A model generated the notes under the pieces. The model was not told the DNA's origin and searched no databases. It saw nothing but the letters and a program-made list of their open reading frames with translations. A DNA stretch of 64,000 bases from Parasphingopyxis sp. (GTDB taxonomy: Bacteria; Pseudomonadota; Alphaproteobacteria; Sphingomonadales; Sphingomonadaceae): the NCBI RefSeq assembly GCF_028279465.1, contig NZ_JANQNS010000014.1, positions 124,001-188,000 of the forward strand, in the 5' to 3' direction. Shown one piece after another: positions 1 through 64,000 of the stretch (positions are counted from its first letter, which is position 1; each line of letters begins with the position of its first letter). A program made the position numbers and the translations under genes.

Positions 1-567
1 GACCTGGTCGGCTTCATATTCCTGTTCGCGTGAGTAGCTGAGCGTGTAGAGCTGCGCCGCCTGTCCGGCGAGATTTGTGATCTCACCCGATCCGGTCAGG
101 ATACCGAGCCCGACGGCGAGAATCTGGCCAATCGTATTGCGCGACTGGCGGGCGGCCGAATGACGCAGGGCAACATGCGCGACTTCGTGCCCCAGCACCG
201 AGGCCAGTTCGGCCTCGCTGTTCATCAGCCCGACCAGGTTGCGCGTGATATAGATATAGCCGCCGGGCACTGCGAAGGCATTGTGCACGGGGGAATTGAG
301 GAGCGTCACCGTAAAATCGGTTTGTGCGTTGGAAAGCCCGGACTGTAAGGCGATATTCCGGCCGACCCGCACGACATAGGCCGATTGCGGCCCGGAATAG
401 GAATCGCCGAACTGCTGGAGCAATTGGGCATGGACTTGCGCGCCCTGCTGGCGTTCGCGCTCGGTAATCGCATCGCCGGGGCCGGGCCCCGAGCCCGGGA
501 ACGGGAGCCCCGCGCAGCTGCCGGCCAGCGCGGCCGTCGAAATCAGAAATGCCAGTCTGAGCTTCAC
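1..567 (-). CDS. M48-family zinc metalloprotease (C-terminus beyond window)
   Basis: This is a secreted, probably periplasmic, zinc endopeptidase of the M48 family (BepA/YfgC/LoiP type), a group that degrades or chaperones misassembled envelope proteins. Visible are a hydrophobic signal segment (residues 3-17) ending at Cys18, the HEVAH zinc motif at residues 127-131, and an EYEAD motif at 183-187 that should give the third zinc ligand. Cys18 lies in a poor lipobox (AGSC), so lipidation is uncertain. I chose the GTG at 567 because GGAGG lies six bases upstream; an ATG at 591 lacks such a site. The reading frame is open at the window edge, so the C-terminal part, where TPRs are often found, cannot be judged. 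Confidence 0.87.
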   Translation of the reverse strand, partial: MKLRLAFLISTAALAGSCAGLPFPGSGPGPGDAITERERQQGAQVHAQLLQQFGDSYSGPQSAYVVRVGRNIALQSGLSNAQTDFTVTLLNSPVHNAFAVPGGYIYITRNLVGLMNSEAELASVLGHEVAHVALRHSAARQSRNTIGQILAVGLGILTGSGEITNLAGQAAQLYTLSYSREQEYEADQV

Positions 568-643
568 GATTCGCCTCCACTGCTTGTCCATGCCGGTATA
601 ACCGTGTCGCAGGCGATTTCGTTCCGCAACTATCTGCCGCCGC

Positions 644-1588
644 TTATTTTCCCATATCGAGGAATTTGGCGCGGCGGGCGAGACGCAATTTTTCAGCCGG
701 TACACCCGATAATTTCCTCAACTCGTCAGCCAGCGCCTTGCCGAGCGCTTCGATCGCGACCTCCGGCTGGCGATGCGCGCCGCCGACCGGCTCGCCGATC
801 ACCTTGTCGATCACGCCAAGTTTTTTCAGTTCGCTGGCGCTGATCCGCATCGCTTCGGCGGCATCGGCCGCCTTGTCTGCAGTGCGCCACAGGATTGAGG
901 CGCAGCCTTCGGGCGAAATCACCGAATAGATGGCGTGTTCGAACATCAGCACCGAGTTTGCGCTGGAGAGCGCGATCGCGCCGCCCGACCCACCTTCGCC
1001 AACGATTGCCGCGATAATGGGAACATTCAATTGCAGACACGCCTGGGTCGAGCGCGCGATCGCTTCGGCCTGAGCACGCTCCTCGGCCTGAATGCCCGGG
1101 AAAGCGCCGGGCGTATCGACCAGGGTGACGACCGGCAGGCCGAACCGGTCGGCGAGTTTCATCAGCCGGATCGCCTTGCGATAGCCCTCGGGCTTGGCCA
1201 TCCCGAAATTGTGCCGCAGCCGGCTCTCGGTATCGTCACCCTTTTCATGACCCATGACGAGCACGCGATGGCCGTGGATGCGGCCGAAACCGCCCATGAT
1301 CGCCAGATCGTCCGAAAAGGCGCGGTCGCCGGCGAGCGGCATGAAATCCTCCACGAAACCAGCGACATAATCTTTGAAATGCGGCCGGTCCGGATGGCGG
1401 GCGACCTGCGTCTTCTGCCAGGGCGTCAAACGCTCATAGGTCTCGCGCAGCATCTTTTCCGACTTTTTCTCGAGCCGCTTGATCTCCGTATCGATATTGA
1501 GATCGCCGGAATTCGCCATGTCGCGCAACTCGGCGAGCTGGGCCTGCAGATCGGCGATAGGTTTTTCGAAGTCGAGAAAATGCTGCAT
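644..1588 (-). CDS. accA: Acetyl-CoA carboxylase carboxyltransferase subunit alpha
   Basis: AccA pairs with AccD to move the carboxyl group from carboxybiotin to acetyl-CoA, giving malonyl-CoA for fatty acid synthesis. The protein has 314 residues, close to the usual ~319. The N-terminal helical segment (MQHFLDFEKPI) and the crotonase-fold core with GEGGSGGAIALSSAN, which contributes the oxyanion hole, are clear. The frame stays open upstream into xerD, but family alignment and the ATG at 1588 fix the start. xerD ends 10 bp upstream on the same strand, so the two may be co-transcribed. Confidence 0.97.
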   Translation of the reverse strand: MQHFLDFEKPIADLQAQLAELRDMANSGDLNIDTEIKRLEKKSEKMLRETYERLTPWQKTQVARHPDRPHFKDYVAGFVEDFMPLAGDRAFSDDLAIMGGFGRIHGHRVLVMGHEKGDDTESRLRHNFGMAKPEGYRKAIRLMKLADRFGLPVVTLVDTPGAFPGIQAEERAQAEAIARSTQACLQLNVPIIAAIVGEGGSGGAIALSSANSVLMFEHAIYSVISPEGCASILWRTADKAADAAEAMRISASELKKLGVIDKVIGEPVGGAHRQPEVAIEALGKALADELRKLSGVPAEKLRLARRAKFLDMGK

Positions 1589-1598
1589 AGCCGCGCGG

Positions 1599-2519
1599 TT
1601 AAGCCTCCCGAGAGGGCGCGTCAACGAGAGGATGGCGCGCATTGACGAGCGCGACGAGCCGCGCGCTCTCGACATGGGTATAAATCTGCGTCGTCGCGAT
1701 ATCGGCATGGCCGAGCAAGGTCTGCAGTGTCCGCAAGTCCGCGCCCCCTTCGAGCAGATGCGTGGCAAAGGCATGGCGCAGCACATGGGGGCTCACGCGA
1801 TCAGGTGGGACGCCGGCCTTGGCGGCAAGTTCCTTGACGAGCTGATAGAGGCGAATGCGGCTCAGATGGCTGGTGCGCGAGGGGAAGAGCCAGCGGCTGT
1901 CGGACGGCACATGCTCGCGCCAGCGCGCAACGGCCGCCTGCGCCCGGTCCGAAATCGGCACAAGCCGCTCGCGTCCGCCCTTCCCGCGCAGTATCAGAAA
2001 TGGGGATTCCGGGCGAACCGAGGATCGCGGCAGCGCCACAAGCTCACTGGCGCGCATACCCGATCCGTAGAGCAGCTCGACCAAAGCCGCCATGCGCAAG
2101 GCCAGCGGCTTGTCCGTCGCGACATCCCGGTCGAGCGTTTCGAAAATCCGTTCGATATCGGCATGGCTCAGCGATTTGGGCAGGCTGCGCGCCGAACCCG
2201 GCCGCGGCAGAGCGGCGGAGGGGTCATCCGCGCGCAGCCCCTCATCGGCGAGAAAGCCGAAAAAGCGCCGTAACGCTGCGGATTTACGGGCCACAGTGGC
2301 GCGCGCCAGATCGCGCCAGCTTTCGCCAAGCGTTTCGAGTTCCGCCCGCCCCGCGCTCGCCAGCTCGCCCTCCAATGTCACCGACGATCCGCGCAAATCG
2401 GTCTCGTAGGCGGTTAATGTGTTGCGCGAGGCCCCGGCTTCGGCGGCGAGCATTTCGAGAAAGCGCGCGATCAGCAGCGCATCCTCTCCGGGCGCTGGAG
2501 CGGGGCGCGGTTCGGCCAC
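1599..2519 (-). CDS. xerD: Site-specific tyrosine recombinase XerD
   Basis: XerD works with XerC at the chromosomal dif site to resolve chromosome dimers at cell division. The 306-residue protein has an N-terminal SAM-like core-binding domain (about residues 15-110) and a catalytic domain with the full active-site set: Arg156, Lys180, His245, Arg248, His271 and nucleophile Tyr280 (TQIYTHV). The ATG at 2519 lies 4 bp from the stop of the upstream gene, suggesting one transcript. The second recombinase in this window, at 60739-61668, fits XerC better because it follows a DUF484 gene. Confidence 0.94.
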   Translation of the reverse strand: MAEPRPAPAPGEDALLIARFLEMLAAEAGASRNTLTAYETDLRGSSVTLEGELASAGRAELETLGESWRDLARATVARKSAALRRFFGFLADEGLRADDPSAALPRPGSARSLPKSLSHADIERIFETLDRDVATDKPLALRMAALVELLYGSGMRASELVALPRSSVRPESPFLILRGKGGRERLVPISDRAQAAVARWREHVPSDSRWLFPSRTSHLSRIRLYQLVKELAAKAGVPPDRVSPHVLRHAFATHLLEGGADLRTLQTLLGHADIATTQIYTHVESARLVALVNARHPLVDAPSREA

Positions 2520-2523
2520 GCGA

Positions 2524-4365
2524 TCAGGCGCGCGTGACCGCCTCCGCGGCGATCATCCGGGCTTCGGGTTCGCGGCCCGCCAGGCGATAGGCGCGCACGA
2601 TATGGTAAAGATGATTGGGCGGGATGCCAGCCCAGCTATCGGCCTGCATGCCGATCGCCGAAATCAGCGCGACGAGCCCGACCCGTCGGCCGCGCGCGAC
2701 CCGCTCAAGCTGCCGGGTCCAGATATTCTCTCGGTCGAGGCGGAGATCGAACGCCCCATCTGCCTGCTGAATATCGCCCGCATCGAGACGGCCAAGACCC
2801 GCCAGAGCCGCAGCCAACAGGCGCGCGCGATGGCGGCCGTCCGCGCCGGCATTATCGGCATAGTCGTCGAGCCGCCCGTAATCGATATCGACCACGGGCC
2901 GGGGCGCACCGACGGCCAGCAGGGCCCAAGCCTGATCATTGTCGGCATCGTCGACCAGCGCCGACCAGCGCGCCGCCTGAATGTCGAGCCCGGCCGTCAT
3001 CATCGCCGCGATCAACCCGTCCGCGGAATCGACGAGATCGGCATTGGGCTGGATACGGGCCGCGGCGCGGGCTGTAAGAATCTGCCCGGCATAGCGGCCG
3101 TCTGCGCTATCGCCCTCGGTCCACAATGTCTCCATCGCCGCGATCCGCTCGCCCGGGTCCGCCTCGACATAGGCGGTGCGCAGAATGTCGGTCGTCGATC
3201 CCGGAATGGCCGACGGATCGAGCTCGGCCAGCAAGGCGCTATACATCGACACGAGCGCCTGGTTGGACAGCACGCCGATCACCGCCGCCGTCCGCGCGGG
3301 CGCGATCCGGTCGGCCAGATCGACGGTGGGCGAGCGCGCACGCCAGGCTTGCACTTGCCGCCCTGAATTTTCGTACAGCTCATCCGGTATCTCGACGCCG
3401 GTGGCGTGCGAGACACCGAAGCGCCAGGCGTTAAGCCGCTCCACGCCCTCCCACTCGACAGGGACGGCCCGGGCGCTGCCGCCGGCATTCACCGCGCGGT
3501 CGCCGAGCAACATGTCGAAACCGTTGGTGAGTTCGGCGTTGCGAATACTGGCCATCTGGGCCGTCGCCCGCGCGCTTTCCCCGGCAAGCCCTGCGCAAAT
3601 CGCGTCCGCCATCACCCAGGCCGGGGATTCCGCGGTCTGTCGCGCGCCCGTGACCAAAGGGCAGAAACCGGCAAGGTCACCGCTAGCGAGATTGGTCTGC
3701 ATCGCGACCGCATAGAGTTTGGGCGTATGACGATCGCTGTCGACGCGCTGGGCCAGCATCTGCGCGCCATCGACTTCGCCCATGCGCAAGAGCAGCCAGG
3801 CGCGTTCGGCGACCCAATCCGGCGCGACGACGCCCTCGGGCGTCGGCACCCGGCTCAGCAGCGCACGCCGCAAGCTGATATGCAGCCAGCGCGACGGCCC
3901 CGGCGCATCCAGCTCGCGCATCAGGCGCGAAATGTAGCGGCCATCGGCCCCCGCAAAGGCGTCTTCGCCATAGCCGCCAATATCCGGCGTCAGCGGGCCT
4001 ATCTCCGCCAGCGAGCGCCGCGCCTGGGCCGGCAGCTCATATTCGGTCGGGATAGTTTCGAAACCGAGATCGATATCGCCAATGTCGAACTCGTCAAATC
4101 CCTCTTCGTCTCCAACGACGATATCGCTGCTCGCGCGCGGCGCGGCCGGGGACGGAGATGGCGCGGCGGACGGCGCTGTCGGCGCGGCGGGAGCGGGAGC
4201 CGCCGGCGGCGGAGGTGGCGGCGGCGGCGCGGCCGGCACGGGGTCGCCGAATCCTTCCGGCAGCAACGATTCCGGCGCGTCCTGCCCGAATGCGGGGACG
4301 ATCAGCGCATAGGCACTGGCCCCGATTCCCAAAGCTATCAGAGACTTAGTTTTCCAATACTTCAT
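2524..4365 (-). CDS. Proline/alanine-rich secreted protein of unknown function
   Basis: I do not recognise an enzymatic function. The 613-residue protein starts with a hydrophobic signal or anchor (residues 8-27), then a low-complexity Pro/Ala linker (about 44-76) and an acidic patch rich in Asp, Glu and Gly. The remainder is predicted mostly helical and rich in Ala and Leu, and could be a TPR-like solenoid. Such Ala/Pro-rich proteins sometimes carry the misleading name antifreeze glycopeptide polyprotein. Its start overlaps a small membrane-protein gene by 20 bp and its stop lies 4 bp from xerD, so the three probably form one transcript. A periplasm-spanning or peptidoglycan-associated scaffold is only a guess. 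Confidence 0.72.
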   Translation of the reverse strand: MKYWKTKSLIALGIGASAYALIVPAFGQDAPESLLPEGFGDPVPAAPPPPPPPPAAPAPAAPTAPSAAPSPSPAAPRASSDIVVGDEEGFDEFDIGDIDLGFETIPTEYELPAQARRSLAEIGPLTPDIGGYGEDAFAGADGRYISRLMRELDAPGPSRWLHISLRRALLSRVPTPEGVVAPDWVAERAWLLLRMGEVDGAQMLAQRVDSDRHTPKLYAVAMQTNLASGDLAGFCPLVTGARQTAESPAWVMADAICAGLAGESARATAQMASIRNAELTNGFDMLLGDRAVNAGGSARAVPVEWEGVERLNAWRFGVSHATGVEIPDELYENSGRQVQAWRARSPTVDLADRIAPARTAAVIGVLSNQALVSMYSALLAELDPSAIPGSTTDILRTAYVEADPGERIAAMETLWTEGDSADGRYAGQILTARAAARIQPNADLVDSADGLIAAMMTAGLDIQAARWSALVDDADNDQAWALLAVGAPRPVVDIDYGRLDDYADNAGADGRHRARLLAAALAGLGRLDAGDIQQADGAFDLRLDRENIWTRQLERVARGRRVGLVALISAIGMQADSWAGIPPNHLYHIVRAYRLAGREPEARMIAAEAVTRA

Positions 4366-4483
4366 CGGCCACGGGCTCTTCGATCGTCTGCGTTTCGACC
4401 TCGGTGTCGATGGTGGAGAGATAATAGATGAAAATCGCCAAACCCACTATAAACACGAGAAAAAGCAGTAGCGAACGCGACAT
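4346..4483 (-). CDS. Small single-pass membrane protein (45 aa)
   Basis: This short gene encodes 45 residues: a basic start (MSRSLLLF), one strongly hydrophobic membrane segment (about residues 4-22, ending IYYLS) and an acidic tail rich in Glu, Thr and Asp. A GAGGTAA ribosome-binding site lies about 10 bp upstream of the ATG. Its last 20 bp overlap the start of the 613-residue protein gene in another frame, which suggests translational coupling and a shared role at the inner membrane. The function is unknown; an N-in/C-out topology is inferred from the charges. Confidence 0.6.
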   Translation of the reverse strand: MSRSLLLFLVFIVGLAIFIYYLSTIDTEVETQTIEEPVADEVLEN

Positions 4484-4524
4484 ATTCGACAGTTACCTCG
4501 TTAAGACCAGCTCTTTTTGAGCTT

Positions 4525-4561
4525 TTGCTGCGACCGGGCGTCTGTTTATACCGCTATTCCC
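4525..4561 (+). promoter_or_regulatory. Candidate sigma-70 promoter giving a leaderless aroK transcript
   Basis: A TTGCTG hexamer (4525-4530) and TATACC (4547-4552) are separated by 16 bp. A start of transcription about seven bases downstream would fall at 4559-4560, one to three bases before the aroK ATG at 4562. No Shine-Dalgarno sequence is visible before that ATG. The 78-bp gap must also hold the promoter of the minus-strand genes. This is inferred from sequence only. Confidence 0.35.
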
Positions 4562-5119
4562 ATGACGCCTACCCCATCCCGAAAAACCCCGGTGACGGCC
4601 GGAAAAACCCCTATCGACAAGCCGATAGTGCTGGTCGGGTTGATGGGTGTGGGCAAATCGACGATCGGCCGGCGGCTCGCAAACCGGCTCGGCCTGCCTT
4701 TTGTCGACTCGGACGACGAGATCGAGGCCGCCGCCGGCATGCAGGTCGGCGAACTTTTCGAAAATTACGGCGAGGACTATTTCCGCGATGGCGAGCGTCG
4801 CGTGATCGCGCGGCTGATCGACGGCTCGGTCAAGGTCATCGCGACGGGTGGCGGTGCGTTCGTCAATGACGAAACCCGCTCGCTGATCCTCAAGGACGCG
4901 ATGGCGATCTGGCTGGATGCCGATATCGACGTGCTGGCCGAACGGGTGTCGCGGCGCGATACGCGCCCGCTCGTGCGCGATACCGATCCGAAGATGGTGC
5001 TCAGCGAACTCGCGGCGAAGCGCAACCAATATTACGCCCAGGCCCCCATCCATGTGCAGAGCGGCGAAGGCGCGCATGAGGATACGGTCGACCGGATCAT
5101 GGAGGCGCTCGCCCAATGA
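4562..5119 (+). CDS. aroK: Shikimate kinase
   Basis: AroK phosphorylates shikimate at the 3-hydroxyl with ATP, the fifth step of chorismate synthesis. The 185-residue protein has the P-loop GLMGVGKST (about residues 26-34), the shikimate-binding DSDDEIE segment just after residue 48, and the TGGGAF loop near residue 100. About 20 extra N-terminal residues precede the kinase core, as in many alphaproteobacterial versions. An in-frame upstream start at 4517 is possible but would begin upstream of the best promoter candidate. The stop overlaps the aroB start (ATGA), so the two are translationally coupled. Confidence 0.95.
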   Translation: MTPTPSRKTPVTAGKTPIDKPIVLVGLMGVGKSTIGRRLANRLGLPFVDSDDEIEAAAGMQVGELFENYGEDYFRDGERRVIARLIDGSVKVIATGGGAFVNDETRSLILKDAMAIWLDADIDVLAERVSRRDTRPLVRDTDPKMVLSELAAKRNQYYAQAPIHVQSGEGAHEDTVDRIMEALAQ

Positions 5120-6231
5120 ATGCTGGTGCTAACAATCGAGTCACCGTCGCGCTCGGAGCGCGCAGCTATGCAATCGCGATTGCCGATGGGCTGCTCGACA
5201 CGGCGATGGACAGCCTTGCGGATTATGCCGGCCGCGACCGGATGATCGTCGTTACCGACGAGAATGTGGCGAAGCTCCAGCTACCCCGGCTTACCGAGAC
5301 GGCGGGGGCGGCGGGCGTCACACTGCATCCCATCATCCTGCCACCGGGCGAAGCGACGAAGAATTGGATACAGCTCGAAACGCTCACGGATCAGCTCCTT
5401 GCACTGGGTGTCGAGCGCGGTGATCATATTGTCGCGCTGGGCGGCGGCGTGATCGGCGATCTCACGGGCTTTGCCGCGGCAATCGTCAAGCGCGGCTGCG
5501 GCTTTGTGCAGATCCCGACCACCCTGCTCGCCCAGGTCGACAGTTCGGTCGGTGGCAAGACGGCGATTAACAGCCGCGCGGGCAAGAATCTGATCGGCGC
5601 GTTCCACCAGCCGGGCTTCGTACTCATCGACCCCTCCGTCCTCGATACGCTGCCGCCACGCGAATTGCGGGCCGGCTATGCCGAGGTCGTGAAATATGGC
5701 CTGATCGACGATGCGGATTTCTTCGCATGGTGCGAGGCGCATGGCGCGGACCTGCTCGCCGGAGACCGCGCTGCGCAGACTGAAGCCATCCGCCGCAGCG
5801 TGACCGCCAAGGCACGGATCGTCGCCGAGGACGAAACCGAACGCAGCGGCCGCCGGGCATTGCTCAATCTCGGCCATACCTTCGGCCATGCGCTGGAGGC
5901 CGAAACGGGTTTTTCCGATGCACTGCTGCATGGCGAAGCCGTGGCGGCCGGCATCTGCCTCGCCTTCGCCTATTCCGCACGGCGCGACCTGTGCAGCGCG
6001 GCGGACGCCGAACGCGTCGCCGCGCATTTCTCCGACGCCGGACTGCCAAACGGACTCGCCGCAGCGGGCGTGCAGACCGACGGCGCAACGCTCACCGCCC
6101 ATATGATGCACGACAAGAAGATGGAGGGCGGCACCCTGCCCTTCCTGCTCGCGCGCGGCATTGGCGAGACGTTTCTGGCGCGCGATGTCGATCTAAGCGA
6201 TGTGGCGGCGTTTCTGGACGAGGTCGACTAG
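5116..6231 (+). CDS. aroB: 3-dehydroquinate synthase
   Basis: AroB converts DAHP to 3-dehydroquinate, the second shikimate-pathway step, using NAD and a divalent metal. The 371-residue sequence shows the NAD-binding GGGVIGDLTGF loop, the lysine-rich active-site stretch VDSSVGGKTAIN, and the metal ligands expected in YAEVVKYG (Glu), LNLGHTFGHALE (His) and LLHGEAV (His). The start overlaps the end of aroK by 4 bp, making the usual aroKB unit. A palindromic repeat begins 22 bp after the stop and may act as the 3' boundary of the operon. Confidence 0.97.
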   Translation: MNAGANNRVTVALGARSYAIAIADGLLDTAMDSLADYAGRDRMIVVTDENVAKLQLPRLTETAGAAGVTLHPIILPPGEATKNWIQLETLTDQLLALGVERGDHIVALGGGVIGDLTGFAAAIVKRGCGFVQIPTTLLAQVDSSVGGKTAINSRAGKNLIGAFHQPGFVLIDPSVLDTLPPRELRAGYAEVVKYGLIDDADFFAWCEAHGADLLAGDRAAQTEAIRRSVTAKARIVAEDETERSGRRALLNLGHTFGHALEAETGFSDALLHGEAVAAGICLAFAYSARRDLCSAADAERVAAHFSDAGLPNGLAAAGVQTDGATLTAHMMHDKKMEGGTLPFLLARGIGETFLARDVDLSDVAAFLDEVD

Positions 6232-6253
6232 CGCCGAATGTGATTAGCCGAAA

Positions 6254-6359
6254 CGTCATTGCCAGGAGGTCCGAACTCGGTTCGGGCCGACGCGGCAATC
6301 CAGAGCTGCAAGCGACATCTTTTGCAGCTCTGGATTGCTTCGCTCCGCTCGCAATGACG
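6254..6359. repeat. 106-bp palindromic intergenic repeat, copy 1
   Basis: The ends CGTCATTGC and GCAATGACG are complementary, and the inner arms CAATCCAGAGCTGCA and TGCAGCTCTGGATTG form a second inverted pair, so the whole unit can fold into a long hairpin. A second copy of exactly the same length lies at 17081-17186. It sits between the convergent ends of aroB and the antiporter gene, a typical place for REP/BIME-type elements, and may serve as a bidirectional terminator or mRNA-end protector. Confidence 0.85.
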
Positions 6360-6388
6360 TTACTTGGCACTCAGCAACCAGGCCCTGC

Positions 6389-8197
6389 TTAACGCGGCTC
6401 GGCCCCATCGAAGTCCAGCGATTCCGGGCCGCCGAAGCTCATCTCCGCGCCCGCATGCATATCGCCTTCCTCGCGCTGCATCGCCAGCCGGTCGCAATCG
6501 CGCTTGCGAAATTCCTCCTCGACCCGATCGATCAAAGTCTCGTCGAGATCGACCAGCTCCATCGCCTTGCGCGCCATGGCGATCGCCGACTCCAGAACTT
6601 CCCGGAACGCGCCGTCCAGCTCGCCCTCGCCCATCGCGAGCAGATGGCGGCGGTCGAATGCGCGGCCGAGGATCTTCGTCTTGGGGAAGGCCATGCGGAT
6701 CGCTTCGAGCCGCTCCTCGTCGAGTCCCGTGCCATCGTTGCAAAACAGGATAGCGCGCGCTTCGTCCCCGCCCGCCTCGCGCAGCAGATCGACGCGTAGC
6801 CCGTCGCCATAATAGACTTTGCGCCCGAATTCGCCCGAGAGATCAATCTGGTCGGGTTTGGAGTCGATGAGCGTGACCGGGATGTTCGCGCCCATCAGCA
6901 TCTGCGAGACCGTCTGACCGAAACGGCCATGGCCGACAACTATCGCGCCAGCCGGCGGCGCGGCATCAGGACCATCCAGATCGTCGCGGGTTGATGCCTT
7001 CACGCCGCCAAAGCGCTTCGCCAGCGCCATCAGGAACGGCGTCGTCGCCATGGACAGGGTGACTACCGCGCCGAACAGGCTGGTCGCGGTTTCGGTCACG
7101 AGCAGCGCGCGCTCCGCTTCGGCAAAGAGGACAAAGGCGAATTCGCCGCCCTGACTGAGCAGCAGGCCCATGACGAAGGCGGCCCGCGCTTTGACCCCGA
7201 ACAGCATCGCCAGCCCGAAGATGACAGCTACCTTGGTCGCCACCAGCGCTGCGGCCATACCGATCACGAAGAGCGGTTCGGCAAGCACAACGCCAACATC
7301 GAGCATCATGCCGACCGCAAGGAAGAACAGGCCGAGCAGGATCGAGCGAAACGGATCGACATCGGCTTCGAGCTCATGCCGATAGGGCGAGTTGGCGAGC
7401 ATCACGCCCGCGACGAAAGCCCCGAGCGCCATGGACAGGCCCAGCGCGTCCATCAAGGCGGCAGCGGCGAATACCGTGAACAGGCCTGTGACGATGAACA
7501 GCTCGCGCTCGGCAAACCGGCCGACCAGGTTGAGCAAGGGGCTGAGCACGAAGCGTCCCGCGGCGACCAGCCCAACAATCGCGACGACGGCATAGATTGC
7601 GAGCAGCCAGCCCGGCGGCGCGCCCGGATCGGCCGGCGCGCGCGAAAGCACGGCAACGAGCGTCAGCAAGGGAACGATGGACAGATCCTGAAAGAGCAGT
7701 ACGGAAAAGGCGCGCTCGCCGAGCGGCGTGTTGAGCCGTCCCTCTGACTGGAGCAGCGGCAACACCTGTGCGGTCGAGGAGAGCGCCAGCGCCATGCCGA
7801 TCGCGATCGCCGCGGCAACCGTAAAGCTCGTGCCTGCCAGCACCAGCCCGGTAATCGCGACGCCACTCACCACGACCTGCAACAGGCCGAGCCCGAAAAT
7901 GTCGCGGCGCAAGCGCCAGAGCCGGGCCGGCGCGAGTTCCAGCCCGACAAGAAACAGCAGCAACACGATGCCGATTTCGGCGACGGCCAATATCGATTCG
8001 CCGCTCTCTATGAGCCCAAGCCCGAACGGACCGACGACGATGCCGGCGATCAGATAGCCAAGAACCGCGCCGAGGCCGATCCGGCGAAACAGCAAAACGA
8101 AGGCGAGCGCCGCGCCGAGCAGGATAAACCCGTCGAGCAGCAATTCACCGGTCAGGCCGTGACCGCCGCCATGCTCCTCCGCGCTTTCCCCGGCCAT
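6389..8197 (-). CDS. CPA2 monovalent cation:proton antiporter with TrkA-N domain
   Basis: This 602-residue inner-membrane protein belongs to the KefB/KefC/YbaL group of cation:proton antiporters. About 12-13 hydrophobic segments fill residues 20-390, with the characteristic LLLFLVGLEL helix near residue 80. A cytosolic Rossmann domain follows, starting IVVGHGRFGQTV, which binds nucleotide in the TrkA-N/RCK family and gates the channel. The C-terminal 60 residues are charged. In the Kef family the exchanged ion is K+ and gating is by glutathione adducts; whether that holds here cannot be read from the sequence. The start overlaps the stop of the NifU-like gene by one base. Confidence 0.88.
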   Translation of the reverse strand: MAGESAEEHGGGHGLTGELLLDGFILLGAALAFVLLFRRIGLGAVLGYLIAGIVVGPFGLGLIESGESILAVAEIGIVLLLFLVGLELAPARLWRLRRDIFGLGLLQVVVSGVAITGLVLAGTSFTVAAAIAIGMALALSSTAQVLPLLQSEGRLNTPLGERAFSVLLFQDLSIVPLLTLVAVLSRAPADPGAPPGWLLAIYAVVAIVGLVAAGRFVLSPLLNLVGRFAERELFIVTGLFTVFAAAALMDALGLSMALGAFVAGVMLANSPYRHELEADVDPFRSILLGLFFLAVGMMLDVGVVLAEPLFVIGMAAALVATKVAVIFGLAMLFGVKARAAFVMGLLLSQGGEFAFVLFAEAERALLVTETATSLFGAVVTLSMATTPFLMALAKRFGGVKASTRDDLDGPDAAPPAGAIVVGHGRFGQTVSQMLMGANIPVTLIDSKPDQIDLSGEFGRKVYYGDGLRVDLLREAGGDEARAILFCNDGTGLDEERLEAIRMAFPKTKILGRAFDRRHLLAMGEGELDGAFREVLESAIAMARKAMELVDLDETLIDRVEEEFRKRDCDRLAMQREEGDMHAGAEMSFGGPESLDFDGAEPR

Positions 8198-8628
8198 CAG
8201 GCGGCGATCCGGGCCTGAGCGGCGGCATCCGCGACAGCCTCAAAGGCGAGCCGGATCGAGGCGTGACGCGCCTTGTGCGGCAGTGCGGGCGCCAAAATAT
8301 CAAGCCCCGGCCAATCACCGGGATCGTCGCGCTCGCCGGCGAGATAGGCGGTCAGCGCATCGCGCGCCGCGGCAAGTTCGATGGCGCTGCGACCCAAAGC
8401 ATGGCGCGCCATCAACGCCGCCGACGCCTGACCGAGCGCGCAAGCGCGCACCTCTTGACCCAGCGCGGCGATCCGGCCCTCGCTATCCACGCACACATCG
8501 ACGATCACCCGGCTGCCACAGACCGGCGAGCGTTTCTCAACGCTGGCATGGGGCGCATCGAGCCGCGCCTGATGCGGGATCTCGGTCGCGAGCCTCAGGA
8601 TTTCGGCATTGTAGAGCGCGGCGGACAT
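8197..8628 (-). CDS. NifU/SufU-like iron-sulfur scaffold family protein
   Basis: The 143-residue protein matches the NifU N-terminal/SufU scaffold fold, which assembles Fe-S clusters for transfer to apoproteins. Cys37 lies in a PVCGS motif (normally CGD) and Cys63 in CALGQASAALM (normally CAISxAS). The third scaffold cysteine, expected around residues 120-124, is absent: the segment reads RHASIRLAF. It may therefore bind clusters differently or act as an accessory protein. A longer frame extends upstream, but the ATG at 8628 matches the family start. It is translationally linked to the downstream antiporter gene. Confidence 0.78.
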   Translation of the reverse strand: MSAALYNAEILRLATEIPHQARLDAPHASVEKRSPVCGSRVIVDVCVDSEGRIAALGQEVRACALGQASAALMARHALGRSAIELAAARDALTAYLAGERDDPGDWPGLDILAPALPHKARHASIRLAFEAVADAAAQARIAA

Positions 8629-8674
8629 AGGCCCGATGTAGCTGCTTCGCCGGCAATTGCCAGTAAGCGGTGCG

Positions 8675-9187
8675 CTACTCGGCCTCTTCGCCCGTGTCCT
8701 GACGCATCTCGACGAAATCGACGATCGCGCGGCTGCTGGCGTTGAGGAGCGGATAAGTTGCGGAATCTTCCATCCATGCCGGGCGATCAGCCCGGCCGCC
8801 ATAGACGATGTCCACGGCCAGATTGGCGAGCAGGAACAGCAATGTGATTGCGATAAGCCCCTTGATCGCGCCGAACCCGATCCCGAGCAGCCGATCGAAC
8901 GGACCGATGATCGATTCACGCACGCCGATGCCGAGCTTGCGGCCGATGAAACGACTGCCGAAAAAGAAACCGCCGAACACGAGCGCGAAGGCCAGGATCG
9001 GCGCCGCGCCGCCGGGGCCGGTCAGCGCCTCGAACAGGATTGTCGCATCGCCATGGAAGAGCCGGAGCGCAATCACGGCGATCAGCCAGGAAAGCAGCGT
9101 CATCACTTCGAAGGTGAAACCGCGCATAAAGCCGCGGATCGCGCCGCCGCCGGCCAGAATCAGAACAATCGCATCAAGCGCGGTCAT
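8675..9187 (-). CDS. cvpA: CvpA family membrane protein
   Basis: This 170-residue inner-membrane protein has four hydrophobic segments (about residues 3-20, 26-44, 62-80 and 101-125) and the family pattern of alternating glycine-rich helices, including RGFMRGFTFEVMTLLSW. CvpA proteins are linked to colicin V production, envelope stress tolerance and biofilm traits; the molecular activity is unsettled. It starts 11 bp downstream of radA on the same strand, an order common in alphaproteobacteria, so the two are probably co-transcribed. Confidence 0.9.
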   Translation of the reverse strand: MTALDAIVLILAGGGAIRGFMRGFTFEVMTLLSWLIAVIALRLFHGDATILFEALTGPGGAAPILAFALVFGGFFFGSRFIGRKLGIGVRESIIGPFDRLLGIGFGAIKGLIAITLLFLLANLAVDIVYGGRADRPAWMEDSATYPLLNASSRAIVDFVEMRQDTGEEAE

Positions 9188-9198
9188 GATGTCGTCCG

Positions 9199-10578
9199 CT
9201 AGGCGCGGTCCAACAGATGGTCAACCAGCGCGCGAAGTGTGGAGAAGCCGTTGAGCGCCGTGCCGCTCTCCCGGCTATCGACGGCCGACGGCAGAAGCGC
9301 CTTGGCAAAACCGAGCTTGGAGGCCTCGCGCAGCCGCAATCCGGCATGGGCGACCGTCCGCACCTCGCCCGACAGAGATATCTCGCCGAACGCGACCGTA
9401 TCGGCATCGACCGGCCGCTCGGCCAACGCCGAAATCAGCGCCGCCGCCACCGCGAGATCAGCGGCCGGATCGGCAACGCGATAGCCGCCGGCGACGTTCA
9501 GATAGACTTCCGATGTCGCAAAACTCAGACCACAGCGCGCCTCCAACACGGCGAGGATCATCGCCAGCCGCCCCGAATCCCATCCGACGACGGCGCGGCG
9601 CGGCGTCGCCCCGCTCGCCAGCCGCACGACCAAGGCCTGTATCTCGACCAGCACCGGCCGTGTCCCTTCAAGTGCCGGGAAGACGACCGCGCCGCTGACA
9701 TCGTCCTGCCGGTTGGTCAGGAACAGCGAGGAGGGATTGGCGACCTCTTCAAGCCCCTGCTCGGCCATCGCGAAGACGCCGATCTCGTCGGTGCCGCCGA
9801 ACCGGTTCTTGATCGCGCGCAGGATGCGATATTGATGGCTGCGCTCGCCTTCGAAGCTCAGCACCGTATCGACCATATGTTCGAGCACGCGCGGGCCCGC
9901 GATCGCACCGTCCTTGGTGACATGCCCGACCAGCACCATGGCCGTGCCGCGCTCCTTGGCGAAACGGATCAGCTCCTGCGCCGAGGCGCGCACCTGGCTC
10001 ACCGTGCCCGGCGCGCCTTCGATCAGGTCGCTGTGCATGGTCTGGATCGAATCGATCACGAGCAGCGCCGGCGGCTTCGCACCGCCCTCGCCAAGCGTTG
10101 TCAGGATATCGCGCACCGATGTGGCTGCGGCGAGCTTCATCGGCGCTTCGCCAAGCCCCAGCCGCCGGGCGCGCAGCCGGATCTGATCCGCCGCTTCCTC
10201 GCCCGAAATATAGGTGACGTCATGGCCCCGTTTGGCAATAATCGCGCTTGCCTGGAGGAGCAGCGTCGATTTGCCGATACCCGGATCGCCGCCGAGCAAA
10301 GTTGCGGAGCCTTCGACCAGCCCCCCGCCGAGCGCGCGATCGAGTTCGGCAATGCCGGTCGTGATCCGCTCCGGCAGCGCGATATCGGCGTCGAGGCCGA
10401 CGAGATCGACGGCTTTCCCGCCCGATTGCAGGTTATGTTTGGCCTGGAACGGTGTCACCACGCCGCCTGCATCCTCGACCAGCGTATTCCATTCCCCGCA
10501 GTCCGCGCACTGGCCCTGCCATTTGGACGCAACGGCCCCGCAGGACTGGCAGACATAGCGTTTTTTCGGTTTGGCCAT
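9199..10578 (-). CDS. radA: DNA repair protein RadA (Sms)
   Basis: RadA is a RecA-like ATPase and helicase that drives branch migration during recombinational repair. The 459-residue protein has an N-terminal C4 zinc finger (Cys10, Cys13, Cys24, Cys27), a Walker A motif GGDPGIGKST (96-105), the diagnostic KNRFG motif in the middle and a C-terminal Lon-protease-like domain that lacks protease chemistry in this family. The ATG at 10578 follows directly after a spacer containing a REP-like palindrome. Confidence 0.97.
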   Translation of the reverse strand: MAKPKKRYVCQSCGAVASKWQGQCADCGEWNTLVEDAGGVVTPFQAKHNLQSGGKAVDLVGLDADIALPERITTGIAELDRALGGGLVEGSATLLGGDPGIGKSTLLLQASAIIAKRGHDVTYISGEEAADQIRLRARRLGLGEAPMKLAAATSVRDILTTLGEGGAKPPALLVIDSIQTMHSDLIEGAPGTVSQVRASAQELIRFAKERGTAMVLVGHVTKDGAIAGPRVLEHMVDTVLSFEGERSHQYRILRAIKNRFGGTDEIGVFAMAEQGLEEVANPSSLFLTNRQDDVSGAVVFPALEGTRPVLVEIQALVVRLASGATPRRAVVGWDSGRLAMILAVLEARCGLSFATSEVYLNVAGGYRVADPAADLAVAAALISALAERPVDADTVAFGEISLSGEVRTVAHAGLRLREASKLGFAKALLPSAVDSRESGTALNGFSTLRALVDHLLDRA

Positions 10579-10637
10579 GGCGATTCCATAGCGAGAACAA
10601 AAGGGGAATACTAGAGGGTGTGCGTATCGGTGTGTAT

Positions 10638-10705
10638 GTCATTCCCGCGAAGGCGGGAATCCAGATCGGACGTTGGAACTGGATTCCCGCCTTCGCGGGA
10701 ATGAC
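10638..10705. repeat. REP-like palindrome with CCCGCGAAGGCGGG core
   Basis: Two 26-bp arms, GTCATTCCCGCGAAGGCGGG followed by AATCCA and the exact reverse complement, flank a loop of about 16 bp. Each arm also contains its own smaller CCCGC/GCGGG palindrome. This sequence type is very widespread in proteobacterial intergenic DNA. It lies between the 5' end of radA and the 3' end of the Mur ligase gene and may stabilise or terminate the upstream transcript. Confidence 0.9.
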
Positions 10706-10709
10706 GAAG

Positions 10710-12104
10710 TCAGGATTTGATCCAGCCCAGCAAATCCGCCGCGAATGACGACAATGTATCGTCGCGCGCGCCCATCACGATAATCCGATCCCCCGGCCGC
10801 GCCAGTTCGGTCAGCCGCACGCCACAGTCCTTGCGATCCGGGATATGCGCCGCCTGCCGCCCGGCCCGCACCACGCCGTCGACGATGACGTCACTGCCTA
10901 TACTGCGATCTGTCGTACCTCCAAAATAGACAGGATTACATAGGATTAAGTGATCTTCTTCAGAAATATTATCAGCAAAACAGGCGATCAGCTCGGTGCC
11001 CATCTGCTTGAGCGGGCCATAGCCGTGCGGCTGGAAAAAGACGAGCAGCCGGCCAGGAAAGGCGTGGAGCGTCTTGAGGGTCGCGGCGATCTTGTCCGGA
11101 TTATGCCCGAAATCGTCGATCACGGTGACGTCATGCGCCGTGCCGACAATCTCGAACCGCCGCCGGAGCCCCAGAAAACGGCCGATCGAGGCGGCCGCGT
11201 CCGCCAGCGGGATATCGCAAGCGCGCGCCGCGGCAATCGCCGCCAGCGCGTTCGCCGCATTGTGCAGGCCGGGGACGGCCAGCTCGACATGGCGGCTTTC
11301 CGCGCCCTCGATGACGTCGAACGTCACCGACAACGGCCGCTCGACGACATTGGCGCCCCGGATATCGGCTCTCTCGCCGAAACCGACGCGGCACAACCGA
11401 TCCGGCGCGACCGTTTCGGCCAGCGCGGCGCTTTCGGCATCGTCGATATTGACGATCGCGCGACCCGCGCGCTCGAGAAACCCGCCGAACAGCGTGCGCA
11501 ATTCCTCCATCGATTTATGATCGAGCGAGATATTGTTGAGGATCGCGATATCCGGCGCGTACAAGGCGATGGAACCGTCACTCTCGTCCACCTCGCTGAC
11601 AAACGCATCGCCCTGCCCCACCAGCGCACTGGCGAAGGGCGTTTCGTCGGAAATGAAATTCTTCATGACCGCGCCGTTCATGACGGTGGGGTCGCGCCCG
11701 CAATCGTGCAGGATCCAGCCGATCATGCCGGTGACCGTCGATTTCCCGCTGGTGCCCGCGACGCCGATGCTGCGCGACGCTGCATTGAACAGGCTGGCGA
11801 GCAGCTCCGGGCGAGTCATCCGGTCCAGCCCGAGTGCGCGTGACGCCATGACGTCAGGCACCGTGTCTTCCACGGCGGCGGACGCCACAAGTATCTGATT
11901 CTTATCGGTCAATCCGCTGCCATCCTGCGGGAACAGATCGATGCCCTGCCCCCGCAACCAGTCGAATTTGTCCGCCGTCCGCCCCTGGTCGAGCGCCCGG
12001 TCCGATCCTGCGACCGTGAAACCGCGCCCGCTCAGGATGCTTGCGAGCGGCAGCATCCCGCTGCCGCCGATTCCGCAGAAGAAATAGGATTTGTCCTCGG
12101 TCAT
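10710..12104 (-). CDS. Mur ligase family protein (MurC/Mpl-like)
   Basis: The protein (464 aa) is an ATP-dependent amide-bond ligase of peptidoglycan metabolism. It has the N-terminal UDP-sugar-binding Rossmann motif FFCGIGGSGM (8-17), the ATP P-loop GTSGKST (117-123), the central SEVDESDGS motif and a C-terminal Mur ligase domain. MurC adds L-Ala to UDP-MurNAc; Mpl instead attaches recovered tripeptide. The divergent LD-carboxypeptidase next door releases D-Ala from tetrapeptides, which makes a recycling (Mpl) role attractive, and murC usually sits in the dcw cluster. The sequence alone does not settle the choice. Bases about 10915-10990 are markedly AT-rich compared with the rest of the gene. 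Confidence 0.82.
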   Translation of the reverse strand: MTEDKSYFFCGIGGSGMLPLASILSGRGFTVAGSDRALDQGRTADKFDWLRGQGIDLFPQDGSGLTDKNQILVASAAVEDTVPDVMASRALGLDRMTRPELLASLFNAASRSIGVAGTSGKSTVTGMIGWILHDCGRDPTVMNGAVMKNFISDETPFASALVGQGDAFVSEVDESDGSIALYAPDIAILNNISLDHKSMEELRTLFGGFLERAGRAIVNIDDAESAALAETVAPDRLCRVGFGERADIRGANVVERPLSVTFDVIEGAESRHVELAVPGLHNAANALAAIAAARACDIPLADAAASIGRFLGLRRRFEIVGTAHDVTVIDDFGHNPDKIAATLKTLHAFPGRLLVFFQPHGYGPLKQMGTELIACFADNISEEDHLILCNPVYFGGTTDRSIGSDVIVDGVVRAGRQAAHIPDRKDCGVRLTELARPGDRIIVMGARDDTLSSFAADLLGWIKS

Positions 12105-12156
12105 CCCGCCTCGCTATGGGGAGCGGCGCAGTTTTTCAATTTCGGAGATGCGGGCG

Positions 12157-12990
12157 ATGGGAATAAATGCGATGCGCATCGGCATTGTCGCGGCCGGTTC
12201 GCCGTTCGATCCTGACATCGCGGATCGTGTGAAGGCCCTGGCCGCATCGCTGTTCCCCGGGAATCCGCCCGAGCTTATCGTCCATCCCAACAGTTTCCTG
12301 CGACACGGCCATTTCGCGGGGCCCGATAGAGCGCGCACCGAAGCTTTCCTCGATATCGCTAACGATCCTGGTATCGATGCGCTCTGGTTCGCCCGGGGCG
12401 GTTATGGGGCGTGCCGGGTCGCCGAGGCGGCACTGGCCGGGCTTGAACCAGCGGCGCGCAATAAAGTCTATCTCGGCTATAGCGATGCCGGCGTGATGCT
12501 CGCCGCGCTTTATCGAGAGGGCTATCGTGTCGCGCATGGGCCGATGTGCCAGGACATCGTGCGCGACGGTGGCGAAGCGGCAATCGCGCGAGCCCTGCGC
12601 TGGCTTGTGGATAAGGACCCGACCGCGCTCGAACCCTCGCTGGACGGCGCCACGCCCGCCGCGGCCTTCAACATGATCACGCTGAGCCAGATCCTCGGCA
12701 CGCCGCTCCAGCCAGACTTCGCAAATCATGTGATAATGATTGAAGAAATATCTGAATATCTGTATAAAATTGACAGAACCATGTACCATATCACGGCCAA
12801 TCCGGGCATCCGAAAAGCGGCCGGCATTCGCCTCGGCCGGTGCAGCGATATGATCCAGAATGACACGGATTTCGGCATGACCGCCGAAGAGATTGTCCAC
12901 CATTGGTGCGAGCGGTCCGGAATCCCCTTTCTGGGCTCCGCCGATATCGGTCATGACGCCGCCAACCGCATCGTCCCCTTTGGCATTTGA
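12157..12990 (+). CDS. ldcA: LD-carboxypeptidase (peptidase family S66)
   Basis: LdcA cleaves the L-lysyl/DAP-D-alanine bond of murein tetrapeptides during cytosolic peptidoglycan recycling. In the 277-residue product the S66 triad is visible: Ser109 in GYSDAG, Glu200 in the SEYLYKIDR segment, and His266 in SADIGHDAANRIVPFG. Three in-frame ATGs (12148, 12157, 12172) are possible; 12157 has GGAG nine bases upstream. It diverges from the Mur ligase gene across about 52 bp. Bases 12720-12790, around the catalytic Glu, are unusually AT-rich. Confidence 0.9.
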   Translation: MGINAMRIGIVAAGSPFDPDIADRVKALAASLFPGNPPELIVHPNSFLRHGHFAGPDRARTEAFLDIANDPGIDALWFARGGYGACRVAEAALAGLEPAARNKVYLGYSDAGVMLAALYREGYRVAHGPMCQDIVRDGGEAAIARALRWLVDKDPTALEPSLDGATPAAAFNMITLSQILGTPLQPDFANHVIMIEEISEYLYKIDRTMYHITANPGIRKAAGIRLGRCSDMIQNDTDFGMTAEEIVHHWCERSGIPFLGSADIGHDAANRIVPFGI

Positions 12991-13086
12991 AAAATTGGCG
13001 AAATCAGCCCGAATTTTACCGAAAATTAACCATGTGCCGCGAGAAGCGATGCTAGGGACAAGAGCTATTCAGCCGGGGGTACATCA

Positions 13087-14715
13087 ATGGCGGATTTGTC
13101 AGCCGAGGCGACGCTCGACACGGCGCGGCACAAGGCCTTGCGCCGGATGTACGCCGAAACCCAGAGTTTCGTCTGCCGCTTTACCGCCGATGTCGGCTTC
13201 GACGAGGCGCAGCCCGACTGGGCCGCGCTGACCGGCCAGGCCCGGCCCGAATATGACGGCCATGGCTGGATGGACGCGATCCACCCCGACGATATCGAGA
13301 TCACGAAACGCGAATGGGAGATAGCGCGCGACGGCGGGTATCAGATGCTGCGCACGCACCGGATCCGCAGCCGCGACGGCGAGTGGCGGCGTTTCGCGGT
13401 GAAAGCCGTACCGCAGATCGATGACGACGGTGCAATCCTCTCATGGACGGCAATCCATTCCGACATCACCGACCTCCGGCCGAACAGCCGCGAAAAGGTC
13501 GTACCGCTCGAAACCGCCGAACTGCCGCCGCTCGAATCCTCAACGATCATGAACCAGCTCGGCGAAGGTGTGATCGTCACCGATGCACTCGGCCAGATCG
13601 TGTTCGTCAACGACAAGGCTGTCGAACTGCATGGCGTCAAAAGCCTCAATGTCGAGCCGGAAAACTATACGGACAGCTATCGCCTGTTCACCGTCGACGG
13701 CGCCCCCTACCCGCCGCTCGAACTACCGCTCTCCCGGGCCGTCCTTCGAGGCGAAACGGTCGAAGATACCCGCTGGCGCATCCAGCGGCCCGACGGTACC
13801 GAAATTCTCGCGATAGGCACGGCGCGGCCGCTTTACGATTCGGAGGGCAATCAGCAGGGTGGCGTCCTGACGATGCGTGACGACACCGCACGCCATGGCG
13901 CGGAAGAACAGCTTGCGTTGCTCAACGAGACGCTCGAGACGCGCGTCACAGAAGCGATAGAAGAACGCGCCATCGCGGAGGAGGCGCTCGTTCAGGCGCA
14001 GAAGATGGAAGCCGTTGGCCAACTGACCGGCGGCATCGCGCATGATTTCAACAATCTGCTGACAGTGATCTCGGGCAGCATACAGCTGCTCGAATTGCGG
14101 TTGAAAGATACGGACGATGAAAAGGTCCACCGGCATCTCGACGGCATTTCCGGCGCCACGCAACGCGCGGCCGCCCTGACTCAGAGGCTGCTCGCCTTTT
14201 CGCGTCGCCAGTCGCTCGCGCCAAAACCAACAAACCTCAGCGCACTGATCGATGAACTCGGCGATATGATCCGGCGCACCATCGGCGAGGCGATCGTCTT
14301 CAACACGGAACTGACCGCGGACATGCGCGCCATATTCGTCGATCGCAATCAGCTCGAAAATGTGCTGCTCAATCTCTCGCTCAACGCCCGCGACGCCATG
14401 CCGCAGGGCGGACAGCTATGGCTAAAAACCGAAGAGACACGGATCGGCGACGCCGATGCCAATCTCGCAGCGGGCGACTATGCCGTTATCTCCGTCATCG
14501 ATACGGGCATCGGCATGGACGAAGACACCATCGCCCACGCTTTCGAACCCTTTTTCACGACCAAGGATGTCGGCAAGGGCACGGGCCTCGGCCTCTCGAT
14601 GATCTACGGTTTTCTGAAACAATCTGGCGGCCATGCCGAGATCAGCTCGGAGCCCGGCGTCGGGACGACGATCAAACTCTATCTGCCAACCTGCGCCGAT
14701 CGCGGCGACGCATAG
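13087..14715 (+). CDS. PAS-domain sensor histidine kinase (orphan)
   Basis: The 542-residue protein has no obvious membrane segment and is probably cytosolic. Two PAS/PAC modules are visible (about 20-130 and 150-270), followed by a coiled-coil stretch and a kinase core. The H-box is GGIAHDFNNLL with phospho-acceptor His319; the N-box holds Asn433; the G boxes read DTGIGM and GKGTGLGLSM. This HisKA/HATPase type often ends in a receiver domain, but here the frame stops right after the ATPase domain (STIKLYLP motif region), and no response regulator lies nearby. The partner and signal are unknown. A possible promoter lies in the AT-rich 96-bp gap upstream (TTAACC near 13026 and TGCTAG 18 bp further on). 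Confidence 0.9.
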   Translation: MADLSAEATLDTARHKALRRMYAETQSFVCRFTADVGFDEAQPDWAALTGQARPEYDGHGWMDAIHPDDIEITKREWEIARDGGYQMLRTHRIRSRDGEWRRFAVKAVPQIDDDGAILSWTAIHSDITDLRPNSREKVVPLETAELPPLESSTIMNQLGEGVIVTDALGQIVFVNDKAVELHGVKSLNVEPENYTDSYRLFTVDGAPYPPLELPLSRAVLRGETVEDTRWRIQRPDGTEILAIGTARPLYDSEGNQQGGVLTMRDDTARHGAEEQLALLNETLETRVTEAIEERAIAEEALVQAQKMEAVGQLTGGIAHDFNNLLTVISGSIQLLELRLKDTDDEKVHRHLDGISGATQRAAALTQRLLAFSRRQSLAPKPTNLSALIDELGDMIRRTIGEAIVFNTELTADMRAIFVDRNQLENVLLNLSLNARDAMPQGGQLWLKTEETRIGDADANLAAGDYAVISVIDTGIGMDEDTIAHAFEPFFTTKDVGKGTGLGLSMIYGFLKQSGGHAEISSEPGVGTTIKLYLPTCADRGDA

Positions 14716-14756
14716 CGCGCTCGACAAACCCAGCCTCTCCTGTCACCTAACCGCGC

Positions 14757-17057
14757 ATGCGCGAGAAAGAGCTGCGCCTGGCCCTGGTCTGTTATGGCGG
14801 CATCAGCCTCGCAATCTACATGCACGGCATCACCAAGGAGATCTGGCGGCTGCTGCGCGCCAGCCGCGCCTTTCACGACGATCTTGCGCCAGCCGATACT
14901 TCGCAGCGCCTCTACCGGGAACTCTTCGAGACAATCGAGCGGGAATGCGGCGTCAAGCTGCGCGCGATGGTCGACATCATCGCCGGCGCGAGCGCAGGCG
15001 GGATCAACGGCGTATTTCTCGCCGAGGCGATAACCTCGGGCAAATCGCTCGATCCGCTGACCCAGCTCTGGCTCGACAAGGCCGATGTCGACGTCTTGCT
15101 GGCGCCTGACAAACGGCCGATCTCGCGCTTCTCGAAATTCTGGGCGACGCCGATCGCCTGGGCCGTGGCGCGGCGGCGTGGTGGCGCGGTGGCGACGACC
15201 GTCGACCCCGAAGCGCAGGACGAGGTCAGCGCAAAGCTCTCGCGCTTCGTGCGCGCCAAATGGTTTCAGCCACCCTTTGGCGGCAAGGGCTTTGCCAATC
15301 TCGCCCTCGATGCGCTGGAATCGATGGAAACGATGACGGCGGGCGCGCCGCTGCTGCCGGACGGGCAGCCGCTCGATCTGTTCGTCACCGTCACCGATTT
15401 TCACGGCCATCCGCAGAAACTCCGGCTGAACTCGCCGCCCGAGATTACCGAGACCGAGCACCGGCTGACCCTGTCCTTCACCGACCATGGCAGCGAAGAG
15501 CGCGATCTGGGCAGCATCGCCGAACTCGCCTTTGCCGTGCGCGCGACGGCCAGTTTTCCCGGCGCCTTTCCGCCCTTCACCGTGCAGGAACTCGATACGG
15601 TGCTGGAGGAGCGCGGCATTGCCTGGCCGGGCCGCGATGCGTTTCTGAAGCGCGTATTGCCCAAGCAGTTCGCGGCCGGCACGGCGGAAACGACGGCGCT
15701 GATCGACGGGTCGGTGCTCGCCAATGCACCGTTCGGCCCGGCAATCGACGCCTTGCGAGACCGGCCCGCGCATCGCGAGGTCGACCGCCGCTTCGTTTAT
15801 ATCGACCCCAAGCCCGGCATACGCAGCATCCGCATGGGCGAGGATAGCGAGGAGCCGCCCGGCTTTTTCCGCGCGATTTTCGGCGCCCTGTCCGACATCC
15901 CGCGCGAACAGCCGATCCGCGACAATCTCGAGGCGATCGAGGAACATTCGCGCCGGATCATGCGCATGCGGCGGATTGTCGAGGCAATCCGGCCGCAGGT
16001 CGAAACCGCGATTGCCGACGATTTCGGCCGGACGCTATTCCTCAACCGGCCGACACCGCAACGGCTCGCCGGATGGCGCGCCAAGGCGCAGAATTTCGCG
16101 GTGAAGGAGGCCGGCTATGCCTATGCCTCCTATGCCCAGCTCAAACTGTCCGGCATCGTCGAGGAACTGGCCGAAATCCTCGCCGCTCTCGCCGAAGACA
16201 GCATAAAGCCGCACGAGATACGGCGCGCGATATGGGAAGATATCGGCAAGCAAGGACTGGGCAAAGCCGATGCGATCACGCTCGACAGCACGAATGAGGA
16301 GGCCATCGCCTTTTTCCGCGCGCATGATCTGCTGTTCCGCACGCGCCGCCTGCGCTTCCTGCTGCGTACGCTCCACCAGATCGAGGAAGGCGGGCAGTGT
16401 GAACCCGAAGCGATCAACGCGGCGCGCAATGCGATCTACGATACGCTCGGCGACTATCTCGATCGCGAACGGCCCGAATATTATGATGACGCCATGGCGG
16501 ACGCGGCGCGCGACGCAATGGCGGAACCGGGCGAAGCGCTGGAGCGGCTGGCCACGGCGCGCGATCTGCAGGCCGCCGATGCACGCGGCGAGGAGCTGTT
16601 GGCCGAAGCACTGAGCGCCCTGCCCAAGGCCGAGCGGCGCACGATGCTCTTCGCCTATCTGGGCTTTCCTTTTTACGATGTCGCGACGCTGCCGCTGTTG
16701 CAGGGCGAAGGGTTGGACGAGTTCGATCCGGTCAAGGTCGACCGGATCGCCCCCGAGGATGCGCAATCGATCCGCGAAGGCGGGGCCGAGGCGACGCTCA
16801 AGGGCCTCGAATTCAACAGCTTCGGCGCCTTTTTCAGCCGCAGCTATCGCGAGAATGATTTTCTCTGGGGGCGGCTCCATGGCGCGGAGCGGCTGATCGA
16901 CATCCTGCTCTCGGCGATACCCGAGGGCGAAGGCCTATCCGAACTCGACGTCGCAGAATTCAAGAAACGCGCCTTTCGCGCCGTGCTCGAAGAGGAACGC
17001 CCCCGCCTCACCTATATCCAGCCGCTGATGGATCAGATCGAAACGGAAATCGGCTAG
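14757..17057 (+). CDS. Large patatin-like phospholipase (DUF3376-type)
   Basis: The 766-residue protein opens with a patatin domain: the oxyanion region CYGGISLAIYMHG (residues 12-24), the nucleophile elbow GASAGG with Ser79, and the partner Asp in LIDGSVLANAPF near residue 320. Patatins are Ser-Asp lipid acyl hydrolases. The C-terminal half is long, helical and charged, as in patatin-related proteins with a DUF3376 region, and no signal peptide is present. The substrate is unknown, but membrane lipid turnover is likely. It starts 41 bp after the histidine kinase, so co-transcription is possible. A palindromic repeat follows the stop. Confidence 0.85.
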   Translation: MREKELRLALVCYGGISLAIYMHGITKEIWRLLRASRAFHDDLAPADTSQRLYRELFETIERECGVKLRAMVDIIAGASAGGINGVFLAEAITSGKSLDPLTQLWLDKADVDVLLAPDKRPISRFSKFWATPIAWAVARRRGGAVATTVDPEAQDEVSAKLSRFVRAKWFQPPFGGKGFANLALDALESMETMTAGAPLLPDGQPLDLFVTVTDFHGHPQKLRLNSPPEITETEHRLTLSFTDHGSEERDLGSIAELAFAVRATASFPGAFPPFTVQELDTVLEERGIAWPGRDAFLKRVLPKQFAAGTAETTALIDGSVLANAPFGPAIDALRDRPAHREVDRRFVYIDPKPGIRSIRMGEDSEEPPGFFRAIFGALSDIPREQPIRDNLEAIEEHSRRIMRMRRIVEAIRPQVETAIADDFGRTLFLNRPTPQRLAGWRAKAQNFAVKEAGYAYASYAQLKLSGIVEELAEILAALAEDSIKPHEIRRAIWEDIGKQGLGKADAITLDSTNEEAIAFFRAHDLLFRTRRLRFLLRTLHQIEEGGQCEPEAINAARNAIYDTLGDYLDRERPEYYDDAMADAARDAMAEPGEALERLATARDLQAADARGEELLAEALSALPKAERRTMLFAYLGFPFYDVATLPLLQGEGLDEFDPVKVDRIAPEDAQSIREGGAEATLKGLEFNSFGAFFSRSYRENDFLWGRLHGAERLIDILLSAIPEGEGLSELDVAEFKKRAFRAVLEEERPRLTYIQPLMDQIETEIG

Positions 17058-17080
17058 CGAGCGAACAATTTCGAATAAAT

Positions 17081-17186
17081 CGTCATTGCGAGGAGGCCCA
17101 AACTTGTTTCGGGGCGACGAAGCAATCCAGAGCGGCTAGCGACATCGCCTGCAGCTCTGGATTGCTTCGCTGCGCTCGCAATGACG
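17081..17186. repeat. 106-bp palindromic intergenic repeat, copy 2
   Basis: It is bounded by CGTCATTGCG and CGCAATGACG, with inner arms around GCAATCCAGAGC and GCTCTGGATTGC. Length and layout match the copy at 6254-6359 exactly, while the central loop sequence differs. It separates the convergent patatin-like and acetyltransferase-like genes, the same kind of location as copy 1. Confidence 0.87.
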
Positions 17187-17212
17187 GTGTTTCAGTCTGA
17201 AATAATCATGCT

Positions 17213-18094
17213 CTATTCGGCCGCCCGCAAGCGCTTGGCGAACGCGACCATGCGGTCGAAACTGCTGAGCGCCGTAACGAGCGCGCGATTGGCCGGCGTT
17301 CTCCGCAACAGTAGCAGATCTGCGCAATCGAGCTTGCCGGTCGCGAAACGGCGCTTCTGCTGCCCATCGCCCTCGGTAAAGTCGAACCGGCGGAAGCGGC
17401 TTTCTTCGATGATCTGCCGCAGCGCTTCCATCAGGAGTACCGTGCCCGGCGAATGGCGCGACCATGCGGGATCGTAGCCGAGATAGGCGTAGATCAACGT
17501 ATCGCCGCCCGCCGGCGCATAGAGATAGCTGACCGGCTTGCCCTCCGCGAACAGCAGCCAGCCGCGCACCTGATCCCGCGCCGCCGCGCGGTTCATATCG
17601 GCCACGAACTCCGCATCCTCGGGCAGGCCGTAATCGAGCAACTTCTCCTGATAGGTTTTCGCCGAAAGCCGCCGGGCGAGATCGTGAAATTCGACCATCT
17701 CGTCCGGCGTGCGATAGGTACGAAAATCGAGCGTACCGCCGAAGAGCTTGGCGAATTTGCGGACCTTGCGGCGCAGCGTCGAGCGGCTCTTGCCGGAGAA
17801 GGTCGCGAGATAATCGTCGAAACTGCCCGACAGGTCGGCATAGCGGCGCGCATAGCGCTGGCGGACGAGCGCGATCGTGTCGTCATCGCGGGCCATCAGC
17901 GCAGCAAGCTGCGCCTCGGGCAGCGATGTGACGAAATAGCCATCGGCAGCGGCAGGCAAGACCGGCAGGTCGATCCCCTCCCCGGCCATCGCCTCGTCGA
18001 GCGAAAGGCCGACGCGGACCAGCTTGCGCCGCACCGAAAACATGGTGCGGGCGCCAATACGAAAGCGCAGGGGCAGAGAGATCGCGGTCGTCAT
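17213..18094 (-). CDS. GNAT/CelD-type acyltransferase-like protein
   Basis: The 293-residue protein fits the Acetyltransf_6 (BcsL/CelD, FemAB-like) group that transfers acyl or aminoacyl groups in polysaccharide or envelope pathways. Visible features are a basic central helix (STLRRKVRKFAKLF), and the C-terminal half with PVSYLYAP, YAYLGYDPAWSRHSPGTVLLM and FDFTEGDGQQKRRF, the last being the typical closing motif. No signal peptide is present. The ATG at 18094 overlaps the stop of the deacetylase gene by 4 bp, so the two are translated as a coupled pair. The substrate is unknown; an exopolysaccharide or lipid-linked sugar is inferred from the partner. Confidence 0.75.
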   Translation of the reverse strand: MTTAISLPLRFRIGARTMFSVRRKLVRVGLSLDEAMAGEGIDLPVLPAAADGYFVTSLPEAQLAALMARDDDTIALVRQRYARRYADLSGSFDDYLATFSGKSRSTLRRKVRKFAKLFGGTLDFRTYRTPDEMVEFHDLARRLSAKTYQEKLLDYGLPEDAEFVADMNRAAARDQVRGWLLFAEGKPVSYLYAPAGGDTLIYAYLGYDPAWSRHSPGTVLLMEALRQIIEESRFRRFDFTEGDGQQKRRFATGKLDCADLLLLRRTPANRALVTALSSFDRMVAFAKRLRAAE

Positions 18095-19047
18095 GCCGCA
18101 CGCCGTTCGATGAGGTTCGCCCAGAGCTGGCCAATCATGCGGCCGGCGACCAAAGATGCCGACGCCGGTACAGGCTCGATCTCGCAATCCAGCGGGACGT
18201 CGTGCAGCACGGAGAAACGCGCGGTCGGCGCATCGGACGCCCGGCGCTCAAGCAACGCGCACAGACCATCGAAGCGGTTCTTGACGACCGGGTTCGGTCG
18301 CGCGCCGCCGCGTGTGGCAAGCTCGAAGCTGTGGCCAACGATGGTGACGACCGGATGGGCATTGGCGACGGCATGATCGAGCGCATGCTCCATCTCGGCC
18401 AGCGAGACCGCGCAAATCTGCAAATGCCGCAACCCGCCATTACCGAGCCGTATCTGCGATACCGGAATTTCGATCACGCCTTCATGCGCAACCGGTGCGA
18501 CCTGATCGAGTGGCAGCGACAATGCGCTCGGCCATGGCCCCTCGCAGCCATTATGGCTGGAATCGATGGCGATGCCGATATCGGTCAGCGCCTTCAGACT
18601 ATCGTCATTCACCGCATAGCTGCCCGAACGGAAGGCAGTCGGTTCGGGCGCGCCGGCGGCAACGAGCAAATCGCGTGCTTCGGCGATTAAATCGCGCTGT
18701 TTCTCATAGGAATGATCGATCAGCTCGAACACCGTATCGGGCGCGACCGTGCCGTCGGCCCGCGCCTGCTCCCACATCGGATGGAGATGGAGCTGCACCT
18801 CTTGCCCCGCCGATAGCACAGTATCGACCATGCGCTTGACCGGATCGAGGCCGTAGAGCTTCGCGGGCATCGGATCGATAAAGAAACAGGCCTTCAGGCC
18901 GTGCCGGTTCACGACGTCTAACTGATAGCTAAGGCCGACTCCGGCGGATTCGATACTGTGCGCGTAATTCTCCTCCCAGCCCGAACCGGCCAGATGATGC
19001 CGCCAGGTCAGCTCCGTATCGATCGTCAGAAGCACGCGCGTGTTCAT
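18091..19047 (-). CDS. Polysaccharide deacetylase (NodB-like) family protein
   Basis: The 318-residue protein resembles NodB-homology carbohydrate deacetylases: motif 1 LLTIDTE (Asp10), metal-ligand histidines in QLHLHPMW (His87, His89), the FRSGSYAVN motif (about 139-147), and a late HSFEL histidine. Deacetylases of this group remove acetyl from N- or O-acetylated glycans using a divalent metal. No signal peptide is seen, so a cytosolic sugar-lipid or nucleotide-sugar substrate is possible. It is coupled to the downstream acyltransferase-like gene and diverges from a plus-strand set of related genes, forming one envelope-glycan-like locus. Confidence 0.78.
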   Translation of the reverse strand: MNTRVLLTIDTELTWRHHLAGSGWEENYAHSIESAGVGLSYQLDVVNRHGLKACFFIDPMPAKLYGLDPVKRMVDTVLSAGQEVQLHLHPMWEQARADGTVAPDTVFELIDHSYEKQRDLIAEARDLLVAAGAPEPTAFRSGSYAVNDDSLKALTDIGIAIDSSHNGCEGPWPSALSLPLDQVAPVAHEGVIEIPVSQIRLGNGGLRHLQICAVSLAEMEHALDHAVANAHPVVTIVGHSFELATRGGARPNPVVKNRFDGLCALLERRASDAPTARFSVLHDVPLDCEIEPVPASASLVAGRMIGQLWANLIERRAA

Positions 19048-19181
19048 GACTATCGCATAGCCTCAGGCCGATAACATTCGGTAAACCATTGGCGCGCCCG
19101 CGCGCCTAAACACCATATTAAGCCTGATCGGCTATGCCCCTGCGAACCAAAGACAAGCATGTGCGGAGACGCGCCATTTTC

Positions 19182-20252
19182 ATGCAGCGCATAAAGGACG
19201 GCCAGGCGATTGGCGGCGGCTGGGTACGGCCGGAGCGTGCGGCGCTGGAGCGGCTGACCGAAGCGGCCGATCCGCTGCACGTCTTTCTGCGGCCGCGCTG
19301 GTATGAAGCCTCACATGCCGATGTCGTGTTTCACGGTTTCGAGAGCAGCGGACGGCTGATCGCCGCCTTTCCGCTGACACCGCGCAAAATGGGACCGTTC
19401 ACAGTCCAGGAAGTCGCCGGACCCTATTGGCCATTCCGCAGCATCCCGCTCGCCCAAGACGCTTCGGACACCGAGATATCCGCAATGCTGTCCGGAAGCG
19501 CTGCGCGCGATGCACTGGGCAGTGCTTGGCGGCTCGGCCCGGTTCAGGATAACGATCCCGCGCTGACGCGCCTGCTGCCAGCCGCGCGCAAGGGCGGATG
19601 GACGATGTTCCGCCGTTCCATTGCCCACAGCTTCGATATCGATGTTGCGACGCTGCAGGCGAAAAAGCCGTGGCCGAGCAAATCTGCGATCCGGCAAAGC
19701 CGCAACTATGCGAACCGGCTCGCGCGCATCGGCGAGGTCGACTATCGCCACGCGACCGGCGCCGACTGGACCGCCGAGGATCGCGATGCGATGGCCGAAA
19801 TCGAGGCGAAGAGCTGGCTCGCCGATCAGGGCGACGATGCGGATACGAAGTTCCGCGATCCGGCCGCGCGCGCGATGTGGGAAGCGGTGGCCGACGATCC
19901 GGCTCTCGCGCCGTTCGTTTTCTGCAGCATCATGCGGGTCGACGGCATACCAGCGGCCTTCACCTTCGGCCTCGAGATCGGCTCGATCCGCTATCAGATC
20001 GCGAATAATTTCAACGAAGCATTCAAGGAATGCAGTCCCGGCCGGATCATCCTGACGATGAACTATGCCGATGCGGCCGAGCGCGGCGTCCCCGTCATCA
20101 ACTGGGGCGCGGGCGATGCCGGGTACAAGTCGCGCTACGGCGCGGAGCCCGGGCCGGAGATCGTCGATCAGCTCTTCCTCGACAAGGCCAGTTGGATCGA
20201 ACCGCTGGCGAGCACGATTCTCTCGCGGCGCGGCTGGCGGCGATTCCGCTGA
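19182..20252 (+). CDS. FemAB/CelD-type acyltransferase-like protein, paralogue 1
   Basis: This is a member of the Acetyltransf_6 group. Key stretches shared with the next gene are EVAGPYWPFRS, MAEIEAKSWLAD and INWGAGDAGYKS; the last is the usual conserved C-terminal motif. With the start at 19182 the product has 356 residues and its N-terminus lines up with its paralogue; an upstream ATG at 19134 would add 16 basic residues. No membrane segment is seen. It may acylate or aminoacylate a sugar or lipid precursor. It diverges from the deacetylase across a short spacer. Confidence 0.74.
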   Translation: MQRIKDGQAIGGGWVRPERAALERLTEAADPLHVFLRPRWYEASHADVVFHGFESSGRLIAAFPLTPRKMGPFTVQEVAGPYWPFRSIPLAQDASDTEISAMLSGSAARDALGSAWRLGPVQDNDPALTRLLPAARKGGWTMFRRSIAHSFDIDVATLQAKKPWPSKSAIRQSRNYANRLARIGEVDYRHATGADWTAEDRDAMAEIEAKSWLADQGDDADTKFRDPAARAMWEAVADDPALAPFVFCSIMRVDGIPAAFTFGLEIGSIRYQIANNFNEAFKECSPGRIILTMNYADAAERGVPVINWGAGDAGYKSRYGAEPGPEIVDQLFLDKASWIEPLASTILSRRGWRRFR

Positions 20253-20268
20253 TCACAGTCTTAACAAG

Positions 20269-20282
20269 GGTTTAGCTAAACC
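20269..20282. promoter_or_regulatory. 14-bp perfect palindrome, possible operator
   Basis: GGTTTAGCTAAACC is a perfect dyad in the 92-bp gap between the two acyltransferase-like paralogues. It could be bound by a dimeric regulator or be part of a weak terminator. No regulator gene of the window is clearly linked to it. Confidence 0.3.
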
Positions 20283-20310
20283 GCCGACCCCGTTAATCAT
20301 GAATGTTCGC

Positions 20311-20344
20311 GACAATAGGTGCATTCCCATGCATTAATATTGTC
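20311..20344 (+). promoter_or_regulatory. Inverted repeat directly before the start codon
   Basis: GACAATA (20311-20317) and TATTGTC (20338-20344) are perfect reverse complements, with inner TGCA/TGCA pairs. The hairpin ends at the base before the ATG at 20345. It could be an operator or a leader structure controlling translation of the second acyltransferase-like gene. No Shine-Dalgarno sequence is visible. Confidence 0.4.
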
Positions 20345-21430
20345 ATGCTTTTGCAACACGTTAACAGAAATGGTTACCGCGACGTCCGGATATCGGACGG
20401 CGCCGATGCGGACATCGACACACTCGCCTCCGCATCGCCGCCCGCTCGTCGCTTCTTGCGAGCGGGCTGGTTTCGCGCTGCGTCGCCAAACCTGCAGATC
20501 CTGTCCGCCGAGCGGCCGGACGGCAGCCCGATCCTCGCCCTGCCCTATGGCCATCGCCGGATCGGCCCGCTGCGGCTGCGCGAAGTCGCTGGCGGCTATT
20601 GGCCATTTCGCAGTTTCGCTCTTTCAAGCGATGCGAGCATGACCGAGCTCAAGGCAGTCCTCGAAAACAAACAGACTGCGAAAGAGCTCGGCCGTATCTG
20701 GCGTCTGGGACCGGTCTATAGCGACGATCCGACCGCGCGGCGGTTGCTCAAGGCAGCGCCCGAAGCCGGGTGGAATGTCATCCAACGGCCGACGGCCAGG
20801 GTGTACGAACTCGATCTGCAGGCGCAACGGCAGGACGGCCCTTGGCCGCGCACCAAGACGCTGCGGAAGAATCGCTGGCGCGAGCGCCGATTGGCGAGCG
20901 ACGGCGAGGTGCGGTACGAATTTCTGACCGGCCGCGATCTGACCGCCGAATGCTGCGATGCGATGGCCGAGATCGAGAAAAATTCCTGGCTCGCCGATCT
21001 CAATGACGGCGGCGACACCAAATTCCTCAATCCGGCGATACGGGAGGTCTGGCAGCGTATAGCCGCGGACGACGACCTCGCGCCGATGCTGTTCGGCAGC
21101 CTGATGTGGATCGGCGACCGGCCGGCCGCCTTCGCCTTCGGCGTCGAGGCCGGTGACACGCGCTACTATATCGCCAACAATTATGACGCGCATTTTTCGA
21201 AATTCGGACCCGGCAAGCTGCTTCTTTACGCCGATTTCGAGCGTGCGGCGGATGCTGGAATACGCCTCATAAGCTGGGGCGCGGGCGATGCCGGTTACAA
21301 GTCCGAGATGGGCGCCGAACCCGGCCCCGAAATCAGCGATCTGTTTTTCGTACGCGGCCGACCGCTCGCCGCGCTGCTCCGCCCGCTGCTGATGCGCGGC
21401 GCGCACCATGATGAGGAGACCCGGTCATGA
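20345..21430 (+). CDS. FemAB/CelD-type acyltransferase-like protein, paralogue 2
   Basis: The 361-residue protein is a tandem paralogue of the gene just upstream: EVAGGYWPFRS, IEKNSWLADL and ISWGAGDAGYKSEMGAEPGP match closely, while the N-terminal 40 residues have diverged. An in-frame ATG at 20303 would start 14 codons earlier, inside the upstream hairpin. The stop overlaps the start of the membrane-protein gene by 4 bp (ATGA), so the two products are probably made together and may act in one complex. The substrate is unknown. Confidence 0.74.
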   Translation: MLLQHVNRNGYRDVRISDGADADIDTLASASPPARRFLRAGWFRAASPNLQILSAERPDGSPILALPYGHRRIGPLRLREVAGGYWPFRSFALSSDASMTELKAVLENKQTAKELGRIWRLGPVYSDDPTARRLLKAAPEAGWNVIQRPTARVYELDLQAQRQDGPWPRTKTLRKNRWRERRLASDGEVRYEFLTGRDLTAECCDAMAEIEKNSWLADLNDGGDTKFLNPAIREVWQRIAADDDLAPMLFGSLMWIGDRPAAFAFGVEAGDTRYYIANNYDAHFSKFGPGKLLLYADFERAADAGIRLISWGAGDAGYKSEMGAEPGPEISDLFFVRGRPLAALLRPLLMRGAHHDEETRS

Positions 21431-22506
21431 CGTCTCATACACATATTGCTCACGATCGCGCGCTCGGCGCGACCCTGCCGATCCCAATCTGGACGGCCGC
21501 GATCTTCGCCGGCGCGATGCTCGTCGCGCTGAGCCTCTATGAATATGTTGCATTGGACTGGCATCCGGCGCGCGAAGAGCCCGCGCTCTACACCGTGTAT
21601 CACTGGATGCGCATGGCGATAACGCTCGCCCTTGCCGCGATGCTGGCGCGCGCAGTCGGCGCGCAGCCCGAACTCGACGATACGCCATCGCTGACCGATC
21701 GCGAACGCCAGATGGGTACGGTCAGCCTCGCCATGGCGATCGGTGTTATCGCGCTGCTCGCCGCCAACCGCCCGCTGTTCCACGCCATGGCGGCGGAAGA
21801 TCTGGCGCTCGAATGGGCGTCGGCCTTGCTGATCTTCGCCGGCGGCGCGCTATTCCTCGCCGCTGCTGCCAATGGCTGGAAGACCGGAAGAAACCGCTTC
21901 GATCTGCTCGTCATGCTCGGCTTTGGCGGCCTGTTCCTGCTGATCGCTATGGAAGAGATTTCCTGGGGTCAGCGCGTGATCGGTTTTGCCACGCCCGAAG
22001 CAATGGCCGAGGCGAACTGGCAGAATGAGTTCAACTTCCACAATCTCCAGACCGATATTTCGGAACTCGGCTATTATGCGGGCGCGGGTATCCTGCTCAT
22101 CGTCCTGCCGCTGGTTCGCGATGCGATGCCGAACTGGGCCCCGATCCGTCGATTTGCGGCTTTCATACCCGACCGCATGACCGCACTCGTCAGCGCGCCG
22201 ATGCTGTTTCTCAGCTATGGGCATTGGAACCTCCTGCCGATCCAGTGGCTCGCCTTTTTCGGGATCATGACCATGGTGATCTTCGCCCGATCGGCTTGGC
22301 GACGCGGCAAGCGTGACGAAGCCACGCTGTTCGCGACGATGGGAGCGGCGGTCGCGATCGGACAGCTTGCGGTGCTCACCTTTGGCCCGTCGATGATCGA
22401 GATTTTCGACGCCACCGAATATCGCGAATTCTTCATCGCGCTCGGCCTTGCCTGTTTCGCCTGGCAATTTCATCGCGCGCAGAAAACGGCGGCGGCTGAC
22501 GCCTAG
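21427..22506 (+). CDS. Polytopic membrane protein with EEISWGQ motif, function unknown
   Basis: The 359-residue protein has about eight or nine hydrophobic segments spread over residues 22-350. Between two of them lies a polar motif, EEISWGQR (176-183), followed by NWQNEFNFHN (197-206); this density of Glu, Asn, Gln, His and Trp looks like a membrane active site or sugar-binding site. I do not know an assigned function. It is translationally coupled to an acyltransferase-like gene and belongs to the same glycan-like locus, so handling of a lipid-linked or exported saccharide is a reasonable guess. Confidence 0.72.
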   Translation: MTSHTHIAHDRALGATLPIPIWTAAIFAGAMLVALSLYEYVALDWHPAREEPALYTVYHWMRMAITLALAAMLARAVGAQPELDDTPSLTDRERQMGTVSLAMAIGVIALLAANRPLFHAMAAEDLALEWASALLIFAGGALFLAAAANGWKTGRNRFDLLVMLGFGGLFLLIAMEEISWGQRVIGFATPEAMAEANWQNEFNFHNLQTDISELGYYAGAGILLIVLPLVRDAMPNWAPIRRFAAFIPDRMTALVSAPMLFLSYGHWNLLPIQWLAFFGIMTMVIFARSAWRRGKRDEATLFATMGAAVAIGQLAVLTFGPSMIEIFDATEYREFFIALGLACFAWQFHRAQKTAAADA

Positions 22507-22515
22507 CTCGCGTTG

Positions 22516-24456
22516 TCAGCCGCTGGCGTGGAAATGATCGTAAATCGTCTGCGCCATCGTCTTGGACACGCCGGGCACACGCGCCAGATCGTCAAGGCCT
22601 GCAGATTTGACTGCGCGCGCCGTGCCGAAATGGAGGAGTAGCGCGCGTTTGCGTGCCGGGCCGATCCCAGGCACCTGATCGAGCGGGCTTGTGCCCATCG
22701 CCTTGGCGCGTTTCTGCCGATGCGCGCCGATCGCGAAACGGTGCGCCTCGTCGCGCAGGCGCTGCAGGTAAAAGAGCAACGGGCTGTTCGTCGGCAGCAT
22801 CTGTTCGCGCCCGTCGGGGAAATGGAAATGCTCGCGTCCGGCATTGCGGTCCGGGCCTTTCGAAATACCGATCAGCGCAACATCGCCGATCCCCATTTCC
22901 TCCAGCGTCTCGGCTGCCGCGCTGACCTGCCCCCTGCCGCCGTCGATCAGCACGAGATCGGGCCATTCGCCCTTGCGGCGCTCCGGGTCTTCCTTTTCGG
23001 CGCGGGCGAAGCGGCGCTGAAACACTTCGCGCATCATCGCGAAATCGTCGCCCGGCGCGGTTTCCGGGTTCTTGATGTTGAACTTGCGATAGTTGGATTT
23101 GCGATAGCCCTCCGGTCCCGCGACCACCATCGCGCCGACCGCATTGGTGCCGGAAACATGGCTGTTGTCGTATATCTCGATCCGGTCGGGCGGCTCGTCC
23201 AGTTCGAACAGCTCGGCCATCTGTCGCATGATCTTCGCCTGGGATGAAGATTCCGCCAGCCGCCGTTCGAGCGCCTCTTCGGCATTGCGCGCGGCCTGAT
23301 CGCGCAGTTTCCGCTGATCCCCGCGCTGCGGAATTTTGATCGTCACCTTGCGGTTCGCGCGTTCGGCCAGCGCCTCGGCGAGCAGCTCGGTCTCGGGCAA
23401 CTCTCTATCGACCAGCACCAGCTTGGGTGGCGGCACTTCCTCGTAAAATTGCATGAGAAAGGCCTGCAGCGCCTCCTCTTCCGGCACATCTTTGACATGC
23501 GCGGGGAAAAAGCTGCGATGGCCCCAATTCTGGCCGCCGCGAATGAAAAAGGCCTGGATACCGACCGTGCCGCCCTTGCTCGCCAGCGCGAAAACATCGG
23601 CATCGGAGACGCCTTGGGCCGTGATCGCCTGGCTGCCCTGGATAAAGGTCAGTGCTTTAAGCCGGTCGCGATAGATGGCGGCCATCTCGAAATCGAGTTC
23701 CTCCGACGCCTTCTCCATCTGCGCACCGAGCTTCTGCTGCACGCGCGTGCTCTTGCCCGAGAGAAACGCCTTCGCGTCCTCGACCAGCTCGTCATAGTCG
23801 GCCTCACTGATGCGTCCGACGCAGGGCGCCGAGCACCGGCGGATCTGGTAGAGCAGACAGGGCCGGTCGCGATTGGCGAAAAAGCTGTCCGTGCAGTTGC
23901 GGATCAGGAACATCTTCTGCAGCGCGTTGATCGTCCGGTTGACCGAACCGGCGCTGGCGAACGGGCCGAAATATTGGCCCTTGGCGCGGCGCGCGCCGCG
24001 ATGCTTCATGATGCGCGGAAAGTCGTGATCCTCGCGCAGCAGGATGAACGGGAAGCTTTTGTCGTCGCGCAGCAGGACGTTGTAGGGCGGACGATAGCGC
24101 TTGATCAGCTGCGCCTCGAGCAGCAGCGCCTCGGCCTCGGTCTCGGTCGTGACAATCGTCATCGCCCGGGTCTGCGCGACCATACGCTGGAGCCGCTTCG
24201 GCAGCTGGGCGATCTGCGTATAGTTGGGCACGCGCGATTTGAGGCTTGCCGCCTTGCCGACATAGAGGACATCGCTGCGCGCATCGAGCATCCGATAGAC
24301 GCCCGGCCGCGCGGGCAGTGTCTTCACGACATCGCGGATCGCCGCGACCCCGGCCTCGAGATCCGGCGCATCGGCGCCCTTCACCGTGTAGGCCGCCTTT
24401 TCCTCGTTGAAGCGCTCGGCAGCGCGCGGATGATCGGGACGGTCGGCTTTGCTCAC
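22516..24456 (-). CDS. uvrC: Excinuclease ABC subunit C
   Basis: UvrC makes the 3' and 5' incisions in nucleotide excision repair after UvrAB finds damage. The 646-residue protein has the N-terminal GIY-YIG nuclease (RPGVYRMLD...VLYVGKA), a cysteine-rich segment (CLLYQIRRCSAPCVG), a UVR motif for UvrB contact, the RNase H-like second nuclease (DGGRGQ region) and C-terminal helix-hairpin-helix motifs (LDQVPGIGPARKRALL). It converges with the membrane-protein gene across about 10 bp. A nested palindromic repeat fills the upstream gap. Confidence 0.97.
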   Translation of the reverse strand: MSKADRPDHPRAAERFNEEKAAYTVKGADAPDLEAGVAAIRDVVKTLPARPGVYRMLDARSDVLYVGKAASLKSRVPNYTQIAQLPKRLQRMVAQTRAMTIVTTETEAEALLLEAQLIKRYRPPYNVLLRDDKSFPFILLREDHDFPRIMKHRGARRAKGQYFGPFASAGSVNRTINALQKMFLIRNCTDSFFANRDRPCLLYQIRRCSAPCVGRISEADYDELVEDAKAFLSGKSTRVQQKLGAQMEKASEELDFEMAAIYRDRLKALTFIQGSQAITAQGVSDADVFALASKGGTVGIQAFFIRGGQNWGHRSFFPAHVKDVPEEEALQAFLMQFYEEVPPPKLVLVDRELPETELLAEALAERANRKVTIKIPQRGDQRKLRDQAARNAEEALERRLAESSSQAKIMRQMAELFELDEPPDRIEIYDNSHVSGTNAVGAMVVAGPEGYRKSNYRKFNIKNPETAPGDDFAMMREVFQRRFARAEKEDPERRKGEWPDLVLIDGGRGQVSAAAETLEEMGIGDVALIGISKGPDRNAGREHFHFPDGREQMLPTNSPLLFYLQRLRDEAHRFAIGAHRQKRAKAMGTSPLDQVPGIGPARKRALLLHFGTARAVKSAGLDDLARVPGVSKTMAQTIYDHFHASG

Positions 24457-24492
24457 GGGGAGGATTTAGGCGCTGGAGGTGCGCACGGCAAA

Positions 24493-24684
24493 CCTTCTCC
24501 TTTGATGGGAGAAGGATACGAAAACTTGCTGATCCTGAGCTTGTCGAAGGAGAAGCTAGTTGAAGTTGGATGAGGGTGATCTATCGGCAAGCGATACGGC
24601 TGGCGGTTGGATCACCCTCATCCAACTCCGCCTAGGCTCGTACCTCGCGAAGGCTCCATATCCTTCTCCCATCAAGGGAGAAGG
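24493..24684. repeat. 192-bp nested palindromic intergenic element
   Basis: The outer arms are 26 bp (CCTTCTCC-TTTGATGGGAGA and its complement, one mismatch). Inside, an 18-bp perfect inverted pair, AGTTGGATGAGGGTGATC at 24564-24581 and its complement at 24610-24627, forms a second stem. A fragment CCTGAGCTTGTCGAAGG lies between the left arms. The element fills the gap between atpF and uvrC and may separate their transcripts. Confidence 0.88.
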
Positions 24685-24692
24685 AAGAAAGG

Positions 24693-25280
24693 CTAATTCA
24701 GCCGCGCGTCCATGCTGGAGATCGTGCGGTCGATCAGCGCCTTGTCTGCATCCGCATCATGCTTCTGCTCGATCAGCGCGGCGGCGGCGGCGGTTGCGGC
24801 GCTCGCGGCCTTGGCGCGGACTTCGGCGACCGCGCTGCGTTCGGCGGCGGCGATCTTTTCTTCGGCCAGCCGCTGGCGGCGCTCGATCAGGTCGTTGGCG
24901 TCGGATTCGGCCTGGGCGACGATCTGGTCGGCCTCCTCGCGCGCCCGGTCGAGCATCGTAGCGGCTTCCTTGTCAGCATTGGCCGTCTTGGCCTCATATT
25001 CGGCCTTCAGCGCCTCGGCTTCCGACCGCAGCTTCGCGGCCTCGTCAATCTCGCCGCGGATTTCGGCGATCCGCCTGTCCATCGCACCGGCAATAATGCT
25101 GGGCACCTTGCGCCACAGCATGATGAGGATGACGACGATCATCGCGACCGCGACCCAGCCATAGGTATCGAGGCCGAAGGCGGTCTCGTACCCGCCCGCC
25201 TGCGCATCGTCCTGCGCCGCGGTCTCGGCCGTTACCGGCTCGGTGTCCTCGTTAATTACGGGTTCGAGCTCTTCATCCAT
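24693..25280 (-). CDS. atpF: F0F1 ATP synthase subunit b
   Basis: Subunit b is half of the peripheral stalk that holds the F1 head against rotation. The 195-residue protein has an acidic N-terminal extension, one membrane helix (about residues 40-56, GWVAVAMIVVILIMLW) and a long charged coiled coil. The N-terminal ~38 residues, rich in Glu, Asp and Thr, are longer than in the E. coli subunit. It overlaps the b' gene by 8 bp. The F1 genes are not in the window; splitting F0 and F1 operons is normal for alphaproteobacteria. Confidence 0.93.
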   Translation of the reverse strand: MDEELEPVINEDTEPVTAETAAQDDAQAGGYETAFGLDTYGWVAVAMIVVILIMLWRKVPSIIAGAMDRRIAEIRGEIDEAAKLRSEAEALKAEYEAKTANADKEAATMLDRAREEADQIVAQAESDANDLIERRQRLAEEKIAAAERSAVAEVRAKAASAATAAAAALIEQKHDADADKALIDRTISSMDARLN

Positions 25281-25767
25281 GGGCCATCGCCTCTTTCACC
25301 GCCGACCGCGCTTCGCTTTCCGAGACGGAGCCGCCCGAAACCTTGGTCACGATATCCTGCGTCGCATCCACGGCCACGCCTTCGATCTCGGCCAGCGCGG
25401 CCTTGCGAGCGTCTGCCAGAGCGGTTTCGGCCTCGGCCAGCTTCGCCGCGATCTTCTCATCCTCGGCGGCAACCCGCTGTTCGCGGTCGGCATTGGCCTT
25501 CGCTTTGGCCTCGGTCGTCACCGTTCCGGCTTCGGACCGGGCTTCGTTCATCTGCTGACGATAATCCTCCTCGATCTCGTCAGCCCGTTCATGGGCCTTG
25601 TCCGCCGCGGCAAGATCGTCGGACACGCGTTTCGCGCGCGCCTCGATCGTGCCCTGCACCTTGGGCACCATCGTCCGGGCGATGCCGAAATAGATGATGG
25701 CGAGAACGCCGACCAGCCACACGATCTGCGACGCATAGCTGATGGCAATCTGATCGAGCTGTGGCAT
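25273..25767 (-). CDS. atpF': F0F1 ATP synthase subunit b'
   Basis: This second, divergent stalk subunit pairs with b as a heterodimer, as known in photosynthetic and other alphaproteobacteria. It has 164 residues: an N-terminal membrane helix (ASQIVWLVGVLAIIYFGI) followed by a charged coiled coil rich in Ala, Glu and Lys. A GGGAGG ribosome-binding site lies nine bases before the ATG. The 8-bp overlap with atpF implies coupled translation, which would help keep the two stalk subunits equimolar. Confidence 0.92.
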   Translation of the reverse strand: MPQLDQIAISYASQIVWLVGVLAIIYFGIARTMVPKVQGTIEARAKRVSDDLAAADKAHERADEIEEDYRQQMNEARSEAGTVTTEAKAKANADREQRVAAEDEKIAAKLAEAETALADARKAALAEIEGVAVDATQDIVTKVSGGSVSESEARSAVKEAMAHG

Positions 25768-25812
25768 GGCCTCAGCCTCCCTTGCCTGTGAGCGGAACCG
25801 GCCGGTCCGGAA

Positions 25813-26037
25813 TTAACCGAACAGCAGAATGAAGCCGATAACGGCCGCGATCAGACCGAGCAGCTCGGTCACGGCAAAGCCGATATAGAGGCGGGCCTGT
25901 TCGCCATCGGCGGCTTCCGGATTGCGCAGGGCGCCCTGAAGGAACGAACCCCAGATATAGCCCACACCCGCAGCAGCGGCGCCTGCGCCGATTGCAGCGA
26001 GACCGGCACCGATCAAACGTGCAGCTTCGACTTCCAT
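25813..26037 (-). CDS. atpE: F0F1 ATP synthase subunit c
   Basis: Subunit c forms the proton-driven rotor ring. The 74-residue hairpin has two glycine/alanine-rich membrane helices joined by the polar loop RNPEAADGEQ, and the proton-binding carboxylate is Glu58 in AVTELLGL. No sodium-type ligand set is apparent around that residue, so proton coupling is expected. A strong AAGGGAG site lies eight bases before the ATG, in line with the high copy number needed. Confidence 0.97.
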   Translation of the reverse strand: MEVEAARLIGAGLAAIGAGAAAAGVGYIWGSFLQGALRNPEAADGEQARLYIGFAVTELLGLIAAVIGFILLFG

Positions 26038-26082
26038 TGAAAAAACTCCCTTGTGAAAATTAGTGTTGGTGAGAAATTCGGA

Positions 26083-26862
26083 TTAATGCAGATTTTCCGC
26101 ATCGTTGATGTAGAGCGCCGACAGGAGCGCGAAGACATAGGCCTGGATGGCGCAGATCAGCAGTTCGAGCGCGCTGACGAAGAGCATCAGAAGGAAACTC
26201 GGCACGGCGACCAGCAGGCCGATTTCAGGGCCGGCATTGATGCCGGAAATCACGAAGCTCGCGAACACCTTGAGCAGCACATGGCCGGCGGTCATCGCGA
26301 TAAACAGTCGCAGCGCGAGACTGAACGGGCGGACCATGAACGATACCAGTTCGATCACGAACAGCAGCGGCACCATCGGCAGCGGCGTGCCATGCGGCAC
26401 GAACAGGGTGAAGAATTTGAGCTTGTGCTTCCAGAAACCGACGGCGAGGACGATGGAGAAGCTCATCACGGCCATCACGCCGGTAATCAGGATATGGCTG
26501 GTGACCGTGAACGGATGGATGCCGGTAAAGCCGATCGGCAAAAGGCCTAGCAGGTTGGCGAACAAGATGAAGATGAAGATCGTGAAGATATAGGGCACAT
26601 ATTTCTTGCCCGCCGGCCCGATATTGCTGGTCAGCATATTATCGATAAAGCCGGTCACGCTCTCGACGGCGAGCTGCCAGCGGCCGGGCACGAGCTCGCG
26701 CTTCATGCCGCCGATCATGAAGAGCCAGACGAGCGCGAGCGTCAGCAGCATCCAGATCGAGCTGTTGGTGAACGCAATCTGGCCCTGCTCAAGAGTGCCG
26801 GCTATCGGCTCGATCTTGAACTGGGACATCGGATCGATGCCGCCGCCTTCCGCTTCCGCCAC
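26083..26862 (-). CDS. atpB: F0F1 ATP synthase subunit a
   Basis: Subunit a forms the proton half-channels next to the c ring. The product has about 259 residues and five or six hydrophobic helices; the essential arginine lies in the SLALRLFIAMTAGHVL helix. The start is uncertain: a GTG at 26862 gives the N-terminus AEAEGGGIDPMSQF that fits relatives, while the ATG at 26829 would begin at MSQFKIEP. A TTG further upstream, within a hairpin-flanked spacer, is less likely. Confidence 0.92.
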   Translation of the reverse strand: MAEAEGGGIDPMSQFKIEPIAGTLEQGQIAFTNSSIWMLLTLALVWLFMIGGMKRELVPGRWQLAVESVTGFIDNMLTSNIGPAGKKYVPYIFTIFIFILFANLLGLLPIGFTGIHPFTVTSHILITGVMAVMSFSIVLAVGFWKHKLKFFTLFVPHGTPLPMVPLLFVIELVSFMVRPFSLALRLFIAMTAGHVLLKVFASFVISGINAGPEIGLLVAVPSFLLMLFVSALELLICAIQAYVFALLSALYINDAENLH

Positions 26863-26889
26863 AGTAAAATCCCGTCTCTTCCTGAGCAA

Positions 26890-26910
26890 AGCGCCCCTAA
26901 TCGGGGCGCT
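26890..26910 (-). other. Hairpin between atpI and atpB
   Basis: AGCGCCCC and GGGGCGCT make an 8-bp perfect stem with a five-base loop, and the atpI stop codon lies inside it. There is only a weak T run after it, so full termination is unlikely. It could attenuate or stabilise the message so that atpI is expressed less than the structural subunits. Confidence 0.45.
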
Positions 26911-27214
26911 TACTCGTCATCACATATACATTCCGCACCGCGACGATGAACCCGAGGAACATCATCGACAGCATCAGCCAAGGGTAGGTGCCGAACAGCC
27001 AGTCGAAAAACCAGCCGACAACGGCGCCACCGACAGGACCTCCGATCAGCTCGCTCACCGCGCGATGGGCGTAATTTGCGCCGCCACTCCGCCGGTTCCG
27101 CTTGGCCGATTTGAGAGCCTCTGTGCGCTTTGCCGCTTCCAGTCGCTCTTCCAGCGCCTGAAGCCGCGCATCTTCCGCGACAGAGGATTCCCGCCCGGTG
27201 TCTTTCTCCGCCAT
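26897..27214 (-). CDS. atpI: ATP synthase assembly protein I
   Basis: AtpI-family proteins assist c-ring assembly or metal supply for the F0 sector. The 105-residue product has a charged, coiled N-terminus (about residues 1-45) and two membrane helices (about 60-75 and 80-97) with the typical GGPVGGAVVGWFFDWLFGT pattern. A CAGGAG site precedes the ATG at 27214, which excludes the longer open frame upstream. It heads the F0 operon. Confidence 0.9.
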   Translation of the reverse strand: MAEKDTGRESSVAEDARLQALEERLEAAKRTEALKSAKRNRRSGGANYAHRAVSELIGGPVGGAVVGWFFDWLFGTYPWLMLSMMFLGFIVAVRNVYVMTSKRPD

Positions 27215-27408
27215 GCCTGCTCCTGTTGGCCCAAAAGCCGGACGCGCGCATGGTGGCGATCGACCCCGCCAAGGCACGGCCCGTTTAGTGAGCGCCCCTA
27301 TCCAAGTCAACCGCATATGATGCAGTGCGGCATGGCATTTGGGGATTGTTTGCGCGGCCCAAATCGGCGAGAAAAACAATCATCGGAAAACCGCCGGAGG
27401 AGACGGAT

Positions 27409-28161
27409 ATGAAGGCCAGAATTCAAACAGTTGGACGGTCGATGGCTGCCACCGGCGCAATCATGCTCGGCCTTGCTGCGGGGCTGTCCGCCTCACCCGC
27501 TCAGGCGGCACAGCAAGAGGCCGAAACCAGCGGGTTTACATATGAACTGCCGGCCCTGCCAGAAACCGTTCCGTTACTCGCGAGACACCTCGAATCGCGA
27601 CGGGCGCAGGCGCGCGCTGCGTATGACGCGGGCCGCGCGCAACTCGCCGAAATGATGCCCGAAGGCTCGGCAATGGTCGCCGGCTATCAGCATAGTCAGC
27701 AATGGACGATCGCCGGACAGACAGACGCGCTGATCGGCCTCGGCAGCGAAACCTACAGCTATACGGGCGGCGCGCACGGCAACAGCTTTTTCAACGCACT
27801 GGTCTGGGACGTGGCGAGCGACCGCCTGATCGGCGTGCTCGGGCTTTTCACGAACCGCTATCTCGGCCTGTCGATGATCGACCAGCCTTTCTGCGAAGGC
27901 CTGCGTGAACAGCAGATCGAGCGGATGGGCGATATTTCGAGTGACGATTTCTGGGCCGACTGCCCGCCGTTCGACCAGGTCGCGATCGCACCCATGGGAA
28001 GCGACACAGGCCTGTTCACATCGTTCCGCGTACGCGTTCCGCCCTATATCGCCGGCCCTTACGCGGCCGGTAGCTTTGATGTCGACGTAGCGGTGACAAC
28101 CGAGATGCTCGGAGCGCTCAAACCCGAATATCGGAGCAGTTTTGCTCTGGCGGCTAACTAA
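27409..28161 (+). CDS. Secreted DUF3298/PdaC-like protein
   Basis: A GGAGGAG site precedes the ATG. The 250-residue product has a clear signal peptide ending near ASPAQA-A (residues 28-34). The mature part contains the DUF3298-type core TYSYTGGAHG (115-124) followed by FFNALVWDVASDRLIG, the pattern found in RsiV-like anti-sigma factors and PdaC deacetylase accessory domains, where it may bind glycan or lysozyme-like ligands. There is no membrane anchor after the signal peptide, so it is probably a soluble periplasmic protein. The role is unknown. Confidence 0.78.
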   Translation: MKARIQTVGRSMAATGAIMLGLAAGLSASPAQAAQQEAETSGFTYELPALPETVPLLARHLESRRAQARAAYDAGRAQLAEMMPEGSAMVAGYQHSQQWTIAGQTDALIGLGSETYSYTGGAHGNSFFNALVWDVASDRLIGVLGLFTNRYLGLSMIDQPFCEGLREQQIERMGDISSDDFWADCPPFDQVAIAPMGSDTGLFTSFRVRVPPYIAGPYAAGSFDVDVAVTTEMLGALKPEYRSSFALAAN

Positions 28162-28296
28162 CGAACTGGTACCGACAGCAGCGATCTTACCCCATATCTG
28201 CGAGCCTGCATCACAGGTTGCTCACCATTACACTATGTCGCTATTTTCAGTTCGCGGTAACCTGAAGTCCCGGTCACTGCAAACCGGACGCGCTGC

Positions 28297-30543
28297 CTAG
28301 TCCGACGCCTGGGCTTCTGCCTCCGCGTCTTCCGGAACGAGGCCAAGATATTCGAGCATGTAGCGCACATCCGGATCGCGGCCGGCGAAATTGCGGTAGA
28401 CCTCGTGATAATCCATCGTCCCGCCCCGGCTCAACACGGTTTCGCGAAGCCGGGTGCCGTTGGCCCGCGTCAGACCGCCATTCTGGATGATATAGTCGCG
28501 GCTGTCATGGTCCAGCATCTGCGTCCACAGATAGCTGTAATAGCCGGCCGAATAGCCGGACGGGCTGGAGAAGATGTGGTTGAAATAGGTACTGTAATAG
28601 CGCGGCGGCACCAGTTCGACCTCGAGACCCAGTTCGGACAGGGCGCCCTGCTCGAAGGCTATGACCTCTTCGGGCGTATCGATCTCGGCGGCTTCCTCGG
28701 CGGACAGCGAATGCCAGCGCATGTCGAGCAGCGCGGCTTCCATGACCTCGCCGAAATCATAGCCCTGGTTCCAGCGTGAGGCTGCCTGGATACGCTCGAA
28801 CAGCTCCATCGGCATGGGCTCGCCCGTCTCGACATGAGCCGTATAATTTTGCAGGACTTGGGGATATTCCCGCCACATTTCATGGACCTGGGCCGGATAT
28901 TCGACGAAATCGCGCGGTGTCGCTGTGCCCGCAAGGCTGGCAAATTCCTGTTCAGCGAACATGCCATGCAGGGCATGGCCGAATTCGTGGAAGATCGTGT
29001 TCACCCAGTAGAAACTGACAAGCTGCGTCTCGCCCTCATTGGTCTTGGGGATGTTGAGCACGTTATAGATGACCGGCCGCTGATCGAGCAGATAGGACTG
29101 TGGAACGAAGCTGCCCATCCACGCGCCACCGCGCTTGGACGGCCGCTGGAACGGATCGAAATAGAATAACGCGAGCTCCGTGCCATCCTCTTCGCGGATC
29201 GTATAGACCCACACATCCTCGTGATAGGTCGGGATGTCGGTGCGCCGCTCGAAGGTGAGGCCATAGAGTTCATTCGCCATGTAGAAGACGCCGCCTTCCA
29301 GCACCCTTTCGAGCTGGAGATACTCGGTCACCTCATCTTCGCTATACTGGAAACGCTCTTCGCGGACCTGGTTGGCAAAACGGTACCAATCATGCGGCTG
29401 CACGGTGAAATCGCCACCGCTCTCGGCGATTTCGGCGTTGAGGATCGCGGCTTCGCGCCTCTGCGTTGCGGCAAGCGCGGGGACCATCTGTTCCATAAAA
29501 TCGAGCGCGAGCTGCGGCTCGTCCGCCATGTTGCGATACATGCTATAGCTCGCCCAGTTGGGCTCGCCGAACAGCGCCGCCTTTTCCGCGCGCAGCACCG
29601 AAATCTGCGCGACGATCATCCGCGTGTCATATTCCGGATTGGTCCCGTCAGCGCGGTGCAGGCTGAGGGCGAGGAAGCGTTCGCGTATCTCGCGATTTTC
29701 GAGCTTCGGGATCAACGGCTGCTGCGTCGTGTTCTGCAGGACGAGCGCGTATTGGCCGTCCATCCCCATCTCGGTCGCGGCGGCGGCAGCGGCGGCGATT
29801 TCGCTTTCCGACAGGCCGGCCAGCTCTTCGCGCGTCTCGACGATCAACGGCTGCTGGTTGGTCGCGGCGCGCACCGTCTGGCTGAACTCGGTGGTCAGCG
29901 CGCTGATCTCGCTATTGATCACCATGACGCGTTCGCGCTCGGCCTCTGTGAGCTCGGCGCCGGCATGGACCATGCCCGTATAGGTGTTGTGAAGCAGGCG
30001 TGCGCGCTCGACCGACAGGTCCAGCGCGTCGCGCTGTTCATAGACAGCACTGACGCGCGCAAACAGGTCGGGGTTCAGGCTGATGGCGGTATAATGATCG
30101 GAAAGCTGCGGGCTGATTTCGGTGTTGATCTCGTCCAGCCGGTCCGTGGTGTTGGCGCTGGTCAACGCAAAGAATACGCGGCTCACCCGGCTGAGCATAC
30201 GCCCGCTGCGCTCCAGCGCGACAATTGTGTTGTCGAAGGTCGGTTCTGCCGGGTCGTCGATAATGGCCTGCACTTCGGCGTTGTGGATCGCCATGCCCTG
30301 CGCAAAGGCGGGAAGATAATCGTCTTCGGAAATCTGGGTGAAGTCCGGCGCCATGAAGGGCAGCGAACTGTTGGACGCGAAATAGCCTGTGCCTTCCGGC
30401 ATCGCAGCGGCAGACGCCTGCTCTTGCGAAGCGCTTGGCTGCGCCGCGTGGGATATGGTTGCTCCGCCAGCCAGCAGGGCCAATGCGCAGACGGAAGACA
30501 GGACGGGGGTGAGCGCTCGGGCGCTGAAGAGATGATTTTTCAT
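28297..30543 (-). CDS. M3-family zinc peptidase (peptidyl-dipeptidase Dcp-like), secreted
   Basis: The 748-residue protein starts with a signal peptide (residues 1-33, ending in AQPSASQE) and otherwise matches the M3 oligopeptidase/Dcp fold. The zinc site HEFGHALHGM lies near residue 519, with the third ligand expected in the following helix. Dcp enzymes remove C-terminal dipeptides. Secretion suggests use of external peptides as nutrients or clearance of periplasmic fragments. The 135-bp gap on its 3' side shows no clear terminator. Confidence 0.92.
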   Translation of the reverse strand: MKNHLFSARALTPVLSSVCALALLAGGATISHAAQPSASQEQASAAAMPEGTGYFASNSSLPFMAPDFTQISEDDYLPAFAQGMAIHNAEVQAIIDDPAEPTFDNTIVALERSGRMLSRVSRVFFALTSANTTDRLDEINTEISPQLSDHYTAISLNPDLFARVSAVYEQRDALDLSVERARLLHNTYTGMVHAGAELTEAERERVMVINSEISALTTEFSQTVRAATNQQPLIVETREELAGLSESEIAAAAAAATEMGMDGQYALVLQNTTQQPLIPKLENREIRERFLALSLHRADGTNPEYDTRMIVAQISVLRAEKAALFGEPNWASYSMYRNMADEPQLALDFMEQMVPALAATQRREAAILNAEIAESGGDFTVQPHDWYRFANQVREERFQYSEDEVTEYLQLERVLEGGVFYMANELYGLTFERRTDIPTYHEDVWVYTIREEDGTELALFYFDPFQRPSKRGGAWMGSFVPQSYLLDQRPVIYNVLNIPKTNEGETQLVSFYWVNTIFHEFGHALHGMFAEQEFASLAGTATPRDFVEYPAQVHEMWREYPQVLQNYTAHVETGEPMPMELFERIQAASRWNQGYDFGEVMEAALLDMRWHSLSAEEAAEIDTPEEVIAFEQGALSELGLEVELVPPRYYSTYFNHIFSSPSGYSAGYYSYLWTQMLDHDSRDYIIQNGGLTRANGTRLRETVLSRGGTMDYHEVYRNFAGRDPDVRYMLEYLGLVPEDAEAEAQASD

Positions 30544-30705
30544 GTCATTCTTCTCGCCAACTGGGGCGCTAAGGTCAATCCAAAAGCCATTGGACCCCGG
30601 ATCAAGACTCTTTCAGATTTGCTCCTGAAATCCGCCATTGTGTCGACAGTATCTGTCGGCCCGGACTCGATCCGACGTACCGAAATCGTCGCGAACTAGA
30701 TCCGC

Positions 30706-31083
30706 TCAGCAATAAGGCGGCGTCGGGATCGGGGCGGAGCCGCGGGTGCGCCACACGCCGTCGCGCAGCTGATAGGCTTCGCCCGGATCGACTCTGGAGA
30801 GGCGGTTGCAGGCGGTTTCCTCGGCGACTTGCTGGCGCGTCGTGCCGCGCTGCTGGGCGAGATCGGCGAAGGCGGAACGCCGACCGAGATTGATCGCATC
30901 GACTTGCGCGCGCAATTGCGGTGACGGCGTCTGCGCGAAACCGAGATAGCCGGTCGCCGTTTCGCCGACGACGCCCTGGGCGATCGCCTGCTGGACTGCA
31001 CTGTTCTGGGCGGGCGCCATGGTCGCGATGCCGCCCAATGCGACGGCGAAAATGGCGGCGATGCTGGCTTTACGCTTGATCAT
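30706..31083 (-). CDS. ydbL: YdbL-family periplasmic protein (DUF1318)
   Basis: The 125-residue product has a signal peptide (residues 1-25, GIATMAPAQ) and a helical mature part with the DUF1318 pattern, including QGVVGETATGYLGF and INLGRRSAF. In E. coli, YdbL assists the YdbH-YnbE pair, which bridges inner and outer membrane for phospholipid balance. The start overlaps the ynbE stop by 4 bp (ATGA). Third gene of the three-gene operon. Confidence 0.85.
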   Translation of the reverse strand: MIKRKASIAAIFAVALGGIATMAPAQNSAVQQAIAQGVVGETATGYLGFAQTPSPQLRAQVDAINLGRRSAFADLAQQRGTTRQQVAEETACNRLSRVDPGEAYQLRDGVWRTRGSAPIPTPPYC

Positions 31084-31319
31084 TCTGGAAACAGCTCCGG
31101 ATTATTCTCGATCAGATTTTCGACATCTTCCTGCAAATTCACGTCGACAGTCTGCTGCACATTAATGTTCAATTCGATCACGATGGGCTCTTCGGGCGCC
31201 GAAACCTGAACGCAACCACTTGTCATCGCGGCAAATATCGCCGCTGCGAGTAGCTGTGTCCGTCTCATCCATCCGTCGGTCGCATCATGCTCCTTCTTCG
31301 TCAATATTGCAGTCTTCAT
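31080..31319 (-). CDS. ynbE: YnbE-family outer-membrane lipoprotein
   Basis: A small lipoprotein (lipobox MTSGC) whose mature part ends in an alternating polar strand pattern, IELNINVQQTVDVNL, expected to augment the end of the YdbH beta-groove at the outer membrane. The ATG at 31319 overlaps the ydbH stop (ATGA) and gives 79 residues; an internal ATG at 31268 gives 62 residues with a standard signal peptide, close to the E. coli length. Either start leaves the mature protein unchanged. Confidence 0.85.
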   Translation of the reverse strand: MKTAILTKKEHDATDGWMRRTQLLAAAIFAAMTSGCVQVSAPEEPIVIELNINVQQTVDVNLQEDVENLIENNPELFPE

Positions 31320-34300
31320 GGCATAATATCGCTTTCGGGAGGCTGAACATCCTGTTCGGCCTGGGTTCGGTTTATCCGTGCGCGGATCGCCTGGTTGACG
31401 AGGAAACCGGGGTCGTCGAGCAGGCGGAAGGAATAAAGCATCCGGTTGAACGGCGCGTTCATGGTGATGTCGAAGCGGATCGGGATTTCGGCGAGTTCGC
31501 GAGTGAAGCCGCCGATAATCAGCCCCTGCCCTTCACGAGCGAGATTGGGTGAGACGCCGGTAAATTCGATACTCGTGACCATTTCGCCGTCGATCGCACC
31601 GTCGAACGCGATCGCGAGTTCGCTGTAGCGGATCAGCTCGAGCGCGTTAAAGGCGAGACTGCCGAACATGCCGAGATTTACGTCGCTGATCTCGCCCTCG
31701 TACGAGAACGTCCCGCCGCCTGCCCGCGAGACCAGCAAACCGCCCTCGATCCGTCCGCCATTCCGGTCGAAGATCATTGGGAGCTTCCCGTCGAACGTGC
31801 CGGTCGCGATGATATTTTCGAACTCCCGCGCTTCGAGAAACTGCAACGCATCGACGCCGCGCACCATGAAGACGAGCTTGCGCTCCTGATCGACGCGGAA
31901 GTCGAGGATCGTCGGCTGAAGGATCAGTTGGCCGCCCGCGAACGGCCAGGTCGCGCCTTCCACCTGCACCCGGTTGGCGGAAAGAAACTGGTAGCGCACC
32001 GTTCCATTCGGCACGAGCACGCCGGGATTGATCTCGCGCACACTCGCCACCTGCCCCGGCTCGGTATTCATGCCGAGCAGATCGGTGAAGTGAATCTCTG
32101 TGCTCAGTCCGCGCACCGGCCCGAACGGCGCGGCGAGGTCGATATCGGTCAGCTGGTAGACGCCATCGCTGGTAACGCCCGCTGCGTCCCAACGGATCGT
32201 GCCCGTGCCGCTGACCAGCCCCCTGACGTCGGCCACGATACCGAGCACGAGACGGGTCAGGTCGGTCGGCTGAATGCGGTCGTTAAAAGCGAGATTGTCG
32301 GTGTCGAGCACCACCGCGCCCGTGCCGTCGCGCAGATCATGCATGAGATTGACATCCGCGACGCGGACATCGCTTGCCGGCGCGCGCAATTCGGCGGTCG
32401 CACCGATAATGCTGTTTTCGAGGCGCATCGCTATCTCGCGCACCGCCAGCGGCTCGAACTGGGGATCGGGCGAAGTGTTGGTCAGCCCGGCCGCACCATC
32501 GACAGTCAACACGCCGTTCGTGAAACGCCAGCCCCCCGATCCCTCGCTAAGCCGCAGCGGTACATTGGCAAGCTGCCCCGCGGCGCCCGCATAGTCCCCA
32601 TCCACGCCGCCCGATACGAAATCGGCGGAGAGCCGGGCTATGTCGAGTTCGGACTGCGCGCCTTGCGGACCGAGCCGGACCGCAACACCGTTGGTGACGA
32701 AGGATGGCCGGGCGAGCGGCAGCCGGAAATCGGCGGCGGTGATCGTCAGCGGGGAGTCTCCGATACGCCCACGCAGCCGCGGCTGGATCAGCCGCCCGCC
32801 GCCGCTCACCCCTGCACCCGGCGTGTAGCGGACCAGCGCACCACCGGTAATCGGGCAGAAGGGCAGTTCGGTCGGCCCCAGCACCATCCCGGCGACCATC
32901 ATCCTGTCCCAGCGGACCGGCGTGCAGCCCTCGCCGACGGTCAGGCGACCACCCTGCCCCAATAGTCCGGCAATCGGCAGGCGCAGGCGCTCGACCCGCC
33001 CATCGGCCAGCGGCCCGCTCATCTCGACTTGGGTCGCGATCCGGGTCGCGTCTCCAGCTGCCGTGAAGCGCACGGGCTCGAGGTACAGCAGCGCATCGCC
33101 GGCGCGGATCGGTGCGATCTCCGCCAGGCCTTCGAGCGGAGCGCCCGCACGCGGTTGATCGATGGTGATATAGCTTTGCGGAAAACCGCCGCCTGCGAGC
33201 CGCATCGCGCCGGCGAAGCGAAAACCGCGATCGGGCCAGCCATATTGCACACCCTCTCCGCGCTCCAATGTCAGCCGCGCGCCGCTCTCGCTCGTCCCGC
33301 GAACTTCGGCAAAGCGGATCGCGCCACCGCGCTCACCATAGGCAGCCGTCATCGCAAACTGCGCATCGAAATCGCGGCCGGCCGCCTGGACCGCGCGGGC
33401 GAGCATTGCGCCGACTGGACCGAGCGGTGTGCCCTCTGCCCCGCGCAGTGTTTCTGTGATTCCCGCAAGCCGTGTCGCCCCCAGCCGTGCATCGCGCAGC
33501 TCGACATCGCCATCGAATCCGATAGTGCCGCCGCCATCGCGGACGCGGTAATGGCCGATCATCCGCACGCCTTGAGCGTCGATATCGAAGCCCCGCGCGT
33601 CGGCCAAGCGCAGCCGCATCGTGCCGGCTGTCTGACCGCCAGCCTCGCCGTCGAAGGTCATGGCCAGCCGGGCATTTCCAGCCTGCCCGCTTTCATGTGT
33701 CAGCGATGCCGCCGTCAGCAGCGCGTCCCCGCCCCAGCGATCGAAGCTCTCCGAGAATATGGCGCTAATCGCGACCTCGGGCGCGGCGAGCGCCATGTCC
33801 TGATCGGGGCAAGCGACGCGCGCGGCGCGAAGCGGCCCTTCGACAATCGGGCGCCGGTCTTCGGTCCGGATCGCGACGTCTAATCGCGGTGCGCCGGCCG
33901 TGCAGCCCTGATAGACTAGGCCCGGACTGGCCGCAGCGAGATAGCCGCTAAAGCCGTTATGCAGCGGCCCCGATCCGGTCGCCGCCAGCGCCACCGGCCC
34001 ATAGGGCGTCTCCAGCCGCATCACGGCGTCACGCAGTTCGAGGTCCAGTTCGGGCAGGACAAAAGGTTCGCCGGTCGGCTCCGGCAAAAAACCGCCGAGC
34101 TGTCCGAAATCGAACGCGCCATCGACCAGCCGCCCGTCGAGCCGCACGCCCCGCACCGAGACGCTGCTGACTTCGGGATAGCCGAAACCGAAATCGAGAT
34201 AGATATCCGCCTGTTCGACCGTCAGGTCCGGACTGCCCGGATCGCCGATCACGAGATTGCGTATACGCTGCCGCCCGAGACCGATCTCGACGATCTCATA

Positions 34301-34471
34301 GCTGCCCTGCGCTTCGGCCGCGTCGAGCAGTCCGTCGATATAGCGGGTCGCGAGGTCTTCGCGCTGGATCCAGGCGATACCGAGGCCGAGCGCCACAGTG
34401 CCGGCCAATCCGCCCAGCCAGTAGCGCCGCCGTTTCCAGCCGGATTTCCGAACAGGCGCCGTTTCCTCCAT
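31316..34471 (-). CDS. ydbH: YdbH-family AsmA-like intermembrane lipid-transport protein
   Basis: The 1051-residue protein has one N-terminal membrane helix (about residues 16-32, WLGGLAGTVALGLGIAW) and a very long beta-rich periplasmic part expected to form the hydrophobic groove of AsmA-like bridge proteins. The C-terminal ~200 residues match the YdbH domain. In E. coli, YdbH and YnbE link the membranes and maintain outer-membrane lipid homeostasis, redundantly with TamB and YhdP. The frame stays open upstream through a repeat, but MEETAPVRKSGWKRR is the sensible start. That ATG lies only three bases from the repeat end, so the 5' leader is repeat-derived and has no ribosome-binding site that I can see. 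Confidence 0.87.
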   Translation of the reverse strand: MEETAPVRKSGWKRRRYWLGGLAGTVALGLGIAWIQREDLATRYIDGLLDAAEAQGSYEIVEIGLGRQRIRNLVIGDPGSPDLTVEQADIYLDFGFGYPEVSSVSVRGVRLDGRLVDGAFDFGQLGGFLPEPTGEPFVLPELDLELRDAVMRLETPYGPVALAATGSGPLHNGFSGYLAAASPGLVYQGCTAGAPRLDVAIRTEDRRPIVEGPLRAARVACPDQDMALAAPEVAISAIFSESFDRWGGDALLTAASLTHESGQAGNARLAMTFDGEAGGQTAGTMRLRLADARGFDIDAQGVRMIGHYRVRDGGGTIGFDGDVELRDARLGATRLAGITETLRGAEGTPLGPVGAMLARAVQAAGRDFDAQFAMTAAYGERGGAIRFAEVRGTSESGARLTLERGEGVQYGWPDRGFRFAGAMRLAGGGFPQSYITIDQPRAGAPLEGLAEIAPIRAGDALLYLEPVRFTAAGDATRIATQVEMSGPLADGRVERLRLPIAGLLGQGGRLTVGEGCTPVRWDRMMVAGMVLGPTELPFCPITGGALVRYTPGAGVSGGGRLIQPRLRGRIGDSPLTITAADFRLPLARPSFVTNGVAVRLGPQGAQSELDIARLSADFVSGGVDGDYAGAAGQLANVPLRLSEGSGGWRFTNGVLTVDGAAGLTNTSPDPQFEPLAVREIAMRLENSIIGATAELRAPASDVRVADVNLMHDLRDGTGAVVLDTDNLAFNDRIQPTDLTRLVLGIVADVRGLVSGTGTIRWDAAGVTSDGVYQLTDIDLAAPFGPVRGLSTEIHFTDLLGMNTEPGQVASVREINPGVLVPNGTVRYQFLSANRVQVEGATWPFAGGQLILQPTILDFRVDQERKLVFMVRGVDALQFLEAREFENIIATGTFDGKLPMIFDRNGGRIEGGLLVSRAGGGTFSYEGEISDVNLGMFGSLAFNALELIRYSELAIAFDGAIDGEMVTSIEFTGVSPNLAREGQGLIIGGFTRELAEIPIRFDITMNAPFNRMLYSFRLLDDPGFLVNQAIRARINRTQAEQDVQPPESDIMP

Positions 34472-34474
34472 GCT

Positions 34475-34741
34475 AGGGTCAGAACCTATTAGTGGCACCG
34501 GAACGGCGTCCAAATGGCGAACATATCGGGCCGAAAGACGCGCTGCAGGGGCTGGTTGCCCCTGCAAGCGTTTTTCGGTTCGAGATGGAAGCCATTTGGG
34601 CGTCCCTTTCGGGATTTGACCGAAATGGCCCATTGCTGCGTCGGAGAGGCTTGAAATATTGACATATTCCTGCGCCTCTCCTCCTTGCACTGAGCCATTT
34701 CACTTCAAACCGTGCCGGTGCCACTAATAGGTTCTGACCCT
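34475..34741 (-). repeat. 267-bp inverted-terminal repeat element, copy A
   Basis: Its 27-bp terminal inverted repeats are perfect (AGGGTCAGAACCTATTAGTG plus GCACCGG). The core, read on the minus strand, aligns with the copies at 49636 and 58987: GAAATGGCTCAGTGCAAGG, ATATTTCAAGCCT, GCAGCAATGGGCCA, TCGGTCAAATCCCGAA, ATGGCTTCCATCTCGAAC and CCCGATATGTTCGCCAT are shared. The termini differ greatly from the other copies. It lies between the divergent ydbH and radC genes, three bases from the ydbH ATG. Confidence 0.88.
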
Positions 34742-34788
34742 GACTAGCGCGATTGCACCCGTGCCGCCATCCCGATAGCGTCCGCCGC

Positions 34789-35472
34789 ATGACGAAGGCA
34801 CCGACAGACGGGACAGGGCACCGGGCCCGGCTGCGCAAGCGCCTGATCGAGGGCGGGCATGACGCGCTGCTCGATCATGAGCTTGTCGAATATCTGTTGG
34901 CGCTGGCCATTCCGCGGCGCGATACGAAACCGCTCGCCAAGCGGCTGATCGGCGAGTTTGGCGGGCTCGGCGCGCTGCTCTCGGCGGAACCCGAGGCGCT
35001 CGCGCGGATCGGTGGACTGAGCGAGGGCGCGATCGCGGCGCTGATGATCGCCAAGGCTTCGGCGCTCCGGCTGCTTTCCGAAGAGGTCCGCGAGAAGCCG
35101 ATCCTGTCTAACTGGCAGGCGCTGATCGATTATCTGCACGCCGATATGGCGCATGAGCCGATCGAACGCGTCCGCGTGCTGCATCTCGACAGCAAGAATG
35201 TGCTGATCCGCGACGAGATCGTGACCGAGGGCTCGATCGACCAGGCGGCAATTTACGTCCGCGAGATCATCCGCCGCGCGATTGATCTCCACGCGAGCGG
35301 GATGATCCTCGTGCATAATCACCCGTCCGGCGACCCCTCCCCCAGCAAGGCCGATATCCGCCTGACCCGCGAAGTGGTGGAGGCAGCGCGGCCGCTGGGC
35401 ATTGCCGTGCACGATCATCTGATTGTCGGCACCAAGGGGCAGACGAGCCTCAGAAGCCAGGGACTGATTTGA
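34789..35472 (+). CDS. radC: RadC-family JAB/MPN domain protein
   Basis: The 227-residue protein carries an N-terminal helix-hairpin-helix-like region (about 1-90) and a JAMM metal site, HNHPSGDPSPSKAD, near residues 180-195. Despite its name, a DNA repair role for RadC is not supported experimentally; the family is a predicted metalloprotease or nuclease. Start at 34789 just after the repeat; an earlier in-frame start at 34753 would add 12 residues. The next gene starts one base after its stop. Confidence 0.92.
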   Translation: MTKAPTDGTGHRARLRKRLIEGGHDALLDHELVEYLLALAIPRRDTKPLAKRLIGEFGGLGALLSAEPEALARIGGLSEGAIAALMIAKASALRLLSEEVREKPILSNWQALIDYLHADMAHEPIERVRVLHLDSKNVLIRDEIVTEGSIDQAAIYVREIIRRAIDLHASGMILVHNHPSGDPSPSKADIRLTREVVEAARPLGIAVHDHLIVGTKGQTSLRSQGLI

Positions 35473-35473
35473 T

Positions 35474-36466
35474 ATGAGCCTGCAGAAGACGATGCGCGCC
35501 CTTCAAGTGGCCGATCTCGCGCCCGATTTCGCCGGGTGTACGGTTGCCGATGTTCCGGTGCCGGAGCCCGGTCCGGGTCAGGCACTGCTTCGCGTACGCG
35601 CGGCGGCGCTCGGTTTTCCAGACTTGCTGATGACGGAGGGGAAATATCAGCATCGCCCCGAACTGCCGTTCACGCCCGGGAACGATATCGCGGGCGAGAT
35701 TGTCGCGCTCGGCGAGGAGCACACGGATTTCGCTATCGGCGATGCGGTCGTCGCGACGCTCGGCACCGGCGGTTTCGCGGACTATGCGCTCTGCCCCGTT
35801 GCAGCGCTGCGCCGCAAGCCGGACGGCATGGATTTCGACGCGGCGGCCGCCTTCGGCGTTGCCTATCTGACCGCCTATGTCTCGCTCGTGCGCCGGGCCG
35901 ACATCCAGCCGGGCGAATGGCTGCTGGTGCATGGCGCGGCGGGCGGTGTTGGACTGGCGGCAGTCGATCTCGGCAAGGCGCTGGGCGCAAAGGTGATCGC
36001 CGCCTCGGCGTCCGACGAGAAGCTTGCCGTGATCGCGGAGAAATACGCGCCCGAGGCGACGATCAACGTCACCGACGGCTTTCGCGAAAAGGTCAAGGAA
36101 CTGACCGGCGGCAGAGCCGACGTCATCTACGATCCGGTCGGCGGCGATATTTTCGACGAGAGTACGCGCTGCATCGCCTTCGGCGGCCGGCTGCTCGTCG
36201 TCGGCTTCACCTCGGGCCGGATCGCGACCGTTCCGACCAATATCCCGCTGATCAAGGGCTTCTCGGTCGTCGGCGTGCGCGCCGGCGAATATGGCCGCCG
36301 CTATCCGGAACGCGGCGAAGAGAATTTCAATGCGATCTGGGCATTGGCCGAAGCGGGCAAGGTCACGCCCCATGTCCATGCCGCGCTATCGCTCGATCAC
36401 TGGCGCGACGCATTCGAGATGATGCGCAATCGCGAAGTCGTCGGGCGCGTCGTGATCGCGCCCTAG
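35474..36466 (+). CDS. NADPH:quinone oxidoreductase family protein
   Basis: The 330-residue protein belongs to the zinc-independent quinone oxidoreductase branch of the MDR superfamily: GroES-like N-terminal domain with PFTPGNDIAGEI (65-76) and no catalytic zinc cysteines, then a Rossmann domain with the NADPH motif HGAAGGVGLAAVDLGKALGAKV. It reduces quinones or enones with NADPH. Its ATG lies one base after the radC stop, so translation is coupled, though no functional link is obvious. Confidence 0.92.
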   Translation: MSLQKTMRALQVADLAPDFAGCTVADVPVPEPGPGQALLRVRAAALGFPDLLMTEGKYQHRPELPFTPGNDIAGEIVALGEEHTDFAIGDAVVATLGTGGFADYALCPVAALRRKPDGMDFDAAAAFGVAYLTAYVSLVRRADIQPGEWLLVHGAAGGVGLAAVDLGKALGAKVIAASASDEKLAVIAEKYAPEATINVTDGFREKVKELTGGRADVIYDPVGGDIFDESTRCIAFGGRLLVVGFTSGRIATVPTNIPLIKGFSVVGVRAGEYGRRYPERGEENFNAIWALAEAGKVTPHVHAALSLDHWRDAFEMMRNREVVGRVVIAP

Positions 36467-36488
36467 CCTGGAACGTCCGGGCGCGCCG

Positions 36489-37529
36489 TCAGGCGCTGCC
36501 GCGACGCAATTCCGGATGCAGCGATGTTCCCAAAATGTGATCGGCTCTGTGGATCACATGATGCGCCTGCCCCACGATCAGCGGGTCGGGCTTTCTTGCT
36601 ATGCTCTTATCCTTGTCCGGATAATCGATGCTGTCGAGAAAGTGCATCATGCAGTTTATCCGCGCGCGTTTTTTGTCGTTCGACTTTACAATCGTCCAGG
36701 GCGCGTCGGCGGTATCGGAGTAGAAGAACATCGCCTCCTTGGCTTCGGTATAGTCGTCCCACTTGCTGAGGCTGGCCTGATCGATCGGTGACAGCTTCCA
36801 GCGTTTCAGGGGATCGGTCTTGCGCGATTCGAACCGGTTGAACTGCTCGTCCTGCGTGACCGAAAACCAGTATTTGAACAGGCGGATACCAGACCGGACG
36901 AGCATCCGCTCGACTTCAGGCACCTGGCGCATAAATTCGAGATATTCGTTCGGCGAGCAGAACCCCATGACCCGCTCGACGCCCGCGCGATTATACCAGC
37001 TCCGGTCGAAAAACGCCATTTCGCCAGCCGTCGGCAGGTGCTGAAGATAACGCTGGAAGAACCATTGGCCGCGCTCGCGATCGTCGGGCTTGGCCAGCGC
37101 CACAACGTTCATCGTGCGCGGATTGAGATGTTCGGTGAAACGCTTGATCGTGCCGCCCTTGCCGGCCGCATCGCGCCCCTCGAACAACAACACGAACTTT
37201 TCGCCCATGTCCTGCGCCCAGAGCTGAACTTTGAGCAATTCCGCCTGAAGCCTCGCTTTCTGCCGTTCATAGCGTCTCCGCGACATTTTCGTATCGTACG
37301 GATAGCGCCCGGTCTCAAAAGCTTCGCGGATTCTATCCGGTGTTACCTTGGGCAGCACGGTTTTCGCATTGCGCGGCTCACCCGGCTGATCGGCCGCAAT
37401 ATCGGGCGTTTCCGGTGCCGGCGCGACGATATCGGCCGCCAATCCGTTGCTTGCTACGCCGTTCGGCGGCGGTGCCGTTTCTTGTGAATCGGCTGCGCCA
37501 TCGATGGCTGCACTATTGCGTTCTGTCAT
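36489..37529 (-). CDS. ppk2: Polyphosphate kinase 2
   Basis: PPK2 transfers phosphate between polyphosphate and nucleoside diphosphates. The 346-residue protein has a ~60-residue Pro/Ala-rich, probably disordered N-terminus, then the PPK2 core: Walker A EGRDAAGKGG (118-127), the Walker B-lid region FFDRSWYNRAGVERVMGF (about 173-190) and the ending region RKPDPLIVGQAHHVIHRA. The single-domain form fits class I, which mostly makes GTP or ATP from polyphosphate. A strong GAGGGGGA site precedes the ATG, and an FNR-type box lies about 71 bp upstream of it, so induction at low oxygen is likely. Confidence 0.93.
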   Translation of the reverse strand: MTERNSAAIDGAADSQETAPPPNGVASNGLAADIVAPAPETPDIAADQPGEPRNAKTVLPKVTPDRIREAFETGRYPYDTKMSRRRYERQKARLQAELLKVQLWAQDMGEKFVLLFEGRDAAGKGGTIKRFTEHLNPRTMNVVALAKPDDRERGQWFFQRYLQHLPTAGEMAFFDRSWYNRAGVERVMGFCSPNEYLEFMRQVPEVERMLVRSGIRLFKYWFSVTQDEQFNRFESRKTDPLKRWKLSPIDQASLSKWDDYTEAKEAMFFYSDTADAPWTIVKSNDKKRARINCMMHFLDSIDYPDKDKSIARKPDPLIVGQAHHVIHRADHILGTSLHPELRRGSA

Positions 37530-37593
37530 GAGTTCCCCCTCGGATCTGACAGTTATTGTCGAGGCTGCCTTAGCGAGTCGGCAGAATCATCCC

Positions 37594-37607
37594 TTGATCT
37601 GCATCAA
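37594..37607 (-). promoter_or_regulatory. FNR-type binding site upstream of ppk2
   Basis: TTGATCTGCATCAA is a perfect dyad that matches the TTGAT-N4-ATCAA consensus of FNR/FnrL/Anr regulators. Its centre is 71 bp from the ppk2 start codon. If it works as a class II activator site, transcription would start near 37559, leaving a leader of about 30 bases; the sequence TAAGGC lies near the -10 position. The divergent purB start is 118 bp away on the other side. Confidence 0.65.
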
Positions 37608-37717
37608 AGCCCGAAAAATTGTGAAATCGGGCGCTCAACGGTGGATGATCGCATTTGTCCCCCGCCAGTTCCGCTGCTAATCGCCCGGCTCCGCTGTCGA
37701 AGGATGAGAGACCAAGA

Positions 37718-39034
37718 ATGATTCCGCGCTACGCCCGGCCCGAAATGACCACCATCTGGGAACCGGAATCGAAGTTCCGTATCTGGTTCGAGATCGAGGC
37801 GCATGCGACAGAGGCGCTGGCCGATCTCGGCGTAGTGCCGGAAAGCGCGGCCAAAGCGCTGTGGGACTGGTGGGCGACCGAGCCCGAGATCGACGTGCTG
37901 GCCATCGATGCGATCGAGGCCGTCACCAAGCATGATGTAATCGCCTTCCTGACCTGGGTGGCCGAGCAGGTCGGCGAAGAAGCGCGTTTCATGCATCAGG
38001 GGATGACGAGTTCCGATGTGCTCGACACCTGCCTCGCCGTGCAGCTCGCCCGCGCCTCGGACATATTGCTCGCCGATCTCGATACGCTGCTCGACGCGCT
38101 GAAACGCCGCGCGATGGAGCACAAACTGACGCCCACGATCGGCCGCAGCCATGGCATCCATGCCGAACCGGTAACGTTCGGGCTGAAGCTCGCCCAGGCC
38201 TATGCCGAGTTCGATCGCTGCAAGGACCGGCTCGTCGCGGCACGCGCCGAGATCGCGACCTGCGCCATTTCCGGCGCGGTCGGCACCTTCGCCAATATCG
38301 ATCCGCGCGTCGAAGCGCATGTCGCAGAAAAGATGGGGCTGACCGTCGAACCGATCTCGACCCAGGTCATCCCGCGCGACCGCCATGCGATGTTCTTCGC
38401 GACACTCGGCGTTATCGCCTCATCGGTCGAGCGGCTGGCGGTCGAAATCCGCCATCTCCAGCGCACGGAGGTCTTGGAAGCCGAGGAATATTTCTCGCCG
38501 GGCCAGAAGGGTTCGTCGGCAATGCCGCACAAGCGCAACCCGATCCTGACCGAAAATCTCACCGGCCTCGCCCGCATGGTGCGCGGCTATGCCGTGCCGG
38601 CGATGGAGAATGTCGCGCTGTGGCACGAGCGGGATATCAGCCATTCCTCGGTCGAGCGCTATATCGCGCCGGACGCGACCATCACGCTCGATTTCGCGCT
38701 GGGCCGTCTCAACGGCGTCGTCGATAAGCTGCTCGTCTATCCCGAGCGGATGCAGAAGAATCTCGACCGGATGGGCGGGCTCGTCCATTCGCAGCGCGTC
38801 CTGCTCGCGCTCACCCAGGCCGGGGTCAGCCGCGAAGATGCCTATCGGCTCGTCCAACGCAATGCGATGAAAGTCTGGGAGTCGGACGGCCAGCTATCGC
38901 TGATGGAACTGCTCAAGGCCGATGCAGAGGTGACCGCCGCGCTCAGCGATAGCGAGATCGAGGAGAAGTTCGATCTCGACTATCATTTCAAACATATCGA
39001 CACGATTTTCACGCGGGTTTTCGGCGAAAAATAG
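37718..39034 (+). CDS. purB: Adenylosuccinate lyase
   Basis: PurB releases fumarate from SAICAR and from adenylosuccinate in purine synthesis. The 438-residue protein starts with the usual MIPRYARPEM and carries the fumarase/aspartase signature GSSAMPHKRNP and catalytic His segments (GRSHGIHAEPVTFG, TSSDVLDTC). Upstream in-frame starts exist, but the family begins at the 37718 ATG. The gene diverges from ppk2. Confidence 0.96.
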   Translation: MIPRYARPEMTTIWEPESKFRIWFEIEAHATEALADLGVVPESAAKALWDWWATEPEIDVLAIDAIEAVTKHDVIAFLTWVAEQVGEEARFMHQGMTSSDVLDTCLAVQLARASDILLADLDTLLDALKRRAMEHKLTPTIGRSHGIHAEPVTFGLKLAQAYAEFDRCKDRLVAARAEIATCAISGAVGTFANIDPRVEAHVAEKMGLTVEPISTQVIPRDRHAMFFATLGVIASSVERLAVEIRHLQRTEVLEAEEYFSPGQKGSSAMPHKRNPILTENLTGLARMVRGYAVPAMENVALWHERDISHSSVERYIAPDATITLDFALGRLNGVVDKLLVYPERMQKNLDRMGGLVHSQRVLLALTQAGVSREDAYRLVQRNAMKVWESDGQLSLMELLKADAEVTAALSDSEIEEKFDLDYHFKHIDTIFTRVFGEK

Positions 39035-39158
39035 CCGAAAAATACGATTGCAAAACATGCAACCGTAGGTGCGTACTGGGCGATGGAAGCCCGGTTTTCC
39101 GACCCCATTTCAGTGCCGGAACGAATGACCGTTCCATGACGAAGGGAAGGAATTCACC

Positions 39159-39242
39159 ATGTCCGTATTCGCAAGAATTACGAGCCTTGCCGCCGTTATT
39201 GCCGCTCAACTGCTTTTTGTAGAAGCCGTTTTCGGCAGCTAG
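39159..39242 (+). CDS. 27-residue small hydrophobic protein
   Basis: A short frame with a good ribosome-binding site (GGAAGGAA seven to eight bases before the ATG) encodes a single hydrophobic helix starting MSVFARITS and ending FVEAVFGS. It lies in a 274-bp gap and is followed by a terminator-like hairpin. A GGAACG/CGTTCC inverted pair lies just upstream. It resembles other single-helix small membrane proteins; the function is unknown, and it could be a chance frame. Confidence 0.5.
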   Translation: MSVFARITSLAAVIAAQLLFVEAVFGS

Positions 39243-39256
39243 CAAGGATCGAAACG

Positions 39257-39283
39257 GAGGCGCTGACGCATCGTCGGCGCCTC
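39257..39283. terminator. Terminator hairpin between small ORF and TPR-oxygenase gene
   Basis: GAGGCGCTGACG and CGTCGGCGCCTC pair over 12 positions (one T-G wobble) around a CAT loop and are followed by TTTCGT on the plus strand. It lies at the convergent ends of the small frame and the minus-strand gene ending at 39309, so it may serve both. Confidence 0.6.
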
Positions 39284-39308
39284 TTTCGTATCTGCTTGCC
39301 GAGACCTT

Positions 39309-40586
39309 TCAAGCAGGTGCAATATCGAAGGCGACGGACATCCTCTCCCCGGCGGAAAAGGGCCGGGTGCCGTGATAAAGATAGCTCGGAAACAGGACAA
39401 GACGGCCGGGTTTCGGCCCGAAGGCCGTGAACGGCCCGAGATCGAGCTGTAAATCGTCCGGTGGGCGGCCCAGCTCGATCCAACCTTCGCGCGTTTTGGC
39501 ATCGAGCGTATCCGGTACCGCGACATAGAATGCCGAGCTAAGCACACCGCCCGGATGGATATGGCTGACATGGAAACCGCCGCCCAGGATACGGATCGAC
39601 CAGCCGGTAACGAAGCGCGGCGTAGCATCGCGATGCCGCAGCAGGGGATGCGCGGGATCGATCTGCGGCAGGCCGCTCCAGAATTCGGCAACGGCCGCTT
39701 TAAGCCGTTTCCGCAACTCGGCAATTGGCGGTTCCATGCGCTTGAAGATGTCACCGCGCGTCTGTGTGCCGCTGCGCACGCTCTGGCCGATGGGCGCCGC
39801 GCCCGATGCGTGCAGATCGCGCAGGCAATCGGCGAGCGCGGACAGGTCGGTTTCGGCTGGGCCCAGATCCAGCGGCCCGGCGAGTTTACCCTCGCCGACC
39901 AGCCAGTCATGCCGTTCGTCTTCGGTCAGCCGCCAGGCAATCTCGGTAAGCGCCCAGTTGGAGATATCGTCCGGGTGACGGCGGCGTGCCTCGTCCAGTT
40001 CGACAACAGCCGCGTCTGCTTCGCCCGTGCGGAGCAAATGCCGCGCGAGCTGTTGCGGCAGATCGGGAATCTCGCGTGGCAAGTCCGCCAGCAGCGCCTC
40101 GGCCCGATCCAGATCGCCGCCCGCGCCGCTGTGCATCGCCTCGATCAGGCGCAGCATCGGCATATCGAAACCCTTTTGGCGCGCCATCCGGGCCGCATCC
40201 GCCGCCGCGATCAGCTTGCCGCTTCCGGCGAGCAGCGAGATATAGGATTTCCAGAGCCCTGCATGGCGCGGCAGCTTCGCGAGTGCCGTTTCTATGCCGG
40301 AAAGGTAACCATCGGTATCGCCGCTTTCCCAGCGAAAACCGGCCAGTGCAACCTGCCCGTCTACCCAATCGGGAGCTTGCGCAATCATCCGCTCCATTCT
40401 GGACAGCGCATCGGGTTCGCCGCGCGAGAGGCGCAGCGCTGCGTCGCTGATCAGCAGACCGCCATCATGCGGATTTCGCGCGAGCGCGTCGGAAATCAGC
40501 GATAGCGCATTTGCTTCGCCGCGATGATAGGCTTCGATAGCAGCATTGCGTTGGGCCTGCGCGTCATCCGAGCCTGCCCCCGCCAT
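39309..40586 (-). CDS. TPR protein with C-terminal 2OG-Fe(II) oxygenase-like domain
   Basis: The N-terminal ~230 of 425 residues form TPR-like helical pairs. The C-terminal ~190 residues resemble the putative 2OG-Fe(II) oxygenase family with the iron motif HVSHIHPGGVLSSAFYV and a late LYHGTRPF...ERMSVAFDI, which gives the distal His and the 2-oxoglutarate-binding Arg. Such enzymes hydroxylate proteins or small molecules; the TPR part probably selects a protein partner. It starts 10 bp upstream-to-downstream of dnaJ's end, so it may read through from the dnaK-dnaJ transcript. Confidence 0.78.
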   Translation of the reverse strand: MAGAGSDDAQAQRNAAIEAYHRGEANALSLISDALARNPHDGGLLISDAALRLSRGEPDALSRMERMIAQAPDWVDGQVALAGFRWESGDTDGYLSGIETALAKLPRHAGLWKSYISLLAGSGKLIAAADAARMARQKGFDMPMLRLIEAMHSGAGGDLDRAEALLADLPREIPDLPQQLARHLLRTGEADAAVVELDEARRRHPDDISNWALTEIAWRLTEDERHDWLVGEGKLAGPLDLGPAETDLSALADCLRDLHASGAAPIGQSVRSGTQTRGDIFKRMEPPIAELRKRLKAAVAEFWSGLPQIDPAHPLLRHRDATPRFVTGWSIRILGGGFHVSHIHPGGVLSSAFYVAVPDTLDAKTREGWIELGRPPDDLQLDLGPFTAFGPKPGRLVLFPSYLYHGTRPFSAGERMSVAFDIAPA

Positions 40587-40595
40587 GCAACCCGC

Positions 40596-41720
40596 CTATT
40601 CGCCGAACATCGTTTTCAGCTTGTCGAAGAAGCCTGCGCTTTGGGGGCATTCCTCGCCGGTTTCCGTTTCGCGAAACTCGCGGAGCAATTCTTTCTGTTT
40701 GGCTGACAGCTTGGTCGGCGTTTCGACGTCGAATTGGGCAACGAGATCGCCAAAGCCCCTGCCCTGCAGGACCGGCATGCCCGCGCCGCGTTTGCGCAGC
40801 TGCTTGCCGCTCTGCATCCCGGCCGGGATTTGGAATGTGTGCACTTCGCCATCGAGGCCCGGGACATCGATCGAGCCGCCCAGAGTCGCGGTGGTGAAGG
40901 AAATCGGGCAGCGCGCGAACAGCGTCGTGCCTTCGCGCTGGAACAGTTCGTGCCGCTCGAGATGGATGAAGATGTAGAGATCGCCGGCCGGACCGCCGCG
41001 CGCGCCTGCCTCGCCTTCACCCGATACGCGGATACGCGTGCCGTCATCGACGCCGGGCGGGATTTTCACTTCGATAGTCTTGGTCGTATCGACCCGTCCC
41101 TCGCCATGGCAATGCTCGCAGGGATCGGTGATAATCTGACCCATGCCATGGCATGTCGGGCAGGTCTGCTCGACGAGAAACAGTCCTTGCTGCGCGCGCA
41201 CTTTCCCATGGCCATGACAGGTTGGGCAGGTTTGCGCGCTGGTGCCCGGTTTGGCGCCAGACCCTTCGCAGACCTCGCAGATGGTCGAAACATCGAGGGT
41301 TAGCTCGGCTTCCTTGCCGTTGAACGCCTCTTCGAGCGTGATCTCATAATCGTAACGCAGATCCGCTCCGCGGCGGACGTCCCGACTACGGCCCCGGCCG
41401 CGTCCGGCGCCCATGAAATCCTCGCCGAAGATATTCTCGAATATATCTGAAAAGGCGCTGAAGCCATCCTGCTGGTGACCGCCGCCGGCCCCGTTCTGGA
41501 AGGCGGCATGACCGAACCGGTCATAGGCCGCGCGCTTTTGCGGGTCCTTCAGACATTCATAGGCTTCGTTGATCGATTTGAACTTTGCCTCGCAATCGGC
41601 ATCGCCCGGATTGCGGTCCGGATGATATTGCATGGCGAGCTTGCGATAGGCGGATTTCAGGGTCGCGCCATCGGCGCCCCGGTCCACCTGCAAGACTTCG
41701 TAATAATCGACTTCGGTCAT
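40596..41720 (-). CDS. dnaJ: Molecular chaperone DnaJ
   Basis: DnaJ delivers unfolded clients to DnaK and stimulates its ATPase. The 374-residue protein has a J domain with the HPD motif (YHPDRNPGD), a Gly/Phe-rich linker, four zinc-finger repeats ([32 protein letters not shown]) and the C-terminal substrate-binding domain. It is downstream of dnaK, separated by about 105 bp that contain a repeat element. Confidence 0.97.
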
Positions 41721-41744
41721 GCGACCATTGCCCCCGACAAACAG

Positions 41745-41816
41745 CGTTCAGGCTGAGCGTGTCGAAGCCCCCTGTCGCACCGACCCTTCGCCAAGCTCAG
41801 GGTGAGCGCAACAGGG
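41745..41816. repeat. Imperfect palindrome of the CTGAGC/TCGAAGG type
   Basis: The left half has GGCTGAGCGTGTCGAAG, the right half has CCTTCGCCAAGCTCAGG, an imperfect inverted pair. The same core word occurs at about 24534-24550 and, degenerate, near 46836-46866. It lies between dnaK and dnaJ and could lower dnaJ expression relative to dnaK by processing or partial termination. Confidence 0.7.
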
Positions 41817-41825
41817 AGCATCCGA

Positions 41826-43763
41826 TTAAGCCTTGGTCTCTTCGTCCGTGTCGGCCTTTTCATCGACCTCGGAGAATTCGGCGTCGACGACATCTTCGTC
41901 TTCGCTCGAACCGCCGGTATCGGCCGCGGCATCGCCTTCGGCGGCGCCGGCTTCGGCCTGCTGGGCTTCGTAGATCTTCTGGCCCATCTGCATCGCGGCC
42001 TGCGCCAATTCTTCCGACTTGGTCTTCATGGCGTCGCCATCTTCGGCTTCGATGGCCGACTTGGTCTCGGCGATCTTGCTCTCGATGTCGGACTTGAGGT
42101 TCGCGTCGATCTTGTCGCCATGTTCGGCAAGCTGCTGTTCGGTCGTGTGAACGAGGCTTTCGGCCTGGTTCTTCGTTTCCGCAACCTCGCGCCGCTGCTT
42201 GTCCTCCTCGGCGAACTGCTCGGCTTCCTGCACCATCTTTTCGATATCGCTATCGTCGAGACCGCCCGAGGCCTGGATCTTGATCTGCTGTTCCTTGCCC
42301 GTCCCCTTGTCCTTGGCAGACACGTTCACGATGCCGTTCGCATCGATATCGAAGGTCACTTCGATCTGCGGAACACCGCGCGGCGCCGGCGGAATGCCGA
42401 CCAGGTCGAACTGGCCGAGTAGCTTGTTGTCCGACGCCATTTCGCGCTCGCCCTGGAAGACGCGGATCGTAACGGCATTCTGATTGTCATCGGCCGTCGA
42501 ATAAACCTGCGTCTTCTTAGTCGGGATCGTCGTGTTGCGGTCGATCATCCGGGTGAAAACGCCGCCCAGCGTTTCGATACCGAGCGAGAGCGGGGTCACA
42601 TCGAGCAGCAGCACATCTTTCACATCGCCCTGCAGCACGCCGGCCTGGATCGCCGCGCCCATGGCAACGACCTCGTCCGGGTTCACGCCTGTATGCGGCT
42701 CTTTGCCGAAGAAATCTTCAACGACAGAGCGCACCTTGGGCATGCGGGTCATGCCGCCGACAAGGATTACCTCGTCGATATCGCCCGCTTTCACGCCAGC
42801 ATCTTCGAGCGCCTTTTTGCACGGATCGAGCGTGCGCTTGATCAGATCGCCGACCATCTGTTCGAGGTCGGAGCGCGTGATCGTCTTCACGAGATGCTTC
42901 GGGCCGTTCTGATCGGCCGTGATAAACGGCAAGTTCACTTCGGTCGACTGGGCCGAGGACAGCTCGATCTTCGCCTTTTCGGCGGCTTCCTTGAGCCGCT
43001 GCAGCGCCAGCTTGTCGCTGCGCAGGTCGATGCCTTCGTCCTTCTTGAAACCGTCGGCCAGGAACTCGACGACCTTGCTGTCGAAATCCTCACCACCGAG
43101 GAAGGTGTCGCCATTGGTCGACTTCACTTCGAACACGCCATCGCCGATCTCGAGGATCGAGATGTCGAACGTGCCGCCGCCAAGGTCGTAAACGGCGATC
43201 GTCTTGCCGTCATTCTTTTCGAGACCATAGGCGAGCGCCGCCGCTGTCGGCTCGTTAATGATACGCAGCACTTCGAGCCCGGCGATCTTGCCGGCGTCCT
43301 TGGTCGCCTGACGCTGGGCGTCGTTGAAATAAGCGGGAACCGTAATGACGGCCTGCTCGACCGTTTCGCCGAGATAGCTTTCGGCCGTCTCTTTCATCTT
43401 CTGCAGAATGAACGCCGAAATCTGCGACGGGCTGTAATCTTCGCCGCCGGCCTGTACCCAGGCATCGCCATTGCCGCCCTTGACGATATTATACGGAACG
43501 AGCTCCATATCCTTTTTCGTCATGGGGTCGTCGAAACGGCGGCCGATCAGGCGCTTGACCGCGAAAACCGTATTGTCCGGATTGGTGACGGCCTGGCGCT
43601 TGGCCGGCTGGCCGATCAGGCGCTCGCCATCCTTGGTGAAGGCTACCATCGACGCGGTCGTCCGCTCGCCCTCCGAATTTTCGATAACTTTGGGTTTCCC
43701 GCCTTCCATGACGGCGACGCACGAGTTGGTCGTGCCCAAATCAATACCAATAACTTTTGCCAT
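41826..43763 (-). CDS. dnaK: Molecular chaperone DnaK (Hsp70)
   Basis: The 645-residue Hsp70 begins [15 protein letters not shown], with the nucleotide-binding domain signatures [13 protein letters not shown] and [13 protein letters not shown], the substrate-binding beta domain and an acidic, Ala-rich C-terminal tail rich in Glu and Asp. It refolds and protects proteins during heat stress. A longer open frame upstream is not real; the ATG at 43763 is the family start. The 167-bp divergent gap could hold a heat-shock (sigma-32) promoter; CCTATAT on the minus strand resembles an alphaproteobacterial -10 element, but the -35 match is poor. Confidence 0.98.
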
Positions 43764-43930
43764 TTTTTCCCTCAATGTTCCCCAATAACAGGCGGAGCCG
43801 GTGGCTCCCCTCACTATGAAGCAAGAACCGCCGGCGCGGTGTTTTACACGGGCGATATAGGTGGGGTTTTGCTTGCTGCAACCATTCGCGCGGACTAAAG
43901 AAAAGCTTCTGTTCACATTTGGGATTTCTC

Positions 43931-44518
43931 ATGCGCTTTCCGATCCTTGCCGCGACTGCCGCCTTCGCCCTCGTCGCCTGTAGCCAGGCCGAAGAAGCCG
44001 AGCCCGTCGAAACCGTCGAAGATGTCTGGGTCAGGCTGCCCGCCGTCGAAGGCCGCCCGGCGGCTGCCTATTTCGAACTCAATGGCGGCGAAGCCGGCGA
44101 CACCCTGCTCGCGATCGATAGCGAGCGCGTCGAGACCATCGAACTCCATGAAACGGTGATGGAAGACGGCGCGATGCGGATGCGCGCGATCATGTCCGCC
44201 GAGATACCGGCGGGCAGCACGCTGTCCTTCGAACCGGGCGGCATGCACGGCATGTTGTTCGGCGTCGATCCGGAAATCACGCCGGGCACGTCCCTAACGC
44301 TCAACTTCCGCTTCGATAGCGGCCGGGACGTCAGCGTCGACGCCGTGACGATCGCGGCGGGCGACGAACCACCCTTCGGCGGCCACGATAGCGATGCGGA
44401 CCATTCGGAGCACGACCATGACGGTCACGATCACGATCACTCCGGTCACGACCATGATAGCGAAGATCATTCCGGTCATGACCATGGCAGCGATGATCAC
44501 TCCGGCCACGAACATTAG
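43931..44518 (+). CDS. PCuAC-family copper chaperone with His-rich tail
   Basis: A lipoprotein-type signal (lipobox LVAC, Cys17) precedes a PCu(A)C domain that binds Cu(I) and helps build the CuA or CuB site of cytochrome oxidase. The motif HX10MX21HXM is complete: His73, Met84, His106, Met108. Residues 151-195 form an unusual tail of His, Asp, Ser and Gly with 15 histidines in 45 positions, which could store or capture copper, nickel or zinc. It diverges from dnaK. Confidence 0.87.
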   Translation: MRFPILAATAAFALVACSQAEEAEPVETVEDVWVRLPAVEGRPAAAYFELNGGEAGDTLLAIDSERVETIELHETVMEDGAMRMRAIMSAEIPAGSTLSFEPGGMHGMLFGVDPEITPGTSLTLNFRFDSGRDVSVDAVTIAAGDEPPFGGHDSDADHSEHDHDGHDHDHSGHDHDSEDHSGHDHGSDDHSGHEH

Positions 44519-44696
44519 CGAGAACTACTCCAGCCACGACAGGTAGCGGCTGCTGATCGGCGGAATCGATCGGGCACCACCGCATCATTTTGCTGGAAAT
44601 GTCGCGAACGGCGCGGTATCCGTAAGAAATGGTCGCAGTTTCAACGCCGTCGGGCTTTTTCGGAGCCCGGTGACCAGTCCTTTTGGGGGAAAGCCA

Positions 44697-45614
44697 ATGT
44701 CCGCACTCGCCAGATTTAGCGTCGCAGCCGCTGCCGCGACCATCGCCTTCGCGCCTGCCAGCGCGCAGAATGTCAATCTCGATCCGACCTATGGCACGGT
44801 CAACCTGCGCGCCGGGTTCAGCGACGATCCGCGGCTCGTCGAACTGTCCTCAGGCGGGCAGATCGAAGCGTCCACGATTTCCAGCAGCTGTCGCGGCTAT
44901 ATCGCCAATGCGCCGGATGTCCGCGTAAACTATTCCGCCGGCAGCCTGCCGCTCCTGTTCTCGGTCGCCTCAAGCGCCGATACGACCCTCGTGATCAACG
45001 CGCCCAATGGCCGCTGGTATTGCAATGACGATGGCGCAAGCGGCCTCAATCCGTCGATCCGTTTCGATAATCCGAGTTCGGGCCGGTACGAGGTCTGGGT
45101 CGGCACCTATGGTAGCTCCAGCCTGCGGACGGCCGTGCTCGGTATTTCCGAACTCTATGACGATATCGCCGAACTGGCGGAGAGCGGCGGCAGTAGCAGC
45201 TCCGGCGGACGGCCCGATTTCAGCCTCGATCCGAATTACGGCACCGCCAATCTGCGCTCGGGCTTTACGCCCGATCCGCACCGCGTCCGCCTCCAATCGG
45301 GCGGTTCGATCGACGCCTCGGTGCTCGGCAGCCCGTGCCGCGGCTATGTGTCCCGCGCGCCTGATTACCGCGTCAACTATACGAGCGGCCGGCTGCCGCT
45401 GAATATCTCGGTCCAGTCGAGTTCGGATACCACGCTCGTCGTCAACGACCCGAACGGCAACTGGTATTGCGACGATGACAGCGGCGGCGGACTCAACCCG
45501 GCGCTCCTGTTCGATACACCGCTTTCCGGCCAGTACGATATCTGGGTCGGTACCTATGGCAGCGCGCGGCTCGAATCCGCGATCCTCGATATATCCGAAC
45601 TCTACAGCAACTGA
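44697..45614 (+). CDS. Secreted protein with two internal ~128-residue repeats
   Basis: A signal peptide (1-23, FAPASAQ) is followed by two repeats (about 27-155 and 176-303) joined by a Gly/Ser linker. Each repeat has the pattern LDP-YGT-NLR-GF, one CRGY cysteine, a TTLV segment, WYC-DD and YEVWVGTYGS (or YDIWVGTYGS), so one disulfide per repeat (Cys65-Cys109, Cys214-Cys258) is likely. Similar modules have been automatically named peptidase S1 in alphaproteobacteria, but no Ser-His-Asp triad is visible. A beta-sandwich binding module of the pre-peptidase C-terminal type is my reading. A GGGGGA site precedes the ATG. Confidence 0.75.
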   Translation: MSALARFSVAAAAATIAFAPASAQNVNLDPTYGTVNLRAGFSDDPRLVELSSGGQIEASTISSSCRGYIANAPDVRVNYSAGSLPLLFSVASSADTTLVINAPNGRWYCNDDGASGLNPSIRFDNPSSGRYEVWVGTYGSSSLRTAVLGISELYDDIAELAESGGSSSSGGRPDFSLDPNYGTANLRSGFTPDPHRVRLQSGGSIDASVLGSPCRGYVSRAPDYRVNYTSGRLPLNISVQSSSDTTLVVNDPNGNWYCDDDSGGGLNPALLFDTPLSGQYDIWVGTYGSARLESAILDISELYSN

Positions 45615-45625
45615 TCGCGATCCGG

Positions 45626-45651
45626 GGCAAGCCGTCCATAAGCGGCTTGCC
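45626..45651 (+). terminator. Terminator-like hairpin after the two-repeat protein gene
   Basis: GGCAAGCCG and CGGCTTGCC form a 9-bp perfect stem with an 8-base loop, 12 bp after the stop codon. The downstream run is only TTGG, so efficiency is uncertain. Confidence 0.45.
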
Positions 45652-45683
45652 TTGGCGTGCTCCATTCGCCGAAAGAGCGGGCG

Positions 45684-46151
45684 ATGACCGATAACACCGC
45701 CCGCTCCCTGACCCCGGCCGAACGCAAGCTTGTCGGCAGCATGTTCGGCAATGCGATCGATTACGACCGGGTCAAGCTGCACCGGAAGAAATGGTTTCCC
45801 TTCCAGCCGGTCAACACGCTGATGGCGCCGACTGGGGGCATCTGGTTCCATCCCAAAGGCCCCTATTGGCGCGAGGATTTCGGCACCGCGCCGCGCAAGC
45901 TGCAGGGCCTGTTCCTTCATGAGATGACCCATGTCTGGCAGTGGCAGAGCGGCATCTTCCTCCCGCTGCGCCGCCACGCCTTCTGCCGCTATCATTACAG
46001 CCTGAAACCCGGCTGGCCGCTCAAACGCTATGGCATCGAGCAGCAGGCGGAGATCGTGCGGCATACGTTTCTGCTACGGCAGGGCGAGACGATTGCGGGC
46101 GCCCCGCCGCTGGAAAGCTTCGAGGCGATCTTGCCGTTTAAGGCGAGTTAG
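45684..46151 (+). CDS. HEMTH metallopeptidase-like protein (Vgr-related)
   Basis: The 155-residue protein has a zinc-type motif HEMTHVWQW starting at His79, with a possible third ligand in YGIEQQAE (Glu119 or Glu123). Proteins of this type in sphingomonads have been named vgr-related, and the fold resembles the DUF4157/eCIS-core peptidase-like family found in polymorphic toxins. No signal peptide is present. It is followed by a low-GC small gene only 2 bp after its stop. The activity is not proven. Confidence 0.68.
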   Translation: MTDNTARSLTPAERKLVGSMFGNAIDYDRVKLHRKKWFPFQPVNTLMAPTGGIWFHPKGPYWREDFGTAPRKLQGLFLHEMTHVWQWQSGIFLPLRRHAFCRYHYSLKPGWPLKRYGIEQQAEIVRHTFLLRQGETIAGAPPLESFEAILPFKAS

Positions 46152-46153
46152 AA

Positions 46154-46561
46154 ATGGAAGAGACGTACAAGGAGCTCAAAGCACAATGGTTAGCCGGGGA
46201 TCGGGATCGCGAACGCAATCTCAATCTGATGTTTCTGGCCTGGTATCATTGGGCAGAACCCTCCTTCCTCACAGATTTTGAGGAAGATTCTCAGGCAGTG
46301 GGTCTGTGGAAAAGCATTTTTGCTCATTTCGGAGGTGATTCGTCCAACGATATCGAGTTTCTTTTTGCTGCCGGGATAATGGTAAATATTGCCTCGTACA
46401 TGCTTGGAGATGAAGACGAGTGGATGCAGCGCGGCAAGGCAATGATTAGGCAAGCAATGAGCGTTCAGGAAGAGGCTCTACCGCTAAGCACGTTTGATAA
46501 CAGAGGCGACTATGGCGACTACTTTGCGCACCAACTGCGTGGACATCTACGTCGAGGGTAA
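46154..46561 (+). CDS. Low-GC small protein of unknown function, possible immunity-like partner
   Basis: The 135-residue acidic, helical protein begins MEETYKELKAQW and contains two aromatic-rich stretches (MFLAWYHWAEPSFLT and MVNIASYMLGDEDEW). No signal peptide is seen. Its base composition is visibly lower in GC than both neighbours, which suggests recent transfer. It starts 2 bp after the HEMTH protein gene and may be coupled to it. Small acidic proteins behind toxin-like genes are often immunity proteins; this is an inference only. Confidence 0.6.
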   Translation: MEETYKELKAQWLAGDRDRERNLNLMFLAWYHWAEPSFLTDFEEDSQAVGLWKSIFAHFGGDSSNDIEFLFAAGIMVNIASYMLGDEDEWMQRGKAMIRQAMSVQEEALPLSTFDNRGDYGDYFAHQLRGHLRRG

Positions 46562-47039
46562 TCGTTTCGGACAGGATTGTTTTGCAACTACGGAGATAGT
46601 TAAGCAAATCCCAAATCCGATTTCCCTCGCAAAATAGGAAACCCTCCCTCAGGATCATCCCTGCGAGCCCCAAGGCTCGCACAGGCTCTTTGACCCCGTC
46701 CACCCTCCCAACCGTTTCCGCTCGCCGCATCGGAAGGATGTTCCGCCTTTGAGGTGTGTGATCTTTGTGACTTTCCGAACGGCGTAGGAAATTAAATTGC
46801 GCGCGGAAGCAACGTTGTGTGTCCACTTTGTCAACCCTTCGACACCCGCCTGCGCGAGTGCAGGCACGCTCAGGACAGGCTTAAGCAGCAAGGCGCCCCG
46901 CCACCCCTGGCCCGTGTCAACCAGTGTCAACCGGAAACCGCCCCCTGACGCTACGGCATCGCGCTTGAACAATCGCATCGCGCGGCGTGACGATCGGGCA
47001 CCGGGCGGCCCAACCCGCGCCCGGACCATAGAGACAGAA
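46562..47039. other. 478-bp non-coding gap with remnants of repeats
   Basis: I see no convincing gene. The stretch holds a TGCGAGCC/GGCTCGCA hairpin near 46660-46680, a degenerate CTGAGC/TCGAAGG-type element near 46836-46866 and AT-richer patches. It separates the low-GC gene from the pseudogene and may mark the edge of an old insertion. Confidence 0.5.
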
Positions 47040-47500
47040 ATGGAGCTTTCATCCTACGGCATGTCGCGGGAACGCGGCTATCTTTCCGACTTCGAAATCG
47101 ACGCCATCGCGCTGCCGCCCGAATTCGACGCCATCGTCGACGCGGCAGATACCCTCTCCGCCATCCTTACTTCAGGCCGTCCGCGGTATCTGCTGGAACA
47201 GCTTCCGCAGCCCGACAGACCGGCTTTCTCGCCGAAGCCAGCGACGCGCAGACCCGGGTCGCGATGGTCCGTTACTCGTTCATGACGCAGGCCTATTGTC
47301 TGGGACGAGGAACCGGCTCGCAAAACTCGATCGTCCCAGCGATGGACGCGCTGTTCAACGTTAGCCACGAGAATGATCCGCTGCGCGAATATCTGGACGA
47401 GCTGCACGCCTATCGCCCGGTGCCGCATCGCAAGTTCATCGAAGATCTGGCCGCCGCAAGCAGCTTGCGCGCCTTCGCGACCAATGCGCCGAGCGCGTCT
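47040..47500 (+). pseudogene. Truncated, frameshifted indoleamine 2,3-dioxygenase-like gene
   Basis: Frame 1 from the ATG at 47040 reads SRERGYLSDFEIDAIALPP and then GRPRYLLEQLPQPD, like the N-terminus of bacterial indoleamine 2,3-dioxygenase (IDO). After a frameshift near 47205-47225 the sense moves one frame back, giving AMVRYSFMTQAYCLG and YLDELHAYRPVPHRKFIEDL with SLRAF, which match the next conserved IDO stretches. The haem-binding C-terminal part is missing: after about 47490 the frame runs into the next gene. IDO oxidises tryptophan to N-formylkynurenine. The assignment rests on my memory of family motifs. Confidence 0.55.
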
Positions 47501-47570
47501 GACGGGTGCTCGCGAACGATATTGCCCCCCGGCAAAGGCAGGTCTAAGCCATTGCCGAGGGGGAATATCT

Positions 47571-48062
47571 ATGAAGGTGTCGCGTATGGGCGTGCATGCG
47601 ATGGCAGCCGCCGCTTTGCTTCTGTCCGCAGGCGCATTTGCGCAGAGACCCCCACCGCCGCCGCTGCCCGACATGCCCGCCACGCCGCAATATCCATCGA
47701 CGCCTTATCCCAATTGCCGCAACGATTATCGCAACTATTCGGAAGCCTTTGCGCGCGCCGAGGCGACCAATCGCTGCACGCGCCGGATCGATGCCTATCA
47801 CAACCAGGTGATGGCGCCCTTCGTCCGCACCATGCTGCGCCATCAGGAGCGGATTACCGAACTCTACGAATCGCAAGTGATGAATGATTTCGATTATACG
47901 CAGGAGCAGGCCGACGGCTTTTACGCGCAGATCATGCAGGAGCATGCAGACTCCAACCCGGACGGGCGGCATATGGCGCGCTATCAGGAGATGATCCGGC
48001 GCTATCGCGACGATCGCGCCTTTCTCCGGCGGACTTTCTGCCAGAATGCGGGCACCTGCTGA
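47571..48062 (+). CDS. Secreted DYTQEQADGF-motif protein, paralogue 1
   Basis: The 163-residue product has a signal peptide (1-24, GAFAQ), a short Pro-rich stretch and a helical mature part with four conserved cysteines (Cys49, Cys69, Cys157, Cys163), probably two disulfides. The motifs NDFDYTQEQADGF and EHADSNPDGRHMA recur almost unchanged in the next gene. I do not recognise the family. A GAGGGGGA site precedes the ATG. It follows directly after the IDO-like pseudogene. Confidence 0.72.
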   Translation: MKVSRMGVHAMAAAALLLSAGAFAQRPPPPPLPDMPATPQYPSTPYPNCRNDYRNYSEAFARAEATNRCTRRIDAYHNQVMAPFVRTMLRHQERITELYESQVMNDFDYTQEQADGFYAQIMQEHADSNPDGRHMARYQEMIRRYRDDRAFLRRTFCQNAGTC

Positions 48063-48153
48063 GAGCGGCGGGAAACGTGCCACCAGGCGTGATCCAGATC
48101 ATTGCCCGCCGCATTGGTGGGGGCTAGTTTTCCCGCGAAAGATGAGGGAAGTG

Positions 48154-49155
48154 ATGAAAACTGGTATCGCAACACGCATAGCGGCGATGATGACGATTAT
48201 GGCCTGCGCGGTCATGCCGTACGGGGCTCAGGCGCAACGGTCCGCTCCGCCGCCATTGCCCGAAATCCCGGCAACGCCGGTGATGAGCGGGGTGACTTAT
48301 CCCGATTGCCGCTACGATTATCGCCGCCATGTCGAGCCCTTCGAGATGGCCGACGAAACAACGCGATGCATTGAACGGCTCGACGCCTATCATGCCGAAG
48401 TGCTGGCCGATTTCCGGGTACGGATGATCGCGCATCAGGAGGCCATTTCCGCGCTCTATGAGGCGCAGGTGATGAACGATTTCGATTATACGCAGGAACA
48501 GGCCGACGGCTTTTTCGCGGCCATCACGCAGGAGCATGCGGATTCCAATCCCGACGGCCGGCACATGGCAACGCACCGGGAACTGGAAGCCCGCTATGCG
48601 GAGGACCGCGCATTCCTGCAGGAACGCTTCTGCCGCTATTCGGGCACCTGCGCCAACTATCAACGCACGGCCGAAACCGCTGAGCGGGACCGCGCGGACG
48701 GCACCGAACAGCGCGCCCGCCGCGAAGAAGCCCGCAATCGCGGGAATGCCTGCGATACGGGCCGTGCGGGCGGCGGCATTCTCGGCGGCATTCTCGGCGG
48801 CGTGATCGGAGAAGCCGCCGGCATCGGTGCGATCGGCGGCTTTATCGCCGGGCAGTTTACCGGTGTGCTCGTCGCCGAAATCGCCTGTCAGCTTCAACCG
48901 GAAGAGCAGGAGCGCATGGCCGAGGCCACCGAAACCGTGACCGAACAGGAAGAAGTCGGCGCCACGGCGGAATGGGTCAGCCCGACGCGCGCCGATGTCT
49001 CGGGATCCTCGACCGTCACGGCGATGACCTCCCAGCCAAATGGCGCGGCCTGCATGGACGTGACCGACGTCATCATCGTCGAAGGCGAGGAAACGCGGAT
49101 CTCGAAGCGCATGTGCCGTGGCCCGGGAGAATCCCGCTACACGCTGGCGGCATGA
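48154..49155 (+). CDS. Secreted DYTQEQADGF-motif protein with glycine zipper, paralogue 2
   Basis: Residues 30-166 of this 333-residue protein repeat the whole previous gene product (cysteines 52, 72, 160, 166). It then has a charged stretch (170-200), a glycine-zipper segment (204-240, GGGILGGILGGVIGEAAG) that may insert in the outer membrane, and a C-terminal domain with Cys300 and Cys321 resembling 17-kDa surface-antigen tails. I chose the ATG at 48154 (GAGGG five bases upstream); 48142 would add four residues. The stop overlaps the next start by 4 bp. Confidence 0.72.
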   Translation: MKTGIATRIAAMMTIMACAVMPYGAQAQRSAPPPLPEIPATPVMSGVTYPDCRYDYRRHVEPFEMADETTRCIERLDAYHAEVLADFRVRMIAHQEAISALYEAQVMNDFDYTQEQADGFFAAITQEHADSNPDGRHMATHRELEARYAEDRAFLQERFCRYSGTCANYQRTAETAERDRADGTEQRARREEARNRGNACDTGRAGGGILGGILGGVIGEAAGIGAIGGFIAGQFTGVLVAEIACQLQPEEQERMAEATETVTEQEEVGATAEWVSPTRADVSGSSTVTAMTSQPNGAACMDVTDVIIVEGEETRISKRMCRGPGESRYTLAA

Positions 49156-49637
49156 CGGTGCGCATCCGCGATTTCCAGCCGGACGACGCCCCCGCATTCG
49201 CCGCTCTCAACCTCGCCTGGATCGACGAGATTTTCGAGGTGGAACCATCCGATCGCGCGCAGCTCGAGGACCCGCAAAGCGCGATCATCGCCAAGGGCGG
49301 GCGTATCGCAATTGCCGAAATCGACGGGCGAGTCTGCGGATGCGGGGCCGTGCTGCCTGCCCATATCCAGCCGGTGCCGGACAAATATTATGTCGAGATC
49401 GTCAAAATGGCAGCCGCGGAGGATATGCGCGGCCGGGGCATCGGACGGGCCGTACTGGATCGGCTTATCGAAGACGCGAGAGAGATGGGCGCGGATGGCA
49501 TCTGGCTCGAAACCAGCAACAAGCTCGCCGCCGCCCAGCACCTGTATCGCACATCGGGATTTCGCGATCTCGATGACGATGCGTTCTGGCCGACGCCCTA
49601 TGGCCGCTGCAACGCGCAACTGGTTCTTGAGCTCTAG
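49152..49637 (+). CDS. GNAT-family N-acetyltransferase
   Basis: The 161-residue protein has the GNAT core with acetyl-CoA loop MRGRGIGRAVLDRLIEDAR (residues about 93-111) and the late LYRTSGFRDL strand. It transfers acetyl from acetyl-CoA to an amine; the substrate is unknown. The ATG overlaps the stop of the glycine-zipper gene. Its TAG stop codon lies in the first bases of a repeat element (copy B). Confidence 0.88.
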   Translation: MTVRIRDFQPDDAPAFAALNLAWIDEIFEVEPSDRAQLEDPQSAIIAKGGRIAIAEIDGRVCGCGAVLPAHIQPVPDKYYVEIVKMAAAEDMRGRGIGRAVLDRLIEDAREMGADGIWLETSNKLAAAQHLYRTSGFRDLDDDAFWPTPYGRCNAQLVLEL

Positions 49638-49901
49638 GGTTCGGATCCATTACCAATATCGCTTCGGTTTGAGGCGATTTGGCTCAGTGCAAGGCGGGGA
49701 GGCGATGGAATATGGGCATATTTCAAGCCTTTCCAACGCAGCAATGGGCCAAATCGGTCAAATCCCGAAGGGACGACAAAATGGCTTCCATCTCGAACGC
49801 AAATACACTTGGCAACAGAATGACTGTTCCCGGCGTGCATTTCCGCCCGATATGTTCGCCATTTTGACGCCGCAGCGACATTGGTAATGGATCCGAACCC
49901 T
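49636..49901 (+). repeat. 266-bp inverted-terminal repeat element, copy B
   Basis: The perfect arms begin AGGGTTCGGATCCATTACCA and extend outward to CTAG on both sides (49634-49903). The core is nearly the same as copy C, with roughly a dozen mismatches in about 220 bp by hand count. It lies between the convergent GNAT and grpE genes, and the TAG stop of each gene uses bases of the element's ends. Confidence 0.92.
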
Positions 49902-50496
49902 AGTCGGGCTTTTTGGCCACGCCGACCAGCGCAGGCCGCAACAGCCGGTCCTTGATCATGTAACCGCGCTGCATCTGCTGCACGATGATGCCGGGCTCGG
50001 CCTCATCGGTCGGGATTTCGACCATCGCCTGATGCCGGTTCGGATCGAGTTCTTCTCCCATCGCGTCGACCGGTTCGATGCCGTGTTTGGCGAATACGGT
50101 AAGCAATTCGCGGCCCGTTGCGTCGAGGCCGGCGACCAGCCCCTTGAACTTCTCGTCATCACGCAGTTCCTGCGGGATCGCTTCTAGTGCGCGTTCGAGA
50201 TTGTCGGCGACGGAGAGAATATCGCGCGAAAAGCCGGTCGCGGCATAGGCGCTCGCATTCTGCTTCTCCTGTTCGAGACGGCGGCGCGTATTCTGCTCCT
50301 CGGCCTTTGCGTAGAGCACTTCCTGTTTCGCCGCGGCGAGTTCTTCTTCCAGTTCTGCAACGCGATCGGCGTCCGAAACCTGCTCGGCCTCGTCGCTCGT
50401 TTCGCCCGCGTCGCGCATGCTCTCGGGCACGCCGGCCAGTTCGGCCTCCGCCTCGTCCGACAGTGTTTCCGTGTTTTCGGTCTTTTCGCCGTCCAT
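49900..50496 (-). CDS. grpE: Nucleotide exchange factor GrpE
   Basis: GrpE releases ADP from DnaK. The 198-residue protein has an acidic N-terminal tail, a long coiled coil (about 45-90) and the C-terminal beta domain with the family motif around VDAMGEELDPNRHQAM and RPALVGVAKKP. A TTG further upstream opens a longer frame, but the ATG at 50496 fits better. It starts 8 bp after hrcA, so regulator and co-chaperone share one operon. Confidence 0.95.
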   Translation of the reverse strand: MDGEKTENTETLSDEAEAELAGVPESMRDAGETSDEAEQVSDADRVAELEEELAAAKQEVLYAKAEEQNTRRRLEQEKQNASAYAATGFSRDILSVADNLERALEAIPQELRDDEKFKGLVAGLDATGRELLTVFAKHGIEPVDAMGEELDPNRHQAMVEIPTDEAEPGIIVQQMQRGYMIKDRLLRPALVGVAKKPD

Positions 50497-50504
50497 TTTT
50501 CTAT

Positions 50505-51548
50505 TCAACTCACCAGTTTCGATAGGGTCTTTGCCGTGAAATCCACCATGGGAACGACTCGCGCATAGTTCAAGCGTGTGGGGCCGATAACACCCACAAC
50601 GCCAACCACCTGCCCTTCCCCGTCATGATAGGGCGCGGCGATAACCGAAGACCCGGACAAAGCGAACAGCTTGTTCTCCGATCCGATGAAAATCTTTGTC
50701 GCGCGCGCGTCCCGCGCATGATCGAGCAACTGCGCGATTTCCTCCTTGCCCTCCAGCTCGCCGAGCAGATTGCGCACGCGATCGAGATCGGCCGCCGCCG
50801 TCTCGTCAAGCAGGTTCGCCTGACCGCGCACGATGAGCACAGGCCGATCCGCGCTATCCTGCGACCAGGTCGCCAGGCCCCGCGCGATCAGATCCTGCGC
50901 CGCCGCATCGAGCGCTGCCTTGCCGCGGCCGATCTCCTCCTGCAATCGCACGCGCGCCTGTTCGAGCGTGAGGCCGGACAGACGCTGGCTCATATAATTG
51001 GCAGCCTCGTTCAGCGTCGATGCCGGCATCGCATGCGGCAGATCGACAATCCGGTTCTCCACCGAACCGTCATTGCCGACGAGCACGGCGAGCGCCTGCC
51101 GCTCGGACAGCGGGACGAAACCGAACTGGTTAAGCACCGGCTCACGCTTCGTCACATGTACGATACCGGCACAGGCCGACAGGCCCGATAGCGCCGCCGT
51201 CGTATTGGCCACCGCCTCTTCGACCGGCCCGTCGCCATCGATCTCGGCCGCAATCGCCTGCTGCTCCGCAACGGTCAGCCGGCCGGCCTGCATCATCCCG
51301 TCGACGAACAGCCTGAGCCCGGTCTCCGTCGGCATGCGCCCGGCGCTCGTATGCGGCGCGGCGAGCAGGTCGAGTTCTTCGAGGTCCTGCATGACATTGC
51401 GGATCGATGCCGGCGAAAGGTTCAGGCCCGACATTTTCGAGATCGTCCGCGAACCCACCGGCGCGCCGTTTTCGAGATAGCTCTCGACGACGGTGCGGAA
51501 CACGTCACGCGCGCGTTCGGACAGTTCGTTAACGGTCGGATTCGCCAT
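50505..51548 (-). CDS. hrcA: Heat-inducible transcription repressor HrcA
   Basis: HrcA binds CIRCE operators in front of groESL and related operons and needs GroEL for activity. The 347-residue protein has an N-terminal winged helix (VGSRTISKMSGLNLSPASIRNVMQDLEELDLL) followed by a GAF-like dimerisation domain. No CIRCE element is visible upstream of hrcA or of dnaK in this window, so those promoters may not be HrcA targets. A TATAAG sequence near 51620 is a possible -10. Confidence 0.96.
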   Translation of the reverse strand: MANPTVNELSERARDVFRTVVESYLENGAPVGSRTISKMSGLNLSPASIRNVMQDLEELDLLAAPHTSAGRMPTETGLRLFVDGMMQAGRLTVAEQQAIAAEIDGDGPVEEAVANTTAALSGLSACAGIVHVTKREPVLNQFGFVPLSERQALAVLVGNDGSVENRIVDLPHAMPASTLNEAANYMSQRLSGLTLEQARVRLQEEIGRGKAALDAAAQDLIARGLATWSQDSADRPVLIVRGQANLLDETAAADLDRVRNLLGELEGKEEIAQLLDHARDARATKIFIGSENKLFALSGSSVIAAPYHDGEGQVVGVVGVIGPTRLNYARVVPMVDFTAKTLSKLVS

Positions 51549-51694
51549 GCCGGGGATGTAGAAACTCCGGCGCGCCTTCGCCAGCCCCGCCCGCGGATGC
51601 CGTTCGTCGTGTCTTATATGCAGTTGGTCGACAGCAAGGTCACGACACTTGCCGTAAATACCGGGCAGCGGTACAAGATCGCGCGAAAAGACCG

Positions 51695-52111
51695 ATGCCC
51701 GAGAGCAAGACGCCCCTCCCCCCGCCTTCCGAGGCCGAAGCGGAGATTCTCCAGATTGTCTGGGAGCGTCAGCCTGTATCGGTGCGCACCGTGCACGAAC
51801 AGATCAAGCTGGTTCGCGATGTTGGCTACACGACCGTGCTCAAACAATTGCAGCGCATGCTCGACAAGGGGCTTGTCGATCGCATTCCGGGCAAGGGCAA
51901 ATCCTTCGATTATGTGGCGACGCAGCCGGCATCGGAAACGCGCACGACGCTGCTGAATCGGCTGGTGCGGACGGTTTTCGGTAATTCGAAGACCAGCCTC
52001 GTCATGCATGCGCTGGGCCGCGAAGACGTGTCCGCGGACGAAATAGAACAACTCAAGGCTTTCATCGCCGAACTGGAAGCCGAGCAGGGGAGAAATGAGG
52101 ATGCCGATTGA
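51695..52111 (+). CDS. BlaI/MecI/CopY-family transcriptional regulator
   Basis: The 138-residue protein has the winged-helix DNA-binding domain (EAEILQIVWERQPVSVRTVHEQI then YTTVLKQLQRMLDKGLV) and a C-terminal dimerisation helix. BlaI-type repressors are cleaved when a coupled M56 membrane protease is triggered. It overlaps the downstream M56 gene by 17 bp. No TACA-N-TGTA-type operator is evident upstream, so its targets cannot be named; self-regulation is expected. Confidence 0.9.
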   Translation: MPESKTPLPPPSEAEAEILQIVWERQPVSVRTVHEQIKLVRDVGYTTVLKQLQRMLDKGLVDRIPGKGKSFDYVATQPASETRTTLLNRLVRTVFGNSKTSLVMHALGREDVSADEIEQLKAFIAELEAEQGRNEDAD

Positions 52112-54038
52112 TCCGGGAGTAATGGTCGACAGCCTTGGCTGGGCCCTCTTGCACAGCATCTGGCAAATCGGCCTCGTCGCCGCCCTGGTCTGGGCCGCGC
52201 TCCGGATTACGCCGCGTCATCAGGCCCAGCTGCGCTTTCTGCTCGCCTATGGCGGGCTTGCCGCGACATTGCTGTTGTTTATCGGCACCTGGATCATCAG
52301 CTATCGGACGATCGGCGCGGTCGAGCCGCTCGCCATGGCCTATGCGCCGCCCGCCCAGGGCTGGGATGCGGTAATCGCGACGCTCGGTCAAACGACAGGC
52401 TTCATCTCGGCATTCTGGGCCCTGGGCTTTAGCTGGCTCGGCATCCGCTACCTGCAGGCCCTGCGCGCGACAAACCGACTGCGCCACGAGGGCACCGGGC
52501 CCGTCCCGGCCGAATGGGAAACGCGTTTCCGCCTTTGGGTCGAACGACTCGGCGCAGACGGCAGGGCCGCGATCCTCCAATCCTCGCGCATCACGACGCC
52601 GCTGACGATCGGAACGCTTAAGCCCGTCGTGCTCGTGCCCGCCGGCTTTTTCCTGCGCATGCCGATCGAACAGGCCGAAGCCGTGCTCGTGCACGAGATC
52701 GCCCATATCTGCCGCCAGGATTATCTGCTCGGCCTGATCCAGGCGCTGATCTGCAACATCTTCTTCTTCCATCCAGCGATCGCCTATCTCTCGCGTCAGA
52801 TCGATATCGAACGCGAATATGCGTGCGACGCCCGTGTCGTCGCCGAAACCGGCAACGCCAACGCGCTGGCGCAGGGCCTTGGCAAGGTTGCGCTGGAAAG
52901 CCACGACATGCTGCCCGGCTTCGCGATGGCGGCCGATGGCAGCAAGACGCCGCTGATGAACCGCATCGCCCGGCTGCGCGAACGGCCTTTCCGCCGCGAG
53001 CATGGCACGACGATGCCCGCCGCATTGACGCTCGTGCTCGCCGGATGCCTGACGGTCGCAGCCACGGCCGACACGACCTTCTCTTCGGGCGAAAAAGACG
53101 GCGAAGACGCCAAAGACCCTGCCGCTGCGGCCGAAGAGCCCATGGCCGCTTCCGAAGGAGAAGCGGTCGCGGAAGTCGAGATCGTCGAAGAAAGCGCGCG
53201 TGAAGTCCATGCGTCGCGACCCGATCGCGCCAGAAGTGATGCCGCTCCGAAGGCTCACGCTCCGTCCGAGGATCGCTGGGCCTCCGCGAATACCGGAAGC
53301 TGGGCCTTCGAAATCGCGCCGAACTGGGCCGACGACTTCCGCGATTTCCGCCCCGAAGCCACCAAGAATCTCGGCGGCGCTTTCCGCCGCGCAGCCGTCG
53401 GCCATGACCGGAATTTCCTCGAAAACGCCGTCATCCGCGCCGCCATCTTCGAAACCGAGACCGAAATCGCCGAAGACGCGCATGACGAGCAGTGCGAAGA
53501 CAAGGCCGAGATGATCGCCGAGCAACGCAGCCGTGAAGCCGCCCGCCGGGCAACGCGCATGGAACGCGCAGAAGCACAGCGCGATCGCGAAATCGCCCGG
53601 ATGGAAGCACAGGCCGAGCGTGAGATTGCGCAGGTCGAGCGGGAAATGGCCCGCGCCGAACGCGAGATAGAGCGCGAGATGACGCGCGTGGAACGCGAAA
53701 TGGCGCGCGTCGAACAGCAGATGGAGCAGAGCGAGCATGTGCGCTCGGCGAGTTTCCAGCGCGAAATGCAGCAGCTTACCGCGCGCATGTCGGTTCTGGG
53801 ATCGGAACTGCAGAGCCGCCTCGAAAGCCATCGCGAACGCATCCAGCAGCGCGTGCAACGCGCACAGCGTGACAGGCAGCGCTATCGCTCCGTCACACCG
53901 CCGGCGCCTCCCGCTCCGCCCGAGCCCCCGGCACCAACGATCACGATCAGCTTCTATATCCAAGGTTCCGACAACGAGACGCCACGCCCAGCGCCGGTCC
54001 TCCGTCTCGCCGCAGCGACGACCGGCGACCCCGGCTAA
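52095..54038 (+). CDS. BlaR1-like M56 metalloprotease with coiled-coil C-terminus
   Basis: The 647-residue membrane protease has hydrophobic helices near 17-36, 48-68 and 102-118, the zinc motif HEIAHICRQDY (200-210) with the third ligand in EREYACDARV, and a last membrane helix near 309-328. Unlike BlaR1 or MecR1, no penicillin-binding sensor domain follows. The outside part (about 330-640) is charged, and residues about 475-600 form a very regular coiled coil of Arg/Glu-Met repeats (such as VEREMARAEREIEREM), then a Pro-rich end. It probably senses an envelope cue and cleaves the BlaI-like repressor. The signal is not known. Confidence 0.87.
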   Translation: MRMPIDPGVMVDSLGWALLHSIWQIGLVAALVWAALRITPRHQAQLRFLLAYGGLAATLLLFIGTWIISYRTIGAVEPLAMAYAPPAQGWDAVIATLGQTTGFISAFWALGFSWLGIRYLQALRATNRLRHEGTGPVPAEWETRFRLWVERLGADGRAAILQSSRITTPLTIGTLKPVVLVPAGFFLRMPIEQAEAVLVHEIAHICRQDYLLGLIQALICNIFFFHPAIAYLSRQIDIEREYACDARVVAETGNANALAQGLGKVALESHDMLPGFAMAADGSKTPLMNRIARLRERPFRREHGTTMPAALTLVLAGCLTVAATADTTFSSGEKDGEDAKDPAAAAEEPMAASEGEAVAEVEIVEESAREVHASRPDRARSDAAPKAHAPSEDRWASANTGSWAFEIAPNWADDFRDFRPEATKNLGGAFRRAAVGHDRNFLENAVIRAAIFETETEIAEDAHDEQCEDKAEMIAEQRSREAARRATRMERAEAQRDREIARMEAQAEREIAQVEREMARAEREIEREMTRVEREMARVEQQMEQSEHVRSASFQREMQQLTARMSVLGSELQSRLESHRERIQQRVQRAQRDRQRYRSVTPPAPPAPPEPPAPTITISFYIQGSDNETPRPAPVLRLAAATTGDPG

Positions 54039-54129
54039 GCCATAGCAGACAGTTCGCCCGCCCGGTTTCGGCTGGACGCACGCCCGCGCGGGCGATAGGG
54101 GCAGACCCGACACAATCCGCAAAGGACCT

Positions 54130-54849
54130 ATGCCCATGCGCCCTTCCGGCCGCGCGCCCGATCAGATGCGGGCGATCACCATCGAACCCGGTTTCACCAA
54201 ACATGCCGAAGGCTCCTGCCTGATCAGCTTCGGCGAAACCCGCGTGCTCTGCACGGCCAGCGTCGAGGACCGCGTCCCGCCCTGGATGCGCGGCAAGGGC
54301 AGCGGCTGGGTGACCGGCGAATATGGCATGCTGCCCCGCTCCACCCATACGCGTGGCAATCGCGAGGCGGCGCGGGGCAAGCAATCGGGCCGGACCCAGG
54401 AAATCCAGCGCCTGATCGGCCGCTCGCTGCGCGCCGTGACGGACCTCACGCTGCTCGGCGAGCGCCAGATTACTGTCGATTGCGACGTGATCCAGGCCGA
54501 TGGCGGCACGCGCACGGCATCGATCTCGGGCGGCTGGGTCGCATTGCGGCTCGCGATCAACGTGCTGATCGCCGAGGGCAAGATCGAGCAGGACCCGATG
54601 AGCCAGAAGATCGCCGCGATATCCTGCGGCATCTATAAGGGCGAACCAGTCCTCGATCTCGATTATGCCGAGGACAGCAATGCGGGCGCCGACGCCAATT
54701 TCGTGCTGACCGGCGACGGCAACATCGCCGAGGCGCAATGCACGGCCGAGGGCGAAACCTATGATGAGGAAGCGCTTCTCCGTCTCCTCCGCCTGGCGCG
54801 GATCGGCTGCGACGAGATTTTCGCGGCGCAGGATGCCGCCATCTCGTGA
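54130..54849 (+). CDS. rph: Ribonuclease PH
   Basis: RNase PH trims tRNA 3' ends by phosphorolysis. The 239-residue protein has the typical start [11 protein letters not shown], the [13 protein letters not shown] phosphate-binding segment and the C-terminal domain with [20 protein letters not shown]. An AAGGA site precedes the ATG at 54130; the ATG at 54136 is also possible. It overlaps rdgB by 4 bp (GTGA), the start of an rph-rdgB-hemW operon. Confidence 0.97.
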
Positions 54850-55469
54850 GCCGCACGCTCGAACCCGGCAAGTTGCTGATCGCCAGCCACAATGCGGGTA
54901 AGGTACGCGAAATCGGGGAACTGGTGCGGCCGCACGGCATGGAGGTCGTCAGCGCCGCCGAACTCGATCTGCCCGAGCCCGAAGAGACCGGCACGACCTT
55001 CGCCGAGAATGCGCTGATCAAGGCGCATGCCGGTGCGGAGGGTTGCGGCATCGTTGCGCTGGCCGATGACAGCGGGCTGTGCGTGGAGGCGCTTGGCGGT
55101 GCCCCCGGCGTCTATACGGCGGACTGGGCCGAGGCCGACACGTTCGAAGGCGGTCCGGGGCGCGACTGGTATATGGCGATGGGCAAGGTCGAGGGGAAAC
55201 TCTCCGAACTCGGGCCCGACACCGATCGCAGCGCCTATTTCGCCTGCACGCTGGCGCTCGCATGGCCGGACGGCCACAGCGAAATCTTCGAAGGACGCGC
55301 ACCGGGCAGCCTCACTTGGCCACCGCGCGGCATTCTCGGTTTCGGCTACGATCCGGTGTTCGTGCCAGAGGGCCGCAATCAAACCTTCGCGGAAATCGAC
55401 CCTGCCGAAAAGCATGCAATCAGCCACCGCGCCGACGCCTTCGCCAAGATGATGAAAGCGGTGTTCTGA
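54846..55469 (+). CDS. rdgB: XTP/dITP diphosphatase (RdgB/HAM1)
   Basis: RdgB hydrolyses deaminated purine nucleotides such as dITP and XTP, preventing mutagenic incorporation. The 207-residue protein shows [38 protein letters not shown], the GFGYDPVF segment and the closing ISHRADAF motif. The GTG start overlaps the rph stop by 4 bp, so translation is coupled. Confidence 0.97.
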
Positions 55470-55474
55470 GCGCA

Positions 55475-56608
55475 ATGACCGGTCTGGCCCTCTATATCCA
55501 TTGGCCGTTCTGCGTTTCCAAATGCCCTTACTGCGACTTTAACAGCCATGTCCGGGAAAGCGTCGATCAGGATGCATGGCGCACGGCGTTGCTCGCAGAA
55601 ATGGCGTACGAGGCCGCGCTGACGGACGGCACAGAGCTAACATCGATCTTCTTCGGCGGCGGAACGCCTTCGCTGATGCCGCCCGAAACGGTCGCCGCGC
55701 TGATCGAGGCGGCCGAAACGCATTGGGGCTTCGCGCCCGATATCGAAATCACGCTCGAAGCCAACCCCTCGTCGGTCGAAGCCGCGCGTTTCGCCGATCT
55801 GGCGCGTGCCGGCGTCAACCGCGTTTCGCTCGGCCTGCAATCGCTCGACGACACGGCTCTGCGCTTTCTGGGTCGCGCGCACACGGTCGACGAGGGCCTA
55901 GCCGCGCTCGATACTGCGCAGTCGGTGTTCGCGCGGACGAGCTTCGATCTGATCTATGCGCTACCCGACCAGAGTGTCGCAGACTGGCAGTTCGAACTGG
56001 AGCGCGCCCTGGCTTTCGGAACCGAGCATCTCTCGCTCTATCAGCTCACCATCGAACCGGGCACGCGCTTCGCGACGTTAGCGGCCCAGGGCGCGCTGGG
56101 CGAAGCGGAACCCGACCACGGGGCAGCGCTGTACGAACGCACCCAAGACCTCACCGAGGCGGCGGGCATGCCGGCTTATGAGATTTCGAATCATGCCCGA
56201 CCGGGCGCGGAAAGCCGGCACAATCTGACCTATTGGTGCTACGAACCCTATGCGGGGATCGGACCGGGTGCGCATGGCCGACGCGGCGGTATGGCGACGA
56301 CCCGCCATAAGAAGCCCGAGAACTGGCTGTCCGCCGTCGATCGCAACGACCATGGGCTGCAGACCGAAACGGTCCTGCCTGACCATGAGCAGACGACCGA
56401 AATGCTGATGATGGGCCTGCGGCTTTCCGAAGGCGTTTCGCGCGACCGGATTCCCGCCAACAGACTCGATAGTGACGCAATCGCGCGCCTGACGGATCAC
56501 GGATTGCTCGAACCCCGGACCGACCGCATTGTCGCTACGCCGACCGGACGGCTGGTTCTCAACAGCCTTCTCGCCGAGATCGTCGCCGACGAGCCCGTCG
56601 CGGCCTAG
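55475..56608 (+). CDS. hemW: Radical SAM haem chaperone HemW
   Basis: The 377-residue radical SAM protein has the cluster motif CVSKCPYC with Cys13, Cys17 and Cys20, the GGGTPS motif and the C-terminal HemN-like domain. HemW lacks coproporphyrinogen oxidase activity and carries haem to respiratory enzymes. It starts 5 bp after rdgB. Its TAG stop overlaps the stop of the convergent gene within a shared CTAG at 56605-56608. Confidence 0.95.
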   Translation: MTGLALYIHWPFCVSKCPYCDFNSHVRESVDQDAWRTALLAEMAYEAALTDGTELTSIFFGGGTPSLMPPETVAALIEAAETHWGFAPDIEITLEANPSSVEAARFADLARAGVNRVSLGLQSLDDTALRFLGRAHTVDEGLAALDTAQSVFARTSFDLIYALPDQSVADWQFELERALAFGTEHLSLYQLTIEPGTRFATLAAQGALGEAEPDHGAALYERTQDLTEAAGMPAYEISNHARPGAESRHNLTYWCYEPYAGIGPGAHGRRGGMATTRHKKPENWLSAVDRNDHGLQTETVLPDHEQTTEMLMMGLRLSEGVSRDRIPANRLDSDAIARLTDHGLLEPRTDRIVATPTGRLVLNSLLAEIVADEPVAA

Positions 56609-57789
56609 CCGCCAAAACCGCTCGGGGCCGGTGATACGACCGTAAAGCCGTTCGGCCGGATCTGCTGCACTTCCAGCGCGCGTTCAGCCACGCCATCGCT
56701 ACCGAAGCGGAACGCGCCATCGACACCGGAGAACCCGCCCGCATCGCGCAATTCGCCGAGCGGGAATGGCCGCTCAATCGACCATTCGCGCGCGATCCGG
56801 ACCACCAGCAGCGCCGCATCATAGCCGAGGCTCGACAGGCGATAGGGATCGGAATTGAAGCGCGAGCGGTACCGGTTGCTCAGCGTGTTGAACATCCGGT
56901 CGGACACGCTCGCGAATAGCGCGCCATGCATGGCGGGATCGCGCGCGAGGTCCGGCTGATTGTTCCACAATTCGGTGCCGAGGATTTGCGTGTCCGTCGC
57001 CCCGCGATCGCGTAGCATCTGCGCCGCTTCGCGCGCCGTCGATCCGCTATCGGCGATCAACACGGCATCGAACGGGCCCTCCCCGTTGAGCTGGGTCACG
57101 GCAAGCTGCAGTGAACGGCGCGACCGCTCATAGGTACGCGTGCCGATCATAGTACCACCGGCATCGCGGACCGCCCGTGCAAAGGCGGCCGATGCCCGCT
57201 GGCCATACAGACCTTCGGGAATGAGTGCGGCAAAGCGGCGTGCGCCCCGGCCCGCGGCATAACTGGTCACCCGCGCGATCGACTGGGTCGGCGTGAACCC
57301 CATTAGATAGGTCCCATTGCCCGCAACGCTCGTATCGTTGGAAAATGCGATGATGGGCACGCTCGCGCTGCGCGCCACCGGCGCGGTCGTGCGGACATTG
57401 TCGGCGAGCAGCGGGCCGAGGATCAGGCGGCTGCCATCGGCAAGCGCCTGGTTCGCCGCGGCTCGCGCGCCGCCGGCCCCTGCCGTGTTATATGTGGTGA
57501 TGCGAACGCCTTCCCCGCCCGTATCGAGGATCGCCATGTTCGCGGCATTGGCGATCGACTGGCCGACGCCCGCATTGTTGCCCGATGTCGGCACGAGCAG
57601 CGCCACGCGGCGCAATCCGTCTTCGGGAATGCCCGTGGTGATTTCCGGCTGGGTCGGCGGAGGCGTTTCGTCCGGACGGCTGCCGCCGGGCAGGATCGCC
57701 TCGCAACCTGCGAGCGCGACTGCCATGAAGACGATGCAGAAGCGAGAAAGATACGACTGCCGTTGCCCCGGGTGCCGCTGTGATGCCAT
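56605..57789 (-). CDS. LpoA-like penicillin-binding protein activator lipoprotein
   Basis: The 394-residue lipoprotein (signal segment with lipobox ALAGC, Cys29) matches the periplasmic-binding-protein-like C-terminal domain of LpoA, which in E. coli activates the peptidoglycan synthase PBP1A. The fold region starts VALLVPTSGNNAGVG and contains LILGPLLADNVR and PIIAFSNDT. The N-terminal TPR domain of LpoA is missing. An AGGA site supports the ATG at 57789. rsmI diverges with only 12 bp between the start codons, the same neighbour as in enterobacteria. Confidence 0.86.
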   Translation of the reverse strand: MASQRHPGQRQSYLSRFCIVFMAVALAGCEAILPGGSRPDETPPPTQPEITTGIPEDGLRRVALLVPTSGNNAGVGQSIANAANMAILDTGGEGVRITTYNTAGAGGARAAANQALADGSRLILGPLLADNVRTTAPVARSASVPIIAFSNDTSVAGNGTYLMGFTPTQSIARVTSYAAGRGARRFAALIPEGLYGQRASAAFARAVRDAGGTMIGTRTYERSRRSLQLAVTQLNGEGPFDAVLIADSGSTAREAAQMLRDRGATDTQILGTELWNNQPDLARDPAMHGALFASVSDRMFNTLSNRYRSRFNSDPYRLSSLGYDAALLVVRIAREWSIERPFPLGELRDAGGFSGVDGAFRFGSDGVAERALEVQQIRPNGFTVVSPAPSGFGG

Positions 57790-57801
57790 GACGAGAATCC
57801 T

Positions 57802-58641
57802 ATGAACGATACGCTACCGCCTGGTCTTTACATCGTCGCCACCCCAATCGGCAACTTGCAAGATGTGTCCAAACGGCAGGAAATAACTTTGCGGGAAGCC
57901 GACATTATTGCGGCTGAAGATAGCCGGGTTACGGCCAAGCTGCTCAACCATCTGGGCATCAAGAAACGCATCACAGCTTATCATGATCATGTCGACGAGT
58001 CCGTCCGCGCCGGGCTCGTCGAAAAGCTTGGCGACAAGGCCATCGCGCTCGTCTCCGATGCGGGCACGCCGCTGATATCGGATCCCGGCTACAAGCTGGT
58101 GCGCGATGCGCGCGCGGCCGGTTATCTGGTGACGACAGTGCCCGGGCCCTGCGCTGCCATTGCCGCGCTGACTTTGGCCGGACTGCCGACCGATCGCTTC
58201 GTCTTCGCGGGATTTCTGCCGGCCAAGGCCAAGGCGCGGACCGACGCGATCCGCGAACTGGCTGCCATCCGCGCCACGCTGATCTTCTACGATTCCGGAC
58301 CGCGGCTCGCCAAATCGCTGCAGGCCCTTTCGGCAGAACTGGGCGACCGCGAGGCGGCGGTTGCGCGCGAGATCAGCAAGGCCTTCGAAGAGTGCGTGAC
58401 CGGGACATTGGACGAACTGGCGGCGCGCTATGCCGATGCGCCGCCCAAGGGCGAGATCGTGATCGTCGTCGGGCCGCCCGGTGAAGCCGATGCGGCGAGC
58501 GAGGCGGACATAGATGCTGCCCTGGCCGAAGCGCTTGAGCGATTGCCGCCCGGTAAAGCAGCGCGTGAAGTCGCCAAGGCGCTCCATTTGCCAAGCGAGG
58601 GGCTCTACGAACGCGCCATGGCCCTCAAGACCGGCGGATGA
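57802..58641 (+). CDS. rsmI: 16S rRNA (cytidine1402-2'-O)-methyltransferase
   Basis: RsmI methylates C1402 of 16S rRNA in the decoding centre. The 279-residue SPOUT-independent tetrapyrrole-methylase-type protein has PPGLYIVATPIGNLQD, AEDSRVTAKLLNHLGI, SDAGTPLISDPGYKLV and a GPCAAIAALTLAGLPTDRF motif. GAGA lies six bases before the ATG. It overlaps yraN by 4 bp (ATGA), and both diverge from the LpoA-like gene. Confidence 0.97.
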   Translation: MNDTLPPGLYIVATPIGNLQDVSKRQEITLREADIIAAEDSRVTAKLLNHLGIKKRITAYHDHVDESVRAGLVEKLGDKAIALVSDAGTPLISDPGYKLVRDARAAGYLVTTVPGPCAAIAALTLAGLPTDRFVFAGFLPAKAKARTDAIRELAAIRATLIFYDSGPRLAKSLQALSAELGDREAAVAREISKAFEECVTGTLDELAARYADAPPKGEIVIVVGPPGEADAASEADIDAALAEALERLPPGKAAREVAKALHLPSEGLYERAMALKTGG

Positions 58642-58988
58642 AGCGCCAGAAAGCCGAAAAAAGCGGTCGGCGCGGGGAAACGCGCGCGGCCTGGTTTCTG
58701 CGCCGCAAGGGCTATCGCATCCTCGCCCGGCGCGAACGGACCCCGCGCGGTGAGATCGATATCGTCGCGCGCCGCCGCAATCTCATCGTGTTCGTCGAGG
58801 TCAAAACGCGCGCAACGCCAGCCGAACTTGATTTCGCGATCGACGAGTATCGACTGGAGCGAGTCGCGGCGGCGGCGGAAATACTGGCGCCGAAATTTGC
58901 GCCCAATGGCGAGGATATCCGGATCGACGTGATCCTGATCGCCCCGCGCCACAAGCCGCGCCATATCGAGAATGCTTGGATGGGTTAG
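58638..58988 (+). CDS. yraN: YraN family protein (UPF0102, endonuclease-like)
   Basis: The 116-residue basic protein has the RecB-like nuclease fold of UPF0102: GEIDIVARRRNLIVFVEVKTR holds the Asp and Glu-x-Lys active-site pattern. Its role is not established; Holliday junction or RNA cleavage has been suggested. It overlaps rsmI by 4 bp. Its TAG stop codon is partly made from the first bases of repeat copy C. Confidence 0.93.
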   Translation: MKRQKAEKSGRRGETRAAWFLRRKGYRILARRERTPRGEIDIVARRRNLIVFVEVKTRATPAELDFAIDEYRLERVAAAAEILAPKFAPNGEDIRIDVILIAPRHKPRHIENAWMG

Positions 58989-59252
58989 GGTTCGGACCCC
59001 GTACCAATTCCACTGCGGTTTGAGGCGATTTGGCTCAGTGCAAGGCGGGGAAGCGATGGAATATCGGCATATTTCAAGCCTTCCCAACGCAGCAATGGGT
59101 CAAATCGGTCAAATCCCGAAGGGACGACAAAATGGCTTCCATCTCGAACGGAAATCCACTTGGAAACAGAACCACTGTTCCCGGCGTGCATTTCCGCCCG
59201 ATATGTTCGCCATTTTGACGCCGCAGCGGTATTGGTACGGGGTCCGAACCCT
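58987..59252 (+). repeat. 266-bp inverted-terminal repeat element, copy C
   Basis: The perfect arms begin AGGGTTCGGACCCCGTACCA. Compared with copy B the arm carries three substitutions, and the opposite arm carries the three matching changes. The pairing extends two bases outward (TT/AA). The core is shared with copies A and B. It fills most of the 332-bp gap between yraN and gshB, and nothing else is evident there besides the gshB promoter region. Confidence 0.92.
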
Positions 59253-59320
59253 AAGCAGGATTTTATTGAAAGCGCGCCGGGCCGCGCTAAAGCCGGATAC
59301 GCGCCGAACAGGAGACGCCG

Positions 59321-60265
59321 ATGCCGCTCAATGTCGCGATCCAGATGGATCCCATGGAAAAGGTGAATATCGCCGGGGATTCGAGCTTCGCCATCATGCT
59401 CGCGGGGCAGGCGCGCGGACATCGGCTCTGGCACTATGATGTCGGCGCCCTCACCCATCATACAGACGGGCGGCTGACGGCGCGCGCACGTCCGGTCACG
59501 GTTCAGCGTGTCGAGGGCGATCATTACAGCTTCGGCGATTTCGAGACGATAGACCTGCGCGCCGATATCGATGTCGTGCTGATGCGGCAGGACCCGCCGT
59601 TCGACCTGTCCTACATTACCGCGACGCATCTGCTAGAGCGCATCCAGCCCGATACACTTGTGGTCAACGACCCCGCATCGGTGCGCAATGCACCCGAAAA
59701 ACTGTTCGTGCTCGATTTCGCCGAGTTCATGCCACCGACGATGATCACGCGCAGCCTGGACGATACGCGCGCTTTCCAGCGCGAGCATGGCGCGATCGTC
59801 GTGAAGCCGCTCTACGGCAATGCCGGATCGGCGGTCTTCTTCGTCGGCGATGACGACAAAAATCTCGCCGCGCTGACCGAGTTGTTCGGCGATGTGTGGG
59901 TCGAACCCTTCATGGTGCAAGCCTTCCTCCCCGATGTCAGCGCGGGCGACAAGCGGATCATCCTCGTCGATGGCGAACCGACCGGCGGTGTCAATCGGCT
60001 GCCCAAGAAAGGTGAAATCCGCTCCAACTTCGCGGTCGGCGGATCGGGCGCGGCATCCGAACTTACCCCGCGCGAACTGGAAATCTGCGAGGCGCTCGGG
60101 CCGGAACTGAAGAAGCGCGGGCTGCTCTTCGTCGGGATCGATGTGATCGGCGGCTATCTGACCGAGATCAACGTGACCTCACCCACGGGCATCGTTTCGA
60201 TCGACGCGTTCAACGGCACGGATACCGGCGGCAAAATCTGGGACGCGATCGAGGCGAAGCTCTAG
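59321..60265 (+). CDS. gshB: Glutathione synthase
   Basis: GshB joins glycine to gamma-glutamylcysteine with ATP. The 314-residue ATP-grasp protein begins MPLNVAIQMDPMEKVN and shows MRQDPPFDLSYI, NDPASVRNAPEKL, VVKPLYGNAGSAVF and the metal-binding INVTSPTGI segment. A CAGGAGA site precedes the ATG. The stop is within a CTAG shared with the convergent SRPBCC gene (60262-60265). Confidence 0.97.
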   Translation: MPLNVAIQMDPMEKVNIAGDSSFAIMLAGQARGHRLWHYDVGALTHHTDGRLTARARPVTVQRVEGDHYSFGDFETIDLRADIDVVLMRQDPPFDLSYITATHLLERIQPDTLVVNDPASVRNAPEKLFVLDFAEFMPPTMITRSLDDTRAFQREHGAIVVKPLYGNAGSAVFFVGDDDKNLAALTELFGDVWVEPFMVQAFLPDVSAGDKRIILVDGEPTGGVNRLPKKGEIRSNFAVGGSGAASELTPRELEICEALGPELKKRGLLFVGIDVIGGYLTEINVTSPTGIVSIDAFNGTDTGGKIWDAIEAKL

Positions 60266-60723
60266 TAGCGGAAATCGTTGGCGATCAGCTTTTTCCAGCG
60301 GCTTTGGCGGTGGCGGTAAAAGTCCCGCACGAACGGCTTGGCGACCCCACTCAGCAGACCGGCATCGAATTCCACACGATCGGTATATTTGGTGCGGCCA
60401 TCATCCAGCGGCTCAACGAATATCCAGTGATCCCATTTGCGAAATAACCCGCCTCCGCCATTGTCGCGCAGGATACGCGTCTCGCCCTCGGGCGGCGGAA
60501 ACTCGATACCGATGGTCTGCTGCCCCAGCGGCACGAAACCGAAACCGCGCATCGCAACCCGATACTCGCCTTCCGCCCACTCCTCGGGAAATTGCGGCGG
60601 GTCGACAGGGTCGAATGCGATTCGGCCGTGCGTGACATAGGTGAGCAGCTGCGACGTGCGAACCTCCTCCCAGACGCGATCCGCCGGGGTGTCAAAAATG
60701 GATGTCACCGTTACCGTCGGCAT
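60262..60723 (-). CDS. SRPBCC-superfamily protein
   Basis: The 153-residue protein resembles START/polyketide-cyclase-like SRPBCC ligand-binding proteins: VTVTSIFDTPADRVWEEV at the start, then the beta-rich core and a closing long helix (FVRDFYRHRQSRWKKLI). Members bind hydrophobic small molecules or act as cyclases. No signal peptide. It lies 15 bp downstream of xerC and is probably read through from it. Confidence 0.78.
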   Translation of the reverse strand: MPTVTVTSIFDTPADRVWEEVRTSQLLTYVTHGRIAFDPVDPPQFPEEWAEGEYRVAMRGFGFVPLGQQTIGIEFPPPEGETRILRDNGGGGLFRKWDHWIFVEPLDDGRTKYTDRVEFDAGLLSGVAKPFVRDFYRHRQSRWKKLIANDFRY

Positions 60724-60738
60724 TGTTGCTCCGTGTGT

Positions 60739-61668
60739 TCAAGCCCGGGGATGGGCGTTGCGATAGACGTCGAGCAAATGGGCCGCATCGACGGACGTGT
60801 AAATCTGCGTCGAGCTGAGGCTGGCATGGCCGAGCAACTCCTGCAACGAACGCAAGTCCGCACCACGCGCCAGCAGATGCGTTGCGAAGCTGTGGCGTAA
60901 GGCATGCGGCGTCGTGCGACCGGACAGGCCAAGCCGCGCCCGCGCTCCGCGCACTGCCCGCCGCACGATATCGCTGCCGAGCGGGCCGCCGCGCGCGCCG
61001 CGAAACAGTGGATCGCTTGGCTCGATCGCATAGGGGCAGAGTTTTACATAGTCCTCGATCGCTTCGCGGACCTTGTCGAGCAGCGGCACGACGCGCGTCT
61101 TGTCGCGCTTGCCGGTCACGGACAGCGTCTCGCCGAGCGGCAGCACCGCGCCTGTAAGCCCCAGCGCCTCGCCAACACGCAGTCCCGCGCCATAAAGCAA
61201 TAGCAACACCGCCCAGTCGCGCGCAGCGATCCAGGGCTCGTCGGCCTGCGCCGCGACATCTTCGGCGAGTGCCACGGCCTCATCAGGAGATACCGGGCGC
61301 GGTACGCCGGGCTTGAGCTTCGGCCCCTTGATCCGCGGAATGTCGGCCTGCTCCCCTGACCTTTGGGCCGCAAAGGCAAGAAAACCGCGCAACGCCGAAA
61401 GCTCCCGCGCCGTCGAGCGGTTCGTCAGTCCATCCTGCCGTCGGTCCGCGAGAAAAGCGCGCAAATCGGCGACGTCCAGTTGCCGCAACGTTGCGCCCGT
61501 CACCGCTTCGCCCCGATGCTTGCCAAGAAACGCGATCAGCCGATGCGCTGAGGCCGTGTAGGCCCGGATCGTATGCGGAGAGCGGCGGCGGTCGCGGCCG
61601 AGATGCGCCGCCCAGTCTTCAGCCAGCGCAGTCGCCGGATGATCGTCGGGGATCAGGGCAGCAGCCAC
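60739..61668 (-). CDS. xerC: Site-specific tyrosine recombinase XerC
   Basis: The second chromosome-dimer recombinase. The 309-residue protein has the core-binding domain and the catalytic residues in GAGLRVGEALGL (Arg), TGKRDKTRVVPLL (Lys), HALRHSFATHL (His, Arg), GHAS (His) and TQIYTSV (Tyr). It overlaps the preceding DUF484 gene by 16 bp, an arrangement also known for xerC in gammaproteobacteria, which supports XerC over XerD. Confidence 0.92.
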   Translation of the reverse strand: MAAALIPDDHPATALAEDWAAHLGRDRRRSPHTIRAYTASAHRLIAFLGKHRGEAVTGATLRQLDVADLRAFLADRRQDGLTNRSTARELSALRGFLAFAAQRSGEQADIPRIKGPKLKPGVPRPVSPDEAVALAEDVAAQADEPWIAARDWAVLLLLYGAGLRVGEALGLTGAVLPLGETLSVTGKRDKTRVVPLLDKVREAIEDYVKLCPYAIEPSDPLFRGARGGPLGSDIVRRAVRGARARLGLSGRTTPHALRHSFATHLLARGADLRSLQELLGHASLSSTQIYTSVDAAHLLDVYRNAHPRA

Positions 61669-62237
61669 CGGCCCAATAGTCGCGCGAGGCTGTCGCCGAG
61701 AAAGCCCAGCAGCTCCGCGCCCTCATGCGTTTCCATATTCTGGCTCTCGCGTTGTCCGAGCGCCAACAGGCCCGAAGGCAGCGGCGCGTCGTTGACGATC
61801 CGCACGAGCGCCTCGGCCCGCACGAATTCGGAAGCCGGACCCAGCAACGGATGTCCCTTATCGCAATCGCGCAGCACGACCCCGTCGATATCGGCGGCTG
61901 CCTTTTCGATCAGGCGCCGCTCGACAAATTGCATACCAGCGATATCGGCGCGAATGCCTGTATCGCCGACATAAAGGGCGAGACTGACCGCATCGACGCC
62001 GAGAATATCGGGCCATTGCTGGGTGACGATATGCAGCAGATGGTCGAGCCCGTCAGCCTCGATCGCCGCCAGAACGGCGCTATGGATCGCCGCCGTCGCG
62101 CCCGAATGGCCGCGCGCAAAGGCGAGCAGATCGCGATTATCCTCTTCGGCCTGCGCCACGCGGCGCTGCAATTGCGCGACCGCACCGGTTTCAAAGTCGA
62201 TCACCGTCCCCATGGCCACGGATTCTATCGCAAACAT
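61653..62237 (-). CDS. DUF484 family protein
   Basis: The 194-residue product has an N-terminal coiled helix (about 18-45) and a GAF-like domain, as in the DUF484 family found next to xerC. The function is unknown; it may modulate recombination or sense a ligand. The start could be the ATG at 62237 or the second at 62213 (MGTVIDF); neither has a clear ribosome-binding site. Overlap with xerC suggests coupled translation. Confidence 0.85.
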   Translation of the reverse strand: MFAIESVAMGTVIDFETGAVAQLQRRVAQAEEDNRDLLAFARGHSGATAAIHSAVLAAIEADGLDHLLHIVTQQWPDILGVDAVSLALYVGDTGIRADIAGMQFVERRLIEKAAADIDGVVLRDCDKGHPLLGPASEFVRAEALVRIVNDAPLPSGLLALGQRESQNMETHEGAELLGFLGDSLARLLGRWLLP

Positions 62238-62328
62238 GGTTAAGAAGATATGAGTTTTTCACGGGCGGATAGCGCCGCCTTTCGGAACGCGCAGCGCTGC
62301 GATACATATGCGCATGGAGGGGAATATC

Positions 62329-63231
62329 ATGCGGATCGGCTTTTTTGGCAAAGGCCTCGCATTGGCTCTGGCGTGCGGCGCGATCGCACCGGCCGCCCAT
62401 GCGGAATTTCTCGTCACCCGGTCTTCGGGCGAAATCGCGCGTGAATATCCGCAGGGCATCCGAATACCGGTGGACAGCGTGTTGGAACTGGTCGCCGGCG
62501 ATCGCGTGACATTGCTCACCAATATAGGCACGCGGCGCTTTGATGGGCCGGGCCGCTTCGTTGTCGCCGACCTGCCGAGCCTCGCCGAAAATTTCTTCTG
62601 GTTGCTGGGCCGCCAGACGGAACGGCCCCGGGTCGCCGTCGCGCGTATGGAAATCGGGCCACCAGCGCCCGATATCCTGCGCTCCTTCGCCTATCTGTGG
62701 CGGATCGACCTGAACCAATCGGCCGATATTTGCTACGCCTTCGAGGGCCTAATCGAGACGCAGTTACGCAGCTATCAGATCGAAGGCCTGCGCGCCGTCA
62801 CGTTCCGGCGTGAGCGGGACGATGCGGTTTCGGTGTTCCGCTACGACGCAGATATGGACGGACTGGTCAACGACCGGGGCTGGCTGCAAGGCTGGCCGGT
62901 CGGGCTGGGCATAGAACCGGGTGACCGGTTCCGGATCGAATTTGCGACCAACGCGCCGTCGGAAAGGCCCGAGACCGTCACCCTCACCTTCCATCAGCTC
63001 GATATCGATCCGTTCGAGGGTATCGATCCGACGCTCGAGCGGTCCGCCTTCGTCCGTCAGGTCATCGAAAAGCTGAGCGCGATCGAAGGTCAACTCGAGG
63101 CGCGCGGTTGTACCGGTCAGCGCGCAATGACCCGCCAGACGCTCGACCGTTATCGGGAGGAACTGGCCAATCCTGACTATTATGGCCCGCCCGTGCCGCC
63201 CGGACCGGAGCCCGAGCCCCCATCGAAATAG
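62329..63231 (+). CDS. Secreted protein of unknown function, FecR-like N-terminus
   Basis: A GGAGGGG site precedes the ATG; the 300-residue product has a signal peptide (1-25, APAAHAE). The first ~70 mature residues have a beta pattern (EFLVTRSSGEIAREYPQG, VTLLTN) reminiscent of FecR or SH3-like domains, followed by a segment with one disulfide-capable cysteine pair region (Cys134, Cys263 approximate) and a Pro-rich end. I do not recognise the family. It has its own promoter region, divergent from DUF484. Confidence 0.65.
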   Translation: MRIGFFGKGLALALACGAIAPAAHAEFLVTRSSGEIAREYPQGIRIPVDSVLELVAGDRVTLLTNIGTRRFDGPGRFVVADLPSLAENFFWLLGRQTERPRVAVARMEIGPPAPDILRSFAYLWRIDLNQSADICYAFEGLIETQLRSYQIEGLRAVTFRRERDDAVSVFRYDADMDGLVNDRGWLQGWPVGLGIEPGDRFRIEFATNAPSERPETVTLTFHQLDIDPFEGIDPTLERSAFVRQVIEKLSAIEGQLEARGCTGQRAMTRQTLDRYREELANPDYYGPPVPPGPEPEPPSK

Positions 63232-63238
63232 ATACCGA

Positions 63239-64000
63239 TCAGAAGATCGCGAACAGCGCGAGCGCGACCACCAATCCGATCAGCGGCACGATCACCGTCA
63301 GCGCGCCCACAGCGCCATAGGCGGCGGCATGGGTTTCACCGCAGATCGCGCGGATTGTTGTCACGACATAGCCGTTATGCGGCAGGCTATCGAGCGCGCC
63401 CGAGGCGATGGCGACCGTGCGGTGGAGTTCGTCGGCGCTGGCCCCGGCATCGAGATAATGCGGCGCGATCAGCGGCAGCGCGATGGTCTGGCCGCCGGAT
63501 GCCGAGCCGGTCAGCCCGGCAATCACCGTCACCGCAATGGCCGCGCCGATCAGCGGGTCGCCGGGCAGATTCTGGACGAGCACGAGCGCTTCCTGAAAGG
63601 CAGGAGAGAGCGCCGCGACTGCACCGAAACCCACCACCGCGCAGGTATTGGTAATCGCGACGACCGCACCCGTCGCACCCTTCGAAAAGGCTTCTGGCAT
63701 CTTCGCTTTGCTCCGGAAACCGACCAGCAGGGCGACGATCGTTCCCGCGCCGAGCGCCGCGACGAGCGCCCATTTGTCGAGCGAATCCGCCGGCATGATC
63801 GCGGACAGCGGCCCCAGGCGCTGCGGGTATTGGAAGATCAGAAATACGCCGAGCACGGCGACCAGCGGCAGGAGGCAGAGAAACGGATTGGGCAGCACCC
63901 GGTCATCCTCGATTACATCGTCGCTATCGCGTCCCTCGAAAGTCTCCCCGCGCGCCACTGCGCGTTTCACCATCCATTGCAGCCAGACAAAGCCGAGCAC
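63239..64000 (-). CDS. GntP-family permease (N-terminus beyond window)
   Basis: The visible 253 residues contain about seven membrane helices and the GntP-type motifs TGSASGGQTIALPLI and ALDSLPHNGYVVTT. The family transports gluconate, fructuronate, D-serine or similar anions with protons. The window cuts the 5' end, so the full length and substrate group cannot be judged. It converges with the secreted-protein gene across about 7 bp. Confidence 0.85.
   Translation of the reverse strand: MLGFVWLQWMVKRAVARGETFEGRDSDDVIEDDRVLPNPFLCLLPLVAVLGVFLIFQYPQRLGPLSAIMPADSLDKWALVAALGAGTIVALLVGFRSKAKMPEAFSKGATGAVVAITNTCAVVGFGAVAALSPAFQEALVLVQNLPGDPLIGAAIAVTVIAGLTGSASGGQTIALPLIAPHYLDAGASADELHRTVAIASGALDSLPHNGYVVTTIRAICGETHAAAYGAVGALTVIVPLIGLVVALALFAIF

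Follow-up and report, generated by a model that had tools for sequence, protein, structure and literature searches.

A repeat of 266 bp in Parasphingopyxis, read as part of a MITE superfamily with a conserved, host-selected hairpin module

We read a repeat of 266 bp, found in three copies in a 64,000-nucleotide stretch of a Parasphingopyxis genome (the window), as a member of a MITE superfamily that carries a conserved, host-selected hairpin module. The common core of the repeat holds two related hairpins, P2 and P4, and is enclosed by long inverted arms. Our main reading joins four parts: a MITE moved by IS5-family transposases, insertion at TA and in stop codons, core hairpins that act in cis as RNA, and arms kept paired by template switching. 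Taken jointly, we give these a probability of roughly 0.58.

Copy B (49636..49901, + strand, AGGG...CCCT) lies between the convergent GNAT and grpE genes. Its left and right arms (49636..49667 and 49870..49901, both +) enclose P2 (49675..49756, +), which is wobble-tolerant on the + strand, a short central hairpin, TCCCGAAGGGA (49763..49773, +), and P4 (49774..49869, -), which is wobble-tolerant on the - strand. Copy C (58987..59252, +) is 91% identical to B across 279 nt and sits between the UPF0102 and glutathione synthetase genes, with P2 at 59026..59107 (+) and P4 at 59125..59220 (-). Copy A (34475..34741, -) separates radC from a divergent YdbH-like gene; its P2 (34621..34702, -) is on the element's strand and its P4 (34507..34602, +) on the opposite one. 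The coordinates and arms of all three are as an earlier, sequence-only reading of the window had described them. That reading had also expected many copies per genome, which comes down to eight full copies and one partial copy in 3.3 Mb, with four of the eight on the window's contig. It saw no convincing protein in the repeat, and indeed no open frame traverses more than 50 of the 213 distinct copies in our comparison set. The element is matched in 65 of 80 genomes of the Sphingopyxis group and in six plasmid records; an exact-pattern search of viral contigs gave no match, nor did phages.

The arms of B (GGATCCATTACCAAT) and C (GGACCCCGTACCAAT) differ at exactly three positions, each of which is matched by a complementary base on the other side of the stem, and the arm of A, perfect over 27 bp, belongs to a different sequence class, all as first noticed. 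The arms are perfect at the length then described; over their full 32-34 bp there are mismatches, one in A and two each in B and C, the latter near the inner end. Pairing is far beyond chance: Watson-Crick pairs occupy 6480 of 6810 arm cells (95.2%) among the 213 copies, 48 of which have no mismatch and 64 a single one. The compensated changes had been taken to point either to selection for a stem, of RNA or of extruded DNA, or to one arm repeatedly correcting the other. Correction, or maintenance at the level of DNA, fits better than an RNA stem, since wobbles are symmetric (115 G·T and 113 A·C) and compensated changes in place, 20 observed for 5.1 expected, have no strand bias. Within orthologous clusters, one-sided arm changes to a mismatch number 31 beside the 20 compensated, which speaks against our main reading, and in-place wobbles are 14 G·T versus 8 A·C. 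It is very improbable, in our view, that the arms form a selected RNA stem (P1) of one large folded RNA spanning the whole element. RNAalifold does close the whole element with P1, and arm changes are compensated as such a stem would have them, but the wobbles, overall and in place, have no strand preference, and reading of the + strand is favoured 78:17 by the neighbouring genes, so that G·U ought to be the preferred wobble if the stem were RNA.

According to published reports, template switching can generate hairpins and repair them (PMC8794818) and can make arms homogeneous (PMC8604942), as far as the available parts of these papers go. We suggest that the arms are kept paired in place mainly through foldback, where replication would copy one arm onto the other by template switching, and that selection for usable ends would add to their upkeep. 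The arms of the element agree at 19.36 of the 20 outer positions and at 11.05 of the next 12; for the ends of the insertion sequences (IS) discussed below, the corresponding figures are 16.4 and 3.8. Element arms are both longer and closer to perfect.

For two arm classes, sequence comparison identifies the outer ~20 bp of the arms as IS5-family transposon ends: IS5-family (DUF4096) transposase genes are flanked by the same ends as the elements, for example AGGGTCAGGACCCATTGAT and AGGCCGTAAACTCATAAA. Counting as element-like any end that has at most 2 mismatches to an element arm in 16 bases, 10 of 30 DUF4096 loci in Sphingopyxis-group genomes have a pair of such ends, as do loci L141 and L142; the other 20 have no pair, with one element-like end in five and none in 15. 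We take these insertion sequences to be the IS427 group. Since A's arm is close to one of these two classes with IS5-family ends, A and B/C probably differ in the class of transposon end that they carry. Searches found no transposon partner for the B/C class, no IS with a AGGGCGTGTACTCA end, no IS sharing the terminal repeats of the GTGTACTCA arm class, and no DUF4096 or DDE_Tnp_1 match in the window's own genome; a partner for the B/C class presumably exists. Six of 33 searched Sphingopyxis-group genomes have no DUF4096 match, yet all six carry the element, and one genome (G074) has 26 DUF4096 matches and no element. The core is missing from 35 of 35 IS loci scanned, and the repeat lacks the transposase and IS interior of an IS5-family element proper. 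It has the features of a MITE in its short length (266 bp), the absence of a transposase gene, a target-site duplication at sites B and C, and, for two arm classes but not for the B/C or GTGTACTCA class, ends shared with an IS. IS5-family transposases would then move the element in trans by recognising the outer ~20 bp of its arms.

A candidate autonomous form in Rhodobacteraceae (L031), with a transposase between half elements, was rejected: the locus is three separate foldback elements in ~1.6 kb, and no transposase was seen on reading it. The idea that arms are copied from the insertion site was likewise dropped for Sphingomonadales, where unrelated sites carry arms of the same classes and two of these classes match IS ends. 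In S. indica (L139), two copies abut, and another IS5-family element is inserted in the CTAG at their junction.

The insertion sites are informative about how the element meets genes. At B, the TA target duplication lies on the left (49635..49636) within the TAG stop of the GNAT acetyltransferase gene (49152..49637, +, PF00583) and on the right (49901..49902) within the minus-strand TAG stop of grpE (49900..50508, -, PF01025), so the two stop codons form the edges of the copy; the stop of the UPF0102 gene (58638..58988, +, PF02021) is likewise the left edge of C. The empty B site, in genomes G002, G005 and G009, has a single TA in overlapping stop codons, and the empty C site, in five genomes, a single TA as well, the filled C site being one base shorter than the empty ones. 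Of 192 copies, 100 have TA on both sides and 92 lack it at one edge or both. Among left-hand + genes, 61 of 111 stop no more than 4 nt from the edge of the element, and in 47 of those 61 the stop codon is a TAG whose TA is completed by the element's G. Insertion would occur at TA, often within a stop codon, and the first G of the element would then restore TAG. Where the neighbours are co-directional, the upstream gene adjoins P2 in 78 cases, versus 17 in the opposite arrangement; the 171 classified copies further include 43 between divergent genes, 33 between convergent genes and these 17 in the -- arrangement. The divergent copies count against our main reading, and so does the strand bias of P4, which needs reading of the - strand, yet the -- arrangement accounts for only 17 copies and the convergent one for only 33. 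We considered whether recombination between the arms had inverted the core in place and rejected this, since L060/L092 and L097 have no common insertion edges and L104 is not clearly the same site as L089/L120. Opposite-orientation copies look like independent insertions in one intergenic region, and some pairs counted as orthologous may therefore be independent insertions too.

RNA-like selection, which the sequence-only reading had raised for the arms, is present, on opposite strands, in the two core hairpins that it had not singled out. The + strand is the more stable for P2 in 107 of 107 copies and the - strand for P4 in 104 of 107, and G·U is tolerated by P2 on the + strand and by P4 on the - strand. 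One-sided changes in place, across 15 orthologous clusters, gave G·T 5, A·C 1 and other 4 in P2, and A·C 19, G·T 3 and other 11 in P4. The covariation score is 0.348, a value reached by 0 of 500 shuffles, versus 0.145 when shuffled. The P4 internal loops, TTC/TTC on the + strand (GAA/GAA on the -), are kept in 204 and 203 of 213 copies, and both hairpins have GCA/AA-type loops. An intrinsic terminator was rejected on reading the sequence, where a U tract follows neither hairpin, a point that also counts against our main reading. Reading of P2 on the + strand and of P4 on the - would in each case start at the nearer end of the element and proceed inward, so that a transcript from either neighbour first meets a functionally oriented hairpin. 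We propose a cis role for the hairpins within transcripts of the adjoining genes. They would form a structured 3' UTR or an intercistronic element, would set mRNA ends or stability, and would be preserved for this role by selection at the level of the host.

The core might instead be a passenger foldback of a plain MITE whose arms the transposase keeps, its covariation being functionless template-switch correction. The reports on template switching cited above and the symmetric arm wobbles suit this account, but correction alone should yield neither the opposite strand biases of P2 and P4, nor conserved internal loops, nor a plan conserved outside the class (below), and we regard it as quite improbable. 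We also consider it rather unlikely that the hairpins act as single-stranded DNA in excision, synapsis or replication, with a strand bias that reflects the life cycle of the transposon and not the host. Each hairpin is indeed functional on the strand that is 5' at the end to which it belongs, the G·T wobbles and purine loops would be compatible with DNA as well, and total length varies little (25 of 27 two-hairpin relatives measure 262-274 bp, in a set cut at 240-300 bp). Against this, the strand bias is also found in post-insertion changes, the orientation of the element follows transcription (78 versus 17), copies without P2 or without P4 exist, and no IS locus scanned has the core. RNA is probably the acting form.

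A covariance model places the module in ten other families of the class, of which f120 has the weakest match, and also in 17 genomes sampled beyond the class. The 27 distant relatives, ten of them not in the class, have the same plan with arms of unrelated sequence; their first hairpin is more stable on the + strand in 25 of 27 and their second on the - strand in 23 of 27. Coreless pattern matches at L112, L128, L132 and L133 were set aside as chance. A broader reading, which we hold only tentatively, is that an RNA hairpin module, present on opposite strands and hence able to serve transcripts from both directions, has spread wearing local IS5-like ends, is kept by hosts, once it has landed on stop codons, as a portable mRNA-end or protein-binding element, and has arms that record template switching; the scope of that spread would be the Alphaproteobacteria and other classes of the phylum. 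The earlier reading could name no described family, in agreement with the absence of Rfam matches at gathering score. The window has no Rfam match, and copy B has none even when E values of up to 5 are admitted; whole scans of 30 relative loci gave a single Rfam hit, a tRNA beside L344, and L351 has two weak matches to microRNA families (E 0.28 and 2.6), far below gathering scores. Searches of an openly licensed literature library listed nothing that fits the element.

Among known repeats, REPIN and BIME also have two hairpins in inverted order, REPIN with a short, tagged REP hairpin and a RAYT transposase; compared by description, our element differs in its hairpins of ~80-96 nt, which are enclosed by ends of IS5 type and an edge TA. 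IS5-family (DUF4096) IS share ends of ~20 bp with two arm classes, and the edge TA, but bear a transposase and have an interior not common to the element, whose arms are longer and near perfect. RUP of Streptococcus pneumoniae is similarly non-autonomous, with the ends of a resident IS (IS630-Spn1) and a TA target, but is 107 bp long and tied to another IS family; the available part of the review that describes it reports no further signature of structure or function (PMC2229807). According to that same part, ERIC of enterobacteria is TA-flanked, intergenic and folds as RNA, with an orientation that matters for mRNA, but has 7 contiguous arm pairs, a comparison by description only (PMC2229807). 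Correia/NEMIS of Neisseria is a MITE flanked by TA, and RNase III cleaves the stems in its transcripts, according to the available text of two sources (PMC10969869, PMC2229807); it is 107/155 bp long, again by description only. CIR of Caulobacter and Brucella is likewise alphaproteobacterial and intergenic, with two stem-loops, a linker and a terminal TA; it is described, in the accessible part of the review, as ~110 bp long, without terminal repeats and with a conserved GANTC (PMC2229807), whereas our element has long terminal repeats, and GANTC, scattered, in 26 of 192 copies.

The element separates two usually confounded causes of compensated change, since its arms pair symmetrically and its hairpins in a strand-specific way, all within one short sequence. 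It has inserted independently many times, and with the empty sites and orthologues that go with these insertions it makes a test bed for template-switch repair of inverted repeats in bacteria. The covariance-model matches in other families and outside the class, together with the absence of an Rfam match, suggest that this module is a cis-acting RNA not described in the literature searched.

The copies A (34475-34741, minus strand), B (49636-49901) and C (58987-59252) lie exactly where a sequence-only reading had placed them, and the genome search which that reading called for finds eight full copies and one partial copy in the window's genome (3.31 Mb in 21 contigs; the window is C20:124001-188000). 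We aligned 107 distinct full copies first and then enlarged the set to 213. The consensus is a closed foldback with arms of about 32 bp, a hairpin P2, a short CCCGnAGGG hairpin and a hairpin P4; single copies depart from this plan in lacking P4 (L029, L056, L100, L101) or P2 (L055), or in carrying another second hairpin (L107). No reading frame stays open through more than 50 of the 213 copies, in keeping with the earlier remark that the element holds no convincing protein. By DNA similarity, 6 of 40 genomes match, the window's genome plus five congeners; an exact pattern of 19 fixed core bases finds at least 115 stretches. Most of the pattern matches listed are in Sphingopyxis, Novosphingobium, Sphingomonas, Altererythrobacter and their kin, a few are in other alphaproteobacterial MAGs, and four of those listed are chance matches. 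The element is matched in 65 of 80 genomes of the Sphingopyxis group (with 15 matches in one genome) and in six plasmid records; we find no match in viral contigs with the exact pattern, nor in the phages searched.

The arms fall into classes, among them AGGGTCAGGACCCATTAATT, AGGCCGTAAACTCATAAA, AGGGCGTGTACTCA and AGGGTTCGGAYCC. The last is that of B and C, which do differ at three arm positions, each with the complementary change in the opposite arm; the arm of A, AGGGTCAGAACCTATTAG, is close to AGGGTCAGGACCCATTAATT and of another class, as had been noticed. Across the 213 copies 6480 of 6810 arm cells (95.2%) are Watson-Crick paired and 48 copies have no arm mismatch at all. The wobbles that do occur are symmetric between the strands, with 52 G·T and 61 A·C in the 107 copies and 115 and 113 in the 213.

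The core hairpins pair in a strand-specific way. In the 107 copies the wobbles of P2 are mostly G·T on the plus strand and those of P4 mostly A·C, equivalent to G·U when the opposite strand is read; folded singly, P2 is more stable on plus in 107/107 and P4 on minus in 104/107. Internal loops are of GA/GA type in P2 on plus and GAA/GAA in P4 on minus, and a GCA/AA-type loop is common below the top stem of both, so the two look like inverted relatives. For P2 and the short hairpin, 23 diverse copies show double changes in 19 of 39 pairs and a covariation score of 0.348, against 0.145 when shuffled.

Changes after insertion can be followed by comparing flanks, which yields 25 orthologous pairs in 18 clusters; from each cluster we took the pair with the lowest identity, leaving out three clusters with core identity below 0.85. 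In the remaining 15, with changes undirected and some pairs possibly independent insertions, we count 20 compensated arm changes where 5.1 coincidences are expected (0 of 5000 simulations reached 20). One-sided changes that turn an arm pair into a mismatch give G·T in 14 cases, A·C in 8 and others in 9; in P4 the one-sided changes are A·C 19, G·T 3 and other 11 (19:3, two-sided p about 0.001), and in P2 G·T 5, A·C 1 and other 4. The clusters left out would add 22 compensated arm changes, A·C 3 and G·T 2 in P4, and G·T 2 in P2. Because the one-sided changes are skewed by strand, selection on the hairpins seems to continue in place, on plus for P2 and on minus for P4, subject to the same caution about independent insertions.

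The hairpin plan extends to distant relatives. A covariance model built from P2 and the short hairpin hits 12 of 385 genomes in the class at E<=0.001 and 31 of 398 in the phylum at E<=1e-4 (own genome included in both, 17 of the latter outside the class, E-values rough). Arms scoring at least 14 flank 35 of 49 distant loci; counting just the 43 whose contigs extend far enough in both directions, 34 have them. Not counting the Sphingopyxis copy L371, 27 of these 35 are 248-274 bp long; L344, L355, L366 and L396 are single-hairpin forms of 166-210 bp, and L347, L352 and L397 (a tandem repeat) span 301-325 bp. Among the 27, of which L376 and L377 share arm and fold energies and L359 is truncated where its contig stops, 25 have a first hairpin that folds more stably on plus and 23 a second one that does so on minus (8/10 and 9/10 outside the class). 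Arm sequences vary between genomes; L385 and L386, from one genus outside the class, share arms starting TATACCCAAGTGAC, against the GGG-type ends of most relatives. Separately, a Rhodobacteraceae contig (L031:3230-4860) packs three different long foldback elements into about 1.6 kb. One of them consists of a single, nearly perfect hairpin some 170 nt long, and the long arms of the three may reach into adjacent coding sequence.

How, then, does the element move? Searching plasmids with the consensus arm opened five loci: the end TAGGGTCAGGACCCATTGAT bounds an IS5-family element in both L141 (Roseomonas) and L142 (Sphingomonas), two copies of our element and another IS5-family element lie in L139, and L140 and L143 have no IS at the arm match. 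In L139 (1380-2560; plasmid pMC4, Sphingopyxis indica) the two copies, of different arm classes, meet at CTAG, and the IS5-family element sits inserted at that junction. Searches with a second and third arm class opened six further loci; in rhizobial L315, L317 and L319 the end CTAGGCYGCAAACTCATAAACGG adjoins an IS5-type frame, and L314, L316 and L318 (the last from the third class) show no such end beside one. Pfam identifies the frames of L141, L142 and L319 as DUF4096, and we take IS427 to be the group label for these partners. Among 30 DUF4096 loci from 33 Sphingopyxis-group genomes, ends within two mismatches of an element arm over 16 bases occur as a pair in 10, singly in 5 and not at all in 15, with TA at both edges of the eight distinct paired cases. 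Shared ends of this kind support a model in which IS5-family transposases would move the element in trans, for two arm classes. The B/C arm gave one short chance match and no IS partner, and the core is absent from the 35 IS loci scanned. Present-day partners are often missing, since the window's genome matches neither DUF4096 nor DDE_Tnp_1, six of the 33 group genomes have the element and no DUF4096 match, and G074, of the same group, has 26 DUF4096 matches and no element.

Within an IS, the two ends agree on average over 10 distinct ISs (L141 read one base off) at 16.4 of the first 20 positions and 3.8 of the next 12, against 19.36 and 11.05 for the two arms over 192 elements. The transposase therefore needs neither perfect nor 32-bp arms; the perfection of the element's arms has another cause. 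The sequence-only reading had proposed selection for a stem or correction of one arm by the other: strand-specific pairing points to the former in the core hairpins P2 and P4, which that reading did not single out, and for the arms, where wobbles are symmetric, we favour template-switch repair, which would act between foldback arms (a process described in PMC8794818 and PMC8604942) in addition to selection for usable ends.

We read eight same-genus loci at each of sites B and C. At B, four (G002, G005, G007, G009) retain the GNAT neighbour without the element and four have other neighbours; the empty site is CTAG in G002 and TTTAG in G005 and G009, a single TA within overlapping stop codons; in G007 the two stops stand apart, and the window reads CTA[GGG...CCC]TAG. 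The empty C site is GGGxTAAAGCA in five of the loci (G002, G004, G005, G007, G009), and the other three have diverged; the window's GGGTTA[GGG...CCC]TAAGCA is one base short of expectation. Removing 21 orthologous duplicates leaves 192 copies, with TA at both edges in 100, at one in 47 and at neither in 45. A home-made codon-usage gene finder, whose strands match Pfam at A, B and C, classifies the neighbours of 171 as ++ in 78, -- in 17, convergent in 33 and divergent in 43 (as for A, between radC and a YdbH-like gene), and the 78:17 bias has a binomial p of 1.6e-10 if copies are independent. Of 111 left-hand genes on the plus strand, 61 stop no more than 4 nt from the edge of the element, and 47 of these ends are TAG, built from TA and the element's G. 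In different species the element seems to have landed independently within the same intergenic regions (L060, L092, L097, L104), suggesting insertion hot spots. Upstream of B lies a 137-nt direct repeat (47841-47977 and 48433-48569; 83% identical, 592 bp apart); a 109-nt one (6251-6359 and 17078-17186; 86%, 10.8 kb apart) shows no connection with the element.

The element is a MITE, a kind already known. Its two-strand hairpin plan, the exchange of ends between copies and its breadth we did not find in the open-licence literature searched or in Rfam, a scan of the element loci giving no match on the element. The main rival holds that the hairpins serve transposition as single-stranded DNA. We favour cis-acting RNA, because the functional strand of each hairpin is the one read by a transcript entering from that side, the preference for that strand carries on once a copy is in place, and the orientation of the element follows that of transcription. 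To the whole account, an IS5-moved MITE with cis-acting RNA hairpins and template-switched arms, we give a probability a little below 0.6, slightly reduced by the B/C ends lacking a partner and the imprecise C site. P2 and P4 would then act within the transcripts of neighbouring genes, much as MITE RNA affects mRNA in ERIC and Correia elements (PMC2229807, PMC10969869), for ERIC in an orientation-dependent way.
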